Part shown: positions 1 to 57,547 of the stretch, in pieces | How positions within the stretch are numbered: the stretch's first letter is position 1 | Layout: each line of letters opens with the position of its first letter | Assembly (NCBI GenBank): GCA_029210745.1 | Contig: JARGFI010000012.1 | Location: forward strand, 1-57,547 | Length of the DNA stretch: 57,547 nucleotides | Reading direction: 5' to 3' | DNA from: Desulfuromonadales bacterium | GTDB lineage: Bacteria > Desulfobacterota > Desulfuromonadia > Desulfuromonadales > JAHYIW01 | Notes under the pieces: model-generated | Told to the model about the DNA's origin: nothing | The model's input: the letters and a program-made list of their open reading frames with translations, nothing else | Database searches by the model: none | Made by a program: the position numbers and the translations under genes

Positions 1-406
1 CCATGTGAGGCGCTACAAGAAGCGCCCCATCTACTGGTTGTTCTCCAGTCCCAAGGGCAGTTTCAATGCGTTGATCTACATGCATCGCTACCGCCCGGAT
101 ACGGTCAGCGTGGTGCTCAACGATTACCTGCGCGAGTTCCGCACCAAGCTCACCTCCCACAAGAACCATCTGGAGGCGGTCAGTATCAGCGCCAGCAGCA
201 GCCAGAGTGATAAGACCAAGGCCCTGAAAGAAATCGAGAAGATCACCAAGATGATCGCCGAGATGGAGGAGTACGAGCGCGAAGTGCTTTACCCGCTGGC
301 CACCGAGCAGGTGGAGATCGACCTCGACGACGGCGTGAAGGTCAACTACCCCAAACTCGGCGCGGCCTTGAAGAAGATCGTCGGCCTGGATGCAAAGGAG
401 GATTGA
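1..406 (+). CDS. pglX: BREX adenine-specific DNA methyltransferase PglX, C-terminal end (partial)
   Basis: Only the last ~134 codons are present; the frame is open to the left edge, so the GTG at position 5 is not a real start. The segment carries the block typical of the PglX C-terminus (RRYKKRPIYWLFSSPKGSF, then LIYMHRYRPDTVSVVLNDYL) followed by a helical, charged stretch. In BREX, PglX is the m6A methyltransferase that marks host DNA and takes part in phage exclusion. The catalytic domain lies outside the window. Identity is supported by the pglZ and brxL genes downstream. The next gene starts 1 base after the stop. Confidence 0.9.
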   Translation, partial: HVRRYKKRPIYWLFSSPKGSFNALIYMHRYRPDTVSVVLNDYLREFRTKLTSHKNHLEAVSISASSSQSDKTKALKEIEKITKMIAEMEEYEREVLYPLATEQVEIDLDDGVKVNYPKLGAALKKIVGLDAKED

Positions 407-407
407 C

Positions 408-1685
408 ATGCATATTCAAAAACTTAATTTGATCGCTTATCGAGGGGCCAAAAATCTAAGCCTGGAATTACACCCTCAATTGAACGTTTTTGTTGGGATG
501 AATGGTTCAGGGAAATCGACTACTTTAGATGCGACTGCGATATTGCTTTCATGGTTTGCCAATAGAATTAAACATGCAAGCTCTTCAGGGAGGCCAATTG
601 CAGAGACCGATATAAAAAATGACGCCCCGATGGCCATGCTTGAAACAACTTGTAGTTTTGTAGATCGTTCGTTCACTTGGAATATTATCAAAATTCGCAA
701 AGGATACGTAAAAAAAGATAATTCTTCAATACTAGTTCAATTGACAGAAATTATTAAAGTTATTCAACTTGATATTTCTGAAAATAATGGGAATGTCAAT
801 CTCCCATTGTTAGCATATTATCCCGTCAATAGAGCAGTACTCGATATTCCTCTCCGAATACGAGAACGACACCGTTTCGATCTTCTTTCAGCTTACGATG
901 GGTCCTTAACGAGCGGTGCTAATTTTAGAACTTTTTTTGAATGGTTCCGAGAGCGGGAGGATTTGGAAAATGAGAATAGAAGATATGTGAACGATCTTAT
1001 TAAGCCTGAAGATTTTCAGTTTCCAGATCCTCAGCTTGAGGCAGTGCGAACCGCTCTAAATCAGTTTTTGCCGGAATTTTCCGACCTAACTGTACGGCGC
1101 AATCCCCTGCGCATGGAGGTGAAAAAAAACAACAAACGGCTGTCGGTCAATCAACTCTCCGACGGGGAAAAATGCCTGATGGCGATGGTCGGTGATTTGG
1201 CTCGGCGCATGGCGATTGCCAACCCTATGCGCAGAAATCCATTGGAGGGTGATGGGATTATCCTTATTGATGAAATCGACCTGCATCTTCACCCAAAATG
1301 GCAGCGTATGGTCATACCTAAGTTCATGGAGATATTTCCCAATTGCCAATTTCTGGTTTCAACACACTCCCCGCATGTCATTACGCATGTGCAACCTGAA
1401 AATCTGTTCCTCCTTAGGATGTCTGAAGAGGGGCTCACGTCACTTCGCCCTTCGGAGTCCTACGGAAAAACGGTTGAACGAGTGCTGGAGGATTTAATGG
1501 GCCTAGAAACGACACGACCGGATGATGTGAATGATTCGTTCCGGCAGATCTATGAGCAGATTGATGACGGCGCTCTCGAAAATGCTAAAAAATCTATTGG
1601 CGAACTGGAGGATTTAATCGGTGAAGACCCAGACCTGGCTAAGGCCGCGGTGCTGATCAAGCGCAAGGAGTTGATCGGCAAATGA
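408..1685 (+). CDS. AAA family ATPase, PtuA-like (Septu-type defence)
   Basis: A 425-residue SMC/RecF-like ATPase. Seen: Walker A GMNGSGKST near residue 35, an ABC-like signature (QLSDGEKCLM) near residue 250, Walker B ILIDEIDLHLHP near 285, and a switch histidine in STHSPHVIT near 320. It has no long coiled coil. ATG 408 was chosen over ATG 390 because AAAGGAGG (393-400) lies directly upstream. The stop overlaps the next gene by 4 bases (ATGA). Families with this ATPase plus a TIGR02646 HNH partner include Septu (PtuA/PtuB) and retron-associated effectors; no retron reverse transcriptase is seen here. Role in anti-phage defence is inferred. The first ~670 bases are AT-rich compared with the rest of the gene and with the BREX genes. 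Confidence 0.8.
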   Translation: MHIQKLNLIAYRGAKNLSLELHPQLNVFVGMNGSGKSTTLDATAILLSWFANRIKHASSSGRPIAETDIKNDAPMAMLETTCSFVDRSFTWNIIKIRKGYVKKDNSSILVQLTEIIKVIQLDISENNGNVNLPLLAYYPVNRAVLDIPLRIRERHRFDLLSAYDGSLTSGANFRTFFEWFREREDLENENRRYVNDLIKPEDFQFPDPQLEAVRTALNQFLPEFSDLTVRRNPLRMEVKKNNKRLSVNQLSDGEKCLMAMVGDLARRMAIANPMRRNPLEGDGIILIDEIDLHLHPKWQRMVIPKFMEIFPNCQFLVSTHSPHVITHVQPENLFLLRMSEEGLTSLRPSESYGKTVERVLEDLMGLETTRPDDVNDSFRQIYEQIDDGALENAKKSIGELEDLIGEDPDLAKAAVLIKRKELIGK

Positions 1686-2317
1686 AGCATATTCTGAAGG
1701 GGGCTGAGCCCCAGGTCTTTACCAACTGGAAATCGCTCGCCAACGAGGATTGGCAACCAACTTACTCAGTTTTGAGCGGGGATACCAAAAGAGTCGTCAA
1801 AGAAGCCTTGATGGCTGAACAGTGTCATATATGCTGCTACTGTGAGCGACGGCTTTCAGAGGACGATTCCCATATCGAACATTTTCGGCCACAGAGTGAT
1901 CCTGTGGTTGATCCGCTTGATTTTGGCAATCTACTCTGCTCTTGCCAGGTCCAAGTCAAGAAAGGCGAACCTCGCCACTGTGGCAACCTTAAGGAAGACT
2001 GGTTCGATCCTGATTTGTTAGTCTCACCGGTTGATTCCAGCTGCGAAGAGCGGTTCGTTTTTGAAGGCGATGGGTTGATCAAACCTGCTGCTGAGCAAGA
2101 TGCGGCAGCAGCTGAGACCATAAAAAAACTGGGTCTTGATATCCCGAAGCTTAATTCCCTTCGAAGAAAAGTCATCGAACCATTTCTGGATGACAGGCTA
2201 TCGAATGAGGAGTTTCAAGCGTTTGTCTCGGGTTATCTAGACAAAGATACAGCAGGGCGTTTTGGAGAGTTCTGGACCACTATTCGTTACCTGTTCGGAG
2301 GCATTGTTGCCGCATGA
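1682..2317 (+). CDS. HNH endonuclease, PtuB-like (TIGR02646 type)
   Basis: A 211-residue protein with the features of the TIGR02646 / PtuB HNH family: a CCYCERRL zinc-binding pair near residues 50-57, the catalytic-type HIEHFRP motif near 65, a conserved NLLCSC segment, and the closing HCGNLKEDW motif near 100. The C-terminal half is helical with no recognised motif. In Septu systems the PtuB nuclease acts together with the PtuA ATPase to cut nucleic acid. The start overlaps the ATPase stop by 4 bases and its own stop overlaps the pglZ start by 4 bases, so the pair is translationally coupled into the BREX operon. Activity is inferred from family, not shown. Confidence 0.82.
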   Translation: MKHILKGAEPQVFTNWKSLANEDWQPTYSVLSGDTKRVVKEALMAEQCHICCYCERRLSEDDSHIEHFRPQSDPVVDPLDFGNLLCSCQVQVKKGEPRHCGNLKEDWFDPDLLVSPVDSSCEERFVFEGDGLIKPAAEQDAAAAETIKKLGLDIPKLNSLRRKVIEPFLDDRLSNEEFQAFVSGYLDKDTAGRFGEFWTTIRYLFGGIVAA

Positions 2318-4878
2318 ACGAACGCATTGCCCAGGCCCTGACCAAACTCTTCGACCGGCACCGGATCGTCTTCTGGTACGACGCCAAGCAGGAGTTGCGC
2401 GACGATTTCGAGGCGCTTCAGCTTCCCGGCGTAGAGAAGCTGGAACTGATCAACAACGAGTACGGCATTAAGTACAAGCTCCTGCGCGAGCAACCGGAAC
2501 AGAAATTCCTGCTCTACCGTGAAGGCCCAGAGCCCCCGCATCTGGATAACTGGCTGCTGGATGTACAACTGGCCCATGGCGAGTTCCGCACCGACCAGGT
2601 GGCCATCTGGCTGTCCGAACTGGAGCTCAGCCTGGAGTTCACGGATGTGGTGCAAGCCCATGCGGAGTTCTTCCAGGCGATCAAGCGCAAGGACGCCCTC
2701 AAGAAGCTGCTGAAAGCGGACGACACCGCCGGACAGATTCGCCTGAAGATGCTGGCGGTATGCACCGGCAGCGAGCCGCGCATGGATGCGGTGGTGGAAA
2801 ACCTGCTGCAGGAGCTGGCCGACAGCGAACCACGAATAGACACGAATGAACACGAAAGTGGAGAGCGATTCAAGCTTATCAAAAAGTTTGGACTGGATGC
2901 CTATTTCTGGGAACAGATGAAACGGTGCTATGGTTATGAATCTGCGGAACCAAGTATCCGTGACTTCGCTGTCACTCTTTTCAAGCACTGCTATTTCCAG
3001 AACTTCGAAAACCAGAAAAACATTCGTGTCAATTCGTGTTCATTCGTGGTTCCAACCCTGACCGGCGATGCCATGGTGTTTCTCAAGCGCTGGAAAGACA
3101 GCCGTCAGTTCGAAGGCGGCTTCGAGACCCTCTCGGGAGAATGCGCCGAGGTCCTCGGGATTGAGCAGGATCTGGCCAAGCGGGATTTCCGGGAGTTGAT
3201 CGAGTTGGATTACTTCCGCCTGATTGACCAGAAGATCATCAGCGACTTGGTGCGGGCGGTGGCATCCCGCACGGCCTCCAGCGGTGACGTGGCGATCTGG
3301 GTTCGCCAGCGGCGACAAGGCCACTGGTATCGCGAATACCGGCATCTGTACGAGGCGGTCGATTACGCCGCCCAGTTTACCCACGCACTGGGCGAGGCCA
3401 AGCTATCCATGGACAGCCTGGCCGAAGGCGTGCAGCGCTACAGCCGCATCTGGTATCAGCTCGATCAGCTTTACCGCAAGTTTACCTACCATGTGCGCAT
3501 GTCGGGACAGGCGTCGCTGATGGGCAGCCTGACCGATCAGGTCGAAAACCTCTACTCCAACAACTACCTGCTGAAGCTGGGCGACCGCTTCCAGACCTTT
3601 GTGGATGCGGCATCAAAATGGGAAGCCTTCCCCGTGCGCAAGCAGAAGGAGTTTTTCGAGCACTGGGTCCGGCCGTTCCTGCGCAAGGACAACAAGGTCT
3701 GCGTGATCATCTCCGATGCCATGCGCTACGAGATCGGCGATGAACTGCTGAGCCTGATCCGCCAGGAGGATCGTTACAGCGCCGAACTGGAACCGGTGCT
3801 TTCGATGCTGCCCAGCTACACCCAGCTTGGCATGGCGGCGCTGTTGCCCAACAAGGAGCTGGCGATTGCCGACAACGAGACCGGCACCGTGCTGGTGGAT
3901 GGGCAAAGCTCCCAGGGTAGGGTTAATCGCACCAAGATCCTGCAAGCGGCCCTGAATGGCCGTGGTGAAGCCATTACCGCCGAAGAGTTTATGCAGCTGG
4001 ATCGGGATGGTAGCCGCGAACTGCTGAAAAGTAACGATGTGCTCTACATCTACCACAATCGCATTGACCATACTGGCGATAAGATGCATTCGGAGGGGCT
4101 AGCCTTTGAAGCCGCTGAGCAAACCCTGGGCGATATCGTCAGACTGGTGAAGAAACTGACCGCAGCGAATGCCAACAATATTCTTGTTACCGCCGATCAT
4201 GGTTTCATCTACCAACATCGACCGCTGGACGAGAGCGACTTTGCCAGTGTCGAGGCCAAGGGCGAGGTGATGCTTTACCGTGACAGGCGTTTCGTGCTCG
4301 GCAAGGGGCTTGATGAGTCAGCCAGCCTGCACAGTTTCTCGTCTGAACAACTGGGTCTTTCCGGAGAGGTCGAAGTCCAGATTCCCAAGTCGATCAACCG
4401 CCTGCGCCTGAAGGGCTCCGGCAGCCGCTTTGTGCATGGCGGTGCGTCGCTGCAAGAGGTGGTGATCCCGGTGCTCAAGATCAACAAGAAGCGCCAGAGC
4501 GATGTCACCGCCGTCGAGGTGGATATCCTGCGCGGAGCCAGCTCGGTGATTACCTCCGGGCAACTGGCGGTGACGATGTATCAGGCCGGACCGGTGACGG
4601 ACAAGATCCAGCCGCGTGTGCTGCGGGCCGGCATCTACACCGAGGCAGGCGACCTGATCTCCGACAGCCACGACCTGACCTTTGACCTGAGCTCGGACAA
4701 TCCCCGTGAGCGGGAGCTGCAGGTGCGCTTCGTGCTGACCCGCAAGGCCGACGAGGCCAATGGCCAGGAGGTCATTTTACGGCTGGAGGAAAAACACGCC
4801 GGGACTTCACATTACAAGGAATACAAGTCGCTCCGCTACCTGATGCGGCGCTCATTTACCAGCGACTTCGACTTTTAA
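2314..4878 (+). CDS. pglZ: BREX alkaline-phosphatase-like protein PglZ
   Basis: An 854-residue PglZ-family protein. The N-terminus (LTKLFDRHRIVFWYDAKQEL) is typical of BREX-1 PglZ. The alkaline-phosphatase-like core shows metal-site motifs VCVIISDAMRYE near residue 470 and ILVTADHGFIY near residue 627. PglZ is a core BREX component needed for phage exclusion; its exact substrate in BREX is not settled. It starts within the stop of the HNH gene (ATGA) and is followed 14 bases later by brxL. Oddity: two arms of a CACGAAT-rich inverted repeat (2827-2858 and 3021-3052) are translated in frame as linkers at about residues 172-182 and 236-247, flanking a conserved-looking block. Confidence 0.93.
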   Translation: MNERIAQALTKLFDRHRIVFWYDAKQELRDDFEALQLPGVEKLELINNEYGIKYKLLREQPEQKFLLYREGPEPPHLDNWLLDVQLAHGEFRTDQVAIWLSELELSLEFTDVVQAHAEFFQAIKRKDALKKLLKADDTAGQIRLKMLAVCTGSEPRMDAVVENLLQELADSEPRIDTNEHESGERFKLIKKFGLDAYFWEQMKRCYGYESAEPSIRDFAVTLFKHCYFQNFENQKNIRVNSCSFVVPTLTGDAMVFLKRWKDSRQFEGGFETLSGECAEVLGIEQDLAKRDFRELIELDYFRLIDQKIISDLVRAVASRTASSGDVAIWVRQRRQGHWYREYRHLYEAVDYAAQFTHALGEAKLSMDSLAEGVQRYSRIWYQLDQLYRKFTYHVRMSGQASLMGSLTDQVENLYSNNYLLKLGDRFQTFVDAASKWEAFPVRKQKEFFEHWVRPFLRKDNKVCVIISDAMRYEIGDELLSLIRQEDRYSAELEPVLSMLPSYTQLGMAALLPNKELAIADNETGTVLVDGQSSQGRVNRTKILQAALNGRGEAITAEEFMQLDRDGSRELLKSNDVLYIYHNRIDHTGDKMHSEGLAFEAAEQTLGDIVRLVKKLTAANANNILVTADHGFIYQHRPLDESDFASVEAKGEVMLYRDRRFVLGKGLDESASLHSFSSEQLGLSGEVEVQIPKSINRLRLKGSGSRFVHGGASLQEVVIPVLKINKKRQSDVTAVEVDILRGASSVITSGQLAVTMYQAGPVTDKIQPRVLRAGIYTEAGDLISDSHDLTFDLSSDNPRERELQVRFVLTRKADEANGQEVILRLEEKHAGTSHYKEYKSLRYLMRRSFTSDFDF
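2827..3052. repeat. Inverted repeat of CACGAAT units inside pglZ
   Basis: Left arm 2827-2858 and right arm 3021-3052 are imperfect inverted copies (about 27 of 32 positions match). Each arm is itself three copies of a 10-base unit ending in CACGAA(T). The 162 bases between the arms encode what looks like ordinary PglZ sequence. The frame stays open across both arms. The element type is unknown to me. Confidence 0.75.
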
Positions 4879-4892
4879 AGGACGGGTGACCG

Positions 4893-6965
4893 ATGAACGA
4901 ACTTGACCAGAAAATCAACACACACTTCCCGGGACTCGTTGTCCGCAAGGATCTCGTCAAGACGGTCAAGGGCAACGCCATCGTTCCCTCCTACGTATTG
5001 GAATACCTGCTGGGCCAGTATTGCGCCACCAGCGATGAGCCGACCATCCAGACCGGCATCGAGACGGTCAAGGAGATCCTGCGCAAACATTACGTGCATC
5101 GCAACGAGGCGGGTCTGGTTCGCTCGAACATCAAGGAGAAAGGGCGTTACAAGGTCATCGACAAGATTGGCGTGGCTTTGAACGACAAGGCCGACGTCTA
5201 CGAAGCGGAGTTTTCGAACCTCGGCATCAAGAAAGTGCTGGTCGACTCGGGTACGGTCAAGACCCACCCCAAGTTGCTGGTCAGCGGCGTGTGGTGCATT
5301 GCCGACATCGAATATGAATTCACCGAGGACAAGAACGCCAGCCCCTGGATCTTGTCGACCCTCAAGCCCATTCAACTCTCTCAGTTTGATTTTGACAGCT
5401 ACCTTGAAGCCCGCAAACAGCTCACCACCGATGAATGGATCGATTTACTGATACAGAGCATCGGCTTCAACCCCGAGATGTTCGGCAAGCGCAGCAAGTT
5501 GACCCAGTTGATCCGCCTGATCCCGTTTTGCGAGCGCAACTACAACCTGATCGAACTTGGCCCGAAGGGGACCGGCAAATCGCACATCTACTCGGAGTTC
5601 TCGCCTCACGGCATCCTGATCTCCGGCGGCGAGATCACAGTTCCCAAGCTCTTCGTGAACAACTCTTCCGGAAAGATCGGCCTGGTCGGTTACTGGGACT
5701 GTGTTGCCTTCGACGAGTTTGCCGGAAAGCAAAAACGCGTCGACAAGGCCCTGGTCGACATCATGAAGAACTACATGGCCAACAAGTCCTTCTCGCGGGG
5801 CGTCGAGACGCTGGGCGCGGAGGCGTCCATGGTTTTCGTGGGCAACACTCAGCACACCGTGCCCTACATGCTCAAACACTCGGATCTTTTTTGCGAGCTG
5901 CCCGACAAGTTCTACGACTCCGCATTTCTTGACCGTATCCATTTCTATATCCCGGGCTGGGAGGTCGACATCATCCGGGGCGAGATGTTTTCCAACGGCT
6001 ACGGCTTCGTGGTGGACTACCTGGCCGAGATCCTTCGCTCGCTGCGCAATCACGATTACTCGGACCGCTACAAGGAGCACTTCTCCCTCTCCTCCGATAT
6101 CTCGACGCGGGACCGCGATGGCATCAACAAGACGTTCTCCGGCCTGATGAAGATCCTCTTTCCGCATGACGGGGCGACCAAGGAAGAGATCGAGGAACTG
6201 CTGCGGTTCGCGATTGAGGGCCGCAAGCGCGTTAAAGACCAACTGATGCGCATTGATTCCACCTACGGCAACGTCCGCTTTACCTATCAAGACAGTGATG
6301 GCCAGGCCAAGCCTGTCACCACGCTCGAAGAAGAGGAATACCCCGGCTACTACCACAAGACCATCGCCGAGGGCGAAGACGGGGAAATCTTAGAAGCTGC
6401 GCAACCGGGCTCACACCAAGGTCCATCCGAACCACTGGCACCGGCCGAGCCCGCCCTCAAAGAAAAGCACCTCACATTCCAGGAGAACCAGAAGGGCCTC
6501 TCCTTCGATACGCTGCTCGGCCCTTATCTCAAGGGAGCAACTGCGATCACGACCACTGATCCGTACATCCGCCTGTTTTACCAGATGCGCAACTTCATGG
6601 AATTTCTGGAGACGGTGGTCAAGCACAAGGCTCCGGATGAGGAAGTATCCGTGCATCTGGTGACGACGGAAGACGAGTTCAAAGGCGAACAACAAAAGGA
6701 AAACTTCGAGAAGATGAAGGAGTCCGCCAGTGCAGTGGGCGTGAACTTCACCTGGGAGTTCGACGGCACCGGCACGATCCATGCCCGCCACATCGTGACC
6801 GACCACGGCTGGAAAATTTCTCTGGATCGCGGCCTCGATATCTTCCAACACTATGAGATGAACGATGCCTTTACTTTCGCCAATCGGCTTCAGCAGTACC
6901 GCCCATGCAAGGCATTTGAGGTAACGTTCATTAAACACAAGCCGAATGGAACTGAGGGGGAATAA
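4893..6965 (+). CDS. brxL: BREX protein BrxL with MITD1-type C-terminal domain
   Basis: A 690-residue protein. Residues ~1-490 match BrxL: the N-terminal domain (FPGLVVRKDLVKTVKGNAIV), then an AAA+ ATPase core with Walker A GPKGTGKS near residue 224, Walker B CVAFDEFAG near 272, and the NTQHTV segment. BrxL is an AAA+ DNA-binding factor of BREX. A Pro/Ala-rich linker (~505-530) follows. The last ~150 residues do not show the usual Lon-protease end; instead they contain HARHI, GWKI, RGLDIF and YRPC in the spacing of the MITD1 C-terminal phospholipase-D-like domain (MIT_C). Starts after GGACGGGTGACCG; ends the recognisable BREX operon. Confidence 0.9.
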   Translation: MNELDQKINTHFPGLVVRKDLVKTVKGNAIVPSYVLEYLLGQYCATSDEPTIQTGIETVKEILRKHYVHRNEAGLVRSNIKEKGRYKVIDKIGVALNDKADVYEAEFSNLGIKKVLVDSGTVKTHPKLLVSGVWCIADIEYEFTEDKNASPWILSTLKPIQLSQFDFDSYLEARKQLTTDEWIDLLIQSIGFNPEMFGKRSKLTQLIRLIPFCERNYNLIELGPKGTGKSHIYSEFSPHGILISGGEITVPKLFVNNSSGKIGLVGYWDCVAFDEFAGKQKRVDKALVDIMKNYMANKSFSRGVETLGAEASMVFVGNTQHTVPYMLKHSDLFCELPDKFYDSAFLDRIHFYIPGWEVDIIRGEMFSNGYGFVVDYLAEILRSLRNHDYSDRYKEHFSLSSDISTRDRDGINKTFSGLMKILFPHDGATKEEIEELLRFAIEGRKRVKDQLMRIDSTYGNVRFTYQDSDGQAKPVTTLEEEEYPGYYHKTIAEGEDGEILEAAQPGSHQGPSEPLAPAEPALKEKHLTFQENQKGLSFDTLLGPYLKGATAITTTDPYIRLFYQMRNFMEFLETVVKHKAPDEEVSVHLVTTEDEFKGEQQKENFEKMKESASAVGVNFTWEFDGTGTIHARHIVTDHGWKISLDRGLDIFQHYEMNDAFTFANRLQQYRPCKAFEVTFIKHKPNGTEGE

Positions 6966-6966
6966 C

Positions 6967-7029
6967 ATGAGCGGGATATCGGCATCACTGACAAAATGGT
7001 TTTCAAAGCGCCCCAGTGGTTCCAGATAG
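6967..7029 (+). other. 20-codon reading frame directly after brxL
   Basis: An ATG lies just after the brxL stop with GAGGGGG upstream (spacing ~8) and opens a 20-codon frame beginning MSGISASLTKW that ends in TAG. It could be the 5' end of a former downstream BREX gene cut off by deletion, or a chance frame. No similarity recognised. Confidence 0.3.
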
Positions 7030-7057
7030 CGACAAGCGGTTAATTTAGTGTGAAGTA

Positions 7058-7087
7058 GAAACCCTCGTCCTCTGAGCGGGGTTTTTT
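7058..7087 (+). terminator. Rho-independent terminator of the BREX operon
   Basis: AAACCC pairs with GGGGTTT around a GTCCTCT loop, followed by a run of six T (7082-7087). It lies 92 bases after brxL and is the first terminator after pglX within the window. Confidence 0.6.
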
Positions 7088-7126
7088 ACCAGATATTCCG
7101 CAATGTTGCAAAATATCTAATATATG

Positions 7127-7678
7127 CTATTGCTCCAGTAATTTCCTGGCTAAACTATGCAGCTCCGAGTTGGCGAGTGCAACCACTTTCTTCTTCACTG
7201 TTCGAGAATAGTATTCCTGCTCCGTCTTAGTCAGAGGGTCGCCCTCCAGCTTCTTCCTGAACAGCTCCTTCTGTTTTGGGGAGAAGACCTGTGACAGGGC
7301 ATATTCCAGCGAGAACTCTTCGTAACGATCCTTGCGTCTCCGGTCTTTTTCGACTTTCTCTTCATAGTACAGTTCAAACAGACCCCTGACTCGCTCGGGA
7401 TCGCATTCCTCATTCATCCAATCTGGCGTCTGGTAGTGGGCCAGGGCATTGCGCCAGGCCTTTACCCGACTCTTATCGTCAGCGGAGAAATTTTTCTTTA
7501 GCTTACTCAACCATGAAAATGTCAGCTTGTAATAAGCATAGACTGCGGCCGAAAGTAATACGAGTCGGTGGTAGCGCTCCTTCAGAGCATCTGTGGAAAG
7601 TTGCCGTTCAACCTGGCTAGAATCAAACTGGTAGCTTTCTCCTGCATTGGCCAGAAGGACGGGAAACCCTTCCCAGTG
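7127..7678 (-). pseudogene. 5'-truncated remnant of an unrecognised protein
   Basis: A frame of 127 codons can be read from a TTG at 7510, but no ATG or GTG exists and the same frame stays open upstream to a stop at 7679-7681, giving about 183 codons. The upstream part reads like protein (ALKERYHRLVLLS, AVYAYYKLTFSWL), so this looks like the C-terminal piece of a longer gene that lost its 5' end. The product is charged and helical, ending with a segment (LTKTEQEYYSR) that resembles the linker of small helix-turn-helix proteins. I do not recognise the family. It lies between the BREX operon and selC and points toward BREX. Confidence 0.5.
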
Positions 7679-7810
7679 TCAAGTGGACAAGAAATTCCCC
7701 AAAAGATGCGCTCCACCCTGTAAGAGTGGAGCTTTTGAACTGATTTGGTTGCGGGAACAGCGACATGACAAGCGGTGATTTTCGTGAAAATAAAGAGCGG
7801 AAAATAACAA

Positions 7811-7850
7811 CGGGGACTCAGCAAAATTTTGCTGAGTCCCCGTTTTTATT
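7811..7850. terminator. Strong hairpin terminator downstream of selC
   Basis: A 15-bp perfect stem (GGGGACTCAGCAAAA / TTTTGCTGAGTCCCC) lies immediately downstream of the tRNA-Sec 3' end. It is followed by GTTTTTA on the plus strand and by GTTGTTATTTT on the minus strand, so it may work both ways. It probably ends the yedF-selC transcript. Confidence 0.8.
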
Positions 7851-7855
7851 GGTAA

Positions 7856-7951
7856 TGGCGGGAGCAGATGGGAATCGAACCCACCGGGGACGGGATACGC
7901 CCCCCACCGGTTTTGAAGACCGGGCGTGGCACCAGATCACGAACTACTCCC
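7856..7951 (-). tRNA. selC: Selenocysteine tRNA, anticodon TCA
   Basis: A 96-base tRNA with encoded CCA (7856-7858). It has the features that set tRNA-Sec apart: an 8-bp acceptor stem (GGGAGTAG with CTGCTCCC), anticodon TCA (plus-strand TGA at 7914-7916) in loop CTTCAAA, a long variable arm (~20 bases, GGGGGGCGT...CCCGTCCCC), and a GGTTCGATTCC T-loop. It decodes in-frame UGA as selenocysteine with SelB. It lies 11 bases downstream of yedF on the same strand. Its 3' end faces the defence island. Confidence 0.96.
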
Positions 7952-7962
7952 GTAAGGAGGAT

Positions 7963-8547
7963 TTAAAGCCGAATCACCCGGCCAGCCTGATGCAGGGTCT
8001 CAACGGTTTCGAGCAGGTTGCCGATCCGGCCGACGGCCAGTTGGTCCTTGATGCCGTAAAATTCCAGACAGAGACCACAAGAGGCGATATCGACACCGTT
8101 GCTGGACAGGGTGTTGAGTGTCGACAGCAGATCGGAACCGGTGACGGTGAGCTTGACTCCGCCATTGACGAACAGGATGGTGTCCGGGTGCGTTGTGGCA
8201 TCAATCAGGGTCATCAGGAAATTTTTCAGCAGAATGTGACCAAGTTCATCGCTGCCGCTGCCGAGGGTTTCGCCGGTAACGAAAAGAACGGTTTTACCCG
8301 GCGCGGCGCTGGTTGCGGTGGCGACGGCGTGGCTGCCGGAACAGGTTAAATGGAGGGTGTAGCTGCCGTTTGTCTCGTCCGTTGCAACCTCGTAACCAAG
8401 GCTTTGCGCGAGTCGACTGACATTCTCACGTGCCGACGAATCGGCGACCAGGACAGTCAGACTGTTCCCCGGTTCAGCCAGGAGCAGCTTGCGGGTTTCG
8501 ATCACGGGGGTGGGGCATTGCCAGGTGCGACAGTCGAGGGTTTTCAT
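7963..8547 (-). CDS. yedF: Selenium metabolism protein YedF (TusA-like + DsrE-like)
   Basis: A 194-residue protein. The N-terminal TusA/SirA-like domain (residues ~1-70) keeps the CPxP motif (QCPTPVIETRKLL) with its candidate selenium/sulfur-carrier cysteine. The C-terminal half (~90-194) is DsrE-like, with VLFVTGETLGSG and a pair of cysteines in ASCGLC. YedF occurs mainly in organisms that use selenium; direct linkage to selC here fits. Start: the ATG at 8547 is used because GAAAGGG sits 6 bases upstream, while the other in-frame ATG (8553) has no proper spacing. The exact biochemical role of YedF is not established. Confidence 0.92.
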   Translation of the reverse strand: MKTLDCRTWQCPTPVIETRKLLLAEPGNSLTVLVADSSARENVSRLAQSLGYEVATDETNGSYTLHLTCSGSHAVATATSAAPGKTVLFVTGETLGSGSDELGHILLKNFLMTLIDATTHPDTILFVNGGVKLTVTGSDLLSTLNTLSSNGVDIASCGLCLEFYGIKDQLAVGRIGNLLETVETLHQAGRVIRL

Positions 8548-8688
8548 TCTCATCCCTTTCTGTAAATCGCGGCCACTATAACGACTGTGATCGCCAAATG
8601 CAAGATTGCAGGAGAAGGGTGGACATAAAAATATTGTCTGTTAAAATACCATAATTAGTAAAAAATAATTAAAGGCTCGGGGGCAGAC

Positions 8689-8937
8689 ATGATGACGCAG
8701 GAACGGTTTTTGGCTGGAGCAGGGATGGTCGTGGGAATAGTCGCCGTGGTGATGTTTGTGTCATCACTGACACTGTGGCGTGATTCGCCGCGTGAACTTT
8801 ACGAAGCGGCAAAACGATACGAACAGCAGGCCGATAAAACCCACGCGAGCGAACTTTATCAGCAGGTTGTCGCGAACTATCCTGGTTCGCACTTTGCGCG
8901 CTATTCCAACGATCGGTTACGTTATTTGTGTAAGTGA
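8689..8937 (+). CDS. Small membrane-anchored TPR-like protein
   Basis: An 82-residue protein with one N-terminal transmembrane segment (residues ~8-29, rich in V, G and A) followed by a single TPR-like helical hairpin (ELYEAAKRYEQQA ... ASELYQQVVANYPGS) of the kind found in YbgF/BamD-type repeats. The TPR part would lie in the periplasm if the anchor is uncleaved. Start ATG 8689 or 8692; GGGGGCAGAC lies upstream. It converges on rlmD. Function unknown. Confidence 0.7.
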   Translation: MMTQERFLAGAGMVVGIVAVVMFVSSLTLWRDSPRELYEAAKRYEQQADKTHASELYQQVVANYPGSHFARYSNDRLRYLCK

Positions 8938-9012
8938 CGATGCCTGCTGCATTGTGCGAGCTGCTGTTGGGTGCTGCGGTTTTCGCGTCGTATGGTGAGC
9001 CGGGAACGCAGC

Positions 9013-10422
9013 TCAGGCACCTGCAAGCAGGACGACCGTTTCCACGTGCGGGGTCTGCGGAAACATATCGACCGGTTGGGCAGTGATCGGCTTGAGACCG
9101 GCTTTGACCAGAATATCGAGATCGTGGGCCAGTGTATCGGGGTTGCAGGAAACGTAGATCAGCTTTTTCGGCCGCAGCGAGATGATGGCTTGCAGAACAC
9201 TTTCAGCGCACCCGCTACGGGGCGGGTTGACAACGACAATCGGTCGAAGTGGCAGCTCTTCGGCCATGTCCTCCAGTAGGTCTTCAGCCATTCCGGCATA
9301 AAAAACACAATTTTTCAGATTATTCAATACGGCATTGCGGCGCGCGTTGAGAATTGCTTCCTCGTTACTTTCAATGCCGATCACCCGTCCGGCAACGGCA
9401 GCGAGATGCAGGGCGATGCCGCCGATGCCGCAGTAAAGGTCGAGGACGGTATCGCTCGCAGTGGGTTCGGCCCATTTTTGCACCAGCTGGTAGATATGGG
9501 TCGCCTGATCGTGATTCACCTGAAAGAAGGCGGTCGGGGAAAGACTCAACTGGACAGCACCGACCCGGTCAAAAAGATCATCAACACCTAAAAGCTTGAA
9601 CGTTGTGCGGCCAAAAATGACGTTGCCGTCTGACATATTGACATTTTCGTGGACGCCGACAACCTCAGGGACTTTGCGCTTGAGCCATTTGGCCAGTGCG
9701 GTCATTTCGTTATAGTTGCGCTCAGTGGTGACGAAGGTCACCAGCGCCTTGTTGTTGGTCGGACTGACCCGAATCGCCACATAACGCAGCAACCCGCGTT
9801 TGCGGCGGGGATCGTAGACCAGAACTTTTTGCTTGATGATTTCTTCGCGCACCACAGCGACGATCCGGTTGATCAGTGGATGATGGAGGGGACAGTTGTC
9901 GATATCGACAATATCGTGGCTGCCGCGCCGGTACAGACCAATGCGCACGTCACGCCGGTTACCACCGATCGCCAGTTTAGCCTGGGTGCGGTAGCCGAGC
10001 GCTGCGGGGGCATCCTGTACGGGCTGTACCGAGATAGACTCCAGTGTTGGCATGGCAATCAGGGCGTTGCGGACGCGATCGAATTTAAAACGGCGCTGCG
10101 CCCGACTGTGGAGCGCGATCAGTGGACAACCGAGACACTTGCGTGCAACCTTGCACGGAGAGGGGATGCGTTCGCGACTGGGAGTGAGGATGCGCCGCAG
10201 GTCGGCGATGAGCCGACGTTGACCGCGATGGACAATGTGCACCACCACCCTTTCGCCCGGCAGCGCACCGGCGATCAATACCTCGCGGTGTCCGTCGCGC
10301 GCGACGCCGATCCCCTCGACATTCAGTCTGTCGATCGTGAACTCAACCGTATCGACCGGCTTACGCGGGGGGCGGGGGGCGGGGGGCGGTGCAGGTTTGA
10401 TGCTCTTCTTGGGTGGTTTCAT
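9013..10422 (-). CDS. rlmD: 23S rRNA (uracil-5-)-methyltransferase RlmD/RumA family
   Basis: A 469-residue SAM-dependent RNA m5U methyltransferase. Order: a basic Pro-rich N-terminus (residues 1-22), a TRAM RNA-binding domain (~23-75), a [4Fe-4S] site with C90, C96, C99 and a fourth cysteine in DNCPLHH (~178), then the Rossmann domain with VLDLYCGIGG (~325), the NPPRSG motif, and the catalytic nucleophile in YVSCNPDTLAHDL (~425). The Fe-S cysteine pattern fits RumA/RlmD, which methylates U1939 in E. coli 23S rRNA. The exact target could be U747 (RlmC) or another site; RlmD is most likely by length. Confidence 0.85.
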   Translation of the reverse strand: MKPPKKSIKPAPPPAPRPPRKPVDTVEFTIDRLNVEGIGVARDGHREVLIAGALPGERVVVHIVHRGQRRLIADLRRILTPSRERIPSPCKVARKCLGCPLIALHSRAQRRFKFDRVRNALIAMPTLESISVQPVQDAPAALGYRTQAKLAIGGNRRDVRIGLYRRGSHDIVDIDNCPLHHPLINRIVAVVREEIIKQKVLVYDPRRKRGLLRYVAIRVSPTNNKALVTFVTTERNYNEMTALAKWLKRKVPEVVGVHENVNMSDGNVIFGRTTFKLLGVDDLFDRVGAVQLSLSPTAFFQVNHDQATHIYQLVQKWAEPTASDTVLDLYCGIGGIALHLAAVAGRVIGIESNEEAILNARRNAVLNNLKNCVFYAGMAEDLLEDMAEELPLRPIVVVNPPRSGCAESVLQAIISLRPKKLIYVSCNPDTLAHDLDILVKAGLKPITAQPVDMFPQTPHVETVVLLAGA

Positions 10423-10557
10423 GCAGGCCTCTTCTGATCTGTCCGCACCTTATACCCGGCGTGAAAAAGATTCAAGCGATTATGGTGGCGATGGTGGCAG
10501 AGCGAGTTACTTTACCCCGTGTGTTGGTCGAATTAACCACTGCGAAATTGCGCGTGT

Positions 10558-10758
10558 CTATTGACTGTGTGCGTGCGGCAGCGACCAGTTGTTGCGAATA
10601 GCGAGCAAGCGGATGACGATGACGGTCAAAGCGGTGATCAGCAGCGTCAGCTCTTCCGGCAGGGGGGGCGCAACAGATAAAAGAGTGCTCCCCCGGCGTA
10701 CCCCGGCCCAGGCACCGGAAGCGGCGACGAGGAGATCAAGAAAATAGAGCAAGGTCAT
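10558..10758 (-). pseudogene. Shrunken UPF0126/TRIC (YicG-like) membrane protein remnant
   Basis: A 66-codon frame. Its first ~20 residues (TLLYFLDLLVAASGAWAG) look like the start of UPF0126/TRIC channel proteins, and its end (ITALTVIVIRLLAIRNNWSLP) looks like their extreme C-terminus. The ~130 residues normally in between, with the GGG(x)RD motifs, are missing. This suggests an internal deletion of a ~200-residue gene. It might still make a two-helix membrane peptide. Start at ATG 10758; the frame can be extended to 10851, but the added residues do not look like the family. Family match is from memory of the consensus. Confidence 0.5.
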
Positions 10759-10984
10759 GGCGGAATTCTCTGATTGACAATTTTTTTCGGGAAGGCTAAA
10801 AAGCACCTCATAACGGGACGCATCAACGACACCGGTGTGCATCTTGATCAACCCTGCCGAGATTAAGTCAGCAGGCGATCAATTGCAAGGACTGTCCACC
10901 TCGGGTGTCATTTAATTCGGTCTGAACAAGGGCGGTGAAGGTGTGTTTGCCGACGGCTTACGGGCCATCTAAGCAAGGAGAAAA

Positions 10985-11089
10985 ATGATGAATAGAATCT
11001 TCTGGTTGGTGCTGTTGGGGATGGGTGTGCTGCTGCTGGCCGGTTGTCTTCCCGATATGCCGGGACCGCTTGGCATTCCGGGAGTTTAG
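10985..11089 (+). CDS. 34-residue lipoprotein
   Basis: A very short gene: ATG 10985 (or 10988) preceded by AAGGAG at 10975-10980, stop TAG 11087-11089. It encodes a basic start (MMNRIFW), a hydrophobic stretch and a lipobox LLAGC, leaving a mature Cys-initiated tail of only ~14 residues rich in Pro and Gly (LPDMPGPLGIPGV). The gene is 21 bases upstream of ispE. The GPL after the lipid cysteine recalls LptM/YifL-type small lipoproteins (which have GPLYxP), but this is a weak resemblance. Function unknown. Confidence 0.7.
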   Translation: MMNRIFWLVLLGMGVLLLAGCLPDMPGPLGIPGV

Positions 11090-11110
11090 CAGCCAGAAAT
11101 CACCAAACCA

Positions 11111-11959
11111 ATGAATCAAGCCATCCTCAAGCTGCAAGCTCCGGCCAAGATCAATCTCTGTCTGCACGTGCTGGGCAAGCGCCCGGACGGTTATCACGAG
11201 CTGGCGATGTTGATGCAGCGGGTTTCGCTCTATGACGAAATTACCCTGGAGCTGACAGCAGAACCGGGCGTTAATGTGGTTTGCGACGGTTTGGTGCTGG
11301 CTGCCGGGGAAGAAAATATCGCGGCCCGGGCAGCGCAACAACTGCTGGAAATAAATGATCACTCTGGCGGGATAAGGATCGTTATCGACAAACACATTCC
11401 CGTCGCTGCCGGACTCGGTGGCGGGTCGTCCGATGCCGCAACCGTTTTGACCGGTCTCAACCAGCTGCTGGGGCTGGGGCTGTCACGCGCCGAATTGATG
11501 CGGATCGGGGTGAAGCTGGGGGCCGATGTGCCGTTCTTCATTTTCGGGAAAACGGCCTGGGCGACAGGGATTGGCGACCGGTTACAGGCGGTTGCGGGGC
11601 TGCCTGATGTCTGCTATCTGTTGGTCAACCCAAAGGTCGCGGTGGCGACGAAGTGGGTCTATGAAAATTTGGTATTGACATCGAAAAATGATGCGGCTAG
11701 ACTGCCGAGGTTTTCTGGACAGGCTGCCGAGTTGATCGCTCTGCTGCACAATGATCTCGAAGCCGCAACGCTCCCGAAGTTCCCGCAGGTGAAAATTGTA
11801 AAAGATCGATTGCTTGCCGCTGGTGCTCAGGGAGTGCTGATGTCGGGGAGCGGCGCGACGGTTTTCGGAGTTTACCCTTCTCGCAGCGCGGCTGATGCTG
11901 CGGCCGAGGAGTTACGGGGCGCGACCGACTGGCGAGTTTTTTCAGTTCAGCCAATCTGA
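11111..11959 (+). CDS. ispE: 4-diphosphocytidyl-2-C-methyl-D-erythritol kinase
   Basis: A 282-residue GHMP kinase of the MEP isoprenoid pathway; it phosphorylates the 2-hydroxyl of CDP-methylerythritol. Seen: the N-terminal APAKINLCLHVLGKRPDGYH signature, the ATP-binding loop PVAAGLGGGSSDA (~residues 96-108), and the C-terminal GSGATVFG motif (~246). Length is normal for IspE. It sits just upstream of tRNA-Gln and prs, an order familiar from Geobacter relatives. The product feeds undecaprenyl phosphate synthesis used by the mur genes further along. Confidence 0.95.
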   Translation: MNQAILKLQAPAKINLCLHVLGKRPDGYHELAMLMQRVSLYDEITLELTAEPGVNVVCDGLVLAAGEENIAARAAQQLLEINDHSGGIRIVIDKHIPVAAGLGGGSSDAATVLTGLNQLLGLGLSRAELMRIGVKLGADVPFFIFGKTAWATGIGDRLQAVAGLPDVCYLLVNPKVAVATKWVYENLVLTSKNDAARLPRFSGQAAELIALLHNDLEAATLPKFPQVKIVKDRLLAAGAQGVLMSGSGATVFGVYPSRSAADAAAEELRGATDWRVFSVQPI

Positions 11960-11974
11960 TAAATAAAAGATTAA

Positions 11975-12049
11975 TGGGGCGTCGCCAAGCGGTAAGGCAC
12001 CGGATTTTGATTCCGGCATTCCCAGGTTCGATCCCTGGCGCCCCAGCCA
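11975..12049 (+). tRNA. tRNA-Gln, anticodon TTG
   Basis: A 75-base cloverleaf with encoded CCA: acceptor TGGGGCG/CGCCCCA, D-arm GCCAAGCGGTAAGGC, anticodon TTG at 12007-12009 in loop TTTTGAT, and T-arm GGTTCGATCC. The first base pair U1-A72 is typical of bacterial tRNA-Gln. Confidence 0.96.
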
Positions 12050-12099
12050 CTTTTCAAGGAGTCTGTGGTTGATTAAAACTACACTCCGCCAGTCAATCA

Positions 12100-12134
12100 G
12101 TAGGTCATGGCTGTGCCATGACCTACACCTTTTC
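12100..12134 (+). terminator. Hairpin terminator after tRNA-Gln
   Basis: A perfect 12-bp stem (GTAGGTCATGGC / GCCATGACCTAC) with a 3-base loop is followed by ACCTTTT. The T-run is short, so it may be partial; it lies 22 bases before the prs start. Confidence 0.6.
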
Positions 12135-12155
12135 AGAGCCGGGGAGTTCCAGAGT

Positions 12156-13094
12156 ATGGGCCATATTAAGATATTCGGTGGTAATTCGAATCGCGAACTG
12201 GTTGCGCGGATCTGCGCGGATCTCGGTATCGAACAGGCCAAGTCGACGGTCAAGGCATTTTCCGACGGCGAAGTGATGGTCGAAATCGGCGAGAACGTGC
12301 GTGGTCGCGACGTTTACGTGATTCAGTCGACCTGTGCTCCGGCCAACAATACACTGATGGAACTGCTGGTGATGTTCGATGCCCTGCGGCGTGCTTCGGC
12401 GGCCCAGATCACAGCGGTTATCCCTTACTTCGGCTATGCTCGTCAGGATCGCAAAGTTGCTCCGCGCACCCCGATCACCAGCAAGCTGGTGGCGAATCTG
12501 CTCTGCACCGCCGGTGCTGACCGGGTCGTTACGATCGATCTGCATGCCGGACAGATTCAAGGTTTTTTCGATATTCCGGTGGATAATCTTTATGCCGCAC
12601 CGGTGTTGCTGGAAGACATCAAATTAACTCTGCCCGGACGCGTGGTGGTGGTTTCCCCGGACGCCGGTGGCACCGAGCGGGCACGGGCTTTTGCCAAACG
12701 CCTCGACGCGGGGCTGGCCATTATCGACAAACGCCGCAGCGCCGCCAATGTGTCCGAAGTCATGCATATTATCGGTGATGTCGCGGGTGAAACCTGCGTG
12801 ATTGTCGATGATATGATCGATACCGCCGGGACCTTGTGTAACGCCGCAAAGGCGTTGAAAGAGCACGGTGCCAAGGATGTCTATGCCTACGCAACGCATG
12901 CGGTCCTGTCCGGTCCGGCACTGGAGCGGATCGAAAACAGCTGCCTGACCGAGGTTGTGGTGACAGACACCATCCCCGCTCTGGACAAGATGACCCAGTG
13001 CCCGAGGTTGCGTTCACTGTCGGTCGCCGGGTTGCTGGCGGAAGCGATTCGCCGGATTCAGGGGGACGAATCGGTCAGCTCGCTGTTCGTTTAA
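12156..13094 (+). CDS. prs: Ribose-phosphate pyrophosphokinase
   Basis: A 312-residue class I PRPP synthase making phosphoribosyl pyrophosphate from ribose 5-phosphate and ATP for nucleotide, His and Trp synthesis. Seen: IKIFGGNSN start, the SDGE motif, the [13 protein letters not shown]-binding segment (~95), the VVVSPDAGG flexible loop, and the PRPP-binding [13 protein letters not shown] (~215-227). The longer frame from 12069 is rejected because homologues begin at MGHIKIF and GGGGAG precedes ATG 12156. Length matches the family (~315). Confidence 0.96.
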
Positions 13095-13172
13095 GTCGTT
13101 TGCTCTGCAGTGCCCCGGCGGAAATGATTTTTGTCCGGGCGCTGTGGTTTCTTTGGTGGAAACCGATTCGCC

Positions 13173-13194
13173 GCGCCATTTTGGCGCACTTTTA
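13173..13194 (+). terminator. Weak hairpin between prs and rplY
   Basis: GCGCCA pairs with TGGCGC across a TTT loop, followed by ACTTTTAT. A short stem with a broken T-run; possibly a weak terminator or attenuator. Confidence 0.35.
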
Positions 13195-13243
13195 TGGTAG
13201 GCCGCGACATGTTGTCGTGAGCTGAGAGTAATGGAGATAGACA

Positions 13244-13852
13244 ATGGCAGAAGAATTGAATGTAACATTGCGTGAAGCAACCGGCAAAGGCGTTGCCCGC
13301 ACCCTGCGTCGCCAGGAACTGATCCCCGGAGTCGTCTACGGCAAAGGGATCGCTCCTTGTCCGATTACCATCGACCCGAAACCGTTGAAAAAAATAATTT
13401 CCGGTGAGGCGGGCTGGAATACGCTGATCACCCTCGTTGGCGACGGCCCGTTTTCGGGTAAAGTTGTGGTTCTCAAGGATGCCCAGATTCACGCCATTCG
13501 TCGCAACTTGACTCATGCCGATTTTCTGGTGATCGATCTGTCGCAAAAAGGCAGTTTCATGGTACCCGTTCAGCCGATCGGAAAGTCCGCAGGCGAGATG
13601 ATGGGGGGCAGCCTCCAGCTGATCCGTCATGAGCTGGAAGTGCTCTGTCTGCCGACCGATGTGCCGACTTCGATCGATATCGACGTGACAGCGTTGAATA
13701 TCGGCGACGTTCTGCATATTGCCGATGTCGCTGTTCCCGCAGGCCTCGAATTTCCTCACGATGTCAATTTCACGGTCATTACCGTGGTTGGTCATAAAGA
13801 AGAGGCGGTTGACGGCGAAGAGGAAGAAGTCGCCGAAGATACCGAAGAATAA
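13244..13852 (+). CDS. rplY: 50S ribosomal protein L25/general stress protein Ctc
   Basis: A 202-residue protein of the long (TL5/CTC) L25 form. The N-terminal ~95 residues are the 5S rRNA-binding L25 domain (REATGKGVARTLRRQELIPGVVYG); the rest is the C-terminal beta-rich domain (VPVQPIGKSAGEMMGG), and an acidic tail of Glu and Asp ends the protein. It binds 5S rRNA in the large subunit. ATG 13244 follows AATGGAGATAGACA. pth follows, as in many bacteria. Confidence 0.95.
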   Translation: MAEELNVTLREATGKGVARTLRRQELIPGVVYGKGIAPCPITIDPKPLKKIISGEAGWNTLITLVGDGPFSGKVVVLKDAQIHAIRRNLTHADFLVIDLSQKGSFMVPVQPIGKSAGEMMGGSLQLIRHELEVLCLPTDVPTSIDIDVTALNIGDVLHIADVAVPAGLEFPHDVNFTVITVVGHKEEAVDGEEEEVAEDTEE

Positions 13853-13863
13853 GGTTGAATTCC

Positions 13864-14436
13864 GTGAAGTTGGTTGTCGGGCTGGGTAACCCCGGCCCGC
13901 AATATGCTGCAACCCGGCATAATGTCGGGTTTATGGTCGTGGAACGACTGGCCGCACGGGTCGGAGTGTCGCTGCAGCAGAAAAAATTTCAGGGTTATTT
14001 TGGTCGCGGCCGTGTGGACGGCGAAGACCTTGCTATTCTGCTGCCGCAGACATTCATGAACTGCAGTGGTGCGAGCGTCGGCCCGGCCTGCAAATTTCTG
14101 AATCTTGATCCTGAGCACTTGATTGTGGTTCACGATGATATCGACCTCCCTTTTGGTGCCCTCCGCATCAAGGTTGGCGGGGGACACGCCGGACATAATG
14201 GTCTGCGCGATATTGTCAAGGTGCTCAGTGGCGATTTTTGCCGGATCAGGATTGGCGTTGACCGGCCGCAACATGGCAATGTTGCCGACTATGTTCTCAA
14301 GTCGTTCGCTGGCGAGGAACGACAAACACTCGAAACAGTACTCGATGAGGCGGTCGCGGCGCTGACAGTTCTCCTTGCTCAGGGGGCGCAGCAGGCCATG
14401 AATGAGTTTAACGGCCGCAATATTTTAAACGAATAA
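13864..14436 (+). CDS. pth: Peptidyl-tRNA hydrolase
   Basis: A 190-residue Pth enzyme that recycles peptidyl-tRNA released from stalled ribosomes. Seen: [22 protein letters not shown] (trimmed: VGLGNPG and the catalytic His in RHNVGF), [21 protein letters not shown] with the catalytic Asp region, and [16 protein letters not shown] 13864 is taken as start because AAGG lies 9 bases upstream and homologues begin at this Met-Lys-Leu; a TTG at 13855 is in frame but badly spaced. Follows rplY by 11 bases. Confidence 0.94.
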
Positions 14437-14464
14437 TTATCAGGGGAAAGAGAGGATCAGGGAA

Positions 14465-16486
14465 ATGGAAGTTCAATATTTCGCACCGATTCTGGGTGTG
14501 ATCGGATTTGTTATTGCCATTGTTCTGTACGGCATGGTCAAGGCGCAACCGGTCGGTAATGCGCGGATGCGTGAAATTGGCGAGGCTATTGCTGACGGCG
14601 CCATGGCTTTTCTCAGTCGCGAGTATAAAGTCCTGGCGATTTTTATTGTGATCGTTTTTGCGCTGATCACCATCGGCATGAATTATCAGACGGCGCTGGC
14701 GTTTCTCGGTGGTGCGCTGTGTTCGATGACTTGCGGTTATATCGGGATGAAAGCCGCAACTCACGCCAACGTGCGGACGACGGAAGCCGCTCGTCAATTC
14801 GGGCAGGCCAAGGCGCTGGAAGTTTCTTTTAACGGTGGCGCGGTTATGGGGCTGGCGGTTGCTTCGCTCGGTCTGGTCGGCGTCGGTGTGGCCTTTATCA
14901 TTTTCGGTGATCTGGAGTCTGCCGGCTATATCAACGGTTTTGCCATGGGTGCGTCCTCGATTGCCCTCTTCGCGCGTGTTGGTGGCGGAATCTACACCAA
15001 AGCAGCGGACGTCGGTGCCGACCTGGTCGGTAAAGTCGAAGCCGGAATCCCTGAAGATGATCCGCGTAACCCCGGCGTTATCGCTGACAATGTCGGTGAC
15101 TGTGTTGGTGACACGGCCGGGATGGGTGCTGATATCTTTGAATCGTATGTTGGTTCGATTATCGCTACGATCGCGATTGCGGTCGCTGCCAGTCCGGCGC
15201 TGCTGAACAAGTTGGGCGCGAACGGTGTGGCCCTCGAAACAGTGCGTGCCAACGCGATGCTCCTGCCGCTGTCGATGGCGATGATCGGTCTGATCTTTTC
15301 GCTGATCGGTATCGGTTCGATGAAGTTGCTCAAGGGGATCAACCCGGCCAAGGCGCTGCACGCCACGACTTTTGTCGCAGCGTTCGGTTTTCTGGTGGCG
15401 GCATACTTTGTTATTCAGTATCTCGGTATTGCGGCCGGTGTTTTTTGGGCGATCCTGGCCGGCACCCTGGCGGGTATCGCGATCGGTCAGGTGACTGAAT
15501 ATTATACCGCTCACGCTCCGGTGCTGCGTATCGCCGAGGCCAGCAAGACCGGTCCGGCAACCAATATCATTCATGGTCTGGCCGTCGGGCTCGAAAGTAC
15601 CGCTGTGCCGATTCTGATTATCTGTGTGTCGATCTTTGTCGCCAATTATTGTGCCGGTCTCTATGGTATCGGTATTGCCGCGGTCGGTATGCTGGCGACG
15701 GTCGGTGTGACCATGACCGTCGATGCTTACGGTCCCATTGCCGACAACGCTGGCGGCATCTCGGAGATGGCGGGCCTTGGCAAAGATGTTCGCGAAATCA
15801 CCGACGGGCTTGACGCTATTGGCAACACCACGGCGGCCATCGGTAAAGGGTTTGCAATCGGCTCCGCCGCACTGACGGCGTTGGCACTCTTCTCCGCCTT
15901 TGCGACCACCGCCAAGATTGAAGCGATCAACCTGATCGATCCGATGGTTGTTATCGGTTTGCTGTTGGGTGGGGCTCTGCCGTTCTTTATCGGTGCCCTG
16001 ACCATGACCAGTGTCGGTCGGGCCGCCGGGAAGATGGTCGACGAAATTCGTCGTCAGTTCCGCGACATTCCGGGGCTGCTTGAAGGCCGCGACGGGGTCA
16101 AGCCTGATTCACAAAAATGTATCGATATCTCCGCCAAAGCGGCCCTGAAAGAGATGGTTCTCCCTGGGGTGGTGGCGGTGGTTGCGCCGGTTGCGATCGG
16201 TTTTGTGCTCGGCAAGTATGCCCTTGGCGGGATGCTTGCCGGTGCGACCGTGACTGGTGTCATGCTGGCGCTGATGATGTCGAACGGTGGCGGCGCCTGG
16301 GATAACGCCAAAAAGTACATTGAACAGGGTAAGGTTGAAGGTGAAAAAAAGGGGGGCGCTGCCCACGCTGCGGCTGTTATTGGTGATACCGTTGGCGACC
16401 CGTTCAAAGACACCTCGGGTCCGTCAATGAACATCCTCATCAAGTTGATGAGTGTGGTCGCGCTGGTTATTGCCCCACTGCTGTAA
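14465..16486 (+). CDS. hppA: Membrane-bound ion-pumping pyrophosphatase, K+-dependent type
   Basis: A 673-residue integral membrane protein with about 16 transmembrane segments that couples PPi hydrolysis to H+ (or Na+) export. Catalytic motifs: the DxxxDxxGKxE-like [13 protein letters not shown] (~180), the DDPRN and DNVGDCVGD acid clusters just after, and a C-terminal [11 protein letters not shown]. The motif [17 protein letters not shown] (~451) has Ala where K+-independent enzymes have Lys, so it should need K+. H+ versus Na+ specificity cannot be read with confidence. AGGGGAAAGAG upstream. A hairpin terminator follows. Confidence 0.95.
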
Positions 16487-16513
16487 ATAATTTGTTACAT
16501 TTTGTCTGATCAC

Positions 16514-16548
16514 GATAGCCGGGGCATTGCCCCGGCTATCGATATTTT
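16514..16548 (+). terminator. Terminator of hppA
   Basis: An 11-bp perfect stem (GATAGCCGGGG / CCCCGGCTATC) with a CATTG loop, then GATATTTT. It lies between hppA and ychF. Confidence 0.75.
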
Positions 16549-16563
16549 AAAGGACGGCCAACT

Positions 16564-17661
16564 ATGGGATTCAAGTGCGGCATTGTCGGTTTGCCGAATG
16601 TCGGTAAATCGACGATTTTTAATGCCATCACCTCCGCCGGTGCGGAATCGGCCAATTATCCGTTCTGTACCATTGAACCGAATATTGGCATCGTCAGTGT
16701 CCCTGATCGGCGGCTCGATTCTTTGGCGGCGATTGTCAATCCCCAGCGGGTCCTGCCGACAACTATTGAGTTTGTCGATATTGCCGGGCTGGTCAAGGGA
16801 GCCAGTCAGGGGGAGGGGCTGGGGAATCAGTTTCTCGGTCATATTCGTCAGGTCGATGCCATTGCACATGTGGTGCGCTGTTTCGACGATGACAATGTGG
16901 TGCATGTGGATGGTTCCATCGACCCGCTGCGTGATATTGAAGTGATCCAGACGGAACTGAACCTGGCTGACCTTGATACGGTTGAAAAACGCGTTGCCCG
17001 CACTGAAAAACTTGCTAAAAGTGGTGACAAGGCGATGCAGTCGCTACTGGAAGTGTTGCTCAAACTCCGTGAAGTGCTTAACGTTGGACGTCCGGCACGC
17101 GCTGTGAACTTGACCGATGATGAGCACAAGCTGGTGCGAGATCTTCATCTGATCACCGCCAAGCCGGTACTCTATATCGCCAATGTTGCAGAGGCCGACC
17201 TCGCTGACGCCGATCACCCCCTGGTGGCCAAGGTGCGGGCACATGCTGCGATCGAAGGTGCCGAAGCGGTGATGATTTGCGGTGGTATTGAAGCAGAAAT
17301 TGCCGAACTGGAAGGTGCGGAGAAAGACGAATTTTTACGAGAACTCGGTTTAGACACGTCGGGGCTTGAGCGGATGATCCACGCGGGGTATCGACTCCTC
17401 GGCCTGATCACGTATTTCACTGCCGGGGTCAAGGAAGTCCGCGCCTGGACAGTCAAAAACGGCAGCAAGGCGCCGCAGGCCGCCGGGGTGATTCATACCG
17501 ATTTTGAAAAAGGGTTTATCCGCGCCGAGGTCATCGGTTACGACGATTTCATTGCTTCCAAGGGGGAAGGTGGCGCCAAAGAGAAGGGGCTGATGCGCCT
17601 TGAAGGCAAGGAGTATCTGGTTAAGGACGGTGATGTGATGCATTTCCGTTTTAACGTTTAG
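16564..17661 (+). CDS. ychF: Ribosome-binding ATPase YchF
   Basis: A 365-residue Obg-family P-loop protein. Seen: the G1 motif [14 protein letters not shown] (~8-21), the [11 protein letters not shown]3 region (~69), a coiled-coil insertion (~130-170), and the C-terminal TGS domain ([17 protein letters not shown]). YchF prefers ATP over GTP, binds ribosomes and influences stress responses. Length is normal (363 in E. coli). AAAGGACGG lies just upstream of ATG 16564. Confidence 0.96.
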
Positions 17662-17701
17662 CCGCGCAACAAAGCTCCGTTAAAAATTGTGTTAAAAATC
17701 G

Positions 17702-17730
17702 TTGAAAAGAGATTGGCGTTGTGTTAATAA
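17702..17730 (+). promoter_or_regulatory. Promoter of the rpsF operon
   Basis: TTGAAA (17702-17707) and TAATAA (17725-17730) are separated by 17 bases, a good sigma-70 promoter. It gives an ~85-base leader before rpsF. Confidence 0.65.
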
Positions 17731-17748
17731 TCACAATTCGCTAAAAAT

Positions 17749-17805
17749 GGGCGTCACAATGACACCCGCTCCTTGCTCCGGAACGGCCGGGGCTACTCAA
17801 CCCGT
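17749..17805 (+). promoter_or_regulatory. Structured leader of rpsF mRNA, candidate S6:S18 control site
   Basis: Two small hairpins can form (17749-17767, and 17768-17793 closing GCTCC with GGGGC), followed by ACTCAACCCG and the rpsF ribosome site. In many bacteria the rpsF leader binds the S6:S18 complex for autoregulation. The position fits; I cannot confirm the motif by eye. Confidence 0.3.
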
Positions 17806-17821
17806 AAGGAGGAACACTTAC

Positions 17822-18217
17822 ATGCGTACGTACGAATCAATTTTTATTATTAACCCGGAGGTCGTCGGTGACGCTTACGTTGCCACGCTCGACAAGTTCA
17901 AGGGGGTGCTCGAAGCTCAGGGCACTGAAATCCTCAAGGTCGAGGAGTGGGGTGTGCGCAAGCTGGCCTACCCGATCAAGAAGGAATCCCGTGGTAATTT
18001 TGTTCTCTTGATCTTCGAAGCCGGCCCGAAGGTGGTTGCTGAATATGAGCGTCGGCTGCGGATTGACGAGTCGATCATGAAATTTCAAACCATCCTGCTC
18101 GAAGACGGTTATCAGCCGCCACCGGTCATTGAACAGCCGGTCACTGAAGCTGCTCAGGAAGCTGCGGACGACGAAACGGATGGAAATACTGAAAAAGAAA
18201 CCGAAACTGCTGAATAA
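17822..18217 (+). CDS. rpsF: 30S ribosomal protein S6
   Basis: A 131-residue S6 protein. It starts with the typical [13 protein letters not shown] and contains [18 protein letters not shown] and the MKFQTILLE segment; the last ~30 residues are an acidic Glu/Ala-rich tail. S6 pairs with S18 on the 30S platform. ATG 17822 is preceded by AAGGAGG. The open frame upstream to 17702 lies in the leader and is not coding. First gene of rpsF-rpsR-DUF2232-rplI. Confidence 0.96.
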
Positions 18218-18240
18218 TTACGCCAAAAAGGATTTATTAT

Positions 18241-18507
18241 ATGAGACCACAAGGAAGCAAGCCCAGTACTCCCCGCCGTCGTTTTGGAGGCCGTCGTAAA
18301 GGTTGCCGTTTTTGCGGCGATAAAACCCTGAAGCTCGATTACAAAGAAGTCAGAACGCTGCGCATCTTTATTTCCGAGCGGGGCAAGATTGTGCCGCGGC
18401 GGATTTCCGGCACGTGTGCGATCCATCAGCGCAAGCTGACGCTGGCGATTAAACGTGCGCGGAACATTGCGTTGTTGCCATTTACAACCAGTCACGCGGT
18501 TGGTTAA
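18241..18507 (+). CDS. rpsR: 30S ribosomal protein S18
   Basis: An 88-residue S18 protein with [16 protein letters not shown] near residue 21 and the RNA-contacting core [20 protein letters not shown] (~56-75). The two N-terminal cysteines are the usual CxxC of this form, possibly zinc-binding. It forms a heterodimer with S6 on the small subunit. Located 23 bases after rpsF. Confidence 0.97.
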
Positions 18508-18527
18508 AAAAAGACGAAAGTCGCGTT

Positions 18528-19466
18528 GTGGTGAATAATCGATCCCTGCTTTATAGTGGTGCAGCGGTCAGCGTGAGTTTGTTGCTCCAGTCTCTCGGTG
18601 GTCTGCTCGGTCTGTTCGGCATGGCGTTCACCCTTTTTTCACCCCTGCCGACGGCTTTTATAGTGCTCACCTGTGGCACAGGCCATGGTGCCGCCGTTGT
18701 CACCATGACCACGGTCGGTTTGTTGTTTTTGAGCGGGGGGGGTGTGAGCGTTGCCGGTGTTTATCTGCTGCAATACGGGATCGGTGGGCTGGTGCTTGGC
18801 GTTTTACTGCGCACCCGGTGGCATTGGGATCGGGCGATCATTGGAACATTGCTGGTGAACATCAGTTGTGCCGCTCTGGTTCTGGGGGTCGTATCGTTCA
18901 ATCTGCAAAGCGGCCCGCTGGAACTGATCGACACCTTTGTTCAACGCGAAATCACCACGGTCAGCGCGGTCTACGAAACAACCGATCTGACGCCGGAACA
19001 GCAACGCGATGTTGCGGTGGTGCTTGACAGCGTTCGGAATGTTTTGCAGCGGATCTTTCCCGGCCTGACAATTGCCGTTTCCGGGGCTGTCCTGTTGTTG
19101 ACTGTTTGTGGTTTAACCTTGGTTGGCGGCGGTCGCTACACGATCACCGGGCCGGCATTTGAGCAGTGGAAGGCGCCGGAACCGGCAATCTGGGTATTGA
19201 TTTTCTCCGGCTTCATGAGTTTTTTTCTGACCGGTGCGGCACAAAGTGTGGCACTCAATCTCCTGACCGTGATCCTGCCCATTTACTTTGTTCAGGGGGT
19301 GGCCATTGTCAGATGTTTTTTCCGGAGACGTAACGTCCCCGGGTTTATTCAGGGGATCAGTTATGTACTGATTCTGTTTCTGAATCCGCTGCCGCTGATT
19401 GTCACCGGTTTCGGTGTTTTCGATCTGTGGGCGGATTTTCGCAAACCGCGTAATAAAAAAGACTAG
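18528..19466 (+). CDS. DUF2232 (YybS-like) integral membrane protein
   Basis: A 312-residue membrane protein with about eight hydrophobic segments and a soluble stretch at ~135-180 (ITTVSAVYETTDLTPEQQRDV). The layout, with GTG start 18528 and position between rpsR and rplI, fits the DUF2232/YybS family, which occupies this same slot in Geobacter relatives and in Bacillus. Function is unknown; the conserved placement in a ribosomal protein operon has no explained reason. Confidence 0.8.
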   Translation: MVNNRSLLYSGAAVSVSLLLQSLGGLLGLFGMAFTLFSPLPTAFIVLTCGTGHGAAVVTMTTVGLLFLSGGGVSVAGVYLLQYGIGGLVLGVLLRTRWHWDRAIIGTLLVNISCAALVLGVVSFNLQSGPLELIDTFVQREITTVSAVYETTDLTPEQQRDVAVVLDSVRNVLQRIFPGLTIAVSGAVLLLTVCGLTLVGGGRYTITGPAFEQWKAPEPAIWVLIFSGFMSFFLTGAAQSVALNLLTVILPIYFVQGVAIVRCFFRRRNVPGFIQGISYVLILFLNPLPLIVTGFGVFDLWADFRKPRNKKD

Positions 19467-19488
19467 CGAATAGCTACTGGAGGATATT

Positions 19489-19938
19489 ATGGAAATCATT
19501 CTGACTGAAAATGTTGAGTACCTGGGAACGATTGGCGATGTCGTCAAGGTCAAGCCGGGGTATGCACGCAACTATCTGCTGCCCAAGGGGTTGGCTCTGC
19601 AAGCGAGTCAACGGAACGTCAAGGAACTCGATCACCGCAAACGCCAGATGGAGCGCAAACTGCAAAAAATAACGCAGGCCGCTGAAGTACTCAAGCAACG
19701 TATCGAAAAAGCACCAATCACCCTGACTCACCGCGCCGGTGAGGGGGGCAAGCTGTTTGGCTCGGTGACGACAATGGAAATCGAGGCGAAACTTGCCGAA
19801 GCCGGGATTGAAGTCGACCGCAAGAAAATTCAGTTGCCCGAACCGATCAAGAATCTTGGTGACCACGATGTCGCCGTCAAGCTTGATGCCGGAGTGACGG
19901 CAACGGTCAAGGTTTCAGTGATCGCCGCTGCTGAGTAG
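19489..19938 (+). CDS. rplI: 50S ribosomal protein L9
   Basis: A 149-residue L9 protein. The N-terminal rRNA-binding domain has GDVVKVKPGYARNYLLPKG (~17-35), followed by the long connecting helix (~42-75) and the C-terminal domain with GKLFGSVTTMEI (~85). It reaches out from the large subunit at the L1 stalk side. GGAGG precedes ATG 19489. Confidence 0.97.
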   Translation: MEIILTENVEYLGTIGDVVKVKPGYARNYLLPKGLALQASQRNVKELDHRKRQMERKLQKITQAAEVLKQRIEKAPITLTHRAGEGGKLFGSVTTMEIEAKLAEAGIEVDRKKIQLPEPIKNLGDHDVAVKLDAGVTATVKVSVIAAAE

Positions 19939-19996
19939 CCCTTGCTCAACGGTTCACCGGTGCCGCCGCTTGCGGCGGCTTGCAACAGCCCGCCAG

Positions 19997-20035
19997 CCGG
20001 GAGGTGCGGACGTCCGTTCCTCCCGGTTTCTTTTT
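19997..20035 (+). terminator. Terminator of the rpsF-rplI operon
   Basis: CCGGGAGG (19997-20004) pairs with CCTCCCGG (20019-20026) around an inner CGGACGTCCG palindrome, then TTTCTTTTT. The T-run ends just before the dnaB ribosome site, so termination and dnaB expression may be linked. A second small hairpin (GCCGCCGCTTGCGGCGGC) lies at 19963-19980. Confidence 0.75.
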
Positions 20036-20049
20036 GGAGCACGAATGCC

Positions 20050-21414
20050 ATGAACGATTCCAGTCATCGTTTGCCCCCTCAGAACCTCGAAGCGGAAATG
20101 TCCGTTCTTGGCGGCATTCTGCTTGAAAACTCAGCACTCAATAAAGCCCTTGAACTGTTGCGCCCCGAAGACTTTTATCGTGAAAGCCACCGCAAAATTT
20201 TTTCCGCACTGATTAAACTATCCGACAAGAGCGAACCTGCCGACCTGGTAACCCTGACCGCCCAACTTCAGCTGGAAAACGATCTGGATGGTGTCGGCGG
20301 TGCCAGTTACCTCGGCAACCTGGTCGATTATGTGCCGACCGCCGCCAACATTGTTTACTACGCAAAGCTGGTCAAAGAAAAATCGATTGCCCGCCGGATG
20401 ATTGAGGTTGCCACTGAAATTGCCGGGCGCGGTTACGAAGGAGGCGAAGTCGAAGCGGCGCTCGATTGGGCTGAAAAATCGATTTTTGAGATTGCGAATA
20501 TGAAATCACGTCCTTCATATTTTTCCACCAAGGAAATAATGAAGGACACCTTCAAGATGATCGAAAAGCTCTATGAACGTAAAGAGCACGTCACGGGTGT
20601 TCCCACCGGATATGTCGAACTTGACAAAATGACCGCCGGATTGCAGCCGGACGATCTGGTGATCCTCGCTGGCCGTCCATCGATGGGTAAAACGGCTTTT
20701 GCCCTGAACCTGATTGAACATGCCGCGGTTCACGCCACAGAGAAGGCGCCGACAATCATCTTCTCGCTGGAAATGGGGAAGGAGCAACTGGTACAGCGGA
20801 TGCTCTGCTCTATTTCCCGGGTTGATGCTTCACGGCTGCGCACCGGCCATCTCGGTGAATCAGATTGGCCCAAGCTGACCAATGGCGCCGGGCTGCTCTC
20901 CGAAGCACAAATATATATTGACGACACCCCCGGGATTACAGTTTTGGAACTTCGTGCCAAGGCGCGGCGGCTCAAGGCGGACAAGAATCTCGGTTTGATC
21001 GTTGTCGATTATCTGCAACTGATGCAGGGGCATAATTCAGAAAGTCGCCAGCAGGAGATTTCGGAAATTTCGCGTTCGCTCAAGGGGCTGGCGAAAGAGC
21101 TGCATGTTCCGGTGGTCGCGCTGTCGCAGTTGAATCGGTCGCTTGAAAGCCGCTCCGACAAGCGCCCGATGATGGCTGACCTGCGTGAATCGGGAGCGAT
21201 TGAGCAGGATGCCGACGTCATCATGTTTGTTTACCGCGAAGCGGTTTATTGCGAGGATTGCAGGAGTAAAGAGCGTGAGTGCACTAAAAATCACGAACAT
21301 GACGCTGAAATAATTATCGGCAAACAGAGAAACGGTCCGATCGGTACCGTTCACCTGACTTTTCAGGACCGTTACACGCGGTTTGAAAATCAATCACGGC
21401 GCGAAGATCTTTAA
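20050..21414 (+). CDS. dnaB: Replicative DNA helicase DnaB
   Basis: A 454-residue hexameric helicase. The N-terminal DnaB domain starts PPQNLEAEMSVLGGIL; the RecA-like domain has Walker A AGRPSMGKTAFALN (~205), IIFSLEMGKEQLVQRM, Walker B LIVVDYLQLM (~320) and the arginine-finger region ending KQRNGPIGTV. It unwinds DNA at the replication fork and recruits primase. ATG 20050 is used because homologues begin at this Met and GGAG lies upstream. It carries four cysteines in a short insertion (CEDCRSKEREC) in the C-terminal part, seen in related Desulfuromonadia proteins to my knowledge. Confidence 0.96.
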   Translation: MNDSSHRLPPQNLEAEMSVLGGILLENSALNKALELLRPEDFYRESHRKIFSALIKLSDKSEPADLVTLTAQLQLENDLDGVGGASYLGNLVDYVPTAANIVYYAKLVKEKSIARRMIEVATEIAGRGYEGGEVEAALDWAEKSIFEIANMKSRPSYFSTKEIMKDTFKMIEKLYERKEHVTGVPTGYVELDKMTAGLQPDDLVILAGRPSMGKTAFALNLIEHAAVHATEKAPTIIFSLEMGKEQLVQRMLCSISRVDASRLRTGHLGESDWPKLTNGAGLLSEAQIYIDDTPGITVLELRAKARRLKADKNLGLIVVDYLQLMQGHNSESRQQEISEISRSLKGLAKELHVPVVALSQLNRSLESRSDKRPMMADLRESGAIEQDADVIMFVYREAVYCEDCRSKERECTKNHEHDAEIIIGKQRNGPIGTVHLTFQDRYTRFENQSRREDL

Positions 21415-21487
21415 GCGGTATGGTTTTTTTCGTGGGTCGCTGCCCAATTTTTGCACCATACGTGTTGTCATCATCAGCAGAATAGGT

Positions 21488-21512
21488 CAGGAGGCTGTCC
21501 GACAGCCTCCTG
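21488..21512. repeat. 11-bp perfect inverted repeat
   Basis: CAGGAGGCTGT and ACAGCCTCCTG around a CCG centre. There is no T-run on the plus strand, so it is a weak terminator candidate at best; it could be an operator or mRNA structure between dnaB and the CBS-domain gene. Confidence 0.5.
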
Positions 21513-21561
21513 GGGTCTGAACATGAATGTGATTTTATAAGCTATGGAGCGTGGCTGACGC

Positions 21562-22827
21562 ATGACCGAAAATCAACTCTGGCACCTTGCCGGCCTGGTT
21601 CTGCTTTTTGTTTTTTCCGCTTTCTTTTCCGGTTCGGAAACCGCCCTGATGGCGATAGATCGTCTGCGGGTCAAATATCTGGTTGAAAAAAAAACCCCCG
21701 GTGCGGTGCAGCTCGAAACGATGCTGCTACGTCCTGACCGGTTGCTTGGCGCGATTCTGATCGGCAATAATCTGGTCAATGTTGCGGCATCCGTTTTTGC
21801 TGCAAGTTTGCTTGTTGACCTGTTCGGTGAGCGGGGCGAGGTGCTGACGATTGCCGTGTTGACTCCTCTGCTGGTGCTATTCGCTGAAATCTGTCCCAAA
21901 ACCTACGCTGCCCGGCAAGCGGAGAAGATGTCGTTTCTGGTGTTGCGCCCGATTGCTGCTGTCATGTGGATCCTGTCTCCAGTGGTTGCGCTGACCACCC
22001 GCCTGGGGGCTCTGCTGACGGGGGGAGGCGCGCGTGCCAACACGCATGAGCCGTTCATGTCGCATGACGAAATTCGCACCATGATCGCGGTTGGTGGAGA
22101 AAGTGGCGTGGTCGCTGAAGAACAGCATCGGATGCTGCACGGAATTTTCGAGCTTTCCCAGATGCAGGTTCGCGACGTGATGATTCCCCGGACAGAAGTC
22201 GTCGGGATCGACCTCTCTTCATCTTTTGCGGAAATTTTGGAGTTGGCGCGCGCCTCGCGGCACTCACGCTTTCCGGTTTTTGCAGGCAATCTTGACAACG
22301 TGGTGGGGATCATCCACTCGAAGGAGATTCTTCGCTACGTCGATCGACCCGCCGATTTTGATTTGCAGAAAGTAACCCGCGCACCCTATTTCGTGCCGGA
22401 ATCAAAACGGATTGAACCGCTCTTGCAATCGTTTCGGCGGCGGCGGGTACATCTCGCGGTGGTTGTCGATGAATATGGTGGCGTTGAAGGGATCGTCACC
22501 CTCGAAGATGTCATTGAAGAAATCGTCGGTGAGATCCAGGACGAATATGATGCCGATGAAGTGGAGGTCCGTGACCTCGGTGAGGGGTGCTACCTGATCG
22601 ATGGCAGCGCGCCACTGCGTGCCCTGAATCGTCAGTTTGGCCTGAAGTTTTCCGAAGAGCATGCCACGACAATCGCCGGTCTGTTGCTCCAGACCTTGGG
22701 GCGCATCCCTGAAGAAGGCGACCGCTGTTACGTTGGAAGTATTGAATTGGTGGTTTTGAAGCTGGTTGACCGCCGTATTGAAGAGATTGAAATGCATTTG
22801 CCGTCGCCGCTCTCCCCGCCTGGCTGA
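21562..22827 (+). CDS. CNNM/CBS/CorC_HlyC membrane protein (hemolysin C-related)
   Basis: A 421-residue protein with a DUF21/CNNM transmembrane domain (residues ~1-170, FSAFFSGSETALMAIDRLR), a pair of CBS domains (~195-325, VRDVMIPRTEVVGI and VDEYGGVEGIVTLEDVIEEIVG), and a C-terminal CorC_HlyC transporter-associated domain (~340-415). The family is linked to divalent cation (Mg2+/Co2+) efflux or homeostasis; the 'hemolysin' name is historical. Stands alone between dnaB and the dcw promoter. Confidence 0.9.
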   Translation: MTENQLWHLAGLVLLFVFSAFFSGSETALMAIDRLRVKYLVEKKTPGAVQLETMLLRPDRLLGAILIGNNLVNVAASVFAASLLVDLFGERGEVLTIAVLTPLLVLFAEICPKTYAARQAEKMSFLVLRPIAAVMWILSPVVALTTRLGALLTGGGARANTHEPFMSHDEIRTMIAVGGESGVVAEEQHRMLHGIFELSQMQVRDVMIPRTEVVGIDLSSSFAEILELARASRHSRFPVFAGNLDNVVGIIHSKEILRYVDRPADFDLQKVTRAPYFVPESKRIEPLLQSFRRRRVHLAVVVDEYGGVEGIVTLEDVIEEIVGEIQDEYDADEVEVRDLGEGCYLIDGSAPLRALNRQFGLKFSEEHATTIAGLLLQTLGRIPEEGDRCYVGSIELVVLKLVDRRIEEIEMHLPSPLSPPG

Positions 22828-22888
22828 CAGCCTCATCGTTCACTCCCCCTCTGCTTTTCCCTTGCCCGATGAAAAACAGGAAATTTCC

Positions 22889-22917
22889 TTGACAGGCCCC
22901 TTTTGCCTCCTTATAGT
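22889..22917 (+). promoter_or_regulatory. Main promoter of the dcw cluster
   Basis: TTGACA (22889-22894), 17-base spacer, TATAGT (22912-22917): a near-consensus sigma-70 promoter upstream of mraZ. The start site would fall at about 22924, inside the direct repeats described next. Confidence 0.8.
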
Positions 22918-22951
22918 GGTGAAAAGTGTCAAAATGTGTATAATAGTGTCA
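22916..22951 (+). promoter_or_regulatory. Four direct repeats at 10-bp spacing, probable MraZ boxes
   Basis: GTG recurs at exactly 22916, 22926, 22936 and 22946 within units close to (A)GTGTCAAAA. One DNA-turn spacing and placement just upstream of mraZ match the operator reported for the MraZ repressor (repeats of AAAGTG[T/G] in Mollicutes, TGGGN in E. coli). MraZ would bind here and control its own cluster. Confidence 0.65.
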
Positions 22952-22973
22952 AATGTTTGGCAAGGGATGGTGG

Positions 22974-23420
22974 ATGAACTTCAGCGGAGAATTCAATAAT
23001 TCGATCGACCCCAAGGGGCGGGTGAGTATCCCGGCGAAGTTCCGCGACGTATTGAAGGACGTCTATGGCGACGAACAGTTGGTCGTTGCCAAGAATTCCG
23101 AAGGGGGGCTGACCGCCTACCCGGCGTCCCAATGGCACAAAAATGTCGAAAACTTGAGGAACAATGTCTCCGGTGGCGCGGCACGGGCAACTTTGCGACT
23201 GGTTGTTGCCTCTGCGGTTGAATGCACATTTGACAAACAGGGGCGGGTCCAGGTCCCGCCCTCGTTGCGTTCCTATGCGGCACTTGAAAAAGAAATTGTC
23301 ATCCTCGGTGTGTTTGACAAAATTGAAATCTACAGCCACATCCAGCACTCGGCGGTCATGAACTCCGCACGGCAAGTATTGCGTGAAAACCCGGATTTTC
23401 TTGACGAGCATGGTTTTTAG
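22974..23420 (+). CDS. mraZ: Transcriptional regulator MraZ
   Basis: A 148-residue AbrB-like protein with two copies of the DXXXR motif: SIDPKGRVSIPAKFR near residue 8 and FDKQGRVQVPPSLR near residue 84. MraZ forms a ring and represses the dcw operon through repeats upstream of its own gene, which are visible here. ATG 22974 is preferred to ATG 22953 because AAGGG lies 7-9 bases upstream, while the first ATG overlaps the operator repeats and lacks a ribosome site. First gene of the dcw cluster. Confidence 0.94.
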   Translation: MNFSGEFNNSIDPKGRVSIPAKFRDVLKDVYGDEQLVVAKNSEGGLTAYPASQWHKNVENLRNNVSGGAARATLRLVVASAVECTFDKQGRVQVPPSLRSYAALEKEIVILGVFDKIEIYSHIQHSAVMNSARQVLRENPDFLDEHGF

Positions 23421-23425
23421 CCGAG

Positions 23426-24367
23426 ATGGGCGCGACATTCAGACACGTCGCAGTCTTGCAGCAAGAGGTTATTAACTGGCTCCAGCCCCGTCCCGGGGGG
23501 ATTTATCTTGACGCAACACTGGGGGGAGGCGGGCATGCCCGGTTGATTCTGGAGCAGAGTTTCCCTGATGGACGCCTGCTTGGACTTGATCGGGATCCGG
23601 CGGCATTGGCTGCTGCCACTGCTGAACTTGAACCCTTTGGCGAGCGCGTGACGACGGTGCATGGTAATTTCGCTCAGGTGCAGGAGCTGGCAGCACAACA
23701 TGGTTTTGATCAGTTTGACGGTATTTTGCTCGATTTGGGGGTCTCTTCCCATCAACTCGACACCGTGGCCAGAGGGTTCTCGTTTCAGGGTGATGCCCCG
23801 CTTGATATGCGCATGGACACGAGCGGAGGAAGAACCGCAGCAGATCTTGTCGCTGAACTGTCAGCGCAGGAATTGACCAGAATCTTTTTCGAATACGGTG
23901 AAGAGCGCTGGGCGCGGAGGATTTCACGACGCATTGTCGAAACCCGAACGGAACATCCCCTGAACACGACCCGGGCATTAGCGGAACTGGTCGCCGAGGT
24001 TGTTCCAAAAAGTGCCGACACGATTCGTATCAATCCGGCAACGCGCGTTTTCCAGGCGCTGCGAATCGAGGTGAACGGCGAGCTTGACGCACTGCGCCAG
24101 GGGCTCGCGGCAGTTGTTCCGTTGTTGCATTCAGGCGGGCGTTTGGCGGTCATCAGTTTCCATTCTCTCGAAGATCGGATCGTGAAACACTTTATGCGTG
24201 ATCAGGCGCTTAGCTGCGAGTGTCCGCCGCGGTTGCCGGTGTGTTCATGCAATCGCCAGGCAACGCTGAAAATACTGACCCGCAAAGGGGTCAGAGCCGC
24301 AGCCGTGGAGGTTGCGAATAATCCTCGTTCACGGAGCGCGATGCTGCGCGTGGCGGAAAAAATTTGA
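23426..24367 (+). CDS. rsmH: 16S rRNA (cytosine(1402)-N4)-methyltransferase RsmH
   Basis: A 313-residue SAM-dependent methyltransferase that modifies C1402 in the decoding centre. Seen: HVAVLQQEVINWL start, the SAM motif YLDATLGGGGHA (~28), FDGILLDLGVSSHQLD (~100), and the C-terminal FHSLEDRIVKHF and RSRSAMLRVAEK. Located 5 bases after mraZ. Also known as mraW. Confidence 0.96.
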   Translation: MGATFRHVAVLQQEVINWLQPRPGGIYLDATLGGGGHARLILEQSFPDGRLLGLDRDPAALAAATAELEPFGERVTTVHGNFAQVQELAAQHGFDQFDGILLDLGVSSHQLDTVARGFSFQGDAPLDMRMDTSGGRTAADLVAELSAQELTRIFFEYGEERWARRISRRIVETRTEHPLNTTRALAELVAEVVPKSADTIRINPATRVFQALRIEVNGELDALRQGLAAVVPLLHSGGRLAVISFHSLEDRIVKHFMRDQALSCECPPRLPVCSCNRQATLKILTRKGVRAAAVEVANNPRSRSAMLRVAEKI

Positions 24368-24399
24368 TCGAATAGTGACCTGTCAAGGAGTGCATTGCG

Positions 24400-24708
24400 A
24401 TGGCTGATATCCTTATTCCGAAAATAAATGGTTTTGAACTGAAGCGGCCAGCCCTTGCCCCGCTCCTCGTTTTTGCGCTCATGCTGCTGACCCTGTCCCT
24501 GTTTTTTGTCTGGTCGCGATTGCATGTTACAAATCTTGAATATGCCATCTCCAGCCTTGAAAGTGAGCTGCGCGGGCTGGAGAAGGAGCAGAGCCGTTTG
24601 CGCCTTGAAACGGCCAGCCTGAGAAGCCCGGAACGCATCGAACGTTTGGCGCGAATGGAATTTAATCTGTTGATACCGGTGGCGGAGCAGGTCGTGACTG
24701 TGGAGTAA
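24400..24708 (+). CDS. ftsL: Cell division protein FtsL
   Basis: A 102-residue bitopic membrane protein: short cytoplasmic N-terminus, one transmembrane helix (~22-42) and a periplasmic coiled coil (~45-85, LEYAISSLESELRGLEKEQ) with a terminal ARMEFNLLIP segment. FtsL forms a complex with FtsB and FtsQ that activates FtsW-FtsI. Sequence identity in this family is low; the call rests on size, topology and position between rsmH and ftsI. Confidence 0.88.
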   Translation: MADILIPKINGFELKRPALAPLLVFALMLLTLSLFFVWSRLHVTNLEYAISSLESELRGLEKEQSRLRLETASLRSPERIERLARMEFNLLIPVAEQVVTVE

Positions 24709-24709
24709 A

Positions 24710-26704
24710 ATGGACCAGGAAAAGCGCGAGAAATGGATCAGGGTAAGAATTCGCGGCATTGGCTGGGTTTTTGCGCTTTTCTTTGTGCTGGTCCTGGTCC
24801 AGGCCTTCCAACTGCAGATTGTCCAGGGGGAAGAACTTCGGGCACGATCTGAAAAACAATATCAAAAAACCATTCCACTGACTCCGCAGCGGGGAACGAT
24901 TTATGATCGTAATGGAGAAGCGCTGGCAGTCAGCCTTGAAATGGATTCGATTTACGCCGACCCGGATCAGGCAGCAGGTGAGGCGAGCACCAACTCACTG
25001 CATAAACTGGCCGAACTGCTTGATCTTCCACGCAAGACCCTTGCCGCTCGCCTGAACGAAAAACGTGATTTTGTCTGGTTGAAGCGTCAGGTCGTTCCCG
25101 ATGTTGCTGCGCGGGTCAAAGAGCTGTCTTTGCCTGGAGTCAGGACGATCCAGGAGCACGGGCGCTACTATCCAAATGCTTCGCTCGGTGGGCAGGTGAT
25201 CGGCTTTACCGGTCTTGACCCACGGGGGCTGGAGGGGCTGGAGCTTAAATACGACACGTTATTGCTCGGTCGCGGCGGTTATCTGGTGACCGAGCGTGAT
25301 GCCCTCGGGCGTGGCCTGAGCAACGATCCGGTGGTTAAACCGGGACGTGGCGGACACGACCTGTTTTTGACGCTCGACAAAAATATTCAGTACATTGTTG
25401 AAAAGGAGTTGAAACGAGGCGTTGAGGCGGCGCGCGCAAAAAGCGGGACGGCGGTGGTTGTCGAACCGAAGACCGGTCAGGTTTTGGCAATGGCGACCTG
25501 GCCGACCTACAACCCGAATGCTTTTCGCCAATATCATCCTTCTGCGTGGCGCAATCGTGCGATCTGCGACAACTTTGAGCCCGGTTCGACGGTCAAAGCT
25601 TTTCTGATTGCAGCAGCGCTCGATGAGGGGGTCATTCAACCTGAAGACGAGATCTATTGTGAGAAAGGCTCCTATCGCGTTTCCGGGAAGTTGATACAGG
25701 ATCACCATTCCCACGAAAAGCTGAATCCTGCCGACATCCTGAAGTACAGTTCAAATATCGGTGCGGCAAAAATCGGTAAAATGCTCGAACGTGAGTCGTA
25801 TTATCGCTATCTGCGGCGGTTCGGTTTTGGTGAAAAAACCGGTATCGATCTCCCTGGGGAGGTTGATGGCTTGTTGCGCGATGCAAAAGACTGGTTCGAG
25901 ATGGATCTGGCAGCAATTTCTTTCGGTCAGGGGATCAGTGTCACCCCGCTGCAATTGACGATGGCGACCGCTGCTATCGTCAATGACGGGCGTCTGATGG
26001 TCCCCTATCTGGTTGATCGCTCTGTCTCTGCAGATGGTGAGTTTGTTGATCGGCATTATCCCCACTATGTCCGGCAGGTGGTTTCGACCGCCAATGCGCG
26101 ATTGGTGCGCGACATGCTGGAGCGCACCACCGGGCGCGGCGGGACAGCCACGCTCGCGGCGGTTCCTGGTTACCGGGTGGGGGGGAAAACCGGAACAGCA
26201 CAAAAGGTTGATCCGGTTGTCGGTGGCTATTCAGCCGATAAGCGGATCGGCTCGTTTGTCGGTTTTATTCCGGCGGATAACCCGCAACTGGTCATTACGG
26301 TACTGATTGATGAACCGCAAGACACGACCTACGGGGGGCTGGTCGCGGCTCCGGTGTTTGCCGGCATTGCCGGACAGGCGATGAATTATCTCAAAATTCC
26401 ACCGACCGAACCGGTTGCCCAACGCTCATTCGAATCGCTGGCTGAAACAGTTCCGGGTGAATCACCGGTGAACAAGAATATCCTGATGAACGCGACGGCT
26501 GGTGCGAGCGGGATACAGCGCATGCCGGATTTCGCTGGCCTGAGCTATCGCCAGGTATTGCGCAAGATGAAACAGGCGAATATCAATGTCAAATTTGTCG
26601 GCAGCGGGCGGGTGGTGGCGCAGCAACCGCAGCCCGGCGAGTTGATTACCTATCAGGACCGGGTTCAGGTGACGTTGTCCGCTCCTGACAGCCTGGCGTT
26701 TTAA
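24710..26704 (+). CDS. ftsI: Peptidoglycan transpeptidase FtsI (PBP3-like) with C-terminal PASTA domain
   Basis: A 664-residue penicillin-binding protein making septal cross-links. Seen: one N-terminal membrane anchor (~17-38), a dimerisation-type domain with QRGTIYDRNGEALA, and the transpeptidase motifs STVK (~293), SSN (~346) and KTGT (~492). A single PASTA domain follows (~600-660, MPDFAGLSYRQVLRKM). The PASTA makes it resemble SpoVD-type PBPs more than E. coli FtsI; this architecture is usual in Geobacter relatives. Start ATG 24710 lies 1 base after the ftsL stop. Confidence 0.94.
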   Translation: MDQEKREKWIRVRIRGIGWVFALFFVLVLVQAFQLQIVQGEELRARSEKQYQKTIPLTPQRGTIYDRNGEALAVSLEMDSIYADPDQAAGEASTNSLHKLAELLDLPRKTLAARLNEKRDFVWLKRQVVPDVAARVKELSLPGVRTIQEHGRYYPNASLGGQVIGFTGLDPRGLEGLELKYDTLLLGRGGYLVTERDALGRGLSNDPVVKPGRGGHDLFLTLDKNIQYIVEKELKRGVEAARAKSGTAVVVEPKTGQVLAMATWPTYNPNAFRQYHPSAWRNRAICDNFEPGSTVKAFLIAAALDEGVIQPEDEIYCEKGSYRVSGKLIQDHHSHEKLNPADILKYSSNIGAAKIGKMLERESYYRYLRRFGFGEKTGIDLPGEVDGLLRDAKDWFEMDLAAISFGQGISVTPLQLTMATAAIVNDGRLMVPYLVDRSVSADGEFVDRHYPHYVRQVVSTANARLVRDMLERTTGRGGTATLAAVPGYRVGGKTGTAQKVDPVVGGYSADKRIGSFVGFIPADNPQLVITVLIDEPQDTTYGGLVAAPVFAGIAGQAMNYLKIPPTEPVAQRSFESLAETVPGESPVNKNILMNATAGASGIQRMPDFAGLSYRQVLRKMKQANINVKFVGSGRVVAQQPQPGELITYQDRVQVTLSAPDSLAF

Positions 26705-26718
26705 CGTTGAGAGTAACG

Positions 26719-28230
26719 ATGCGACTGACAGACTTGATATCAACACTCAATCCGCTGAAAGTTTATGGTGCATCAGCTCCAACGGTGGCCGGGATTTGCT
26801 ATGACTCGCGCCGTGTTGTGGCAGGGGATGCTTTCTTTGCTCTGCCGGGGACCCACACCGACGGGCGTCATTTCATCGCCGAGGCGATTGCTCGCGGCGC
26901 CGCAGTGATTGTTGCGGAAGTGGAGATCGATCTCCCTGGTACCGTGACCGGGATTGTCGTTGAGAATGCCCGTCTGGCGATGGCTCATGCCGCCGCCGCG
27001 AGATTTAATCATCCGACCAGGGATGTCCCGGTCATTGGTGTCACCGGAACCAACGGAAAAACAACCGTCACCTATCTGCTCGAATCGATATTGCGTGCTG
27101 CCGGGTACCGGCCCGCCGTGCTCGGTACAGTGAACTACCGTTTTGAGCAGGAACAACGACCGGCCCCGCACACAACCCCGGAAGCGGTCGATCTTCTCGG
27201 CACCTTCAGCGATTTTCGGGCCCAGGGGGCTGACACGCTGATTATCGAGGTTTCGTCACATGCCTTGACGCAACATCGGGTTTCCGGGGTTGAGTTCACA
27301 GTTGGCGTATTCACCAATCTGACCCCGGAACATCTTGATTACCACCAGGATATGGAACATTACTTCGCGGCGAAGCGGATTCTTTTCAGTGCGTTATTGG
27401 CGCAATCGGGCGGACGATCGGTGGTCAATGGTGAAGATCCGTTTGGAGCGCGTCTGGCGAGAGAAATCGGGGCGTTTATAACGTGCGGAGCGGGCGGAAA
27501 TGTCAGTTTGCATGACGCCGAAATCTCTCTCGATGGGATCCGTGGCACACTGCGCACCCCGACCGGGGAGGCGCCGCTGAGCAGTCGCTTATTGGGTGAC
27601 TTCAATCGCAGCAATATCGAATGTGCCGCTGGAGCAGCAGTTGCACTGGGGATTGCTGCCGAAACGATTGCGGCCGGGATTCGCGCCGCGCGGCAGGTGC
27701 CGGGACGCCTGGAGCGGATTGAAAATACTCTTGGTGCCGAAATTCTCGTCGACTATGCCCATACCGGTGACGCCCTGGAGCAGGTATTGAAGACGCTGCG
27801 CAAGCTGCAACCACGCCGCCTGTTGGCGGTTTTCGGTTGCGGTGGTGACCGGGACAAGAAAAAACGACCGGTGATGGGGGAATGTGTTGCGCGCTACGCC
27901 GATCTGGCAATCCTGACCTCGGACAACCCGCGCAGCGAAGATCCCGAGGCGATTCTGCACGACGTCCGTCGTGGTGTCGAACGGGTACACGATCATGAGT
28001 TGACGGTCGATGAAGCACGTTCTGGAGGCAATCGGGGGTATCTGTCTTTTGTTGATCGGCGCGCAGCAATCGAGTTCGCCGTTTCACTGCTGAAGCCTGG
28101 AGAGCTGCTGCTGATCGCGGGGAAGGGGCATGAGGATTATCAGCTGATCGGTGGCGAACGCCGCCATTTTGATGATCGCGAGGAAGCACGCGCGGCACTG
28201 GCGCGGCGGGAGATGAAAAGATGCAGTTGA
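26719..28230 (+). CDS. murE: UDP-MurNAc-tripeptide synthetase MurE (meso-DAP type)
   Basis: A 503-residue Mur ligase adding the third residue of the stem peptide. Seen: GTNGKTTVTYLLE Walker A (~113), EVSSHALTQHRV (~180), the HLDYH motif, and the specificity motif DNPR in LTSDNPRSEDP (~405), which marks meso-diaminopimelate enzymes. ATG 26719 is preferred to the TTG at 26707; GAGAG lies upstream. Its 3' end overlaps murF by 10 bases. Confidence 0.95.
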   Translation: MRLTDLISTLNPLKVYGASAPTVAGICYDSRRVVAGDAFFALPGTHTDGRHFIAEAIARGAAVIVAEVEIDLPGTVTGIVVENARLAMAHAAAARFNHPTRDVPVIGVTGTNGKTTVTYLLESILRAAGYRPAVLGTVNYRFEQEQRPAPHTTPEAVDLLGTFSDFRAQGADTLIIEVSSHALTQHRVSGVEFTVGVFTNLTPEHLDYHQDMEHYFAAKRILFSALLAQSGGRSVVNGEDPFGARLAREIGAFITCGAGGNVSLHDAEISLDGIRGTLRTPTGEAPLSSRLLGDFNRSNIECAAGAAVALGIAAETIAAGIRAARQVPGRLERIENTLGAEILVDYAHTGDALEQVLKTLRKLQPRRLLAVFGCGGDRDKKKRPVMGECVARYADLAILTSDNPRSEDPEAILHDVRRGVERVHDHELTVDEARSGGNRGYLSFVDRRAAIEFAVSLLKPGELLLIAGKGHEDYQLIGGERRHFDDREEARAALARREMKRCS

Positions 28231-29597
28231 ATCTCGCCCAGATTGCCCGCTGGCTCGGGGTTGATGTGCCTCCCCACAGCGCCGCTGTGCCGATCAGCGG
28301 CATCAGTACCGACAGCCGCACGATACGACCGGGCGAACTCTTTGTGCCGTTGCGCGGTGCGCGCTTCGACGGGCATCATTACCTGCCGCTGGCGGTGGCC
28401 AACGGAGCGGCTGCCTGCCTCTCGGCGGAGCCGTTCAAGGCGGATATTCCGGTGATCGTGGTTGCTGACACCCTGGTTGCGCTGGGCGATATCGCTTCGG
28501 GCTGGCGGCATTTTTTCAAATTGCCGGTGGTTGCCATTACCGGATCGTGCGGTAAAACCACGACCAAGGAAATGCTGGCCGAGATTTTAACGGGGACCGG
28601 TCCGGGACTGAAGACGGCCGGTAATTATAACAATCTGATTGGTCTCCCCCTGACCCTGTTGCGACTGACGGCCAGGGATCAGTGGGCCGTCGTCGAGTTA
28701 GGGATGAATCGACGGGGGGAAATTTCACGGTTGACCGAAATTGCAGCACCTGATTTCGGTGTCATTACCAATATCGGCCCCGGACATCTTGAGGGGCTGG
28801 GAGATCTTGAGGGGGTGGCGCGTGCCAAAGGCGAGCTGTTTGTGCGTCTTTTGCCGGGGAGCGTGGCGGTGGTCAATGCCGATGACGAACGCATTGTCAG
28901 TTTACCGGTGGCCAATGGCGTTGAAAAAATATCATTCGGGCTCTCTGCGTCCGCCACCGTCCGGGCGACGGAGCTCGTCGCGGATGAAACGGGGTATCGT
29001 TTTCTGCTCCAGATGGGGGGCAGGCAATGGCCGGTTACCCTGCATGTTGCCGGGCGGCACAACGTCCACAACGCCCTGGCCGCTGCCGCGGTGGCTGATC
29101 AGCTGCATGTTTCCGTGGAGCAGATTGTCGCGGGACTGGAACGGTTTCGTCCCGCTGCCGGGCGCATGGCGTGGACCGTGTGTGCCCCCGGTTGGTCATT
29201 GCTTGAAGATTATTACAATGCCAACCCGTTGTCGATGAGCGCCGCACTGTCAACGCTGGCCGAAGCTGGTGGACGACGCATAGCCGTTCTTGGCGATATG
29301 CTCGAATTGGGGAGTGAATCAAGTTTGATGCATCACGAAATTGGTGCATACGCCGCTGCATGCGTCGATCAATTAGTTGTCCTTGGGGCTTTTGCCGAAG
29401 ATGTCGTCGGCGGAGCGATGTCCGCTGGATTGGATGCATCAAAAATCATCTGTGTGACCGATCACCGTGAGGCGTTTGAGCAATTGTGCACATTGCTTCG
29501 GCGTGGTGACCGGGTGCTGATCAAAGGTTCCCGCGGGATGCAGATGGAAAAGATTGCCGAACTGTTGCGTGGCTATACGCCGGTGGAAGGAGCCTGA
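28221..29597 (+). CDS. murF: UDP-MurNAc-tripeptide--D-Ala-D-Ala ligase MurF
   Basis: A 458-residue Mur ligase adding D-Ala-D-Ala to complete the pentapeptide. Seen: the N-terminal uridine-binding ISGISTDSRTI, Walker A ITGSCGKTTTKEM (~110), AGNYNNLIGLPLTLL, ELGMNRRGEI, and the VLEDYYNANPLSM motif (~330). The start lies inside murE (overlap 10 bases), indicating coupled translation. Confidence 0.96.
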   Translation: MQLNLAQIARWLGVDVPPHSAAVPISGISTDSRTIRPGELFVPLRGARFDGHHYLPLAVANGAAACLSAEPFKADIPVIVVADTLVALGDIASGWRHFFKLPVVAITGSCGKTTTKEMLAEILTGTGPGLKTAGNYNNLIGLPLTLLRLTARDQWAVVELGMNRRGEISRLTEIAAPDFGVITNIGPGHLEGLGDLEGVARAKGELFVRLLPGSVAVVNADDERIVSLPVANGVEKISFGLSASATVRATELVADETGYRFLLQMGGRQWPVTLHVAGRHNVHNALAAAAVADQLHVSVEQIVAGLERFRPAAGRMAWTVCAPGWSLLEDYYNANPLSMSAALSTLAEAGGRRIAVLGDMLELGSESSLMHHEIGAYAAACVDQLVVLGAFAEDVVGGAMSAGLDASKIICVTDHREAFEQLCTLLRRGDRVLIKGSRGMQMEKIAELLRGYTPVEGA

Positions 29598-29600
29598 CGC

Positions 29601-30677
29601 ATGCTCTATCATCTACTTTATCCGTTACACGAACAGTTTTCGGTACTGTATGTTTTTCGTTATATTACTTTTCGGGCCATCTACGCGACGATTACCGCTC
29701 TGTTGATCGCCTTTATCCTCGGCCCCTGGTTGATCCGTAAACTGGCAAAGATGCAAATTGGTCAAAGTATCCGTCGCGTGGGTCCCGAATCGCACTTTAA
29801 AAAGGAAGGCACCCCGACCATGGGCGGGACGCTGATCCTCTTTGCCATTGTGTTGCCGACGTTGCTGTGGGCCGATCTGACCAATATCTATGTCTGGTTA
29901 ACCTTGCTGGTGATCGTCGGCTTTGGCGCAGTGGGGTTTGTTGACGATTATCTCAAGGTCAAGAAGAAGAACAGCGACGGCATGTCGGCGCGGAGCAAGA
30001 TCCTCTGGTTGCTGGTGATTGCCGCCGGGGCAGGGACGATCCTTTACCTGTATCCGCCGTTTCAAACAACGCTGGTGTTTCCGTTTCTCAAGGGAGTCCG
30101 TCCCGATCTGGGGGTCTGGTATATTCTTTTTGCCGTACTGGTCATCGTCGGTGCCGGTAATGCGGTCAACCTGACTGACGGGCTTGACGGATTGGCGATC
30201 GGACCGGTGATTATCGCCGCCGGAACCTATCTGCTCTTCGCCTATCTGGCGGGGAATGCCAACCTCTCGACCTATTTGCAGATCAGCAGCGTTCAGGGAG
30301 CGGGCGAACTGGCGGTTCTCTGTGGCGCCATGATCGGCGCGGGGCTCGGTTTTTTGTGGTTTAACAGCTATCCGGCGCAAGTTTTTATGGGTGATGTCGG
30401 CAGCCTGGCTCTGGGCGGCGGGCTGGGAATCATCGCGGTCATCACCAAACAGGAAATGGTGCTGGTGATCGTCGGTGGAATTTTCGTTGTCGAAGCGTTA
30501 TCGGTGATTGTTCAGGTCGCCAGCTTCCGCTTGCTGGGAACACGCATTTTTCGTATGGCACCGATCCACCATCACTTTGAACTCAAGGGCTGGGCGGAAC
30601 CGAAGATTATTGTTCGATTCTGGATCATCAGCATTATTCTGGCGTTGATCGGTCTGTCGACGCTCAAATTGCGTTAA
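29601..30677 (+). CDS. mraY: Phospho-N-acetylmuramoyl-pentapeptide-transferase MraY
   Basis: A 358-residue membrane enzyme with ten transmembrane helices that forms lipid I from UDP-MurNAc-pentapeptide and undecaprenyl phosphate. Seen: [13 protein letters not shown] (~72), [13 protein letters not shown] with the DD pair (~115), [15 protein letters not shown] (~190), and the histidine-rich loop [15 protein letters not shown] (~320). Follows murF by 3 bases. Confidence 0.97.
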
Positions 30678-30687
30678 CGGGACACGC

Positions 30688-32058
30688 ATGGGAGTGAACT
30701 ATCAAAATCAGCAGGTGGTCGTGGTTGGCGCAGGCAAAACCGGTCTTGCGCTGAGCGACTACTTTTTGCGTCAGGGAGCACAGGTGATTCTGTCTGATCG
30801 TCGGTCGTGCGAACAAATCGACGCCGCCAAGGAACTGATCGCTAACGGAGTGACTCTCGATTGCGGCGGACACGACAGAGAGCTCTTTTGTCATGCTGAT
30901 CTGGTTGTCGTCAGTCCCGGAGTTCCCCTTGATCTGCCCGCGATCGTCGCCGCCAAAGAGGCGGGGGTAAGGGTGGTTGGTGAAGTTGAAATTGCCTACC
31001 GCGAAATTTCTGCGGAACTGCTGATCGGAATAACCGGCACCAATGGAAAATCGACCACGACCTCACTGCTGGGGGCAATTTTTGCCGACTGCGGGAAACA
31101 GACCTTCACCGGGGGGAACCTCGGCACACCGCTGATTACGGCAATGAGTGACAGGTGGGATGTCCTGACGGTTGAGTTGTCGTCATTTCAGTTAGAAGCG
31201 ATAGAAACGTTTCGCCCGCACTACGCGCTGCTGTTGAACTTGAGCGAAGATCACCTCGATCGCTATCCCGATTTTGCCGCTTATGTTTCGGCAAAAGCGC
31301 GACTGTTTGAAAATCTGCGCGCTGACGATGTCGTTGTCTATAACGCAGATGATTCCGCGGTGGTCGCCCTGCTTGCCGAAGTCAGGGGATCAAGGTGTCC
31401 TTTTTCCGGCAGTGGTGTCCCTGCGGGGGAGATATGCATAGGTCGTGATAAAGAGATGATTGTCTGGCGTAACGGTTCGCATGAAGAACATTTTCCGCTG
31501 CGCGAACTGAGGTTGCGCGGGGCGCATAATGTTGAGAATGTGATGGCGGCGATGCTGCCGCCACTGCTGGAAGGCTGTCCACCGCAACAGGTCTGGGCGA
31601 CGGTGCGGGAATTTGGCGGCCTGGCGCATCGCATGGAGTATGTTCGTGAGCTGGACGGCGTGTGCTGGTACAACGATTCAAAGGGGACGAACGTCGGCAG
31701 CGTCGTCAAAAGCCTTGCCGGGCTGGAGTATCCGGTGACGTTGATCGCCGGTGGAAAAGATAAAGGGGGCGATTACGGACCACTGCTTGCGCCGTTGCGT
31801 GATTGCGTTGCCCATCTGATTCTGATCGGCGCGGCGACCCGGCGCATGACGGCGGAGCTGGGCGCGGCGACACATACGCTTGCTGCGGCGGACCTTGACG
31901 AAGCGGTACGCCTGGCCCGCGCATTGACCCCGGTCGGCGGTACCGTGTTGCTGTCCCCCGGCTGTTCGAGTTTCGATATGTTCAGTGGTTATGAAGAACG
32001 CGGTGAACGTTTCAAGGCGGCAGTCAATGCTCTTGACGAGCAAACGGCGGGGGTGTGA
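30688..32058 (+). CDS. murD: UDP-MurNAc-L-Ala--D-Glu ligase MurD
   Basis: A 456-residue Mur ligase adding D-glutamate. Seen: VVVVGAGKTGLALSDYF N-terminal Rossmann fold, Walker A ITGTNGKSTTTSLLG (~115), ELSSFQLE, LSEDHLDRYPDF (~190), and the ADP-side motif YNDSKGTNVGSVVKSL (~330). The stop overlaps the ftsW start by one base (TGATG). Confidence 0.96.
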   Translation: MGVNYQNQQVVVVGAGKTGLALSDYFLRQGAQVILSDRRSCEQIDAAKELIANGVTLDCGGHDRELFCHADLVVVSPGVPLDLPAIVAAKEAGVRVVGEVEIAYREISAELLIGITGTNGKSTTTSLLGAIFADCGKQTFTGGNLGTPLITAMSDRWDVLTVELSSFQLEAIETFRPHYALLLNLSEDHLDRYPDFAAYVSAKARLFENLRADDVVVYNADDSAVVALLAEVRGSRCPFSGSGVPAGEICIGRDKEMIVWRNGSHEEHFPLRELRLRGAHNVENVMAAMLPPLLEGCPPQQVWATVREFGGLAHRMEYVRELDGVCWYNDSKGTNVGSVVKSLAGLEYPVTLIAGGKDKGGDYGPLLAPLRDCVAHLILIGAATRRMTAELGAATHTLAAADLDEAVRLARALTPVGGTVLLSPGCSSFDMFSGYEERGERFKAAVNALDEQTAGV

Positions 32059-33164
32059 TGGAACGGCACAACCGTTACGATACGACAATCTTGTTGCTGG
32101 CGGTGGCGCTGACTTGTTTTGGTATCGTGATGGTTTATTCCGCATCGTCCATTATGGCACAGCGGCATTATGGCGACGGTTTTTTCTTTCTCAAGCGGCA
32201 GGGGGTATTTGCGGTTGTCGGCTTCATGGCCATGGCCATCGGGATGCACATTAATCTGGACCTGGTTCGCAAACTGTCCGTGCCGTTATTGCTTTTTTGT
32301 TTGTTGCTGCTGATCGCGGTGGTGATCCCGGGGGTCGGCAAGCATATTGGCGGCGCAACGCGCTGGCTGCGGATCGGCGGAATGAATATCCAGCCCGCCG
32401 AACTGACCAAGATTGCACTGGTGATCTACATGGCGCACTCTCTGGCGAAGAAACAGGATAAGGTCAAAACTCTGGCGCTGGGCTTCATTCCCTATGTGGT
32501 GGTGTTGTCACTCATTTTATTACTGCTCCTTTTGCAGCCCGACCTCGGCAGCGCCCTGACCCTCGGTGCGGTGGCGATGATCATGCTGCTGGCGGCCGGA
32601 ACGCGTTTGACCTACCTTTTTTCGGCAGCCATTTTAACCTTGCCGTTCTTTTATTTCATGATAATGAACGTCGATTATCGTCGTCGCCGAATCCTCGCGT
32701 TCCTTAATCCCTGGGATGATCCGACCGGCAGTGGTTTTCAGATTATCCAGAGCTGGATTGCCTTCGGCAGTGGTGGACTGGTTGGCAAGGGGCTTGGCGA
32801 AGGAAAGCAAAAACTCTTCTACTTGCCCGAAGCGCACACCGATTTCATCTTTTCGGTGGTCGGCGAAGAGCTGGGCTTTATCGGTGTTGGCGTGGTGATG
32901 ATCCTCTTCATGGTTTTCGTTTGTCGCGGCATCCATACGGCAGTCTGCGTTGAAAATGATTTTTTACGTTTTCTGGCTTTCGGTCTGACGCTGCTGATCG
33001 GTCTTGCCGCATTTGTCAATATTGCTGTGGTGATGGGCATGGTTCCGACCAAAGGCATGGCCCTTCCATTTATTTCTTATGGTGGAACAAGTCTGGTCAC
33101 GAGCCTGTTTGCTGTCGGATTGCTGTTGAACATTTCCCGCCAGTTGCCGGGAGAAGCGCGATGA
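32058..33164 (+). CDS. ftsW: Lipid II polymerase FtsW (SEDS family)
   Basis: A 368-residue SEDS glycosyltransferase with ten transmembrane helices; it polymerises septal peptidoglycan with FtsI. Seen: GIVMVYSASSIMA (~17), WLRIGGMNIQPAELTKIAL (~108), LQPDLGSALTLGAVA (~155), the large periplasmic loop with AFLNPWDDPTGSGFQ, and the closing PFISYGGTSLV (~335). ATG 32058 overlaps the murD stop; a GTG at 32055 is also in frame. Confidence 0.96.
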   Translation: MERHNRYDTTILLLAVALTCFGIVMVYSASSIMAQRHYGDGFFFLKRQGVFAVVGFMAMAIGMHINLDLVRKLSVPLLLFCLLLLIAVVIPGVGKHIGGATRWLRIGGMNIQPAELTKIALVIYMAHSLAKKQDKVKTLALGFIPYVVVLSLILLLLLLQPDLGSALTLGAVAMIMLLAAGTRLTYLFSAAILTLPFFYFMIMNVDYRRRRILAFLNPWDDPTGSGFQIIQSWIAFGSGGLVGKGLGEGKQKLFYLPEAHTDFIFSVVGEELGFIGVGVVMILFMVFVCRGIHTAVCVENDFLRFLAFGLTLLIGLAAFVNIAVVMGMVPTKGMALPFISYGGTSLVTSLFAVGLLLNISRQLPGEAR

Positions 33165-34234
33165 AATTGCTTCTGGCCGGTGGTGGCACCGGCGGTCATC
33201 TGTTTCCCGCTGTGGCGTTGGCGGAACGATTGATGGAAGTCGACAGTGAGTCACAGGTTCTCTTTGTCGGTACCGAGCGGGGGCTGGAAGCACGCATTTT
33301 GCCGCAACTTGGTTGGCGGTTGAAAACCATTGATATTCGTGGGCTGATGGGGCAAGGCTGGAAACGCAAAGTGATGTTAGTGCCGATGCTGATGCGCAGC
33401 ATAATGCAATCGATCCGTATCCTGACTGAATTCAAGCCGGATGTCATCGTTGGTGTCGGTGGCTATGCCTCGGCTCCGGTGTTGCTGGCGGCGACGCTGA
33501 CCGGGCGCCACTATCTGATTCATGAACAGAATGCAACGCCGGGATTGACCAATCGTCTGCTCGGGCGCCGGGCGGTGCGTATTTGCGTTTCGCACCAAAG
33601 CACTGAATCCGCCTTTGCACGCCAGCGGACTGTGGTCACCGGCAATCCGTTGCGGCGCGGTTTCAGCGATTGTCCACAACTGCCTGACGGGACACCGTTG
33701 CTGCTCGTTTTCGGCGGCAGTCAGGGGGCACGGGCGATCAATGATGCGCTCATTGCGGCCCTGCCGACACTGACGACGGAACAACCGCAGCTGAAGATCA
33801 TTCATCAAACCGGTGAGGATGATTGCTGCCGGGTGCGGGCGGCGTATCAGGTAAACGGTCGGAACGGTGACGAGGTGACCCCGTTTATTACCGATATGGC
33901 TCGCGCCTACGCTGCCGCCACGCTGATCGTGTGCCGTGCCGGGGCGACCACCATTGCCGAATTGACGGCCGCCGGTCGTCCGGCGATCATGATCCCGTTT
34001 CCGGCGGCGGCGGCAGATCACCAGACCGCCAACGCTGCGATGCTGGCACAAAAAGGGGCGGGGCTGCTGTTGTCACAACGCAAACTGACCGGCGCAACAT
34101 TGAGTAAGCTGATTGACGATCTGCTCCATGATCGTCGCCGGCTTGAGACGATGGCCGCTGCCGCGCGCAGCCTTGGTCGTCCCGATGCGACCGACGCGCT
34201 GTTGCGTGAATGTCAGTCGCTGGTCGAAGGATAG
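33161..34234 (+). CDS. murG: UDP-GlcNAc transferase MurG
   Basis: A 357-residue GT-B enzyme that converts lipid I to lipid II on the inner face of the membrane. Seen: the N-terminal glycine-rich [20 protein letters not shown] (~3-22), [15 protein letters not shown] (~95), [11 protein letters not shown], the [13 protein letters not shown] loop (~185), and [20 protein letters not shown] (~255). ATGA overlap with ftsW. Confidence 0.97.
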
Positions 34235-34239
34235 AAACT

Positions 34240-35598
<1,359 letters not shown>

Positions 35599-35609
35599 CA
35601 AAGGCGCTG

Positions 35610-36515
35610 ATGTCAGCCACGTTGACAACGCAACTGCGCAACGCCGTTGACGGGACGATCGAAACAGATGTCGCGCTGTCGCGATACACCACCTGGAAGG
35701 TAGGCGGGCGAGCTGACTGGTTGATCACCCCCCGCACTATTGACGGGCTGGAAAAGGCGCTGACCATGTTGCGTGCGACGGGTGTTCCCTGGCTGGTTGT
35801 CGGTGGTGGCAGTAACCTGCTGGTTAAAGATGGTGGTTTTCGTGGTGCGGTCATTACGATGCACCGACTGCGCACGATCGATATTCGGTCTGACGGACAG
35901 GTGCAGGTTGAAGCGGGAGCGACATTGGCCCAGGTGATTAAAAAGGGGATCAAGGCGGGGTGGGGTGGGCTGGAAAGTCTGGCCGGGATCCCTGGGACAA
36001 TTGGTGGCGCAACAGTCATGAACGCCGGAGCTGACGGCATGGAACTGGGCCGCGTGATTCGTGAGGTGCAGCTGTACAACGGTGAAGATCGACAGCGCTG
36101 GAGTCATGACCAGTGTGGTTTTTCGTATCGCAGCAGTGCGTTTCAAAGGGACAGTGTGGTGACAGTCGTTACTTTGGCCCTCACGGTCGGAGAGCCGGCG
36201 CAACTTGAAACCCGTTACAAGGAACGGTTGGCAGCCCGTCGCGAAACGCATCCTTACGGTTTGCCCAATGCCGGATCAGTGTTTAAAAATCCCCCCGGCA
36301 AAGTCGCCTGGCGGATGATCGATGCGGTCGGGTTGCGTGGTGCCCGGCGGGGTGATGCGCAGATATCGCCTCGTCATACGAACTTTATTGTCAATCTAGG
36401 GGGTGCCCGTGCAGCAGATATCCTCGCCCTGATTGAGTTTACGCGTAAACGCGTCGCTGCAGAATTCGATGTTGAGCTTGAAACGGAAGTGAAAATTGTC
36501 GGGGAAGATGGATGA
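35610..36515 (+). CDS. murB: UDP-N-acetylenolpyruvoylglucosamine reductase MurB
   Basis: A ~301-residue FAD enzyme reducing UDP-GlcNAc-enolpyruvate to UDP-MurNAc. Seen: the SRYTTWKVGGRADWL FAD-binding start (~22), VVGGGSNLLVKDGGF (~60), the AGIPGTIGGATVMNAGA loop (~125), the catalytic Ser region NAGSVFKNP (~224) and SPRHTNFIVN. This is the short (type II) MurB. ATG 35610 has AAAGG upstream; GTG 35595, overlapping the murC stop, is a real alternative. Confidence 0.94.
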   Translation: MSATLTTQLRNAVDGTIETDVALSRYTTWKVGGRADWLITPRTIDGLEKALTMLRATGVPWLVVGGGSNLLVKDGGFRGAVITMHRLRTIDIRSDGQVQVEAGATLAQVIKKGIKAGWGGLESLAGIPGTIGGATVMNAGADGMELGRVIREVQLYNGEDRQRWSHDQCGFSYRSSAFQRDSVVTVVTLALTVGEPAQLETRYKERLAARRETHPYGLPNAGSVFKNPPGKVAWRMIDAVGLRGARRGDAQISPRHTNFIVNLGGARAADILALIEFTRKRVAAEFDVELETEVKIVGEDG

Positions 36516-37465
36516 CGATTGAGGAATTGAAAACCAAACGGATTGCCGTGCTGATGGGCGGACCCTCTGCGGAACGCGCCGTGTCGCTGCGCACCGGGCA
36601 GGCGGCGCTTGACGTTTTGCTAAAGCAGGGATATCAGGCGCAAGCGATTGATGCAGGGTTCGACCTTGACCAGCAACTGCGGGCGCAGGGGATTGAGGTG
36701 GCGTTTATCGCCCTGCACGGGCGCTTCGGCGAGGACGGCACGGTTCAGGGGTTGCTGGAGATGATGCGGATCCCTTACACCGGGAGTGGCATTCTCGCAT
36801 CAAGTCTGGCTATCGATAAGGTCGCAACCAAAAAAATGCTGATTTTTCACGGGGTACCTACCCCGCACTTTCGGGTTGTGCAGGAGCACGACGCGTGGCG
36901 TGACAATCCGGGCGACGGGGATCGTTTCCCGCTGGTGGTCAAACCGGCCCTTGAGGGCTCGACGCTTGGCATCAGTCTGGTGCGCAATCGTGATGAACTG
37001 ATTGCGGGACTCGAAGAGGCATTCAACTTTGCAGCGGTTGCGTTGATCGAAGAGTATATCGACGGCATGGAAATCACGGTCAGCGTGGTGAATGGCGAGG
37101 TGTTACCGATCATCCAGATCGCCCCGCAGGGCGGATTTTATGACTATCATGCCAAATATACTGCCGGACAGACTGAATATATTCTGCCCGCACCACTGAG
37201 TGAGGAACTGACCGCGCGGATCAAGGAGCACACCGCGACGGTCTACACGGCACTGGGATGTGCAGGGGCGGCACGGGTCGATTATATGGTGCGCGGGGAA
37301 GAATATTTTTGTCTGGAAGTGAATACTATTCCGGGGATGACGGCGACCAGTCTGCTGCCGAAAGCCGCAGCACATGCCGGTATGTCATTTAACGCGCTGG
37401 TTGAACAAATCCTTTGCGGTGCGGCGCTTAAAGTTGAGCAACGAAACCGTGACCAAAGGGGCTGA
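36512..37465 (+). CDS. ddl: D-alanine--D-alanine ligase
   Basis: A 317-residue ATP-grasp enzyme making D-Ala-D-Ala for MurF. Seen: VLMGGPSAERAVSLRTG (~13), ALHGRFGEDGTVQGLLE (~69), PLVVKPALEGSTLGIS (~140), EEYIDGMEITVSVV, and FCLEVNTIPGMTATSL with metal ligands (~267). Its start overlaps the murB stop by 4 bases (ATGA). Confidence 0.96.
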   Translation: MTIEELKTKRIAVLMGGPSAERAVSLRTGQAALDVLLKQGYQAQAIDAGFDLDQQLRAQGIEVAFIALHGRFGEDGTVQGLLEMMRIPYTGSGILASSLAIDKVATKKMLIFHGVPTPHFRVVQEHDAWRDNPGDGDRFPLVVKPALEGSTLGISLVRNRDELIAGLEEAFNFAAVALIEEYIDGMEITVSVVNGEVLPIIQIAPQGGFYDYHAKYTAGQTEYILPAPLSEELTARIKEHTATVYTALGCAGAARVDYMVRGEEYFCLEVNTIPGMTATSLLPKAAAHAGMSFNALVEQILCGAALKVEQRNRDQRG

Positions 37466-37476
37466 CGGGGAGCGGA

Positions 37477-38322
37477 ATGTCTGACCTGAAACACACAAAA
37501 CCGCCAAAAATAAAGGCCAACCGGCGTCAGCGGCAAAAGCGCGACGGAATTGCCTGGCGCAAGTTGTTTCATGTTGCCCTGCGTTACACGGTGCTGGTCA
37601 GCATCGGTGGCATGCTGCTGGTCGGAGGTATCGTGGCCGTCGAGATGGTTGCAACAGCCCAATGTTTCCGCGTGCAGGATGTTCTGGTGAGTAACAATCA
37701 GCGGGTTGATGAGGAGACGATCATCGCCTGTTCAGGGATGACCGAGGAACAGAACATCTTTGCCATCGATCTGGCCGCTGTGGGCGCAAAAATCGAAGAA
37801 CATCCGTGGATTGCGGTTGCCCAAGTTACGCGGCACTTCCCCCACGAAGTAAAAATCAACGTCAAGGAAAGGCAACCACTGGCAATTATCAATCTCGGTT
37901 ACCTCTATTATGTTGATGCCGGCGGAGAGGTCTTCAAGGTGCTGGATCAGGATGACGTCCTTGATTATCCGGTAATCACCGGAATTGATCGCGATTTTCT
38001 GTTGAATAATCCGCATGAAGCAGAGCAGATGATTGCCAGTGCGATTCGTCTGGTCCGGGCGCTTGTCCAGCGCGATGTATTTACGCTTGACGATGTATCG
38101 GAATTTCGTGTCAGCGGCGAGCGTGGCGTTGAACTTTACACTCTGGTCGGGGGGGTTCCGATCAAAATGGGACACGATGGTTATGATGAAAAGCTTGATC
38201 GTCTGGAACGGGTTTTTGATCGACTCCGTACACGACTGACAGGATTAAGATCAATCGACCTGAATGTGGCTGACCGGGTTATCGTCAAGGTTGCGAAAAG
38301 CTCAGGTCAAGTCAACAGTTAG
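37477..38322 (+). CDS. ftsQ: Cell division protein FtsQ
   Basis: A 281-residue bitopic protein: a basic cytoplasmic N-terminus (~1-35), one transmembrane helix (~38-60), a POTRA domain (FRVQDVLVSNNQRVDEETI, ~65-135) and the C-terminal beta domain (residues ~140-270). FtsQ links early and late division proteins through FtsB-FtsL. GGGGAGCGGA precedes ATG 37477. Position between ddl and ftsA is classical. Confidence 0.93.
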   Translation: MSDLKHTKPPKIKANRRQRQKRDGIAWRKLFHVALRYTVLVSIGGMLLVGGIVAVEMVATAQCFRVQDVLVSNNQRVDEETIIACSGMTEEQNIFAIDLAAVGAKIEEHPWIAVAQVTRHFPHEVKINVKERQPLAIINLGYLYYVDAGGEVFKVLDQDDVLDYPVITGIDRDFLLNNPHEAEQMIASAIRLVRALVQRDVFTLDDVSEFRVSGERGVELYTLVGGVPIKMGHDGYDEKLDRLERVFDRLRTRLTGLRSIDLNVADRVIVKVAKSSGQVNS

Positions 38323-38343
38323 CCTGCGAGGAAGGGGCAAGAT

Positions 38344-39573
38344 ATGAGTACAAAAAAAGAAAGTTTGATTGTCGGTCTCGACATCGGTACGACCAAGATT
38401 TGCGCAATCGTCGGGAGTCTGACAGATGAAGGGCTCGATATTGTCGGGATCGGCACCAGTCCGTCCAAGGGGCTGCGCAAAGGGGTGGTGATCAATATCG
38501 AGAGCACCGTCGAGGCGATTCAAAAAGCCTTGCAGGAAGCCGAACTGATGGCCGGATGTGAGATCAAGTCGGTCTTCGCCGGAATCGCCGGGGGACATAT
38601 CAAGGGGGTCAACTCGCAGGGGGTGATCGCGATCAAGAACCGTGAGGTGAGCAAGGAAGATATCACCCGCGTGATCGATGCCGCCAAGGCCATTGCGATC
38701 CCGATGGACCGCGAGGTGCTGCATATTCTGCCGCAGGAATTCATTATTGACGATCAGGACGGGATCAAGGAGCCGCTCGGCATGAGTGGGGTGCGGCTGG
38801 AGGCGAAGGTTCATATCGTTACCGGCGCCGTTGCCAGTGCCCAGAACATCGTCAAAAGCTGTCAGCGGGCGCGGGTCGAAGTGGCCGATATCGTTCTGGA
38901 GCAACTGGCCTCGGCCGAAGCGGTGCTGTCGGCAGACGAAAAAGAGCTCGGGGTGGCGGTGGTCGATATCGGTGGCGGAACCTCCGATATTGCCATCTAT
39001 ATCGATGGCGCGATCAAGCATACCGCAGTGTTGTCCCTTGGCGGAAACCATCTGACCAATGACATTGCAGTCGGGCTGCGGACCCCCAGTGCGGAAGCCG
39101 AGAAAATCAAGCGCGAATCAGGATGTTGCCTGATTTCCATGGTCGGCAAGGATGAGACGATTGAAGTGCAGTCGGTCGGCGGACGTGAACCGCGCATTCT
39201 GTCGCGCCAGTTGCTGGCGGAAATCCTGGAACCGCGTGTTGAGGAGATTTTCTCGCTGGTGAATCGCGAAATCATCAAGAGCGGATATGAAGATCTGATC
39301 GCTTCAGGCGTGGTGCTGACCGGGGGCAGTTCAATTTTACCGGGGATGCCGGAACTGGCCGAACAGATTTTTAATCTGCCGGTTCGACGCGGGCTGCCGC
39401 GTGAAATTAGCGGGTTGATCGATGTGGTCAATTCACCGGCCTTTGCCACCGGGGTGGGGCTGGTGAAGTATGGCAGCCGCAATTTACAACTGCGTAATTT
39501 TAACATCGGCAATGAACAGCTGTTCGACAAGATTTCGCGACGGATGAAAGAGTGGTTTGGCGAATTTTTTTAA
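38344..39573 (+). CDS. ftsA: Cell division protein FtsA
   Basis: A 409-residue actin-like ATPase that tethers FtsZ to the membrane. Seen: VGLDIGTTKICAIVG phosphate-1 motif (~10), VVDIGGGTSDIAIY phosphate-2 motif (~205), the adenosine motif GVVLTGGSSILPGM (~320), and a C-terminal amphipathic helix (ISRRMKEWFGEFF) that would bind the membrane. GAGGAAGGGG precedes the start. Confidence 0.97.
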   Translation: MSTKKESLIVGLDIGTTKICAIVGSLTDEGLDIVGIGTSPSKGLRKGVVINIESTVEAIQKALQEAELMAGCEIKSVFAGIAGGHIKGVNSQGVIAIKNREVSKEDITRVIDAAKAIAIPMDREVLHILPQEFIIDDQDGIKEPLGMSGVRLEAKVHIVTGAVASAQNIVKSCQRARVEVADIVLEQLASAEAVLSADEKELGVAVVDIGGGTSDIAIYIDGAIKHTAVLSLGGNHLTNDIAVGLRTPSAEAEKIKRESGCCLISMVGKDETIEVQSVGGREPRILSRQLLAEILEPRVEEIFSLVNREIIKSGYEDLIASGVVLTGGSSILPGMPELAEQIFNLPVRRGLPREISGLIDVVNSPAFATGVGLVKYGSRNLQLRNFNIGNEQLFDKISRRMKEWFGEFF

Positions 39574-39683
39574 ATTTAGCTCACGAATTGATGCACTCGC
39601 AAAAAAGAATGAGATGGCGACGCCATCACGAATTAACCGGTTGACTTGCGGAGAACTTGTCGACCAAAGCGAAAGGGGGAGTC

Positions 39684-40826
39684 ATGTTCGAGTTTGATGA
39701 AAGTATCGATCAGGGAGCAAAAATCAAGGTAATCGGCGTGGGTGGCGGTGGCGGGAATGCGGTCAACACAATGATCCGGGCAGAGATTACGGGCGTCGAG
39801 TTTATTAACGCCAACACCGATGCTCAGGCGCTCAGGGCCAATCTGGCACCGATGAAGATGCAACTTGGCGGGCAGCTGACCAAAGGTCTCGGGGCGGGTG
39901 CTAATCCCGAAATCGGCTGCAAGGCGGCACTCGAAGATCGTGAGCGGATTGCCGAAGTCCTCGCCGGCGCCGACATGGTTTTTATCGCCGCCGGACTCGG
40001 CGGCGGCACCGGCACCGGTGCCGCTCCGGTGATTGCCGAAGTGGCCAAGGAACTCGGTGCATTGACGGTTGGTGTGGTGACCAAGCCGTTCTCGCGCGAG
40101 GGGAAAATGCGCACCAAAAAGGCGGAACAGGGCGCGGCCGACCTGAAAGATGTGGTCGATTCGCTGATCGTGGTACCGAACGATCGACTCCTTGGACTGG
40201 CCGGAAAAAACACCAGTATCCTTGATGCGTTCAAGCCGGCCGACGATGTTCTGCGTCAGGCCGTACAAGGCATCTCCGACCTGATCACGACCAGCGGTCT
40301 GATCAATGTCGACTTCGCCGATGTCAAGGCGATCATGAGCGAACGTGGTATGGCGATGATGGGGATCGGTGTCGCCGAAGGTGAAAAACGCGCCGCCATC
40401 GCGGCCAATCAGGCTATCAGCAGCCCACTTCTCGAAGAGATCGATATTTCCGGAGCCAAAGGGGTGCTGGTGAATATCTCCGGATCGTCAAATATGACGA
40501 TGGAAGAGTTCGATGAAGCATCACGCATCATTCATGAAAAGGTGCATGAGGATGCCAACATCATTATCGGCCTGGTCATTAATGAAAGTCTGGGCGATCA
40601 GATCAAGGTTACGGCGATTGCGACCGGCTTCGGGCAGGCATTCGACCAGCAGCAGCGGCACACGGAGGACCTGAAGAAGGTTCATGTCTTTACGCCGCCG
40701 AAGGTCGATCACGACACGCCGACATTCATCCGTGATCGTCAACGGCAAAATCCGCGACCTCGCATAAATTTCAGTGAAGAACAGGAGTACGATATTCCGA
40801 CATTTTTACGCAAACGACTCGATTAG
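39684..40826 (+). CDS. ftsZ: Cell division protein FtsZ
   Basis: A 380-residue tubulin-like GTPase forming the division ring. Seen: [15 protein letters not shown] (~16), the tubulin signature [13 protein letters not shown] (~108), the [12 protein letters not shown]7-loop region (~208), and the conserved C-terminal peptide DIPTFLRKR (~370) that binds FtsA and other partners. ATG 39684 is used: GAAAGGGGG lies 4-7 bases upstream and MFEFDE is the homologous start. Last gene of the dcw cluster. Confidence 0.97.
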
Positions 40827-40981
40827 GTTTTGCCTGATAAAAACGGCAGAGATTAAATTGACCCGGCGCTTGTCGTCGGTGTCAACCATTTGCAATTGCA
40901 GTTTAATGCTGTGTTACGGGCCTGCGCGGATCTCCGCCCGCGTGCGTCCGCCGATGTCATGTTAGCGACTCCCTCGTTGCC

Positions 40982-41013
40982 GGGGACCGGTTTTCCGGTC
41001 CCCCTTTATTTAT
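40982..41013 (+). terminator. Terminator of the dcw cluster
   Basis: GGGGACCGG / CCGGTCCCC, 9-bp stem with a TTTT loop, followed by CTTTATTTATT. It overlaps the 3' end of the convergent LysE gene. The 155 bases between ftsZ and this hairpin hold nothing I recognise. Confidence 0.85.
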
Positions 41014-41636
41014 TGCTTCGTCAATGCCAGCTTCACTGCCAGTCCACCAAAGACGGTTCCGGCGATGCGATTCATCACGGTTTGCGCGCCGGATGAACGT
41101 TTCAGCCAGCGCCTCAGGGAGCCAGCCAGCAGCGCAACGCTACCGAAGACCAGGATGGTTGCCACAATGAAAATTACGCCGAGCAGGGCAAGCTGGAACG
41201 CAACGGAGCCTCTGGCTGGATCAGTAAACTGGGGCAGAAATGCCAGGAAGAAAATCGACACCTTGGGATTGGTGATGTTCATGAGGATGCCACGGCGGTA
41301 AAGGTGAGAGAAAGTCCTGTCGCCATTACCGACCGACTTCAATTCAGTACTCGGTGCGCGCCATGCCTGCCAGGCCAGATAGAGCAGATAGATGGCCCCG
41401 CATAATTTGAGTACGGTAAATGCCGTCGCGGAAGTCTGGATCAGTGCCGCGACGCCGCAGGTTACGGCAATGGTGTGCCCGATCAGCCCGGTGCACAGAC
41501 CAAGGGTGACGCTCACGCCTGCCGCGCGTCCGCTTAGGGCCGACTGCGTCAGGACAAAAAGATTATCCGGGCCCGGAGCAAGGCAGAGAATGAGGGCGGC
41601 ACAGAAGAAGGCCAGCAGGGTGTCGAGAGGGATCAT
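41010..41636 (-). CDS. LysE/RhtB family amino-acid exporter
   Basis: A 208-residue protein with about six transmembrane segments. The N-terminal signature LILCLAPGPDNLFVLTQSA (~13-31) and GLCTGLIGHTIAVTCGVAAL are typical of RhtB/LysE translocators, which export amino acids such as homoserine, threonine or lysine; substrate is not predictable. Start taken at the Met of MIPLDTLLAFF (41636), with GGAAAA upstream; the frame extends to 41669 without a better start. Convergent with ftsZ. Confidence 0.88.
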   Translation of the reverse strand: MIPLDTLLAFFCAALILCLAPGPDNLFVLTQSALSGRAAGVSVTLGLCTGLIGHTIAVTCGVAALIQTSATAFTVLKLCGAIYLLYLAWQAWRAPSTELKSVGNGDRTFSHLYRRGILMNITNPKVSIFFLAFLPQFTDPARGSVAFQLALLGVIFIVATILVFGSVALLAGSLRRWLKRSSGAQTVMNRIAGTVFGGLAVKLALTKQ

Positions 41637-41770
41637 GGCGTATTTTCCGGTGGTTCTGTCTGAGATCACGTTGGTTCTGGTTTTTTTACCACAATTAAGC
41701 GGTCGGGTGGGGAGAATATTTATTCAGCGGTCGGGTTGCTTAAAAATAACAAAAATAGTCATCAATTATC

Positions 41771-41798
41771 TTGACAGTCATTTTTTTTTCAGTATAAT
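41771..41798 (+). promoter_or_regulatory. Promoter of the rubrerythrin-like gene
   Basis: TTGACA (41771-41776), 16-base T-rich spacer, TATAAT (41793-41798): an almost perfect sigma-70 promoter 42 bases before the gene. Confidence 0.8.
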
Positions 41799-41840
41799 AA
41801 TCCCCAGTTTGGTCCATTCTCAATCAATTCCAAGGAGATT

Positions 41841-42386
41841 ATGATGAAAAAATTTGTTTGTACGGTTTGTGGTTATGTTCATGAAGGTGATGCTCCCCCG
41901 GCAGCCTGCCCGCAGTGCGGTGTCGGTCCCGATAAATTTGAAGAGCAATGTGGTGAACTGGCGTGGGCGGATGAGCACCGTGTCGGCGTTGCCAAGGATG
42001 TCGATGCCGAGGTCCTTGACGGGCTGCGCGCCAATTTCACCGGTGAGTGCACCGAAATCGGCATGTATCTGGCAATGAGTCGTCAGGCCGACCGCGAGGG
42101 CTATCCCGAGATCGCCGAGGCGTACAAACGTATCGCCTTCGAAGAAGCCGACCATGCCGCCCGGTTCGCCGAGTTGCTCGGCGAGGTGGTTCACGCCGAC
42201 ACCAAAAAGAACCTCCAATTGCGGGTCGAGGCCGAGAACGGCGCCTGCGCCGGCAAGAAGAAGATCGCGACCCGCGCCAAAGAGCTGGGATACGATGCGA
42301 TCCACGACACTGTTCACGAGATGTGCAAGGATGAAGCCCGTCACGGTCAGGCGTTCGCCGGGTTACTGAAGCGTTACTTCGCTTAA
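41841..42386 (+). CDS. Reverse-rubrerythrin-like protein (N-terminal rubredoxin domain + ferritin-like diiron domain)
   Basis: A 181-residue protein. The N-terminal ~35 residues are a rubredoxin-like iron site ([12 protein letters not shown] ... ACPQCG). The rest is a four-helix diiron domain with ligand motifs [13 protein letters not shown] (~69), [13 protein letters not shown] (~99) and [13 protein letters not shown] (~163). This domain order, opposite to classical rubrerythrin, matches reverse rubrerythrins, which reduce H2O2 with NAD(P)H-derived electrons in anaerobes. AAGGAG precedes ATG 41841 (41844 possible). Single-gene unit with its own promoter and terminator. Confidence 0.9.
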
Positions 42387-42431
42387 AGTCGTGATGCAAA
42401 GGCGTTGAAAACCGCGCGTCACAATCACAAA

Positions 42432-42459
42432 AGCACCACACAATGTGTGGTGCTTTTTT
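42432..42459 (+). terminator. Terminator of the rubrerythrin-like gene
   Basis: A 10-bp perfect stem (AGCACCACAC / GTGTGGTGCT) with an AA(T) loop and a TTTTTT run. The remaining ~260 bases up to hipB are AT-rich and contain only the promoter below. Confidence 0.88.
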
Positions 42460-42637
42460 CTTTAACCTGTGAAGCATTGTTGTCACCGTTAAGTCATAAG
42501 CTTTTTGTGGCGATTTTCAGTTGATAGTGAGTATTGAGATTGATGGATTTCAATACGATTCCAATAAACCCTCTTCCCAACATAATGGTCATTAGATAAG
42601 CTTGTGGATATTATTTTGGCCAACTATTAATTATTTC

Positions 42638-42666
42638 TTGCAACCCAGCTAAACGACCAATATAGT
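42638..42666 (+). promoter_or_regulatory. Promoter of hipBA
   Basis: TTGCAA (42638-42643), 17-base spacer, TATAGT (42661-42666), 55 bases before the hipB start. A second possible pair, TTGTGG (42602-42607) and TATTAA (42625-42630), lies just upstream. I did not find a clear HipB-type palindrome. Confidence 0.6.
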
Positions 42667-42721
42667 GTCCACTGGTTATCTTTATGACTATTATTTTTGT
42701 CGTTTCATCTCCTGGTTGGTT

Positions 42722-43054
42722 ATGGCAAAACAAAGAACCTATTCAAAATACGCGAAAGAAGCCGCCTTGTTGCTCGGCCAACAGATCAAGCTCGGGCGCA
42801 AAGAGCGCCAATGGTCTGAGCAAAATCTTGCAGTCAGAGCCGGTATTTCCCGGGCGACCCTGCAGAAGATCGAGGCCGGTGAAATGTCACCGTCCATCGG
42901 GCTCGTCTTCGAAGTCGCCGCCCTCGTTGGCGTTCCTCTGTTTGAGCAGGACAGCCGGGCACTCGCACCCCGCATTGAACTGACGCAAGGCAAAATCGCT
43001 CTTCTCCCGAAACGGATCATAAATAAGATCAGGGCGGTGGATGATGACTTCTGA
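42722..43054 (+). CDS. hipB: HipB-type XRE family antitoxin/repressor
   Basis: A 110-residue protein with a Cro/CI-type helix-turn-helix (~18-72: LGQQIKLGRKERQWSEQNLA, then RAGISRATLQKIEAGEMSPS). It sits just before a HipA kinase and overlaps it by 14 bases, the standard HipBA layout in which HipB neutralises HipA and represses the operon. ATG 42722 is used; the frame extends to 42665 but homologues begin near here. The C-terminal Lys-rich segment may reach into HipA. Confidence 0.87.
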   Translation: MAKQRTYSKYAKEAALLLGQQIKLGRKERQWSEQNLAVRAGISRATLQKIEAGEMSPSIGLVFEVAALVGVPLFEQDSRALAPRIELTQGKIALLPKRIINKIRAVDDDF

Positions 43055-44492
43055 ACCGAGAGAAGCCTTTGTCTGGATCTGGCTTCCCGGAGAAACGCAA
43101 CCGGTGGTCGCCGGCAAACTTGACGCAGATAACGGCACGATCCATTTCAACTACGGCAAAAGCTATCTTGATCGGACTGACGCCAAGAATCCGGCTATTG
43201 CGATTTATGCGCCGGAATTACCGCTACGTGCCGGGATTTTGCCTTTGCAAGGCGACCTGGGGATACCCAATTGCATTCGGGATGCCGCGCCCGATGCCTG
43301 GGGGCGCCGCGTGATCCTCAACAGGCAATTCGGACTTAAAGGTCGTGATGTCGATACCGCGCGACTGGATGAACTTACCTATCTCCTGGAATCGGGGTCT
43401 GATCGAATCGGCGCGCTCGATTTTCAGCGCTCAGCGACAGAATTTATCCCAAGAACTCCCAATAACGCCAGCCTGGAAGAGTTGCTGGCATCGGTCGAGC
43501 GGGTCGAGCAGGGGGTGCCATTAACCGCCGAGCTGGATCAGGCGCTCTTCCATGGCAGTTCCATCGGCGGTGCCCGTCCCAAGGCGCTGATCGAAGAGCG
43601 GGGCAACAAATACATCGCGAAATTTTCGTCCGGCAACGATCTCTACAGCGTCGTCAAAGCCGAATACGTTGCCATGCGCCTGGCGGCCCTTGCCGGGCTG
43701 GAGGTAGCTGCCGTCAAGCTGGTCAAGGCGGCCGGTAAAGATGTTCTGTTGATTGAGCGCTTCGACCGTATTGCGCTCGATTTTGGATGGGCGCGCAAAG
43801 CGATGGTCTCCGCCCTGACCCTCTTCGGCCTCAGTGAGATGACGGCGCGTTATGCCAGCTACGAAGAGCTTGCGGAAATTATTCGCCATCGTTTTACCGA
43901 CCCGAGGGACACCCTCAAGGAGCTGTATGGTCGGCTGGTTTTTAATGTCCTGTGCGGCAATACCGATGATCACGCCCGCAATCACGCCGCTTTTTGGAAT
44001 GGGAAAGAGCTGACCTTGACGCCGGCCTATGATATTTGTCCGCAAAGTCGCAGCGGCAATGAAGCGACTCAGGCCATGCTCATCACCGGCGAAAACCGCT
44101 TCAGTCAGCTCAAAACCTGCCTTGCGACCGCGCATCACTTTTTACTTTCACAACAGGCAGCGGTCGATGTGATTGAGCGGATCGAGACGGCCATCCGTGA
44201 TCATTGGGCGGAGGTGTGTGAGGAGGCTGAGTTGAGTCCGGTGGATAAATTTTATTTAACTCTCCGCCCATCCAAAACAAACCGAGACACAAGCGTAGCT
44301 GATATTTTGACATTTAGAGCCAACAAAAAAGCCGCACCACTGTCATCAACAGTAAGCACGGCTTCAATCTTTCCTCCAAATCCCAACCCATTTCAAACCC
44401 TCAACCTGTTAAAGTTCACACACCCTAATCCATTCCCGCCCGTCACTCAAGAAAAATATCAACAAAAAACCTCCCCAGTGAATCTCACGTAA
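43041..44492 (+). CDS. hipA: HipA-type serine/threonine kinase toxin with aberrant C-terminal tail
   Basis: A 483-residue HipA-family protein. Seen: the N-terminal HipA_1 region (~1-110), the phosphate loop SIGGARPKALIEE (~172), ERFDR (~241), the catalytic segment NTDDHARNHAAFW (~308) and the metal-binding LTPAYDICP (~332). HipA kinases inactivate aminoacyl-tRNA synthetases (GltX in E. coli) and slow growth. Homologues end soon after the SPVDK segment; here ~70 extra residues follow, rich in Pro, Asn, Thr and Ser, encoded by A/C-rich DNA that also forms the terminator of the opposing toxin gene. The native 3' end was probably lost. Confidence 0.85.
   Translation: MMTSEPREAFVWIWLPGETQPVVAGKLDADNGTIHFNYGKSYLDRTDAKNPAIAIYAPELPLRAGILPLQGDLGIPNCIRDAAPDAWGRRVILNRQFGLKGRDVDTARLDELTYLLESGSDRIGALDFQRSATEFIPRTPNNASLEELLASVERVEQGVPLTAELDQALFHGSSIGGARPKALIEERGNKYIAKFSSGNDLYSVVKAEYVAMRLAALAGLEVAAVKLVKAAGKDVLLIERFDRIALDFGWARKAMVSALTLFGLSEMTARYASYEELAEIIRHRFTDPRDTLKELYGRLVFNVLCGNTDDHARNHAAFWNGKELTLTPAYDICPQSRSGNEATQAMLITGENRFSQLKTCLATAHHFLLSQQAAVDVIERIETAIRDHWAEVCEEAELSPVDKFYLTLRPSKTNRDTSVADILTFRANKKAAPLSSTVSTASIFPPNPNPFQTLNLLKFTHPNPFPPVTQEKYQQKTSPVNLT
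44325..44364 (-). terminator. Terminator of the opposing toxin-antitoxin transcript
   Basis: On the minus strand AAGCCGTGCTTACTGT pairs (with a small bulge) with ACAGTGGTGCGGCTT and is followed by TTTTTTG. It lies 130 bases downstream of the ParE-type toxin gene and inside the hipA tail. Confidence 0.7.
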
Positions 44493-44496
44493 CAGT

Positions 44497-44805
44497 TTAG
44501 TCCCGGCATTGATTTCTGTGAATCCAATAGCACGGCTCCCGATGAAGGTGCATAACGGCAAGGATTATCAACTCATCGTTTGCCTCGTTATGATGGTACA
44601 CAATGCCATACGGAAAACGTCGAACGAGACAGCGGCGAACGCCTTCTTCGATAAGGGGTCCCATTCCCGGATGCGCTGCAGACCGTTCTATGGCAGTATA
44701 CACCTCCACCGCAAATTGATGCCCAAGTGTCTTTTCTCGTTCCTCGTAATAATCGATGGCGAGTCCGAACTCCTTTTGGACTTCTGGGTGAAAAAAGTAC
44801 TTCAT
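44497..44805 (-). CDS. ParE/RelE superfamily toxin
   Basis: A 102-residue toxin of the type II RelE/ParE fold: YFFHPEVQKEFGLAIDYYEE start, the central EGVRRCLVRRFPYGIVYHH and the LAVMHLHREPCYW end are typical of the ParE side of the family. ParE proteins poison gyrase; RelE proteins cut mRNA; which applies cannot be decided here. Its ATG shares one base with the antitoxin stop (TAATG). Downstream of its antitoxin, as usual. Confidence 0.88.
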   Translation of the reverse strand: MKYFFHPEVQKEFGLAIDYYEEREKTLGHQFAVEVYTAIERSAAHPGMGPLIEEGVRRCLVRRFPYGIVYHHNEANDELIILAVMHLHREPCYWIHRNQCRD

Positions 44806-45026
44806 TATGAAAAGCGTTTCCAGATTTGACCAAAAACATCTTCCCCTGGTATCGACTTCACGGCACCAGATTCAATCTCGGCCAGTCTTCGTTTGGCCAC
44901 TTCAGCCCACTTCTTGTCGATTTCTGACTCAATTGGGTTTAAACTTTTAAGAACCGTATCAGCTACCCGCGCCCGCTCCTCCACGGGGAGGGACTCAATT
45001 TCTCGTAACAAGTCTTCTGTTTTCAT
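44805..45026 (-). CDS. Addiction-module antitoxin (putative addiction module component family)
   Basis: A 73-residue acidic helical protein. The start TEDLLREIESLPVEERARVAD and the KWAEVAKRRLAEIESGAV segment with the following IPGEDVF are characteristic of the TIGR02574 / Unstab_antitox family that pairs with ParE-like toxins. CAGGAG lies upstream of ATG 45026; the longer frame to 45080 is not used. The 213 bases upstream of it hold no gene I can see. Confidence 0.87.
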   Translation of the reverse strand: MKTEDLLREIESLPVEERARVADTVLKSLNPIESEIDKKWAEVAKRRLAEIESGAVKSIPGEDVFGQIWKRFS

Positions 45027-45239
45027 GAGTGCATCTCCTGAAAAATTGAATTCGTGATCATCCGGGGGGACATCCTGCATAGAGTCTGTCCCAATCAGGC
45101 GAATTTTTCAAGTACCAAGAAACATAGAAAGACAGTAGGGTCAGTCTCGCAAGTTGTCAAGATAGCCCAAAGTTGCCATCCTGGAAGCCCGACCTTACGC
45201 CCACGCAGTCCTCTCTCTACCCGGAACAGCGCAGAAGGT

Positions 45240-45710
45240 TCATCTGTCCGGGCCCGGGTGGTTGCTGTCTTCACGCCGCGAGGTTTTTCGCCAATAATGC
45301 GCCAGCACCCCGGTAAAACCGACCGCCAGCAGGACCCGGATGCCGAGCATCTGCCAGCCGTTGCCACCGATGGCGACGAAGATCAAGGTGTCTTCGATCA
45401 CCGCGTGACAGGTGGCGAGAAACAAGCCCATCAGGAAGAGTTCGCGTTTGGGGAGCTGTTTTTCCTGGGCGACGCGGATGATAATCCCCGCGCCGTAGGC
45501 GATGCCGAGGAAGATGCCGGTGAAGAGTGGCAGGGCGGCGTCACGGCTGAGTCCCATGCCGTGCATCAGTGGATCGCTGAGCTTGCCGGCGCGGCGGAAA
45601 AAGGGGAGATAGCGCATCACCTCGAAGAGCGTGACCAGCGGGATGATGATCAGGGCCAGCTTTCCGGCCAGCAACAGTGCCGCGCCGAGCGCAACCAGAA
45701 ACGCTTCCAT
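45240..45710 (-). CDS. Gate-domain (nucleoside recognition) membrane protein, SpmB-like partner
   Basis: A 156-residue membrane protein with four or five hydrophobic segments. LIIIPLVTLFEVMRYLPFFRR and the FTGIFLGIAYGAGIII segment fit the Gate domain found in SpmA/SpmB, FeoB and nucleoside transporters. Its start overlaps the stop of the upstream Gate gene (TAATG), so the two are likely subunits of one complex. The last ~15 residues are hydrophilic. Transported substrate unknown. Confidence 0.7.
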   Translation of the reverse strand: MEAFLVALGAALLLAGKLALIIIPLVTLFEVMRYLPFFRRAGKLSDPLMHGMGLSRDAALPLFTGIFLGIAYGAGIIIRVAQEKQLPKRELFLMGLFLATCHAVIEDTLIFVAIGGNGWQMLGIRVLLAVGFTGVLAHYWRKTSRREDSNHPGPDR

Positions 45711-46165
45711 TACGCCCCCCCGCTTGACAGCAGGCGGAAGAGAAGTCCGGCGATAATGGCGATGACGAAGCGGGCGAGGGTGAGGAGTCCGGCGCGGGCG
45801 CCGGTGCTTTTGAGGACGCCCCCCTCCAGCAGCAGGTTATGCGCGATCCCCATCATCAGGCCACATTGGGTGATCTGCCAGGGACTGAGTTCGAGCGGGA
45901 CGAGGATGGCGATGGCGGCGTAGAGGTTGAGGGTCCAGGCGGCGAGAAAGGCAAACGCCGCTGCGCCGGGGAGTCCGAAGAGGTGCATTGCCGGGGCGAA
46001 CAGGCCGCCGAGGGTGGCAAGGAAGTCGGTACCTTTGAGCAGTTCGACCACCACGTAGAGGGGGATGACGTATTTCACCAGTTTCCAGGTGGTGAGCACG
46101 CCCGACCGCAAGCCGACGCGCAGGCGGGTGGAAAGATCGGGGATGGTTGCGGCGGTTGCGGTCAT
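45710..46165 (-). CDS. Gate-domain (nucleoside recognition) membrane protein, SpmA-like partner
   Basis: A 151-residue membrane protein with four hydrophobic segments; WKLVKYVIPLYVVVELLKGTDF and GLFAPAMHLFGLPG resemble the first Gate repeat of SpmA-type proteins. ATG 46165 is chosen because GAGG lies 8 bases upstream; ATG 46195 lacks a ribosome site. With the overlapping downstream gene it forms a two-subunit set. Function unknown; in sporulators the SpmA/B pair affects spore core dehydration, which need not apply here. Confidence 0.72.
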   Translation of the reverse strand: MTATAATIPDLSTRLRVGLRSGVLTTWKLVKYVIPLYVVVELLKGTDFLATLGGLFAPAMHLFGLPGAAAFAFLAAWTLNLYAAIAILVPLELSPWQITQCGLMMGIAHNLLLEGGVLKSTGARAGLLTLARFVIAIIAGLLFRLLSSGGA

Positions 46166-46277
46166 CAGTGTGATCCTCGTGACGGGTTGGGTCATTTATA
46201 GCAGAAGCAAGGGGGAAATTCCTGGTTTTTGTGGTAGACTCACGCAAAAAAAAACAGACGCAAAAGGAGCTCCGACA

Positions 46278-47090
46278 ATGAAAACGATGCTGATGATTCA
46301 TGGTTTTCCGCTCTGCGCTGCGATGTGGGCGCAACAGGAAAAGGCCTTGACCGCCGCCGGGTATCGGGTGCTGACCCCCGATCTGCCCGGTTTTGGTACA
46401 GAACCGGCACGGCCACTGCCGAACGGTCTGGATGATTACGCCGATTATTTGGTCGCGCGGCTTGACCGCGAAGGCGTTGAGCAGGCGGTGGTGATCGGCA
46501 TGTCGATGGGTGGCTACATTCTGCAAAATCTGCTCGAACGCTACCCGCAGCGGGTCAGTGCGGCGATCTTCGTGGTGACGCGGGCAGCAGCCGATGATGA
46601 AGCGGGAAAAGCTAAACGCACCGCACTGGCGGCGGAAGCACGTGCCGGGCGGGTTGCGGCGGTGGCGGAGGTTTTTGCGGAGATTCTCTTTGCCGAGCGT
46701 AGCGCCCAGGAGCGCCCCGCACTGGTGGCGCAGGTCGTGGGCTGGATGCGCAGTGCGACGCCGGAAGGGGTGATCGAGGGGTTGCTGGCGATGCGTGATC
46801 GCAAGGATTACACCGAACTGCTGGCGACCTTCACGGCTCCCGCGCTGGTGATCGGTGCGGAGCAGGATCGAGCGATTCCGGCGGAACATAGCCGGGCGAT
46901 CGCGGAACGGCTGCCGAATGCCGAGCTGAGGATCGTCTCTGGCGCGGGGCATCTGGCCAATCTGGAGGAACCGGAGGCGTTTAACCGGATGCTGCTGGAA
47001 TTTCTGGCGACGCTGACGAAAAGCAGTTCTGACGATGAATGCCGGGTTTTCACCACCAGAACACAAAGTGATTTTCGTGGGGCGAGGTGA
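46278..47090 (+). CDS. Alpha/beta hydrolase
   Basis: A 270-residue alpha/beta hydrolase. Seen: oxyanion-region MLMIHGFPLCAAMW (~4), nucleophile elbow GMSMGG (Ser ~77), an acid in VIGAEQDRAIP (~197) and the catalytic His in GAGHLANLEEP (~235). Substrate cannot be predicted. AAAGGAG precedes ATG 46278. The last ~20 residues (CRVFTTRTQSDF) look non-native. Divergent from the Gate-domain pair. Confidence 0.85.
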   Translation: MKTMLMIHGFPLCAAMWAQQEKALTAAGYRVLTPDLPGFGTEPARPLPNGLDDYADYLVARLDREGVEQAVVIGMSMGGYILQNLLERYPQRVSAAIFVVTRAAADDEAGKAKRTALAAEARAGRVAAVAEVFAEILFAERSAQERPALVAQVVGWMRSATPEGVIEGLLAMRDRKDYTELLATFTAPALVIGAEQDRAIPAEHSRAIAERLPNAELRIVSGAGHLANLEEPEAFNRMLLEFLATLTKSSSDDECRVFTTRTQSDFRGAR

Positions 47091-47163
47091 GGGGATTTGA
47101 ATAGCTTGCCAATAGCGCCTGATGGCCTGTTTGCTCTCGACCCATGCCAGTGAATCAGCTAAG

Positions 47164-48408
47164 ATGCCGGTCATGTTAACGATTCTGATCATACTTTTTG
47201 TTGCCATCAGTGGCTGCGAGATCCTCCTTGAGCAGCTCAATCTGCGTCATCAGCAGCGCCATGGTCGAACCATTCCTCCCGAGTTTGCGGGAACCCTTGA
47301 TCAAGATCATCTCGGTCGGGCAGTCGATTACGCGCTGGCAAAGGGGCGGGTTGCCCTGAGCGAGGAGCTGTTCGGCAAGGCGGTGCTCGCTCTCTTCATC
47401 TTCGCCGGACTGTTGCCCCGCTACGACCGGCTGATCGTCGGCGTCAGCGGTTCCTTTGTTGTCGACGGGGTGCTCTTCGTGACCGGGCTGGTGCTGGCGA
47501 CGACGCTGCTCGGGATTCCGTTCAGCTTGTGGAAGACCTTCGGCGTCGAGGCACGCTTCGGGTTCAACACCACCACCTTGCGCTTATGGTGCAGTGATTT
47601 TGTCAAGTCGCTGCTGCTTGGGCTGGTGTTGCTCGCCCTGCTCAGCGGCGGAGCGCTGGCCCTGATCCGCTGGAGTCCGCTGTATTGGTGGCTGTGGGTG
47701 TGGGGGCTGTTCGCCGTGACGATGCTGCTGCTGATGTACCTGTCGCCGTGGTTGATTGAACCGCTCTTTTTCAAATTCAAACCGGTGACGCGCGGCGACC
47801 TGGAGGTTGCCATCAACGCGCTCATGACCCGTGCCGGGCTACAGGTTGAGCGGGTCAGTCAGGTCGATGCCTCGCGGCGCAGCCGCCACTCGAACGCCTA
47901 TTTTACCGGGATCGGCAAGGTGAAACGGATCGTGCTCTTCGATACCCTGCTTGAGCAGCTGGACGATGCGGAAATTCTGGCGGTGTTGGCGCATGAGGTC
48001 GGACACTGGAAGAAGAAACATATCTTCAAACGCCTGCTCTGGACGGAACTGCTCGCGTTGATCGTCTGTTATGCGGGCTATCGGTTGCTGGACTGGGGGC
48101 GGTTGCCGGAGCTGCTCGGTCTCGATGGCGGTTCGTTTTATCTTCAGGTCGTGATCCTGCTCTTTGTCGCCGGTCTGCTGGCGTTTCCGTTCACCCCGGT
48201 GAGCAGCTGGCGTTCCCGTCGTGATGAAAAACAGGCGGACGATTTCGCCTGTGCGTTGCTCGGCGACGGTGAAGCGCTGGCGAGCGGGTTGATAAAACTT
48301 TCGGCGGAGAATCTTGCCAACCTGCATCCCCATCCCTGCTACGCCTGGTTCTACTCTTCCCATCCGCCGATCGTTGCGCGGGTGCGTCGCCTGCGGCGGA
48401 GCCGCTGA
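47164..48408 (+). CDS. M48 family metallopeptidase, CAAX protease (Ste24)-like
   Basis: A ~414-residue membrane zinc protease. Seen: N-terminal membrane segment, SLWKTFGVEARFGFNTTTLRL (~120), and the zinc motif HEVGH in VLAHEVGHWKKKH (~276-288) followed by the third ligand region DEKQADDFAC (~356). The architecture matches peptidase_M48_N plus M48, as in Ste24. Bacterial members act in membrane protein quality control; the target is unknown. Start uncertain (47122, 47164 or 47173). Its stop overlaps the MFS start. Confidence 0.9.
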   Translation: MPVMLTILIILFVAISGCEILLEQLNLRHQQRHGRTIPPEFAGTLDQDHLGRAVDYALAKGRVALSEELFGKAVLALFIFAGLLPRYDRLIVGVSGSFVVDGVLFVTGLVLATTLLGIPFSLWKTFGVEARFGFNTTTLRLWCSDFVKSLLLGLVLLALLSGGALALIRWSPLYWWLWVWGLFAVTMLLLMYLSPWLIEPLFFKFKPVTRGDLEVAINALMTRAGLQVERVSQVDASRRSRHSNAYFTGIGKVKRIVLFDTLLEQLDDAEILAVLAHEVGHWKKKHIFKRLLWTELLALIVCYAGYRLLDWGRLPELLGLDGGSFYLQVVILLFVAGLLAFPFTPVSSWRSRRDEKQADDFACALLGDGEALASGLIKLSAENLANLHPHPCYAWFYSSHPPIVARVRRLRRSR

Positions 48409-49559
48409 TGCTGACCAACCTGATCCTCGGCCTGACCACCGTGCTCACGATCTCGGCGCTCTATGCGCCACAACCGTTGCTTCCCGCCATCGTTGCGGCG
48501 TTCGGGGTAACCCCGACCGTTGCGGCAACGCTTACTTCGGTGACCTTTTTGCCGCTGGCGCTGGCACCTCTGTTTTACGGGTATATCCTCGAAGTTCTGG
48601 CGCCGCGCACGGTACTCCTCGGGGCGGTGGCGTTGCTGACATTATCAGAGGTGGCTTTTTATTTTGCGCCGACCTTTGCCTTGCTGATCGCCCTGCGTCT
48701 CTTTCAGGGGTTGTTGATTCCCGCCCTGTTGACGGCGTTAATGACCTATGTTTCGCGCGACAGTTCCGCCGCGACGGTGCAGCGGCGAATGGCGGCCTAT
48801 ATCGCAGCAACGATTCTCGGCGGGTTCCTTGGTCGTTCCGGTTCGGGGCTGATTGCCACACTCTTTGGCTGGCGCTTTTCTTTTCTGGTTCTGGCCTTCA
48901 GTCTGGTCGTCTGTTTTGTTCTGCTGTTGCACCTGCCCGCTCAGCAGGCATTGACGACGCTACGTCCCGCCCCGCGACTGGTGCTGGAGGTATTACGAGA
49001 GCCGGTGCGGCGGCGGACCTATCTGGCGATTTTCTGCATGTTTCTGGTTTTTGCCGCGATCATGAATTTTATTCCGTTTCGTCTGCTCGAAATCAGTTCC
49101 GATGCCAGTGAATTCCGCATCGGTCTGATTTATGTCGGCTATATCATGGGGATCGTCATGTCCCTCAACGCCGTCTACATCCGCACTTTTTTGGGCGGAG
49201 AGATTCCCACCATGGCCATTGGTCTTGGCGGAATGGCGCTGGCATTGGCCGGAATGGTGACGACCAATATTGCCCTTCTTTTTATCAGCATGTTTGTCTT
49301 CTGCGGGGCGATGTTTCTCACCCACGCCACCGCGTCCGGCTGGCTGAATCGCCGCGCTGACGACCATAAGGGCATTGTCAATGGACTTTACGTCGCCTTT
49401 TACTACGGGGGCGGAGTGGTTGGTTCGTGGCTGCCTGGCTATGTTTATCATTACGCCGGCTGGACGATCTTTCTGCTTGCGCTAATGGCTGTTGCCGGAC
49501 TGAGCAGCTACTTGTTCTTGACCCTGCCGGTAACGCTTGATATAAACAGAGACTCATAA
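48408..49559 (+). CDS. MFS transporter
   Basis: A 383-residue protein with about twelve transmembrane segments of the major facilitator superfamily. LYAPQPLLPAIVAAFGVTP (~20) and the following APLFYGYILEVLAPRTVLL loop resemble the YgaY/YnfM-type sugar-efflux or inner-membrane transporters. Substrate unknown. ATG overlaps the M48 stop (TGATG), suggesting cotranscription. Confidence 0.88.
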   Translation: MLTNLILGLTTVLTISALYAPQPLLPAIVAAFGVTPTVAATLTSVTFLPLALAPLFYGYILEVLAPRTVLLGAVALLTLSEVAFYFAPTFALLIALRLFQGLLIPALLTALMTYVSRDSSAATVQRRMAAYIAATILGGFLGRSGSGLIATLFGWRFSFLVLAFSLVVCFVLLLHLPAQQALTTLRPAPRLVLEVLREPVRRRTYLAIFCMFLVFAAIMNFIPFRLLEISSDASEFRIGLIYVGYIMGIVMSLNAVYIRTFLGGEIPTMAIGLGGMALALAGMVTTNIALLFISMFVFCGAMFLTHATASGWLNRRADDHKGIVNGLYVAFYYGGGVVGSWLPGYVYHYAGWTIFLLALMAVAGLSSYLFLTLPVTLDINRDS

Positions 49560-49614
49560 CGGTGCACCGGTGGGCGGGACGCCGTATTTTCATGAACAGA
49601 AAGGATCCATCCCG

Positions 49615-50322
49615 ATGAAACGCAAAATCTGGGCGCTTGCCCTGACGGTGATTATGTTGACCGTCGTGGCCTGCGTGGCCGAAGATAAGAAAGCAACGGA
49701 AATTAAACTTGATACCCTTAAAGCCAAAGTCAGTTACGCAATCGGTCTTGGCATCGGTCGTGATTTTTCGACCCAGGGGGTTGACGCCGACCCGGAGATT
49801 CTGGCCACCGGCATCAAGGATGCTCTTAGTGGTGCAAAACAGCGACTGTCCGACGAAGAACTGCAAGCGGCAGTGACCGAATTTCAGCAGGATCTGATGG
49901 CCAGGCGCGAAGCGCAAACGCAGAAAGATTTAAGCGAAAACAAGGCCAAAGGTGCCGCTTTTCTGGCGGAGAATGGTAAAAAAGAGGGCGTGACGACGCT
50001 GGCGAGCGGCTTGCAGTACAAAGTCCTTACCGCGGGTAGCGGAAAAAAGCCGACGGCTGAGAGTGAAGTCAGTGTCCATTATCGCGGGACGCTGATCGAC
50101 GGCACCGAGTTTGACAGTTCCTACAAGCGTGGCGAGCCGGTGACCTTTCCGGTCGGTGGCGTGATCAAGGGATGGACCGAGGCGTTGCAGTTGATGGCGG
50201 AAGGTGCCAAGTGGCAGCTGGTCATCCCTGCTGAACTTGCCTATGGCGAGCGCGGTGCGCCCCCGGCAATCGGTCCGAATGCTGTGCTGGTGTTTGATGT
50301 CGAATTGTTGAAGGTGATGTAA
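49615..50322 (+). CDS. FKBP-type peptidyl-prolyl isomerase lipoprotein (FkpA/Mip-like)
   Basis: A 235-residue protein: lipobox LTVVAC near residue 20, an N-terminal dimerisation domain (~35-110, KVSYAIGLGIGRDF and a long helix), and a C-terminal FKBP domain (~130-235) with SVHYRGTLIDGTEFDSSYKRG, VIKGWTEALQLM and LAYGERGAPPAIGPNAVLVF. It would assist folding in the cell envelope. ATG 49615 follows AAAGGA; the frame upstream is not coding. Confidence 0.92.
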   Translation: MKRKIWALALTVIMLTVVACVAEDKKATEIKLDTLKAKVSYAIGLGIGRDFSTQGVDADPEILATGIKDALSGAKQRLSDEELQAAVTEFQQDLMARREAQTQKDLSENKAKGAAFLAENGKKEGVTTLASGLQYKVLTAGSGKKPTAESEVSVHYRGTLIDGTEFDSSYKRGEPVTFPVGGVIKGWTEALQLMAEGAKWQLVIPAELAYGERGAPPAIGPNAVLVFDVELLKVM

Positions 50323-50342
50323 GGTTCGATGCTTTTTGACGA

Positions 50343-50375
50343 AAAGGCGGGGCCCTGGTGGGGCCTCGCCTTTTT
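50343..50375 (+). terminator. Terminator of the FKBP gene
   Basis: AAGGCGGGGCC pairs with GGGGCCTCGCCTT (one G-T/mismatch) and is followed by TTTTTC. Confidence 0.75.
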
Positions 50376-50426
50376 CATTCGTGCAACGTGTCACCCGGTA
50401 AACTGCCGTGCAGTCGAAAGCAGCTA

Positions 50427-51155
50427 ATGAATAATTTTGTCATCATTCTCGTCGAACCGAAGCAGCCGGGCAATATCGGTTCCGTCTGCCGCGCCATGGC
50501 CAATTTCGGGGTCGCTGAGCTGCGGCTGGTCAATCCCGTTTGCGATCATCTTGCCGAGGAGGCGACGCGGCTGGCGGTCTTTGCCGCGCCGTTACTCAAT
50601 GCAGCGGCGATCTATTCCACCCTTGGCGACGCCATCGCTGACTGTCATTACACCATCGCGGCAACGCGCCGGGAAGGTTGCTGCCGGAACGCGTTGCAAT
50701 CATTGCCTGCCGCAGCGGAAGCTTGCGCCGGGAAATCCGCCCGCATCGGCCTGGTTTTCGGGCGCGAGCAGAGCGGTCTGACGACGGAAGAGGTGGTGAT
50801 GTGCAGTCACGCCGCGGCGATCGAAACGTCCGTCGACGGTTCCCTCAATCTGGCTCAGGCGGTGGTGGTCTTCCTCTACGAATTGACCCGGCAACGGCTG
50901 GGGTCGGCAGTGGCTGCAACGGAAGCGGTTCCACCGTTGCAGGGAGATTACGAACGCCTCTTTACGACGATGGCGGAGGTCCTCGATCGCACCGCTTACC
51001 TTAACCGGCAGCGCCCGGAGGCGCTGATGAACCCGTTGCGGCGCATCCATCAGCGGGCCAGACTCAACGCCGATGAACTCGATCTGTTGTGCGGCATCTG
51101 GTCACGGCTGGAGGAAAGCGTTAACGACTGGCCGGGAAAACGGCGCGGAAAGTGA
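50427..51155 (+). CDS. trmJ: tRNA/rRNA methyltransferase, TrmJ type (SPOUT)
   Basis: A 242-residue SPOUT methyltransferase. Seen: VEPKQPGNIGSVCRAMANFG (~10), the IGLVFGREQSGLTTEEV motif (~107) and the knot-forming SVDGSLNLAQAVVVFLYEL (~135), then a helical C-terminal extension typical of TrmJ. TrmJ 2'-O-methylates position 32 of tRNAs; other group-1 TrmH enzymes modify rRNA, so the target is likely but not certain. ATG 50427 matches the homologous start. Confidence 0.85.
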   Translation: MNNFVIILVEPKQPGNIGSVCRAMANFGVAELRLVNPVCDHLAEEATRLAVFAAPLLNAAAIYSTLGDAIADCHYTIAATRREGCCRNALQSLPAAAEACAGKSARIGLVFGREQSGLTTEEVVMCSHAAAIETSVDGSLNLAQAVVVFLYELTRQRLGSAVAATEAVPPLQGDYERLFTTMAEVLDRTAYLNRQRPEALMNPLRRIHQRARLNADELDLLCGIWSRLEESVNDWPGKRRGK

Positions 51156-51191
51156 CGTCGGCCTGGCGCGACTCGACGATTGGGAGTTCTC

Positions 51192-51836
51192 ATGCTTATA
51201 CGTTTATTGCTTTTTATTATGTTGATCAGTTTTTCCGCCGTCCCGGTCCTGGGAGCTGGTTCAATCGTTGTCGATGACTTCGAACACGGGCTGGATTCTG
51301 CCTGGGAGGAAACCCGCTTCAAGGGGGAGACGATTTATACCGTTGTGACCGAAGGTGGGGGCAAGGTGTTACGTGCCGTCAGTCACGGGACGGCTTCGGG
51401 GCTGGCGCTGAAGAAAACATATCGCCTGCAGGACTACCCGGTTCTCACCTGGCGCTGGAAAGTCGATAACATTATTCGTAGCGGAGACGCGACGCGCCAG
51501 AGCGGCGATGATTATGCCGCGCGGATTTATGTTGTTTTCCCCCACTGGTTTTTCCCCAGGACGCGCACCATCAACTATATTTGGGCGAACAAACTGCCGC
51601 AGGGGGAAACGCTACCGAACAGTTTTACGCGTAATGCCATGATGATCGCGGTTGAGAGCGGCGCAGCGCGGGTCGGCGAGTGGATTACCGAGCGGGTCGA
51701 TGTCTATGCGGATTACCGGCGCATCTTCGGCGAAGAGCCCCCGGAGGTCGGGGCGATTGCACTGATGACCGATACCGATAATACCGGAGAAAGGGCGGTT
51801 GCCCGCTACGATGATATTCGTATTGAGCAGCGCTGA
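51192..51836 (+). CDS. DUF3047 exported protein
   Basis: A 214-residue protein with a cleavable signal peptide (residues ~1-21, ending VLGAG) and a beta-rich mature domain: VVDDFEHGLDSAWEE, YPVLTWRWKVDNI, DYAARIYVVFPHWF and the end ALMTDTDNTGERAVARYDDI. This matches DUF3047, a family of unknown function with a jelly-roll-like carbohydrate-binding look. It should be periplasmic. TTGGGAGTTCTC lies upstream. Confidence 0.85.
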   Translation: MLIRLLLFIMLISFSAVPVLGAGSIVVDDFEHGLDSAWEETRFKGETIYTVVTEGGGKVLRAVSHGTASGLALKKTYRLQDYPVLTWRWKVDNIIRSGDATRQSGDDYAARIYVVFPHWFFPRTRTINYIWANKLPQGETLPNSFTRNAMMIAVESGAARVGEWITERVDVYADYRRIFGEEPPEVGAIALMTDTDNTGERAVARYDDIRIEQR

Positions 51837-51909
51837 GAATGCACGATTTATCGGGTATACTGGAAGAGTGAACGGTGCGTAAATCGATGTTCCGCAAGGG
51901 AGGTGCTCT

Positions 51910-52104
51910 ATGTCGCTGCTCAAAACCTGGTATGAACCTGACGCCGCCGCTGCCAAATACGGGATTCAGAAAGCGTTGCTGATGGAGTGGGTCGAGGAAG
52001 GGCTGGTGCGTTGTGAGCGTGCCGCTGGAAAAGTCGTGCAGGTCAACATCGATGATGTGAAGCTTGAGGTGGAAGCGTTGGTGCAGGATTCCGGTGCGCC
52101 TTAG
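51910..52104 (+). CDS. Small helix-turn-helix protein (MerR/excisionase-like)
   Basis: A 64-residue protein; WYEPDAAAAKYGIQKALLMEW followed by VEEGLVRCERAAGKVVQV looks like a winged helix-turn-helix of the MerR/excisionase type. AAGGGAGGTGCTCT precedes ATG 51910, so it is probably translated. Partner and target are unknown; it faces the PilZ gene tail-to-tail. Confidence 0.7.
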   Translation: MSLLKTWYEPDAAAAKYGIQKALLMEWVEEGLVRCERAAGKVVQVNIDDVKLEVEALVQDSGAP

Positions 52105-52138
52105 ACACTTCTGCGGCAGGTGAGTCGGGCCACCGGTG

Positions 52139-52840
52139 TCAGGATGGCACAGCGGTTTTCAGGAAATTTTCAATCCTTTTTTGATCCCGTTCGAGGATAT
52201 TTAAAAACTGCATCCCGACCTCCCGGTACTGGGGGGTATCCTGCGTCGATTGCCAGACGACTTCAGCCAATGTGCACAGTGGCTTGCCATCATCTTTAAG
52301 GTCAAGGATGAGGACGCAGAGATTGGCAACGGTAATCGGCTTTTTGATTGCAAAACGGATCCCCCCCCGGCTGAGATTGACAGCGCAATCGGGGAAAGCG
52401 GGAAGTTTTTCACGGGCGGTTTTGTCGAGAATGTCGACGTTTTTCAACCACTGCTCGTGAAATGTACGGAGGGTCCCCTGTCCTTTTGTGTAGCGTACCC
52501 CGACGGTGACGTCTTTACGTCCATGGGTGCGCCGCTGGAAAGCCTGAAAGTCGCGGTTCAACTCGATCAGCAATGTGTCGTGATTTTCAGTTTTGATGAA
52601 AGTCCCGGTGACGCGGATCCCCATGGTGATGGCGTCGGTCAGTACTTCAAAGGACATCGCCGGTGTAAACGGGTACCCTTCTCCCTCGCGATTGCCGTAA
52701 GGCAGACGCAGGGACAGGCGCATCCCCGAAAAGCTCACGACGTAGGCGGTCAACGCGGCAAAACTGCCCTCAACCACGCCTTCGCCGAGATGGCGTAGCA
52801 GCACCTTCTGTTCCGCCTTAAAGTACTTCCTTAAATCCAT
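52139..52840 (-). CDS. PilZ domain protein
   Basis: A 233-residue protein. Residues ~1-105 form a YcgR-like N-terminal domain; the C-terminal PilZ domain has the basic c-di-GMP motif FQRRTHGRKDV (~105-115) and NLSRGGIRF (~157), where the usual D/N-x-S-x-x-G motif has Asn. PilZ proteins bind cyclic di-GMP and alter motility or surface behaviour. The motif pair is complete enough for binding. It lies just downstream of the multihaem cytochrome gene on the same strand. Confidence 0.85.
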   Translation of the reverse strand: MDLRKYFKAEQKVLLRHLGEGVVEGSFAALTAYVVSFSGMRLSLRLPYGNREGEGYPFTPAMSFEVLTDAITMGIRVTGTFIKTENHDTLLIELNRDFQAFQRRTHGRKDVTVGVRYTKGQGTLRTFHEQWLKNVDILDKTAREKLPAFPDCAVNLSRGGIRFAIKKPITVANLCVLILDLKDDGKPLCTLAEVVWQSTQDTPQYREVGMQFLNILERDQKRIENFLKTAVPS

Positions 52841-52858
52841 TCATGCACCTTGTTCAGG

Positions 52859-54319
52859 CTACATTTGATGACAGCTGTCGCAGGCTTCTGCGACGCTGAA
52901 GGCCGTGTTGCCGTCGTGGCACGCGCCGCACGATTTCCCGTTCCCCATGGCGTCCATGCCAACGATATTTTCACCCGCTTGCGGCACAAACAGATCAGGG
53001 TGACATTCGCTGCAACTGTACATGCCGGTATGCACGTCGTGACTGAAGGTCACATTGCCGGTACTGTCTTCGGGGAAGGTGACGTCGCGGGTCGGGTGGC
53101 AACTGGTGCAATCCGTTTTCACGGCAAAGGCGGTGTCACCATCATGACAGGCCCCGCACGATGCGCCCCCCTCCATGTCACTCATCGAAGCCGGATTCTT
53201 CCCTTCCTGCGGCAGGAACAGGCCAGTATGGCAATCGCCGCAGCCATACATGCCGGTGTGAACATCGTGACTGAAGGTCACCGGCCCGGTGGCCTTGACC
53301 GGAAAGACAATTTCTTTAGTCGGGTGGCAACTGGTGCAATCTGATTCGACCCCGAAGGCGGTGCTGCCGTCGTGACAGGCTCCGCACGATTCACCATCGT
53401 TCATCTGTGCCATGGTTTTGGTGTTCATCCCCGCTTTGGGCACAAAGAGTCCTGGATGACATTCACCACAACCGTACATGCCGGTGTGGACGTCGTGGCT
53501 GAAGCCGACCGGACCGGTAGCGGCGACATTGAAGGTAATATTGCGGGTCGGGTGGCAGGTGGTGCAATCGGACTTGACCCCGAAGGCGGTGCTGCCATCA
53601 TGACAGGCGCCGCACGATGCGCCTTTGTTCATCTGTTTCATCGTTTTGGTGTTTTGACCCGCCTGGGGGATAAACACCTTGGGGTGGCATGCGCCGCAGC
53701 CGTACATGCCGGTATGAATATCGTGGCTGAAGCCGACCGGACCGGTAGCGGCGACATTGAAGGTAATATCGCGGGTCGGGTGGCAGGTGGTGCAATCGGA
53801 CTTGACCCCGAAGGCGGTGCTGCCATCATGACAGGCGCCGCACGACGCACCCCCCTCCATCGCTTTCATGGTGGTGGTGTTAGCTCCCTGCTGCGGTTTG
53901 AACAGGTCGGGGTGACACTCGGTACAGCCAAACATGCCCAGATGTACTTCGTGACTGAACATGACGATCCCGGTTGCCGCAACCTGCATGGCGATGTCGC
54001 GGGTTTTATGACACGTCGTGCAATCACCGTCGACAGCGAAGGCCCTGGTTCCGTTGTGACAAACGCCGCACGACTTGCCGTCAGCCATGTCGCTCATGGT
54101 GAACACGGGGTTCTTGCTGACGACGATATTGAATACATCATTGTGGCAGGAGGGGCAGTTTCTGCCGACGTCCTTCGTTTCAAAGTGAAGGTTGTGACTG
54201 AACTCCACCGGGCCGGTGGCCTCCACCGGCATCATGACTTTATCTTCAATCCAGCGAGCATAAACGAACGCAGGGGTTATGAGCAGCAAAAACAGAATCA
54301 GCAGCCAACGCGATGTCAT
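52859..54319 (-). CDS. Exported 18-haem c-type cytochrome of six c7-type triheme repeats
   Basis: A 486-residue cytochrome with a signal peptide (residues ~1-21). I count 18 CXXCH motifs, arranged as six units of ~76 residues, each with three motifs in the order (G)CxxCHP, SCGACHDG, DCTxCHPT and a distal-ligand-type FSHDVHxGMYG segment. This is the c(7)-type triheme repeat known from 'nanowire' cytochromes such as GSU1996 of Geobacter, which has four repeats (12 haems). It should be periplasmic and carry electrons to the outer membrane. GGGAGAG precedes the start. Middle repeats are nearly identical in DNA. Confidence 0.95.
   Translation of the reverse strand: MTSRWLLILFLLLITPAFVYARWIEDKVMMPVEATGPVEFSHNLHFETKDVGRNCPSCHNDVFNIVVSKNPVFTMSDMADGKSCGVCHNGTRAFAVDGDCTTCHKTRDIAMQVAATGIVMFSHEVHLGMFGCTECHPDLFKPQQGANTTTMKAMEGGASCGACHDGSTAFGVKSDCTTCHPTRDITFNVAATGPVGFSHDIHTGMYGCGACHPKVFIPQAGQNTKTMKQMNKGASCGACHDGSTAFGVKSDCTTCHPTRNITFNVAATGPVGFSHDVHTGMYGCGECHPGLFVPKAGMNTKTMAQMNDGESCGACHDGSTAFGVESDCTSCHPTKEIVFPVKATGPVTFSHDVHTGMYGCGDCHTGLFLPQEGKNPASMSDMEGGASCGACHDGDTAFAVKTDCTSCHPTRDVTFPEDSTGNVTFSHDVHTGMYSCSECHPDLFVPQAGENIVGMDAMGNGKSCGACHDGNTAFSVAEACDSCHQM
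53493..53845. repeat. Near-identical 125-base direct repeats in the cytochrome gene
   Basis: 53493-53617 and 53721-53845 differ at one position and are offset by 228 bases (76 codons, one protein repeat). This shows recent duplication or gene conversion between neighbouring triheme units. Confidence 0.9.
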
Positions 54320-54366
54320 TAGATCTCTCCCGGTAAAACGAATTTGTCACGTCAAAATAAACAGTC

Positions 54367-54394
54367 CGCATATTATCCGCAAATTGCATGTCAA
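54367..54394 (-). promoter_or_regulatory. Candidate promoter of the multihaem cytochrome
   Basis: On the minus strand TTGACA (54389-54394) and TATGCG (54367-54372) are 16 bases apart. The same stretch (TTGACATGCAATTTGC) also loosely fits a sigma-54 -24/-12 site, with one mismatch in the GG. Which is used is unclear. Confidence 0.4.
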
Positions 54395-54417
54395 GCAAGG
54401 AATCTTTGAGGAATTTT

Positions 54418-55320
54418 TCAGTTGTTGTCCTCCGCACGGGTCGTCAGAAGCAGGGCGCCGACAAAATCGGCGATGAACTGGCGGGCGACGCGCCCTGATC
54501 GTCCACCCCGCTGGCGCGCCCAAAGCAGCGCTGCCTGATCGAGTTGTGCAGCGTCCGGGGCAAGATCATACGCCTTGACCCCCTGCCGGACAATGTCCAG
54601 ATAGGTTGATTCATCGATCTGCGGCAAGTGCAGGACGATTCCAAAGCGCTCAACCAGAGAGAGCTTCTCGGCAATGGCTTCCTCCGGGTGAATTTCGTTG
54701 TCGCCACGGTTGTCACTCATCTGTTCGGGAATCAGATGGCGACGGTTGCTGGTGGCATAGACCAGCAGGTTCTCCGGGCGGGTCTCGACGCCCCCTTCAA
54801 GGAGAGATTTCAATTCGCGATAGCTCGAATCGTCGGCATTGAAGGAGAGATCGTCGCAGAACAGAATAAAGAAAAAGGGTTGTTCGCGCACCAGGGCGGC
54901 GATTGCGGGGAGCTGGGCCAGACCATTGCCGGTTACTTCGATCAGCCGCAGTCCGTGTGCGGCGAATTCACCCAGCAGACTTTTCACCGCCGATGACTTG
55001 CCGGTTCCGCGATCGCCCCACAAAAGAATGTTGTTGGCCGGAAATCCGCCGAGGAACTGGCGGGTGTTGCGACGCAGTGCTTCAAGCTGGGGGGTAATGC
55101 CGAACAGTGCGTCCGAAACCGGGATGTCGGGATAGAGCACCGGTGTCAGTTCACCGTGACCGTCGCTACGCCAGCGAAAGGTGCGGACTTCGGCAAACAG
55201 CTCAGGATCGAATGCGTTATCGTCGAGTTTTTCGCCGAGATAGTCTTCCCCCATATCGAGGAGCTGTTCGACCCGTTCAATCAGGTAGGCCCAGTCAATG
55301 TTCAATTCGTCGAGTGTCAT
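54418..55320 (-). CDS. DUF815 family ATPase
   Basis: A 300-residue AAA+ like ATPase: Walker A WGDRGTGKSSAVKSLL (~102), FFILFCDDLSF Walker B (~148), LLVYATSNRRHLIPEQM sensor 1 (~185) and an arginine-rich end. The GDRGTGKSS and TSNRRHL motifs are typical of DUF815 (COG2607), whose function is unknown. ATG 55320 is preferred because GGGAAAG lies upstream; the longer frame begins with a TTG at 55395. Confidence 0.88.
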   Translation of the reverse strand: MTLDELNIDWAYLIERVEQLLDMGEDYLGEKLDDNAFDPELFAEVRTFRWRSDGHGELTPVLYPDIPVSDALFGITPQLEALRRNTRQFLGGFPANNILLWGDRGTGKSSAVKSLLGEFAAHGLRLIEVTGNGLAQLPAIAALVREQPFFFILFCDDLSFNADDSSYRELKSLLEGGVETRPENLLVYATSNRRHLIPEQMSDNRGDNEIHPEEAIAEKLSLVERFGIVLHLPQIDESTYLDIVRQGVKAYDLAPDAAQLDQAALLWARQRGGRSGRVARQFIADFVGALLLTTRAEDNN

Positions 55321-55445
55321 GTTATCTTTCCCGTCTGACGGTATGGTGATGATCTTGAGTTGTCTGTCCCCGTGTATTTTAGCAGTTTTTTTCAACAGAG
55401 TGCAAAACGATTGACACCGTGCTATGTTGCGCTCCGGAGAAACAT

Positions 55446-56573
55446 ATGAAAAACGATCAACTGGACATCTTTGCCGCCACGATCCCAGGGCTGGAAAAGG
55501 TTTGCGCCCGGGAACTCACTGCCCTTGGCGTTGATTTTCCCCGCACCGTCGCTGGCGGGGTAGAATTCTGTGGCGACCTGCGGCACATCTACCTTGCCAA
55601 TCTGTGGTTGCGCAGCGCCGGACGGGTGACGGTGCGCGTCGGCAGTGGGCGTTGCAGTGATTTTCCTGAACTCTTTAAACGTTCCGCGCGCCTGCCGTGG
55701 GGGCGTTTTATCAAGCCGGCAACGCCGGTCAAGGTGCTGGTGACCTGCCATCGTTCGCGCCTTTGGCACGGTGAACGGGTGGCCACCGCAGTTATGGATG
55801 GCATCGATCGGGCGTTGGGACGGAGCCGCCCGGAAAGCGGCCCCTTCACTCAGCAGGTGCTGGTGCGGATCGACACTGACCGCTGTACCTTCTCGGTCGA
55901 CAGCTCTGGTCTCCTGCTCCACCGGCGCGGTTATCGCCAGGCAGCGGTACGCGCTCCGCTGCGCGAAACATTGGCGGCGGGGATTCTCCAGTTGCTGGGC
56001 TGGGACGGCACCACGCCGTTGGTCGACCCCTGTTGCGGCTCGGGCTCTTTCCCCCTTGAAGCGGCGCTGCTCGCCGCGCACCGGGCACCGGGCGCGGCCC
56101 GCACCTTTGCTTTCATGCACTGGCCACGCTACCGTGAAGGGCTTTGGCGATCACTGCTTGCCGAAGCTGCGCGTGGTGAGCGTCCATTGACTGTTGCTCT
56201 GCACGGTGCTGATCGTGATCTTGCCGCGGTGGCCGCTGCCCGTGCTAACGCAGAGCATGCCGGATTGTCGGCAACGGTTACTTTTCACGAACGCGCGATT
56301 GCCGATTGGGATGTCGCCCCGGTCGGTTGCGGGCTGGTGATCGCCAATCCGCCTTACGGCTTGCGACTGGAGCGTCCGGAGACATTGACACCTCTTTATG
56401 CCGAGTTTGGCAACGTGTGCCGACGGGTTTTTCCCGCTTGGCGGGTCGCACTGCTGACGCCCCATCGACAGTTGGCCGATGCGACCGGTTTACCGTTTGT
56501 CCAGGCATTGCCGTTACTCAACGGGGGCAAGCGGGTACAGCTTTTCACGACTTTCAGGATGCCGTCTCGATAA
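55446..56573 (+). CDS. THUMP-containing RNA methyltransferase, RlmL/YpsC-like
   Basis: A 375-residue class I methyltransferase. The N-terminus (IFAATIPGLEKVCARELTALG) and the THUMP region (~45-155) match RlmL/YpsC-type enzymes; the catalytic domain has LVDPCCGSGSFPLEAALLA (~193), GADRDLAAV (~255) and the N2-guanine type motif IANPPYGLRL (~300). It probably forms m2G in 23S rRNA (RlmL target G2445) but the site is inferred. TTGCGCTCCGGAGAAACAT precedes ATG 55446. Confidence 0.87.
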   Translation: MKNDQLDIFAATIPGLEKVCARELTALGVDFPRTVAGGVEFCGDLRHIYLANLWLRSAGRVTVRVGSGRCSDFPELFKRSARLPWGRFIKPATPVKVLVTCHRSRLWHGERVATAVMDGIDRALGRSRPESGPFTQQVLVRIDTDRCTFSVDSSGLLLHRRGYRQAAVRAPLRETLAAGILQLLGWDGTTPLVDPCCGSGSFPLEAALLAAHRAPGAARTFAFMHWPRYREGLWRSLLAEAARGERPLTVALHGADRDLAAVAAARANAEHAGLSATVTFHERAIADWDVAPVGCGLVIANPPYGLRLERPETLTPLYAEFGNVCRRVFPAWRVALLTPHRQLADATGLPFVQALPLLNGGKRVQLFTTFRMPSR

Positions 56574-56581
56574 AATAAGAC

Positions 56582-56610
56582 TTGCAATTCCGGAACGTTT
56601 TCCCTATGAT
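56582..56610 (+). promoter_or_regulatory. Promoter of rpsU
   Basis: TTGCAA (56582-56587), 17-base spacer, TATGAT (56605-56610), 68 bases before the rpsU start. Confidence 0.65.
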
Positions 56611-56677
56611 GCGACGCTGTTTCATGCTCCTCGGGGCTGAAACAGCCAAAAAGACCAGAGAGCGAGGTGATTTACCC

Positions 56678-56872
56678 GTGGAAATTGAAGTTCGCGACAA
56701 TAATGTCGAGAAAGCCATCAAGGTGCTCAAGCGCAAGCTACAGCAGGAGGGCCTGTTTCGTGAAATGAAGCAACGCAAGTTTTACGAGAAGCCCAGCGTC
56801 AAGCGCAAGCGTAAGGAAAAAGAAGCACAACGTCGTCTGCGTAAGAAGCAACGCCTGATGCGCGCCCACTAG
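56678..56872 (+). CDS. rpsU: 30S ribosomal protein S21
   Basis: A 64-residue S21 protein, almost all Lys, Arg and Glu: VEIEVRDNNVEKAIKVLKRK, GLFREMKQRKFYEKP and KRKRKEKEAQRRLRKK are family hallmarks. It binds near the anti-Shine-Dalgarno end of 16S rRNA. GTG 56678 is the start: homologues begin at this Val/Met-Glu-Ile and GAGG lies upstream; the longer frame covers the promoter and leader. Confidence 0.95.
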   Translation: MEIEVRDNNVEKAIKVLKRKLQQEGLFREMKQRKFYEKPSVKRKRKEKEAQRRLRKKQRLMRAH

Positions 56873-56901
56873 TAAAACCCGCGTTTGTGTGAATAGAAAA
56901 A

Positions 56902-56933
56902 AGCCCCTGTCAATGGACAGGGGCTTTTTTTTG
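56902..56933 (+). terminator. Terminator of rpsU
   Basis: AGCCCCTGTC / GACAGGGGCT, 10-bp perfect stem with AATG loop and a run of eight T. Confidence 0.9.
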
Positions 56934-57380
56934 GTTGTTTGCCCAGCGTAGCTGGCAAACCCGGCCCGTTGAAAGATACGTGCGTCACTCCGATCAGGGG
57001 GAAGACAATCCGAACCGCAAGGGCGCTGCTGGATCGTTACGTCTGTTGCTTGAGGGGGCCCCTCTCACTTCATGCAGACTGAATAATTGGTCCTTCAACC
57101 TTTGTCCCCACATCGGTGCGGGGAGGATGACTGATGGTCTGTTTTCTTCGATTTTTTTTTGTGGTGACATCGTCGCACCGTCCAGCGGCAGCAGTTCCCT
57201 GGCTGGGTGCCGTCTTCGAACATTGAGGACAGCTCTATCGTTGGTGTTGAAGGGGGGTAAAATTTGCTTGTTTTTTGGGGTGCATTTGTAGTATGAGGGA
57301 AGATACATCTCATTGGATTTATGATAGAAATTTTCGTCGCTGCGCAGAAATAAACTGTTTTCAGAAAGAGGGAGGGGCCA
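56934..57380. other. Non-coding stretch after rpsU
   Basis: No gene, tRNA or clear regulatory structure recognised. It contains a run of nine T near 57153 and the G-run GGGGGG near 57252. Reading frames here are short and do not look like protein. Confidence 0.5.
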
Positions 57381-57381
57381 A

Positions 57382-57547
57382 ATGGACAGTATTAAAGCTC
57401 AACAAATTTACTTTTTTCTCTGATGTTTTTGTTGTCGAATTTACTCCTTTGTCCCCCCGCCATTGCCGCTTCTGGATCCGTAAAAGTAACGTCTGTAGAA
57501 ATTTCTGAAAATCGACAATATGTTGATGTAAACGTCGAATTTGTTGT
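57382..57547 (+). CDS. Start of an exported protein, partial and possibly frameshifted
   Basis: ATG 57382 has a strong ribosome site (GGGAGGGGCCAA) and reads MDSIKAQQIYFFL then stop. In the neighbouring frame a signal peptide continues from about 57414 (SLMFLLSNLLLCPPAIAAS) and the frame stays open to the window edge (VKVTSVEISENRQYVDV). One extra T in the TTTTTT run (57412-57417) would join them. Alternatively translation starts at ATG 57423, which lacks a ribosome site. The mature part is vaguely AMIN-like; family not identified. Confidence 0.45.

What the first reader, a model, noticed from the sequence alone, without database searches (positions are those of the whole stretch)
6480..6965. 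BrxL whose Lon-like C-terminus is replaced by a MITD1-type phospholipase-D-like domain
Seen: after the BrxL AAA+ core and a Pro/Ala-rich linker, the last ~150 residues carry HARHI, GWKI, RGLDIF and YRPC in the order and spacing of the C-terminal domain of the ESCRT-linked protein MITD1. No Lon-type Ser/Lys dyad region or usual BrxL ending is visible. Known: MITD1's C-terminal domain has a PLD-like fold and binds membranes or phosphoinositides. Inferred: this BrxL may act at the membrane or on nucleic acid ends rather than as a Lon-like factor.
Basis: partly seen in the sequence, partly recalled or inferred. Interest (0 to 1): 0.75.

Follow-up and report, generated by a model that had tools for sequence, protein, structure and literature searches.

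The report
BrxL with a MITD1-like tail domain

Summary
Window 4893-6965 (+) encodes BrxL (690 aa). After the BrxL core, residues 535-681 match Pfam MIT_C (E 6.5e-45) and no Lon-type tail is matched. The predicted domain (pLDDT 92) fits human MITD1 best (Z 22.5), then PLD-superfamily proteins, among them restriction enzymes (SauUSI Z 10.3). The gene ends a type 1 BREX operon, split here over two contigs.

It is not new. PADLOC has a full-length model for this BrxL type. A 2026 survey counts 1030 of 2913 type 1 BREX taxa whose BrxL has an "HKD-DNase" instead of the Lon-like domain, and proposes nuclease activity.

Added here: (1) BrxL bears MIT_C on three separate core lineages, forced by well-supported branches. 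(2) The proposed catalytic motif is HxRx4D, never HxK; its Asp is lost in 10 of 111 sequences and in human MITD1, so activity is unproven. (3) Human MITD1 is closest to the MIT_C of one minor BrxL lineage (44% identity); direction unresolved. (4) Rare other carriers exist: a dynamin-family GTPase, a Sel1-repeat protein in a restriction locus, an IF2_N protein.

Best guess: a ring-end domain that binds, possibly cuts, DNA. Membrane tethering remains open.

The parts
4893..6965 (+). brxL, 690 aa, whole gene
   Evidence: ORF; NCBIfam TIGR02688 BrxL 680.9 bits over cut-off 329; PADLOC PDLC02508 covers residues 1-683, 1237.7 bits
4923..5315 (+). BrxL_N domain, residues 11-141
   Evidence: Pfam PF20442, E 1.7e-48
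5349..6281 (+). BrxL ATPase domain, residues 153-463, with P-loop GPKGTGKS at 223-230
   Evidence: Pfam PF13337, E 4.6e-133
6282..6494 (+). Variable linker, residues 464-534, Pro/Ala-rich at its end
   Evidence: No family match; poorly conserved columns in the alignment of 31 relatives
6495..6935 (+). MIT_C (PLD-like) domain, residues 535-681
   Evidence: Pfam PF16565; model pLDDT 92; MITD1 Z 22.5
6780..6845 (+). HxRx4D and GWKI/RGLDIF motifs, residues 630-651
   Evidence: Conservation over 111 sequences
2314..4878 (+). pglZ type A of the same operon
   Evidence: NCBIfam TIGR02687, 1127.6 bits
5..406 (+). End of pglX, cut by the contig edge
   Evidence: NCBIfam NF033452 positions 1090-1209 of 1210
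390..1685 (+). ptuA-like ATPase of a Septu-like pair inside the operon
   Evidence: PADLOC PtuA, E 4.2e-156
1682..2317 (+). ptuB-like HNH protein of the pair
   Evidence: PADLOC PtuB, E 2.5e-89

Best explanation
This is BrxL, the AAA+ ring protein of a type 1 BREX defence system, of the widespread subtype whose Lon-like tail is replaced by a MIT_C domain of the phospholipase-D superfamily (identity: about 0.97 certain). Proposed working: the core assembles with ATP as a ring on invading DNA, as shown for a Lon-tailed BrxL. The MIT_C domains sit at the wide inner end of the ring, where the Lon-like domains otherwise pair two rings tail to tail. There they probably pair as other one-motif PLD proteins do, and hold the DNA backbone in a conserved pocket (H630, R632, R646, D649, with D556, Y558, R560, Q564). 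They may nick or cut it, adding a second nuclease to PglZ. Shown here: sequence, fold, operon and conservation. Inferred: ring position, pairing, DNA as the ligand, and any cutting. The stated confidence is for the mechanism.
For: BrxL_N, ATPase and MIT_C matches. Fold of the tail: MITD1 Z 22.5, then SauUSI 10.3, NgoAVII R 9.4, NucT 9.0, Nuc 8.6, BfiI 8.4. H630 kept in 108 and R632 in 111 of 111 sequences. Operon with pglZ and pglX and brxA, brxB, brxC, pglX start on another contig. PglZ found beside 48 of 49 MIT_C-type brxL with long flanks. Ring on DNA and ring pairing by the tail: PMC10164562. Nuclease proposal for this subtype: PMC12839542. MIT_C also in a Sel1-repeat protein beside helicase, methylase and Mrr-type genes.
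Against: Lys of the HxK motif is always Arg; Asp is N, S or G in 10 of 111 and Asn in human MITD1. The nearest solved relative is reported as a membrane binder (PMC6015221). Lipid enzymes of the PLD superfamily score as high as its nucleases. In the known BrxL structure the tail lies far from the DNA. No activity can be measured here, and the full-length model was poor.
Confidence: 0.5

Rival explanations
1. Purely structural: MIT_C only pairs two BrxL rings, as the Lon-like tail does, and its pocket has no ligand that matters for restriction.
For: The Lon-like tail it replaces pairs rings and has no catalytic motif (PMC10164562). Tails have been exchanged between core lineages, as expected if a shared role can be met by unrelated domains.
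Against: The most conserved residues are a polar motif cluster kept from bacteria to human, not only hydrophobic surface.
Confidence: 0.25
2. Membrane tether: MIT_C binds membrane lipids as in MITD1 and anchors the BrxL ring at the inner membrane, for example where phage DNA enters.
For: MITD1 is by far the closest solved structure and its domain is reported to bind membranes, which abscission needs (PMC6015221). One bacterial MIT_C is fused to a dynamin-family GTPase.
Against: Only one dynamin fusion was found. MIT_C travels nearly always with a DNA-binding ring ATPase in a modification-based defence operon. The MITD1 residues that bind membrane could not be looked up.
Confidence: 0.2
3. Chance similarity or a local assembly or fusion artefact.
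For: The window starts at a contig edge inside the operon.
Against: E 6.5e-45. At least 516 relatives were found in genome contigs, and intact fusions occur in many phyla and on plasmids.
Confidence: 0.01

Closest known systems
BrxL-HKD subtype of type 1 BREX (PMC12839542; PADLOC PDLC02508)
   Same: Same core, same kind of tail in place of the Lon-like domain, same operon; this protein matches the PADLOC model over residues 1-683.
   Different: Nothing essential. The survey calls the tail an HKD-endoDNase; the tests here show its motif is not strictly kept.
Lon-tailed BrxL (8emc, PMC10164562)
   Same: Residues 3-481 align over the whole core.
   Different: Its last ~200 residues are Lon-like; here they are MIT_C.
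Human MITD1 C-terminal domain (4a5z, 2ymb)
   Same: Sequence E 4.7e-17, Z 22.5 with 153 residues at 2.0 A, shared H, R, RGLD and DPYxR.
   Different: MITD1 has an N-terminal MIT domain and no ATPase; Asn replaces Asp in the motif; about 31% identity.
PLD-superfamily nucleases (SauUSI, NgoAVII R, NucT, Nuc, BfiI)
   Same: Fold (Z 8.4-10.3) and, by the motif pattern, the His.
   Different: They are HxK enzymes (own knowledge); here Lys is always Arg; structural alignment shows only 7-13% identity.

Membership tests
BrxL | BrxL_N and BrxL ATPase domains | tested here: met
   Pfam E 1.7e-48 and 4.6e-133; TIGR02688 over its cut-off
BrxL | last gene of a BREX operon beside pglZ | tested here: met
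   pglZ type A at 2314-4878, directly upstream
Lon-tailed BrxL | Lon-like C-terminal domain | tested here: not met
   No Lon_C match, whereas a Lon-tailed relative does match it; TIGR02653 stops at position 472 of 675; PLD-type fold
Type 1 BREX | brxA, brxB, brxC, pglX, pglZ, brxL together | tested here: met
   brxA, brxB, brxC and pglX start on contig C43, pglX end, pglZ and brxL in the window; that the contigs abut is inferred
MIT_C (PF16565) | profile match over the curated cut-off | tested here: met
   153 bits against 25, full length of profile
MITD1 | N-terminal MIT domain before MIT_C | tested here: not met
   Pfam finds only BrxL_N, BrxL ATPase and MIT_C, apart from a sub-threshold IstB match
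MITD1 | binding to membranes | not testable with these tools
   needs a lipid-binding assay
PLD superfamily | PLD fold | tested here: met
   PLD proteins fill the top of the list behind MITD1, Z 8-10
PLD-superfamily HKD enzymes | HxKx4D motif | tested here: not met
   HxRx4D here; Lys absent in all 111 relatives, Asp absent in 10
PLD-superfamily HKD enzymes | phosphodiesterase or nuclease activity | not testable with these tools
   needs an enzyme assay

The most novel reading that the evidence does not exclude
The membrane-binding domain of the eukaryotic ESCRT cofactor MITD1 was drawn from a BREX defence protein of the Thioflavicoccus/Hymenobacter type, and in BrxL too the domain tethers the DNA-encircling ring to a membrane.
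Probability: 0.1. Interest if true: 0.75.

Novelty: new member of a known kind. Interest (0 to 1): 0.35.

Why it matters
BrxL is needed for phage restriction in several BREX systems, yet what its tail does is unknown. BrxL cores carrying either of two unrelated tails are a natural experiment: swapping tails would show whether the tail pairs rings, cuts DNA or binds membrane. The tie to MITD1 also raises a testable question about where an ESCRT cofactor domain came from.

Tried and rejected
Artefact or chance match: rejected. Lon fold: rejected. Full-length AlphaFold2 model to place the domain in the ring: mean pLDDT 58, not used. Weak MIT_C hits L098-L101 and L120-L122: below the cut-off, mostly ABC transporters, discarded. 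Phage records hold no match to the MITD1-like type; IMG/VR contigs gave three of the common type. More dynamin-MIT_C fusions: none found. The claim that human MITD1 nests inside bacterial MIT_C is not made: in the unrooted tree human joins the branch between the minor lineage and the rest, and only one eukaryotic sequence was at hand. The MITD1 structure paper (PNAS 2012), the Menshen study (NAR 2025) and Goldfarb 2015 are not held. The zero or near-zero counts for BrxA, BrxB and BrxC in 8 kb flanks say nothing, as these genes lie further upstream.

Full report
What is there. The ORF at 4893-6965 (+) encodes a 690-residue BrxL. Pfam finds BrxL_N at 11-141, the BrxL ATPase at 153-463 and MIT_C at 535-681 with E 6.5e-45. 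A PDB sequence search splits the protein the same way: BrxL 8emc for residues 3-481, human MITD1 for 524-679. The bounds of the domain in DNA are 6495-6935.

Fold. An AlphaFold2 model of residues 522-683, made from 36 sequences, has mean pLDDT 92.1 and pTM 0.88. Foldseek and VIA-align put MITD1 first (Z 22.5, rmsd 2.0, 153 residues). Behind it come PLD-superfamily proteins: SauUSI 10.3, NgoAVII R protein 9.4, NucT 9.0, Nuc 8.6, BfiI 8.4, along with lipid enzymes such as phosphatidylserine synthase at 9.7. The fold alone does not tell a nuclease from a lipid enzyme. A Lon fold is excluded for this tail.

Operon. The window begins at a contig edge inside pglX. On contig C43 of the same genome lie brxA, brxB, brxC, a Schlafen/AlbA_2-type gene and the first 238 profile positions of pglX, running off that contig's end. 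In the window follow the pglX end, a Septu-like ptuA-ptuB pair, pglZ type A and brxL. So this is a type 1 BREX system with brxL in its usual last place. No join was made; that the two contigs abut is inferred. Complete relatives with the same order occur on plasmids of Arthrobacter and Hymenobacter.

How common. Of 116 ORFs with MIT_C, 110 also have the BrxL core. In samples, MIT_C passed the cut-off in 7 of 297 genomes of the window's own phylum, 7 of 398 of the phylum of L053 (Advenella, Pseudomonadota) and 18 of 296 of the phylum of L057 (labelled Chlorobiaceae). Among BrxL with a readable end, the first sample had 5 MIT_C, 16 other long tails and 4 short ends; the third had about 15, 8 and 2. 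The other long tails are Lon-like: one matches Lon_C and the 14 used in the tree resemble one another.

Prior art. PMC12839542 (January 2026) reports that 1030 of 2913 type 1 BREX taxa with BrxL have an HKD-endoDNase in place of the Lon-like domain, with Lys replaced by Arg, and proposes DNA degradation; it cites a 2025 study for the first report. PMC12715929 names PF16565 among BREX genes, citing Goldfarb 2015. PADLOC's PDLC02508 covers nearly the whole protein. A search of the held library listed no paper with both BrxL and MITD1. So the finding is a member of a known kind. The explicit tie to MITD1 is unremarked in the papers at hand, though Pfam's family name implies it.

Motif test. In 111 bacterial MIT_C sequences H630 is kept in 108, R632 in 111 and D637 in 101 (N 6, S 3, G 1); all three are intact in 98. 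Among 37 sequences clustered at 80% identity the three are intact in 34. Lysine is never present. R646, G647, L648, D649, D556, Y558, R560, Q564 and R670 are nearly invariant and shared with human MITD1, which has Asn at the Asp position. This weakens the claim that an HRD triad shows a working nuclease: the Asp is dispensable in several lineages. It does support a conserved ligand pocket. Own knowledge: in PLD enzymes His and Lys do the chemistry and Asp is mainly structural, so loss of Asp does not exclude activity.

Evolution. In trees of the BrxL core, MIT_C-tailed rows need three label changes, all forced by well-supported branches: the main clade (this window), a small clade inside the Lon-tailed group (L179, which is the same gene as L102; Thioflavicoccus; Hymenobacter), and L003/L114, which group with short, type-4-like BrxL. 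So tails were exchanged repeatedly, by gain or loss; the direction is open. In the MIT_C tree the small clade's domains group with human MITD1 at 100/99, and L102 shares 44% identity with it, against 31% for this window. Human joins between the small clade and the rest, so the root, and thus who gave to whom, is not settled. Several of these branches are long.

Mechanism. PMC10164562 shows for a Lon-tailed BrxL that the core forms rings on DNA, that the tail pairs two rings and lies away from the DNA in a chamber about 80 A wide, and that only loss of the ATPase site fully abolishes restriction. By position the MIT_C domains should lie at the same chamber end. One-motif PLD proteins often pair to make one active site (own knowledge), which would fit a ring-pairing role. 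I take DNA-backbone binding, with possible nicking, as most likely (about 0.5), a purely structural role next (0.25), membrane tethering third (0.2). The dynamin-family fusion of Candidatus Thiodictyon is the best bacterial hint for the membrane reading. The Sel1-repeat protein beside an SNF2-type helicase, Eco57I-type methylase and Mrr-type nuclease is a hint for the DNA reading. No tool here measures activity.

Verdict. Observation confirmed, interpretation partly supported, novelty low. The residual interest lies in the repeated tail exchange and the MITD1 kinship.

Noticed in passing
window 390-2317: A Septu-like ptuA-ptuB pair sits inside the BREX operon, between pglX and pglZ.
   Followed up: partly
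window 7860-8553: A selenocysteine tRNA gene (7860-7951, -) and a TusA/DsrE-type gene (7963-8553, -) lie just downstream of the BREX operon; possibly an insertion site.
   Followed up: no
L222:5640-8483 (Candidatus Thiodictyon syntrophicum plasmid pTs485): A 947-residue protein joins a Dynamin_N GTPase to a C-terminal MIT_C domain; no second example was found.
   Followed up: partly
L188:9113-12310: A 1065-residue protein joins MIT_C to Sel1 repeats, beside an SNF2-type helicase, an Eco57I-type methylase and an Mrr-type nuclease gene: MIT_C in a defence locus without BrxL.
   Followed up: partly
L189:1995-17592 and L190:98-13069: Two loci from different phyla combine a DUF4007 protein (typical of type 4 BREX) with an Eco57I-type methylase, a BrxC-sized protein, a PglZ-like protein and a BrxL with MIT_C. 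PMC12839542 describes type 4 BREX as phosphorothioation-based with BrxL lacking a tail, so these look like hybrids.
   Followed up: partly
L223:7452-8501 (Paenarthrobacter plasmid): A 349-residue protein has an IF2_N domain and a C-terminal MIT_C.
   Followed up: no
L102, L219, L220, L221: A minor BrxL lineage whose MIT_C is closer to human MITD1 (44% identity for L102) than to the common BrxL MIT_C.
   Followed up: partly
L007:556-1836: A 427-residue ORF ends in the last two thirds of MIT_C without the BrxL core; its start looks like a RhuM-type protein (not tested); probably a deletion chimera.
   Followed up: no
L200:12844-13794: A 317-residue protein with an HDRWLITD motif lies downstream of a Lon-tailed brxL; weak match to the MIT_C model made here, none in Pfam.
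   Followed up: no

Follow-up and report, generated by a model that had tools for sequence, protein, structure and literature searches.

The closest described system is the dodecahaem cytochrome GSU1996 of Geobacter sulfurreducens, whose structure is PDB 3ov0 (PMC10138318). According to the accessible part of that paper, each domain of GSU1996 has one His-Met haem, Met209 (domain C) and Met287 (domain D) serve as axial ligands, the haems are spaced 3-5 A edge to edge, and the molecule is shaped as a crescent, not as a straight line. The same part of the paper describes a capacitor or storage role of GSU1996, and mainly from this example of such chains in general, as a proposal of its authors, and a title in its reference list (ref. 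15) speaks of an "extended 12 nm protein". It also gives 27 haems for GSU2210. In the available part of PMC2825233, GSU0592 has 12 motifs and is conserved across all six Geobacter genomes compared, and the available part of PMC4914508 mentions 69 motifs in another Desulfuromonas protein.

The window, that is, the whole stretch of 57,547 nucleotides that was analysed, comes from the draft genome of a Desulfuromonadales bacterium (G000; 2.72 Mb, 118 contigs). It carries a multihaem cytochrome gene, and the gene, its parts and its neighbours are as follows.

52139..52840, minus strand: PilZ-domain gene, downstream of the cytochrome gene after an 18-nt gap; found at 32 of 51 syntenic loci
52859..54319, minus strand: whole cytochrome gene (486 aa, 18 CXXCH motifs, six triheme units), from open frame and motif count
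54257..54319, minus strand: signal-peptide-like N-terminus, aa 1-21 (...FVYA before RWIEDK), cleavage site judged by eye
53996..54238, minus strand: unit 1 (the "cap" unit), aa 28-108, orthologous to the first units of relatives
53768..53995, minus strand: unit 2, aa 109-184
53540..53767, minus strand: unit 3, aa 185-260
53312..53539, minus strand: unit 4, aa 261-336
53084..53311, minus strand: unit 5, aa 337-412
52862..53083, minus strand: unit 6, aa 413-486, C-terminal, stopping right behind the last haem motif
53138..53365, minus strand: 228-bp segment absent from the ortholog in genome G001, crossover at gene nt 954, from gene alignment
54418..55395, minus strand: DUF815 AAA-ATPase gene, upstream of the cytochrome gene after a 98-nt gap; found at 15 of 51 syntenic loci
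55419..56573, plus strand: RlmL-like rRNA methyltransferase gene, divergent; conserved flank on which the synteny counts and the reference tree are based
56582..56872, plus strand: ribosomal protein S21 gene, conserved flank

The preliminary description had placed here a gene for 18 CXXCH motifs in six units, and its coordinates, its frame and both numbers were borne out by the open frame and the motif count. When the protein was divided at its FSH motifs, we obtained six units of 81, 76, 76, 76, 76, and 74 residues, starting at residues 28, 109, 185, 261, 337, and 413. All 36 cysteines of the protein lie within CXXCH motifs. The 30 histidines consist of the 18 proximal ones and 12 others, exactly two of these others per unit, and outside the six units there is neither His nor Cys. 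In shuffled versions of the protein (n = 2000), the mean number of CXXCH motifs was 0.15 and the maximum was 3, compared to 18 in the real protein. The first Cys is residue 55 and no lipobox Cys is present; it is therefore unlikely that the protein is a lipoprotein. Judging by eye from its signal-like N-terminus, we think that the cytochrome is probably exported through the Sec pathway and probably soluble in the periplasm.

Against NCBIfam TIGR04257 (c(7)-type triheme domain, nanowire_3heme; cut-off 40 bits), the whole protein scores 498 bits, and when the domains are taken separately all six units exceed the cut-off. Pfam PF14522 likewise gives six matches. TIGR04257 has three CXXCH motifs per unit of about 75 residues, and the 18 motifs in six units of the window protein show the same arrangement. 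In the search of PDB sequences, which matched seven sequences at E values up to 0.1, the best solved structure was 3ov0 (E = 1.6e-71). The earlier view of an exported-looking polymer of c7-type triheme units of the GSU1996 kind thus stands, on the basis of the six TIGR04257 units and the signal-like N-terminus.

Each unit of the window protein possesses five His and, at the aligned place, one Met. When residues were counted along the printed chain, Met209 and Met287 of GSU1996 proved to be methionines of TM pairs, and they fall in the same alignment column as the TM methionine that each unit of the window protein carries. In the alignment of the relatives' units, both distal His residues and the axial-type Met were present in 233 of 233 units; geo6, geo8-10 and the row of L110 are left out of this alignment, and G026 is kept in it with one row gapped at the third motif. 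As in GSU1996, the alignment gives one His/Met haem and two bis-His haems to each unit. We therefore predict twelve bis-His and six His/Met haems for the whole protein, one His/Met haem per unit. With all 18 haems bound, the protein would have an estimated mass of about 60 kDa. AlphaFold2 models calculated without haems were of low confidence, both for the full-length protein (pLDDT 51, pTM 0.21) and for units 3-4 (pLDDT 58, pTM 0.36).

On the minus strand, DUF815 comes first, followed after 98 nt by the cytochrome and after a further 18 nt by PilZ. We regarded a locus as syntenic when RlmL or S21 stood beside the cytochrome, and contig ends were scored as absence in the counts of PilZ and DUF815. 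The arrangement of S21, RlmL, optionally DUF815, the cytochrome, and optionally PilZ was found, whole or in part, at 51 of 59 loci. The PilZ protein has RxxxR at residue 104 and NLSRGG, an NxSxxG motif, at residue 155, which we take to be c-di-GMP-binding motifs. A connection of the cytochrome with c-di-GMP via PilZ is a lead, not a result. The neighbours PilZ, DUF815, RlmL and S21 point to no redox partner. Scans for promoters and terminators yielded no convincing site, and no terminator-like site was found in the scan of the minus strand of the gene group. A riboswitch or another RNA element in front of the gene was rejected, since Rfam matched nothing in the window except two tRNA genes elsewhere. 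As a separate observation, the window contains a tRNA-Sec gene (Rfam, 74.3 bits; 7860-7951, minus strand), and the organism probably makes selenoproteins.

In order to clarify the relation among the repeats, we compared neighbouring units in register. The DNA identity was 75% for units 2/3, 80% for units 3/4, 68% for units 4/5, and 62% for units 5/6. For units 1/2, the ungapped value of 37% is too low because of a 5-residue insertion in unit 1, and the aligned proteins are 50% identical; the protein identity of unit 1 with the other five units was 42-53%. Seam 2/3 and seam 3/4, which are 228 nt apart, reached 98% identity in 57-nt windows and share an identical run of 75 nt. Over the rest of the gene from residue 77 onward, 57-nt windows were 53-88% identical at the same lag, and the best stretch of 228 nt, in a shifted register, was 86% identical. 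The preliminary description was thus too strong in claiming near-identical DNA for adjoining units, because the best pair reaches 80% and near-identity is confined to these two seams. A recent duplication, which near-identical units would suggest, was rejected on the measured identities, with the exception of this one short seam. The G001 gene shows the same pattern of seam similarity. Since the pattern is common to both genes, it predates their split.

We next describe the number of units in relatives. The order-level search with residues 1-184 of the window protein matched 114 of 136 genomes, and the 59 loci are the stronger matches; the weaker ones were mostly left out, and L150-L152 were fetched yet uncounted. 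At the 51 syntenic loci the number of units varies, being one at 5 loci, two at 28, three at 10, five at 3, six at 1 (the window), and twelve at 4. Orthologs with one or two units thus make up 33 of the 51, in which G026 is counted as two units and may have more, as it is cut at a contig end. Eight loci are not syntenic. Among them, G092 has four units and is adjoined by DUF815 and PilZ only, G002 (seven units) and G005 (three units) have none of the window's neighbours adjoining, and the other five encode proteins of two units, which match less well and differ at the N-terminus. Some rows were dropped from at least one of the counts: geo8-geo10 (L008-L010), which are apparently the same contigs as in G072, G026 and G070, L006, whose frame is broken, L110, which belongs to a second locus in G008, and G026. 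The G026 homologue is apparently split over the ends of contigs C29 and C36, the repeat array breaking the assembly.

The twelve-unit proteins (G012, G017, G018, and G019) belong to genus g9 and have 965-972 residues, including an upstream open frame, and 36 motifs. The other members of this genus have two or five units, so that the genus holds 2, 5 and 12 units in total. When the four twelve-unit proteins were compared with each other, units at like positions were 87-100% identical and units at unlike positions mostly 40-83%. Like positions are closer than unlike ones, and this indicates that the array was inherited as a whole. On the RlmL tree, the number of units changed at least 13 times, and the twelve-unit forms made one clade with full support. 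An RlmL frame of at least 300 aa was present at 46 of the 51 syntenic loci, and with G026 omitted the tree covers 45; it is a single-gene tree made by a quick method, with several long branches. At the level of the class, the search with residues 1-113 matched 246 of 277 genomes, and seven further class proteins had 9, 9, 9, 6, 6, 4, and 4 units.

Several other multihaem genes were noticed in G000 and in G001, the relative of the same genus. G000 contains three giant multihaem open frames: L031 on C66 (7394-17053; 3220 aa, 49 CXXCH motifs, open at the contig end), L172 on C55 (3-10832; 3610 aa, 54 motifs), and L173 on C72 (194-6844; 2217 aa, 48 motifs). It also contains a single-unit TIGR04257 protein near a contig end (L030 on C26, 3-482; three CXXCH motifs, 71.9 bits), the likely counterpart of which in G001 is at C20. 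G001 has an additional two-unit TIGR04257 frame of 274 aa near a contig end (C41, 14759-15355), and no further match above the cut-off was found in G000. A search of G000 for the MtrB/PioB family gave no match, but the controls were likewise without a match, so that this result carries no weight.

One difference in unit number could be mapped. The ortholog in G001, which belongs to the same genus as G000, has five units. Its gene lacks exactly 228 bp, and the remaining 1233 bp contain 47 mismatches. The best crossover between the two genes lies at nt 954, in codon 318, shortly after the point where units 4 and 5 have their second haem motif, and the flanks of the missing segment are 97% and 95% identical between G000 and G001. 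The segment that is missing in G001 is only 66-72% identical to other registers of the window gene. A fresh duplication would leave a near-identical copy, and we therefore think that the difference probably arose by loss of a 228-bp unit in G001. Thus, the idea in the preliminary description that unit number changes by duplication is correct in part. The number does change among relatives, but the supposed near-identity is no evidence for duplication, and the one mapped event looks like a loss of 228 bp. Outside this segment, the two genes gave a dN of 0.016 and a dS of 0.130, which indicates purifying selection.

The unit tree shows which units move. In this tree, made from 106 of the 233 units and 23 chosen proteins, 22 of 23 first units fall in one starred clade, to which two Geobacter-type proteins with nine units also contribute. 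The middle units of the window protein and of its G001 ortholog form a group (96, starred), and the middle units of the Geobacter-type and g9 proteins mostly cluster by lineage. Placing the last units takes 7 changes on the tree, compared to 2 for the first units. The tree draws on few alignment columns, and of its 103 inner branches 44 are open. In one-unit orthologs, the N-terminus and the unit resemble the first unit by eye. We read these data as suggesting that the first unit is conserved, that the units behind it multiplied separately in the different lineages, and that the last unit is less strictly conserved.

Taken comprehensively, it is likely that the window protein is a string of six c7-type triheme domains, exported by Sec, which works in the periplasm as an electron reservoir and relay chain. 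The frame, the motifs, the domain family, the invariant ligand positions, the synteny, the differing unit numbers and the one mapped 228-bp difference are observations; that the protein is exported to the periplasm and loaded with haem, how its haems are arranged, and that it stores or relays electrons is our inference from them. The CXXCH motifs would covalently hold 18 haems, twelve bis-His and six His/Met. The haems may form a near-continuous line, along which electrons would hop, and, if they are spaced like those of GSU1996, at 3-5 A, the chain could hold up to 18 electrons. Such a protein would serve as reservoir or relay between quinol oxidation at the inner membrane and acceptors at the outer membrane or outside the cell. 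We favor storage or relay over a fixed bridge because the length varies twelvefold at the locus and by one unit within a genus. However, the 33 orthologs with just one or two units count against a reservoir, as they are small for storage.

As to how the length changes, units have probably been gained and lost in frame at the orthologous locus by recombination between repeats, between the conserved first unit and the less conserved last one. We give about an even chance to the fuller form of this view, an "accordion wire". That is, an orthologous locus across the bacterial order would keep its first unit, and less strictly its last, and the middle would change in whole steps of 76 residues by in-frame recombination, with selection adjusting the number of haems, 3-36, to charge capacity or relay range and not to a fixed span. 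If this is true, the twelve-unit forms with 36 haems would be the longest chains of the TIGR04257 unit type in the present analysis. The orthologs with 3, 6, 9, 15, 18 and 36 haem motifs form a natural series in one genomic setting, in which length is the main variable. Such a series would bear on the question of capacitor or wire for periplasmic haem chains, for which the accessible part of PMC10138318 proposes storage. The mapped event, probably a loss of one unit that left the frame intact, may help in the design of haem wires with a desired number of units.

It is unlikely, in our judgement, that the number of units is selectively neutral. In this explanation, any chain that has the first unit can serve as a small carrier, and recombination adds or removes repeats with no effect on function; the frequent one- and two-unit orthologs, and the occurrence of 2, 5 and 12 units within genus g9 alone, are what it would predict. 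However, the twelve-unit arrays are in register in four of four genomes by the identities given above, and the haem ligands are invariant in all of the 233 units, although decay is expected of a neutral array.

The preliminary description had suggested that the protein could bridge a large part of the periplasm. We consider it improbable that the protein is a rigid wire of defined length that connects an inner-membrane oxidase with an outer-membrane conduit across the periplasm. Scaling from GSU1996 (four units, 12 nm) gives a straight chain of six units a length of about 18 nm and one of twelve units about 36 nm, which is a proportion and not a measurement. GSU1996 itself is not straight but crescent-shaped in the account cited above, and no fixed length is kept, with 1, 2, 3, 5, 6 or 12 units at the locus and 5 versus 6 within one genus. 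A fixed membrane-to-membrane bridge is thus unlikely as the general function. An assembly artefact in the repeat number of the window gene is very improbable: the genome is a draft of 118 contigs and the homologous gene of G026 is broken over contig ends, but the window gene lies inside its contig, its units differ (80% in the best neighbouring pair), each unit except the one 228-bp segment has a counterpart in the independent assembly of G001, and four assemblies concur on the twelve-unit form.

In the accessible parts of the literature, including PMC10138318, PMC12977616, PMC2825233, PMC3543383, PMC8235581, PMC4914508, PMC12307469, PMC7762298, PMC12133095 and PMC4519760, with most subscription journals outside the coverage, we found no account of unit-number variation at one syntenic locus, nor of a 36-haem chain of the TIGR04257 type. 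This is weak evidence that both are new.

Finally, we compare the window protein with known cytochromes. OmcS, OmcE and OmcZ also have long haem chains, but these are filaments of many subunits. A filament cytochrome of this kind was rejected for the window protein, as none was among the seven PDB sequences matched at E values up to 0.1. The triheme cytochromes c7 PpcA-E resemble the window units in having three haems per domain. In contrast to the window protein, with six units and one predicted Met-ligated haem in each, they have one domain, in which all haems are bis-His (PMC10138318, accessible part). A PpcA-type single-domain cytochrome was ruled out by the six units and by the presence of only two non-motif His per unit.

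The nine-unit Geobacter-type proteins (L001-L005 and L007, from a separate scan) have 27 motifs, in agreement with the 27 haems of GSU2210. Their unit type is that of the window protein, and L001 and L003 have first units that belong to the clade of the window's first unit; the window's flanking genes were looked for beside these proteins and none was found. Six units with 18 CXXCH motifs, like those of the window protein, occur also in G258 and G259 (f25, a different family of the same class), which were found through weaker first-unit matches and have open frames of 545-551 aa. The window protein is indeed longer than the four-unit, 12-haem proteins, as had been claimed, yet it holds no record in haem number: 27 haems are published (PMC10138318, accessible part), relatives have 27 and 36 motifs, and the Desulfuromonas protein of PMC4914508 has 69.

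GSU1996 shares with the window protein the TIGR04257-type units, the placing of the CXXCH motifs, the distal His, the axial Met, and the monomeric chain of domains. The difference is in number, GSU1996 having four units and 12 haems and the window protein six units and 18 motifs, which makes the latter a longer relative and a different protein. In conclusion, the window protein is a six-unit example of an already known cytochrome type, and the length series at one locus is the new part.
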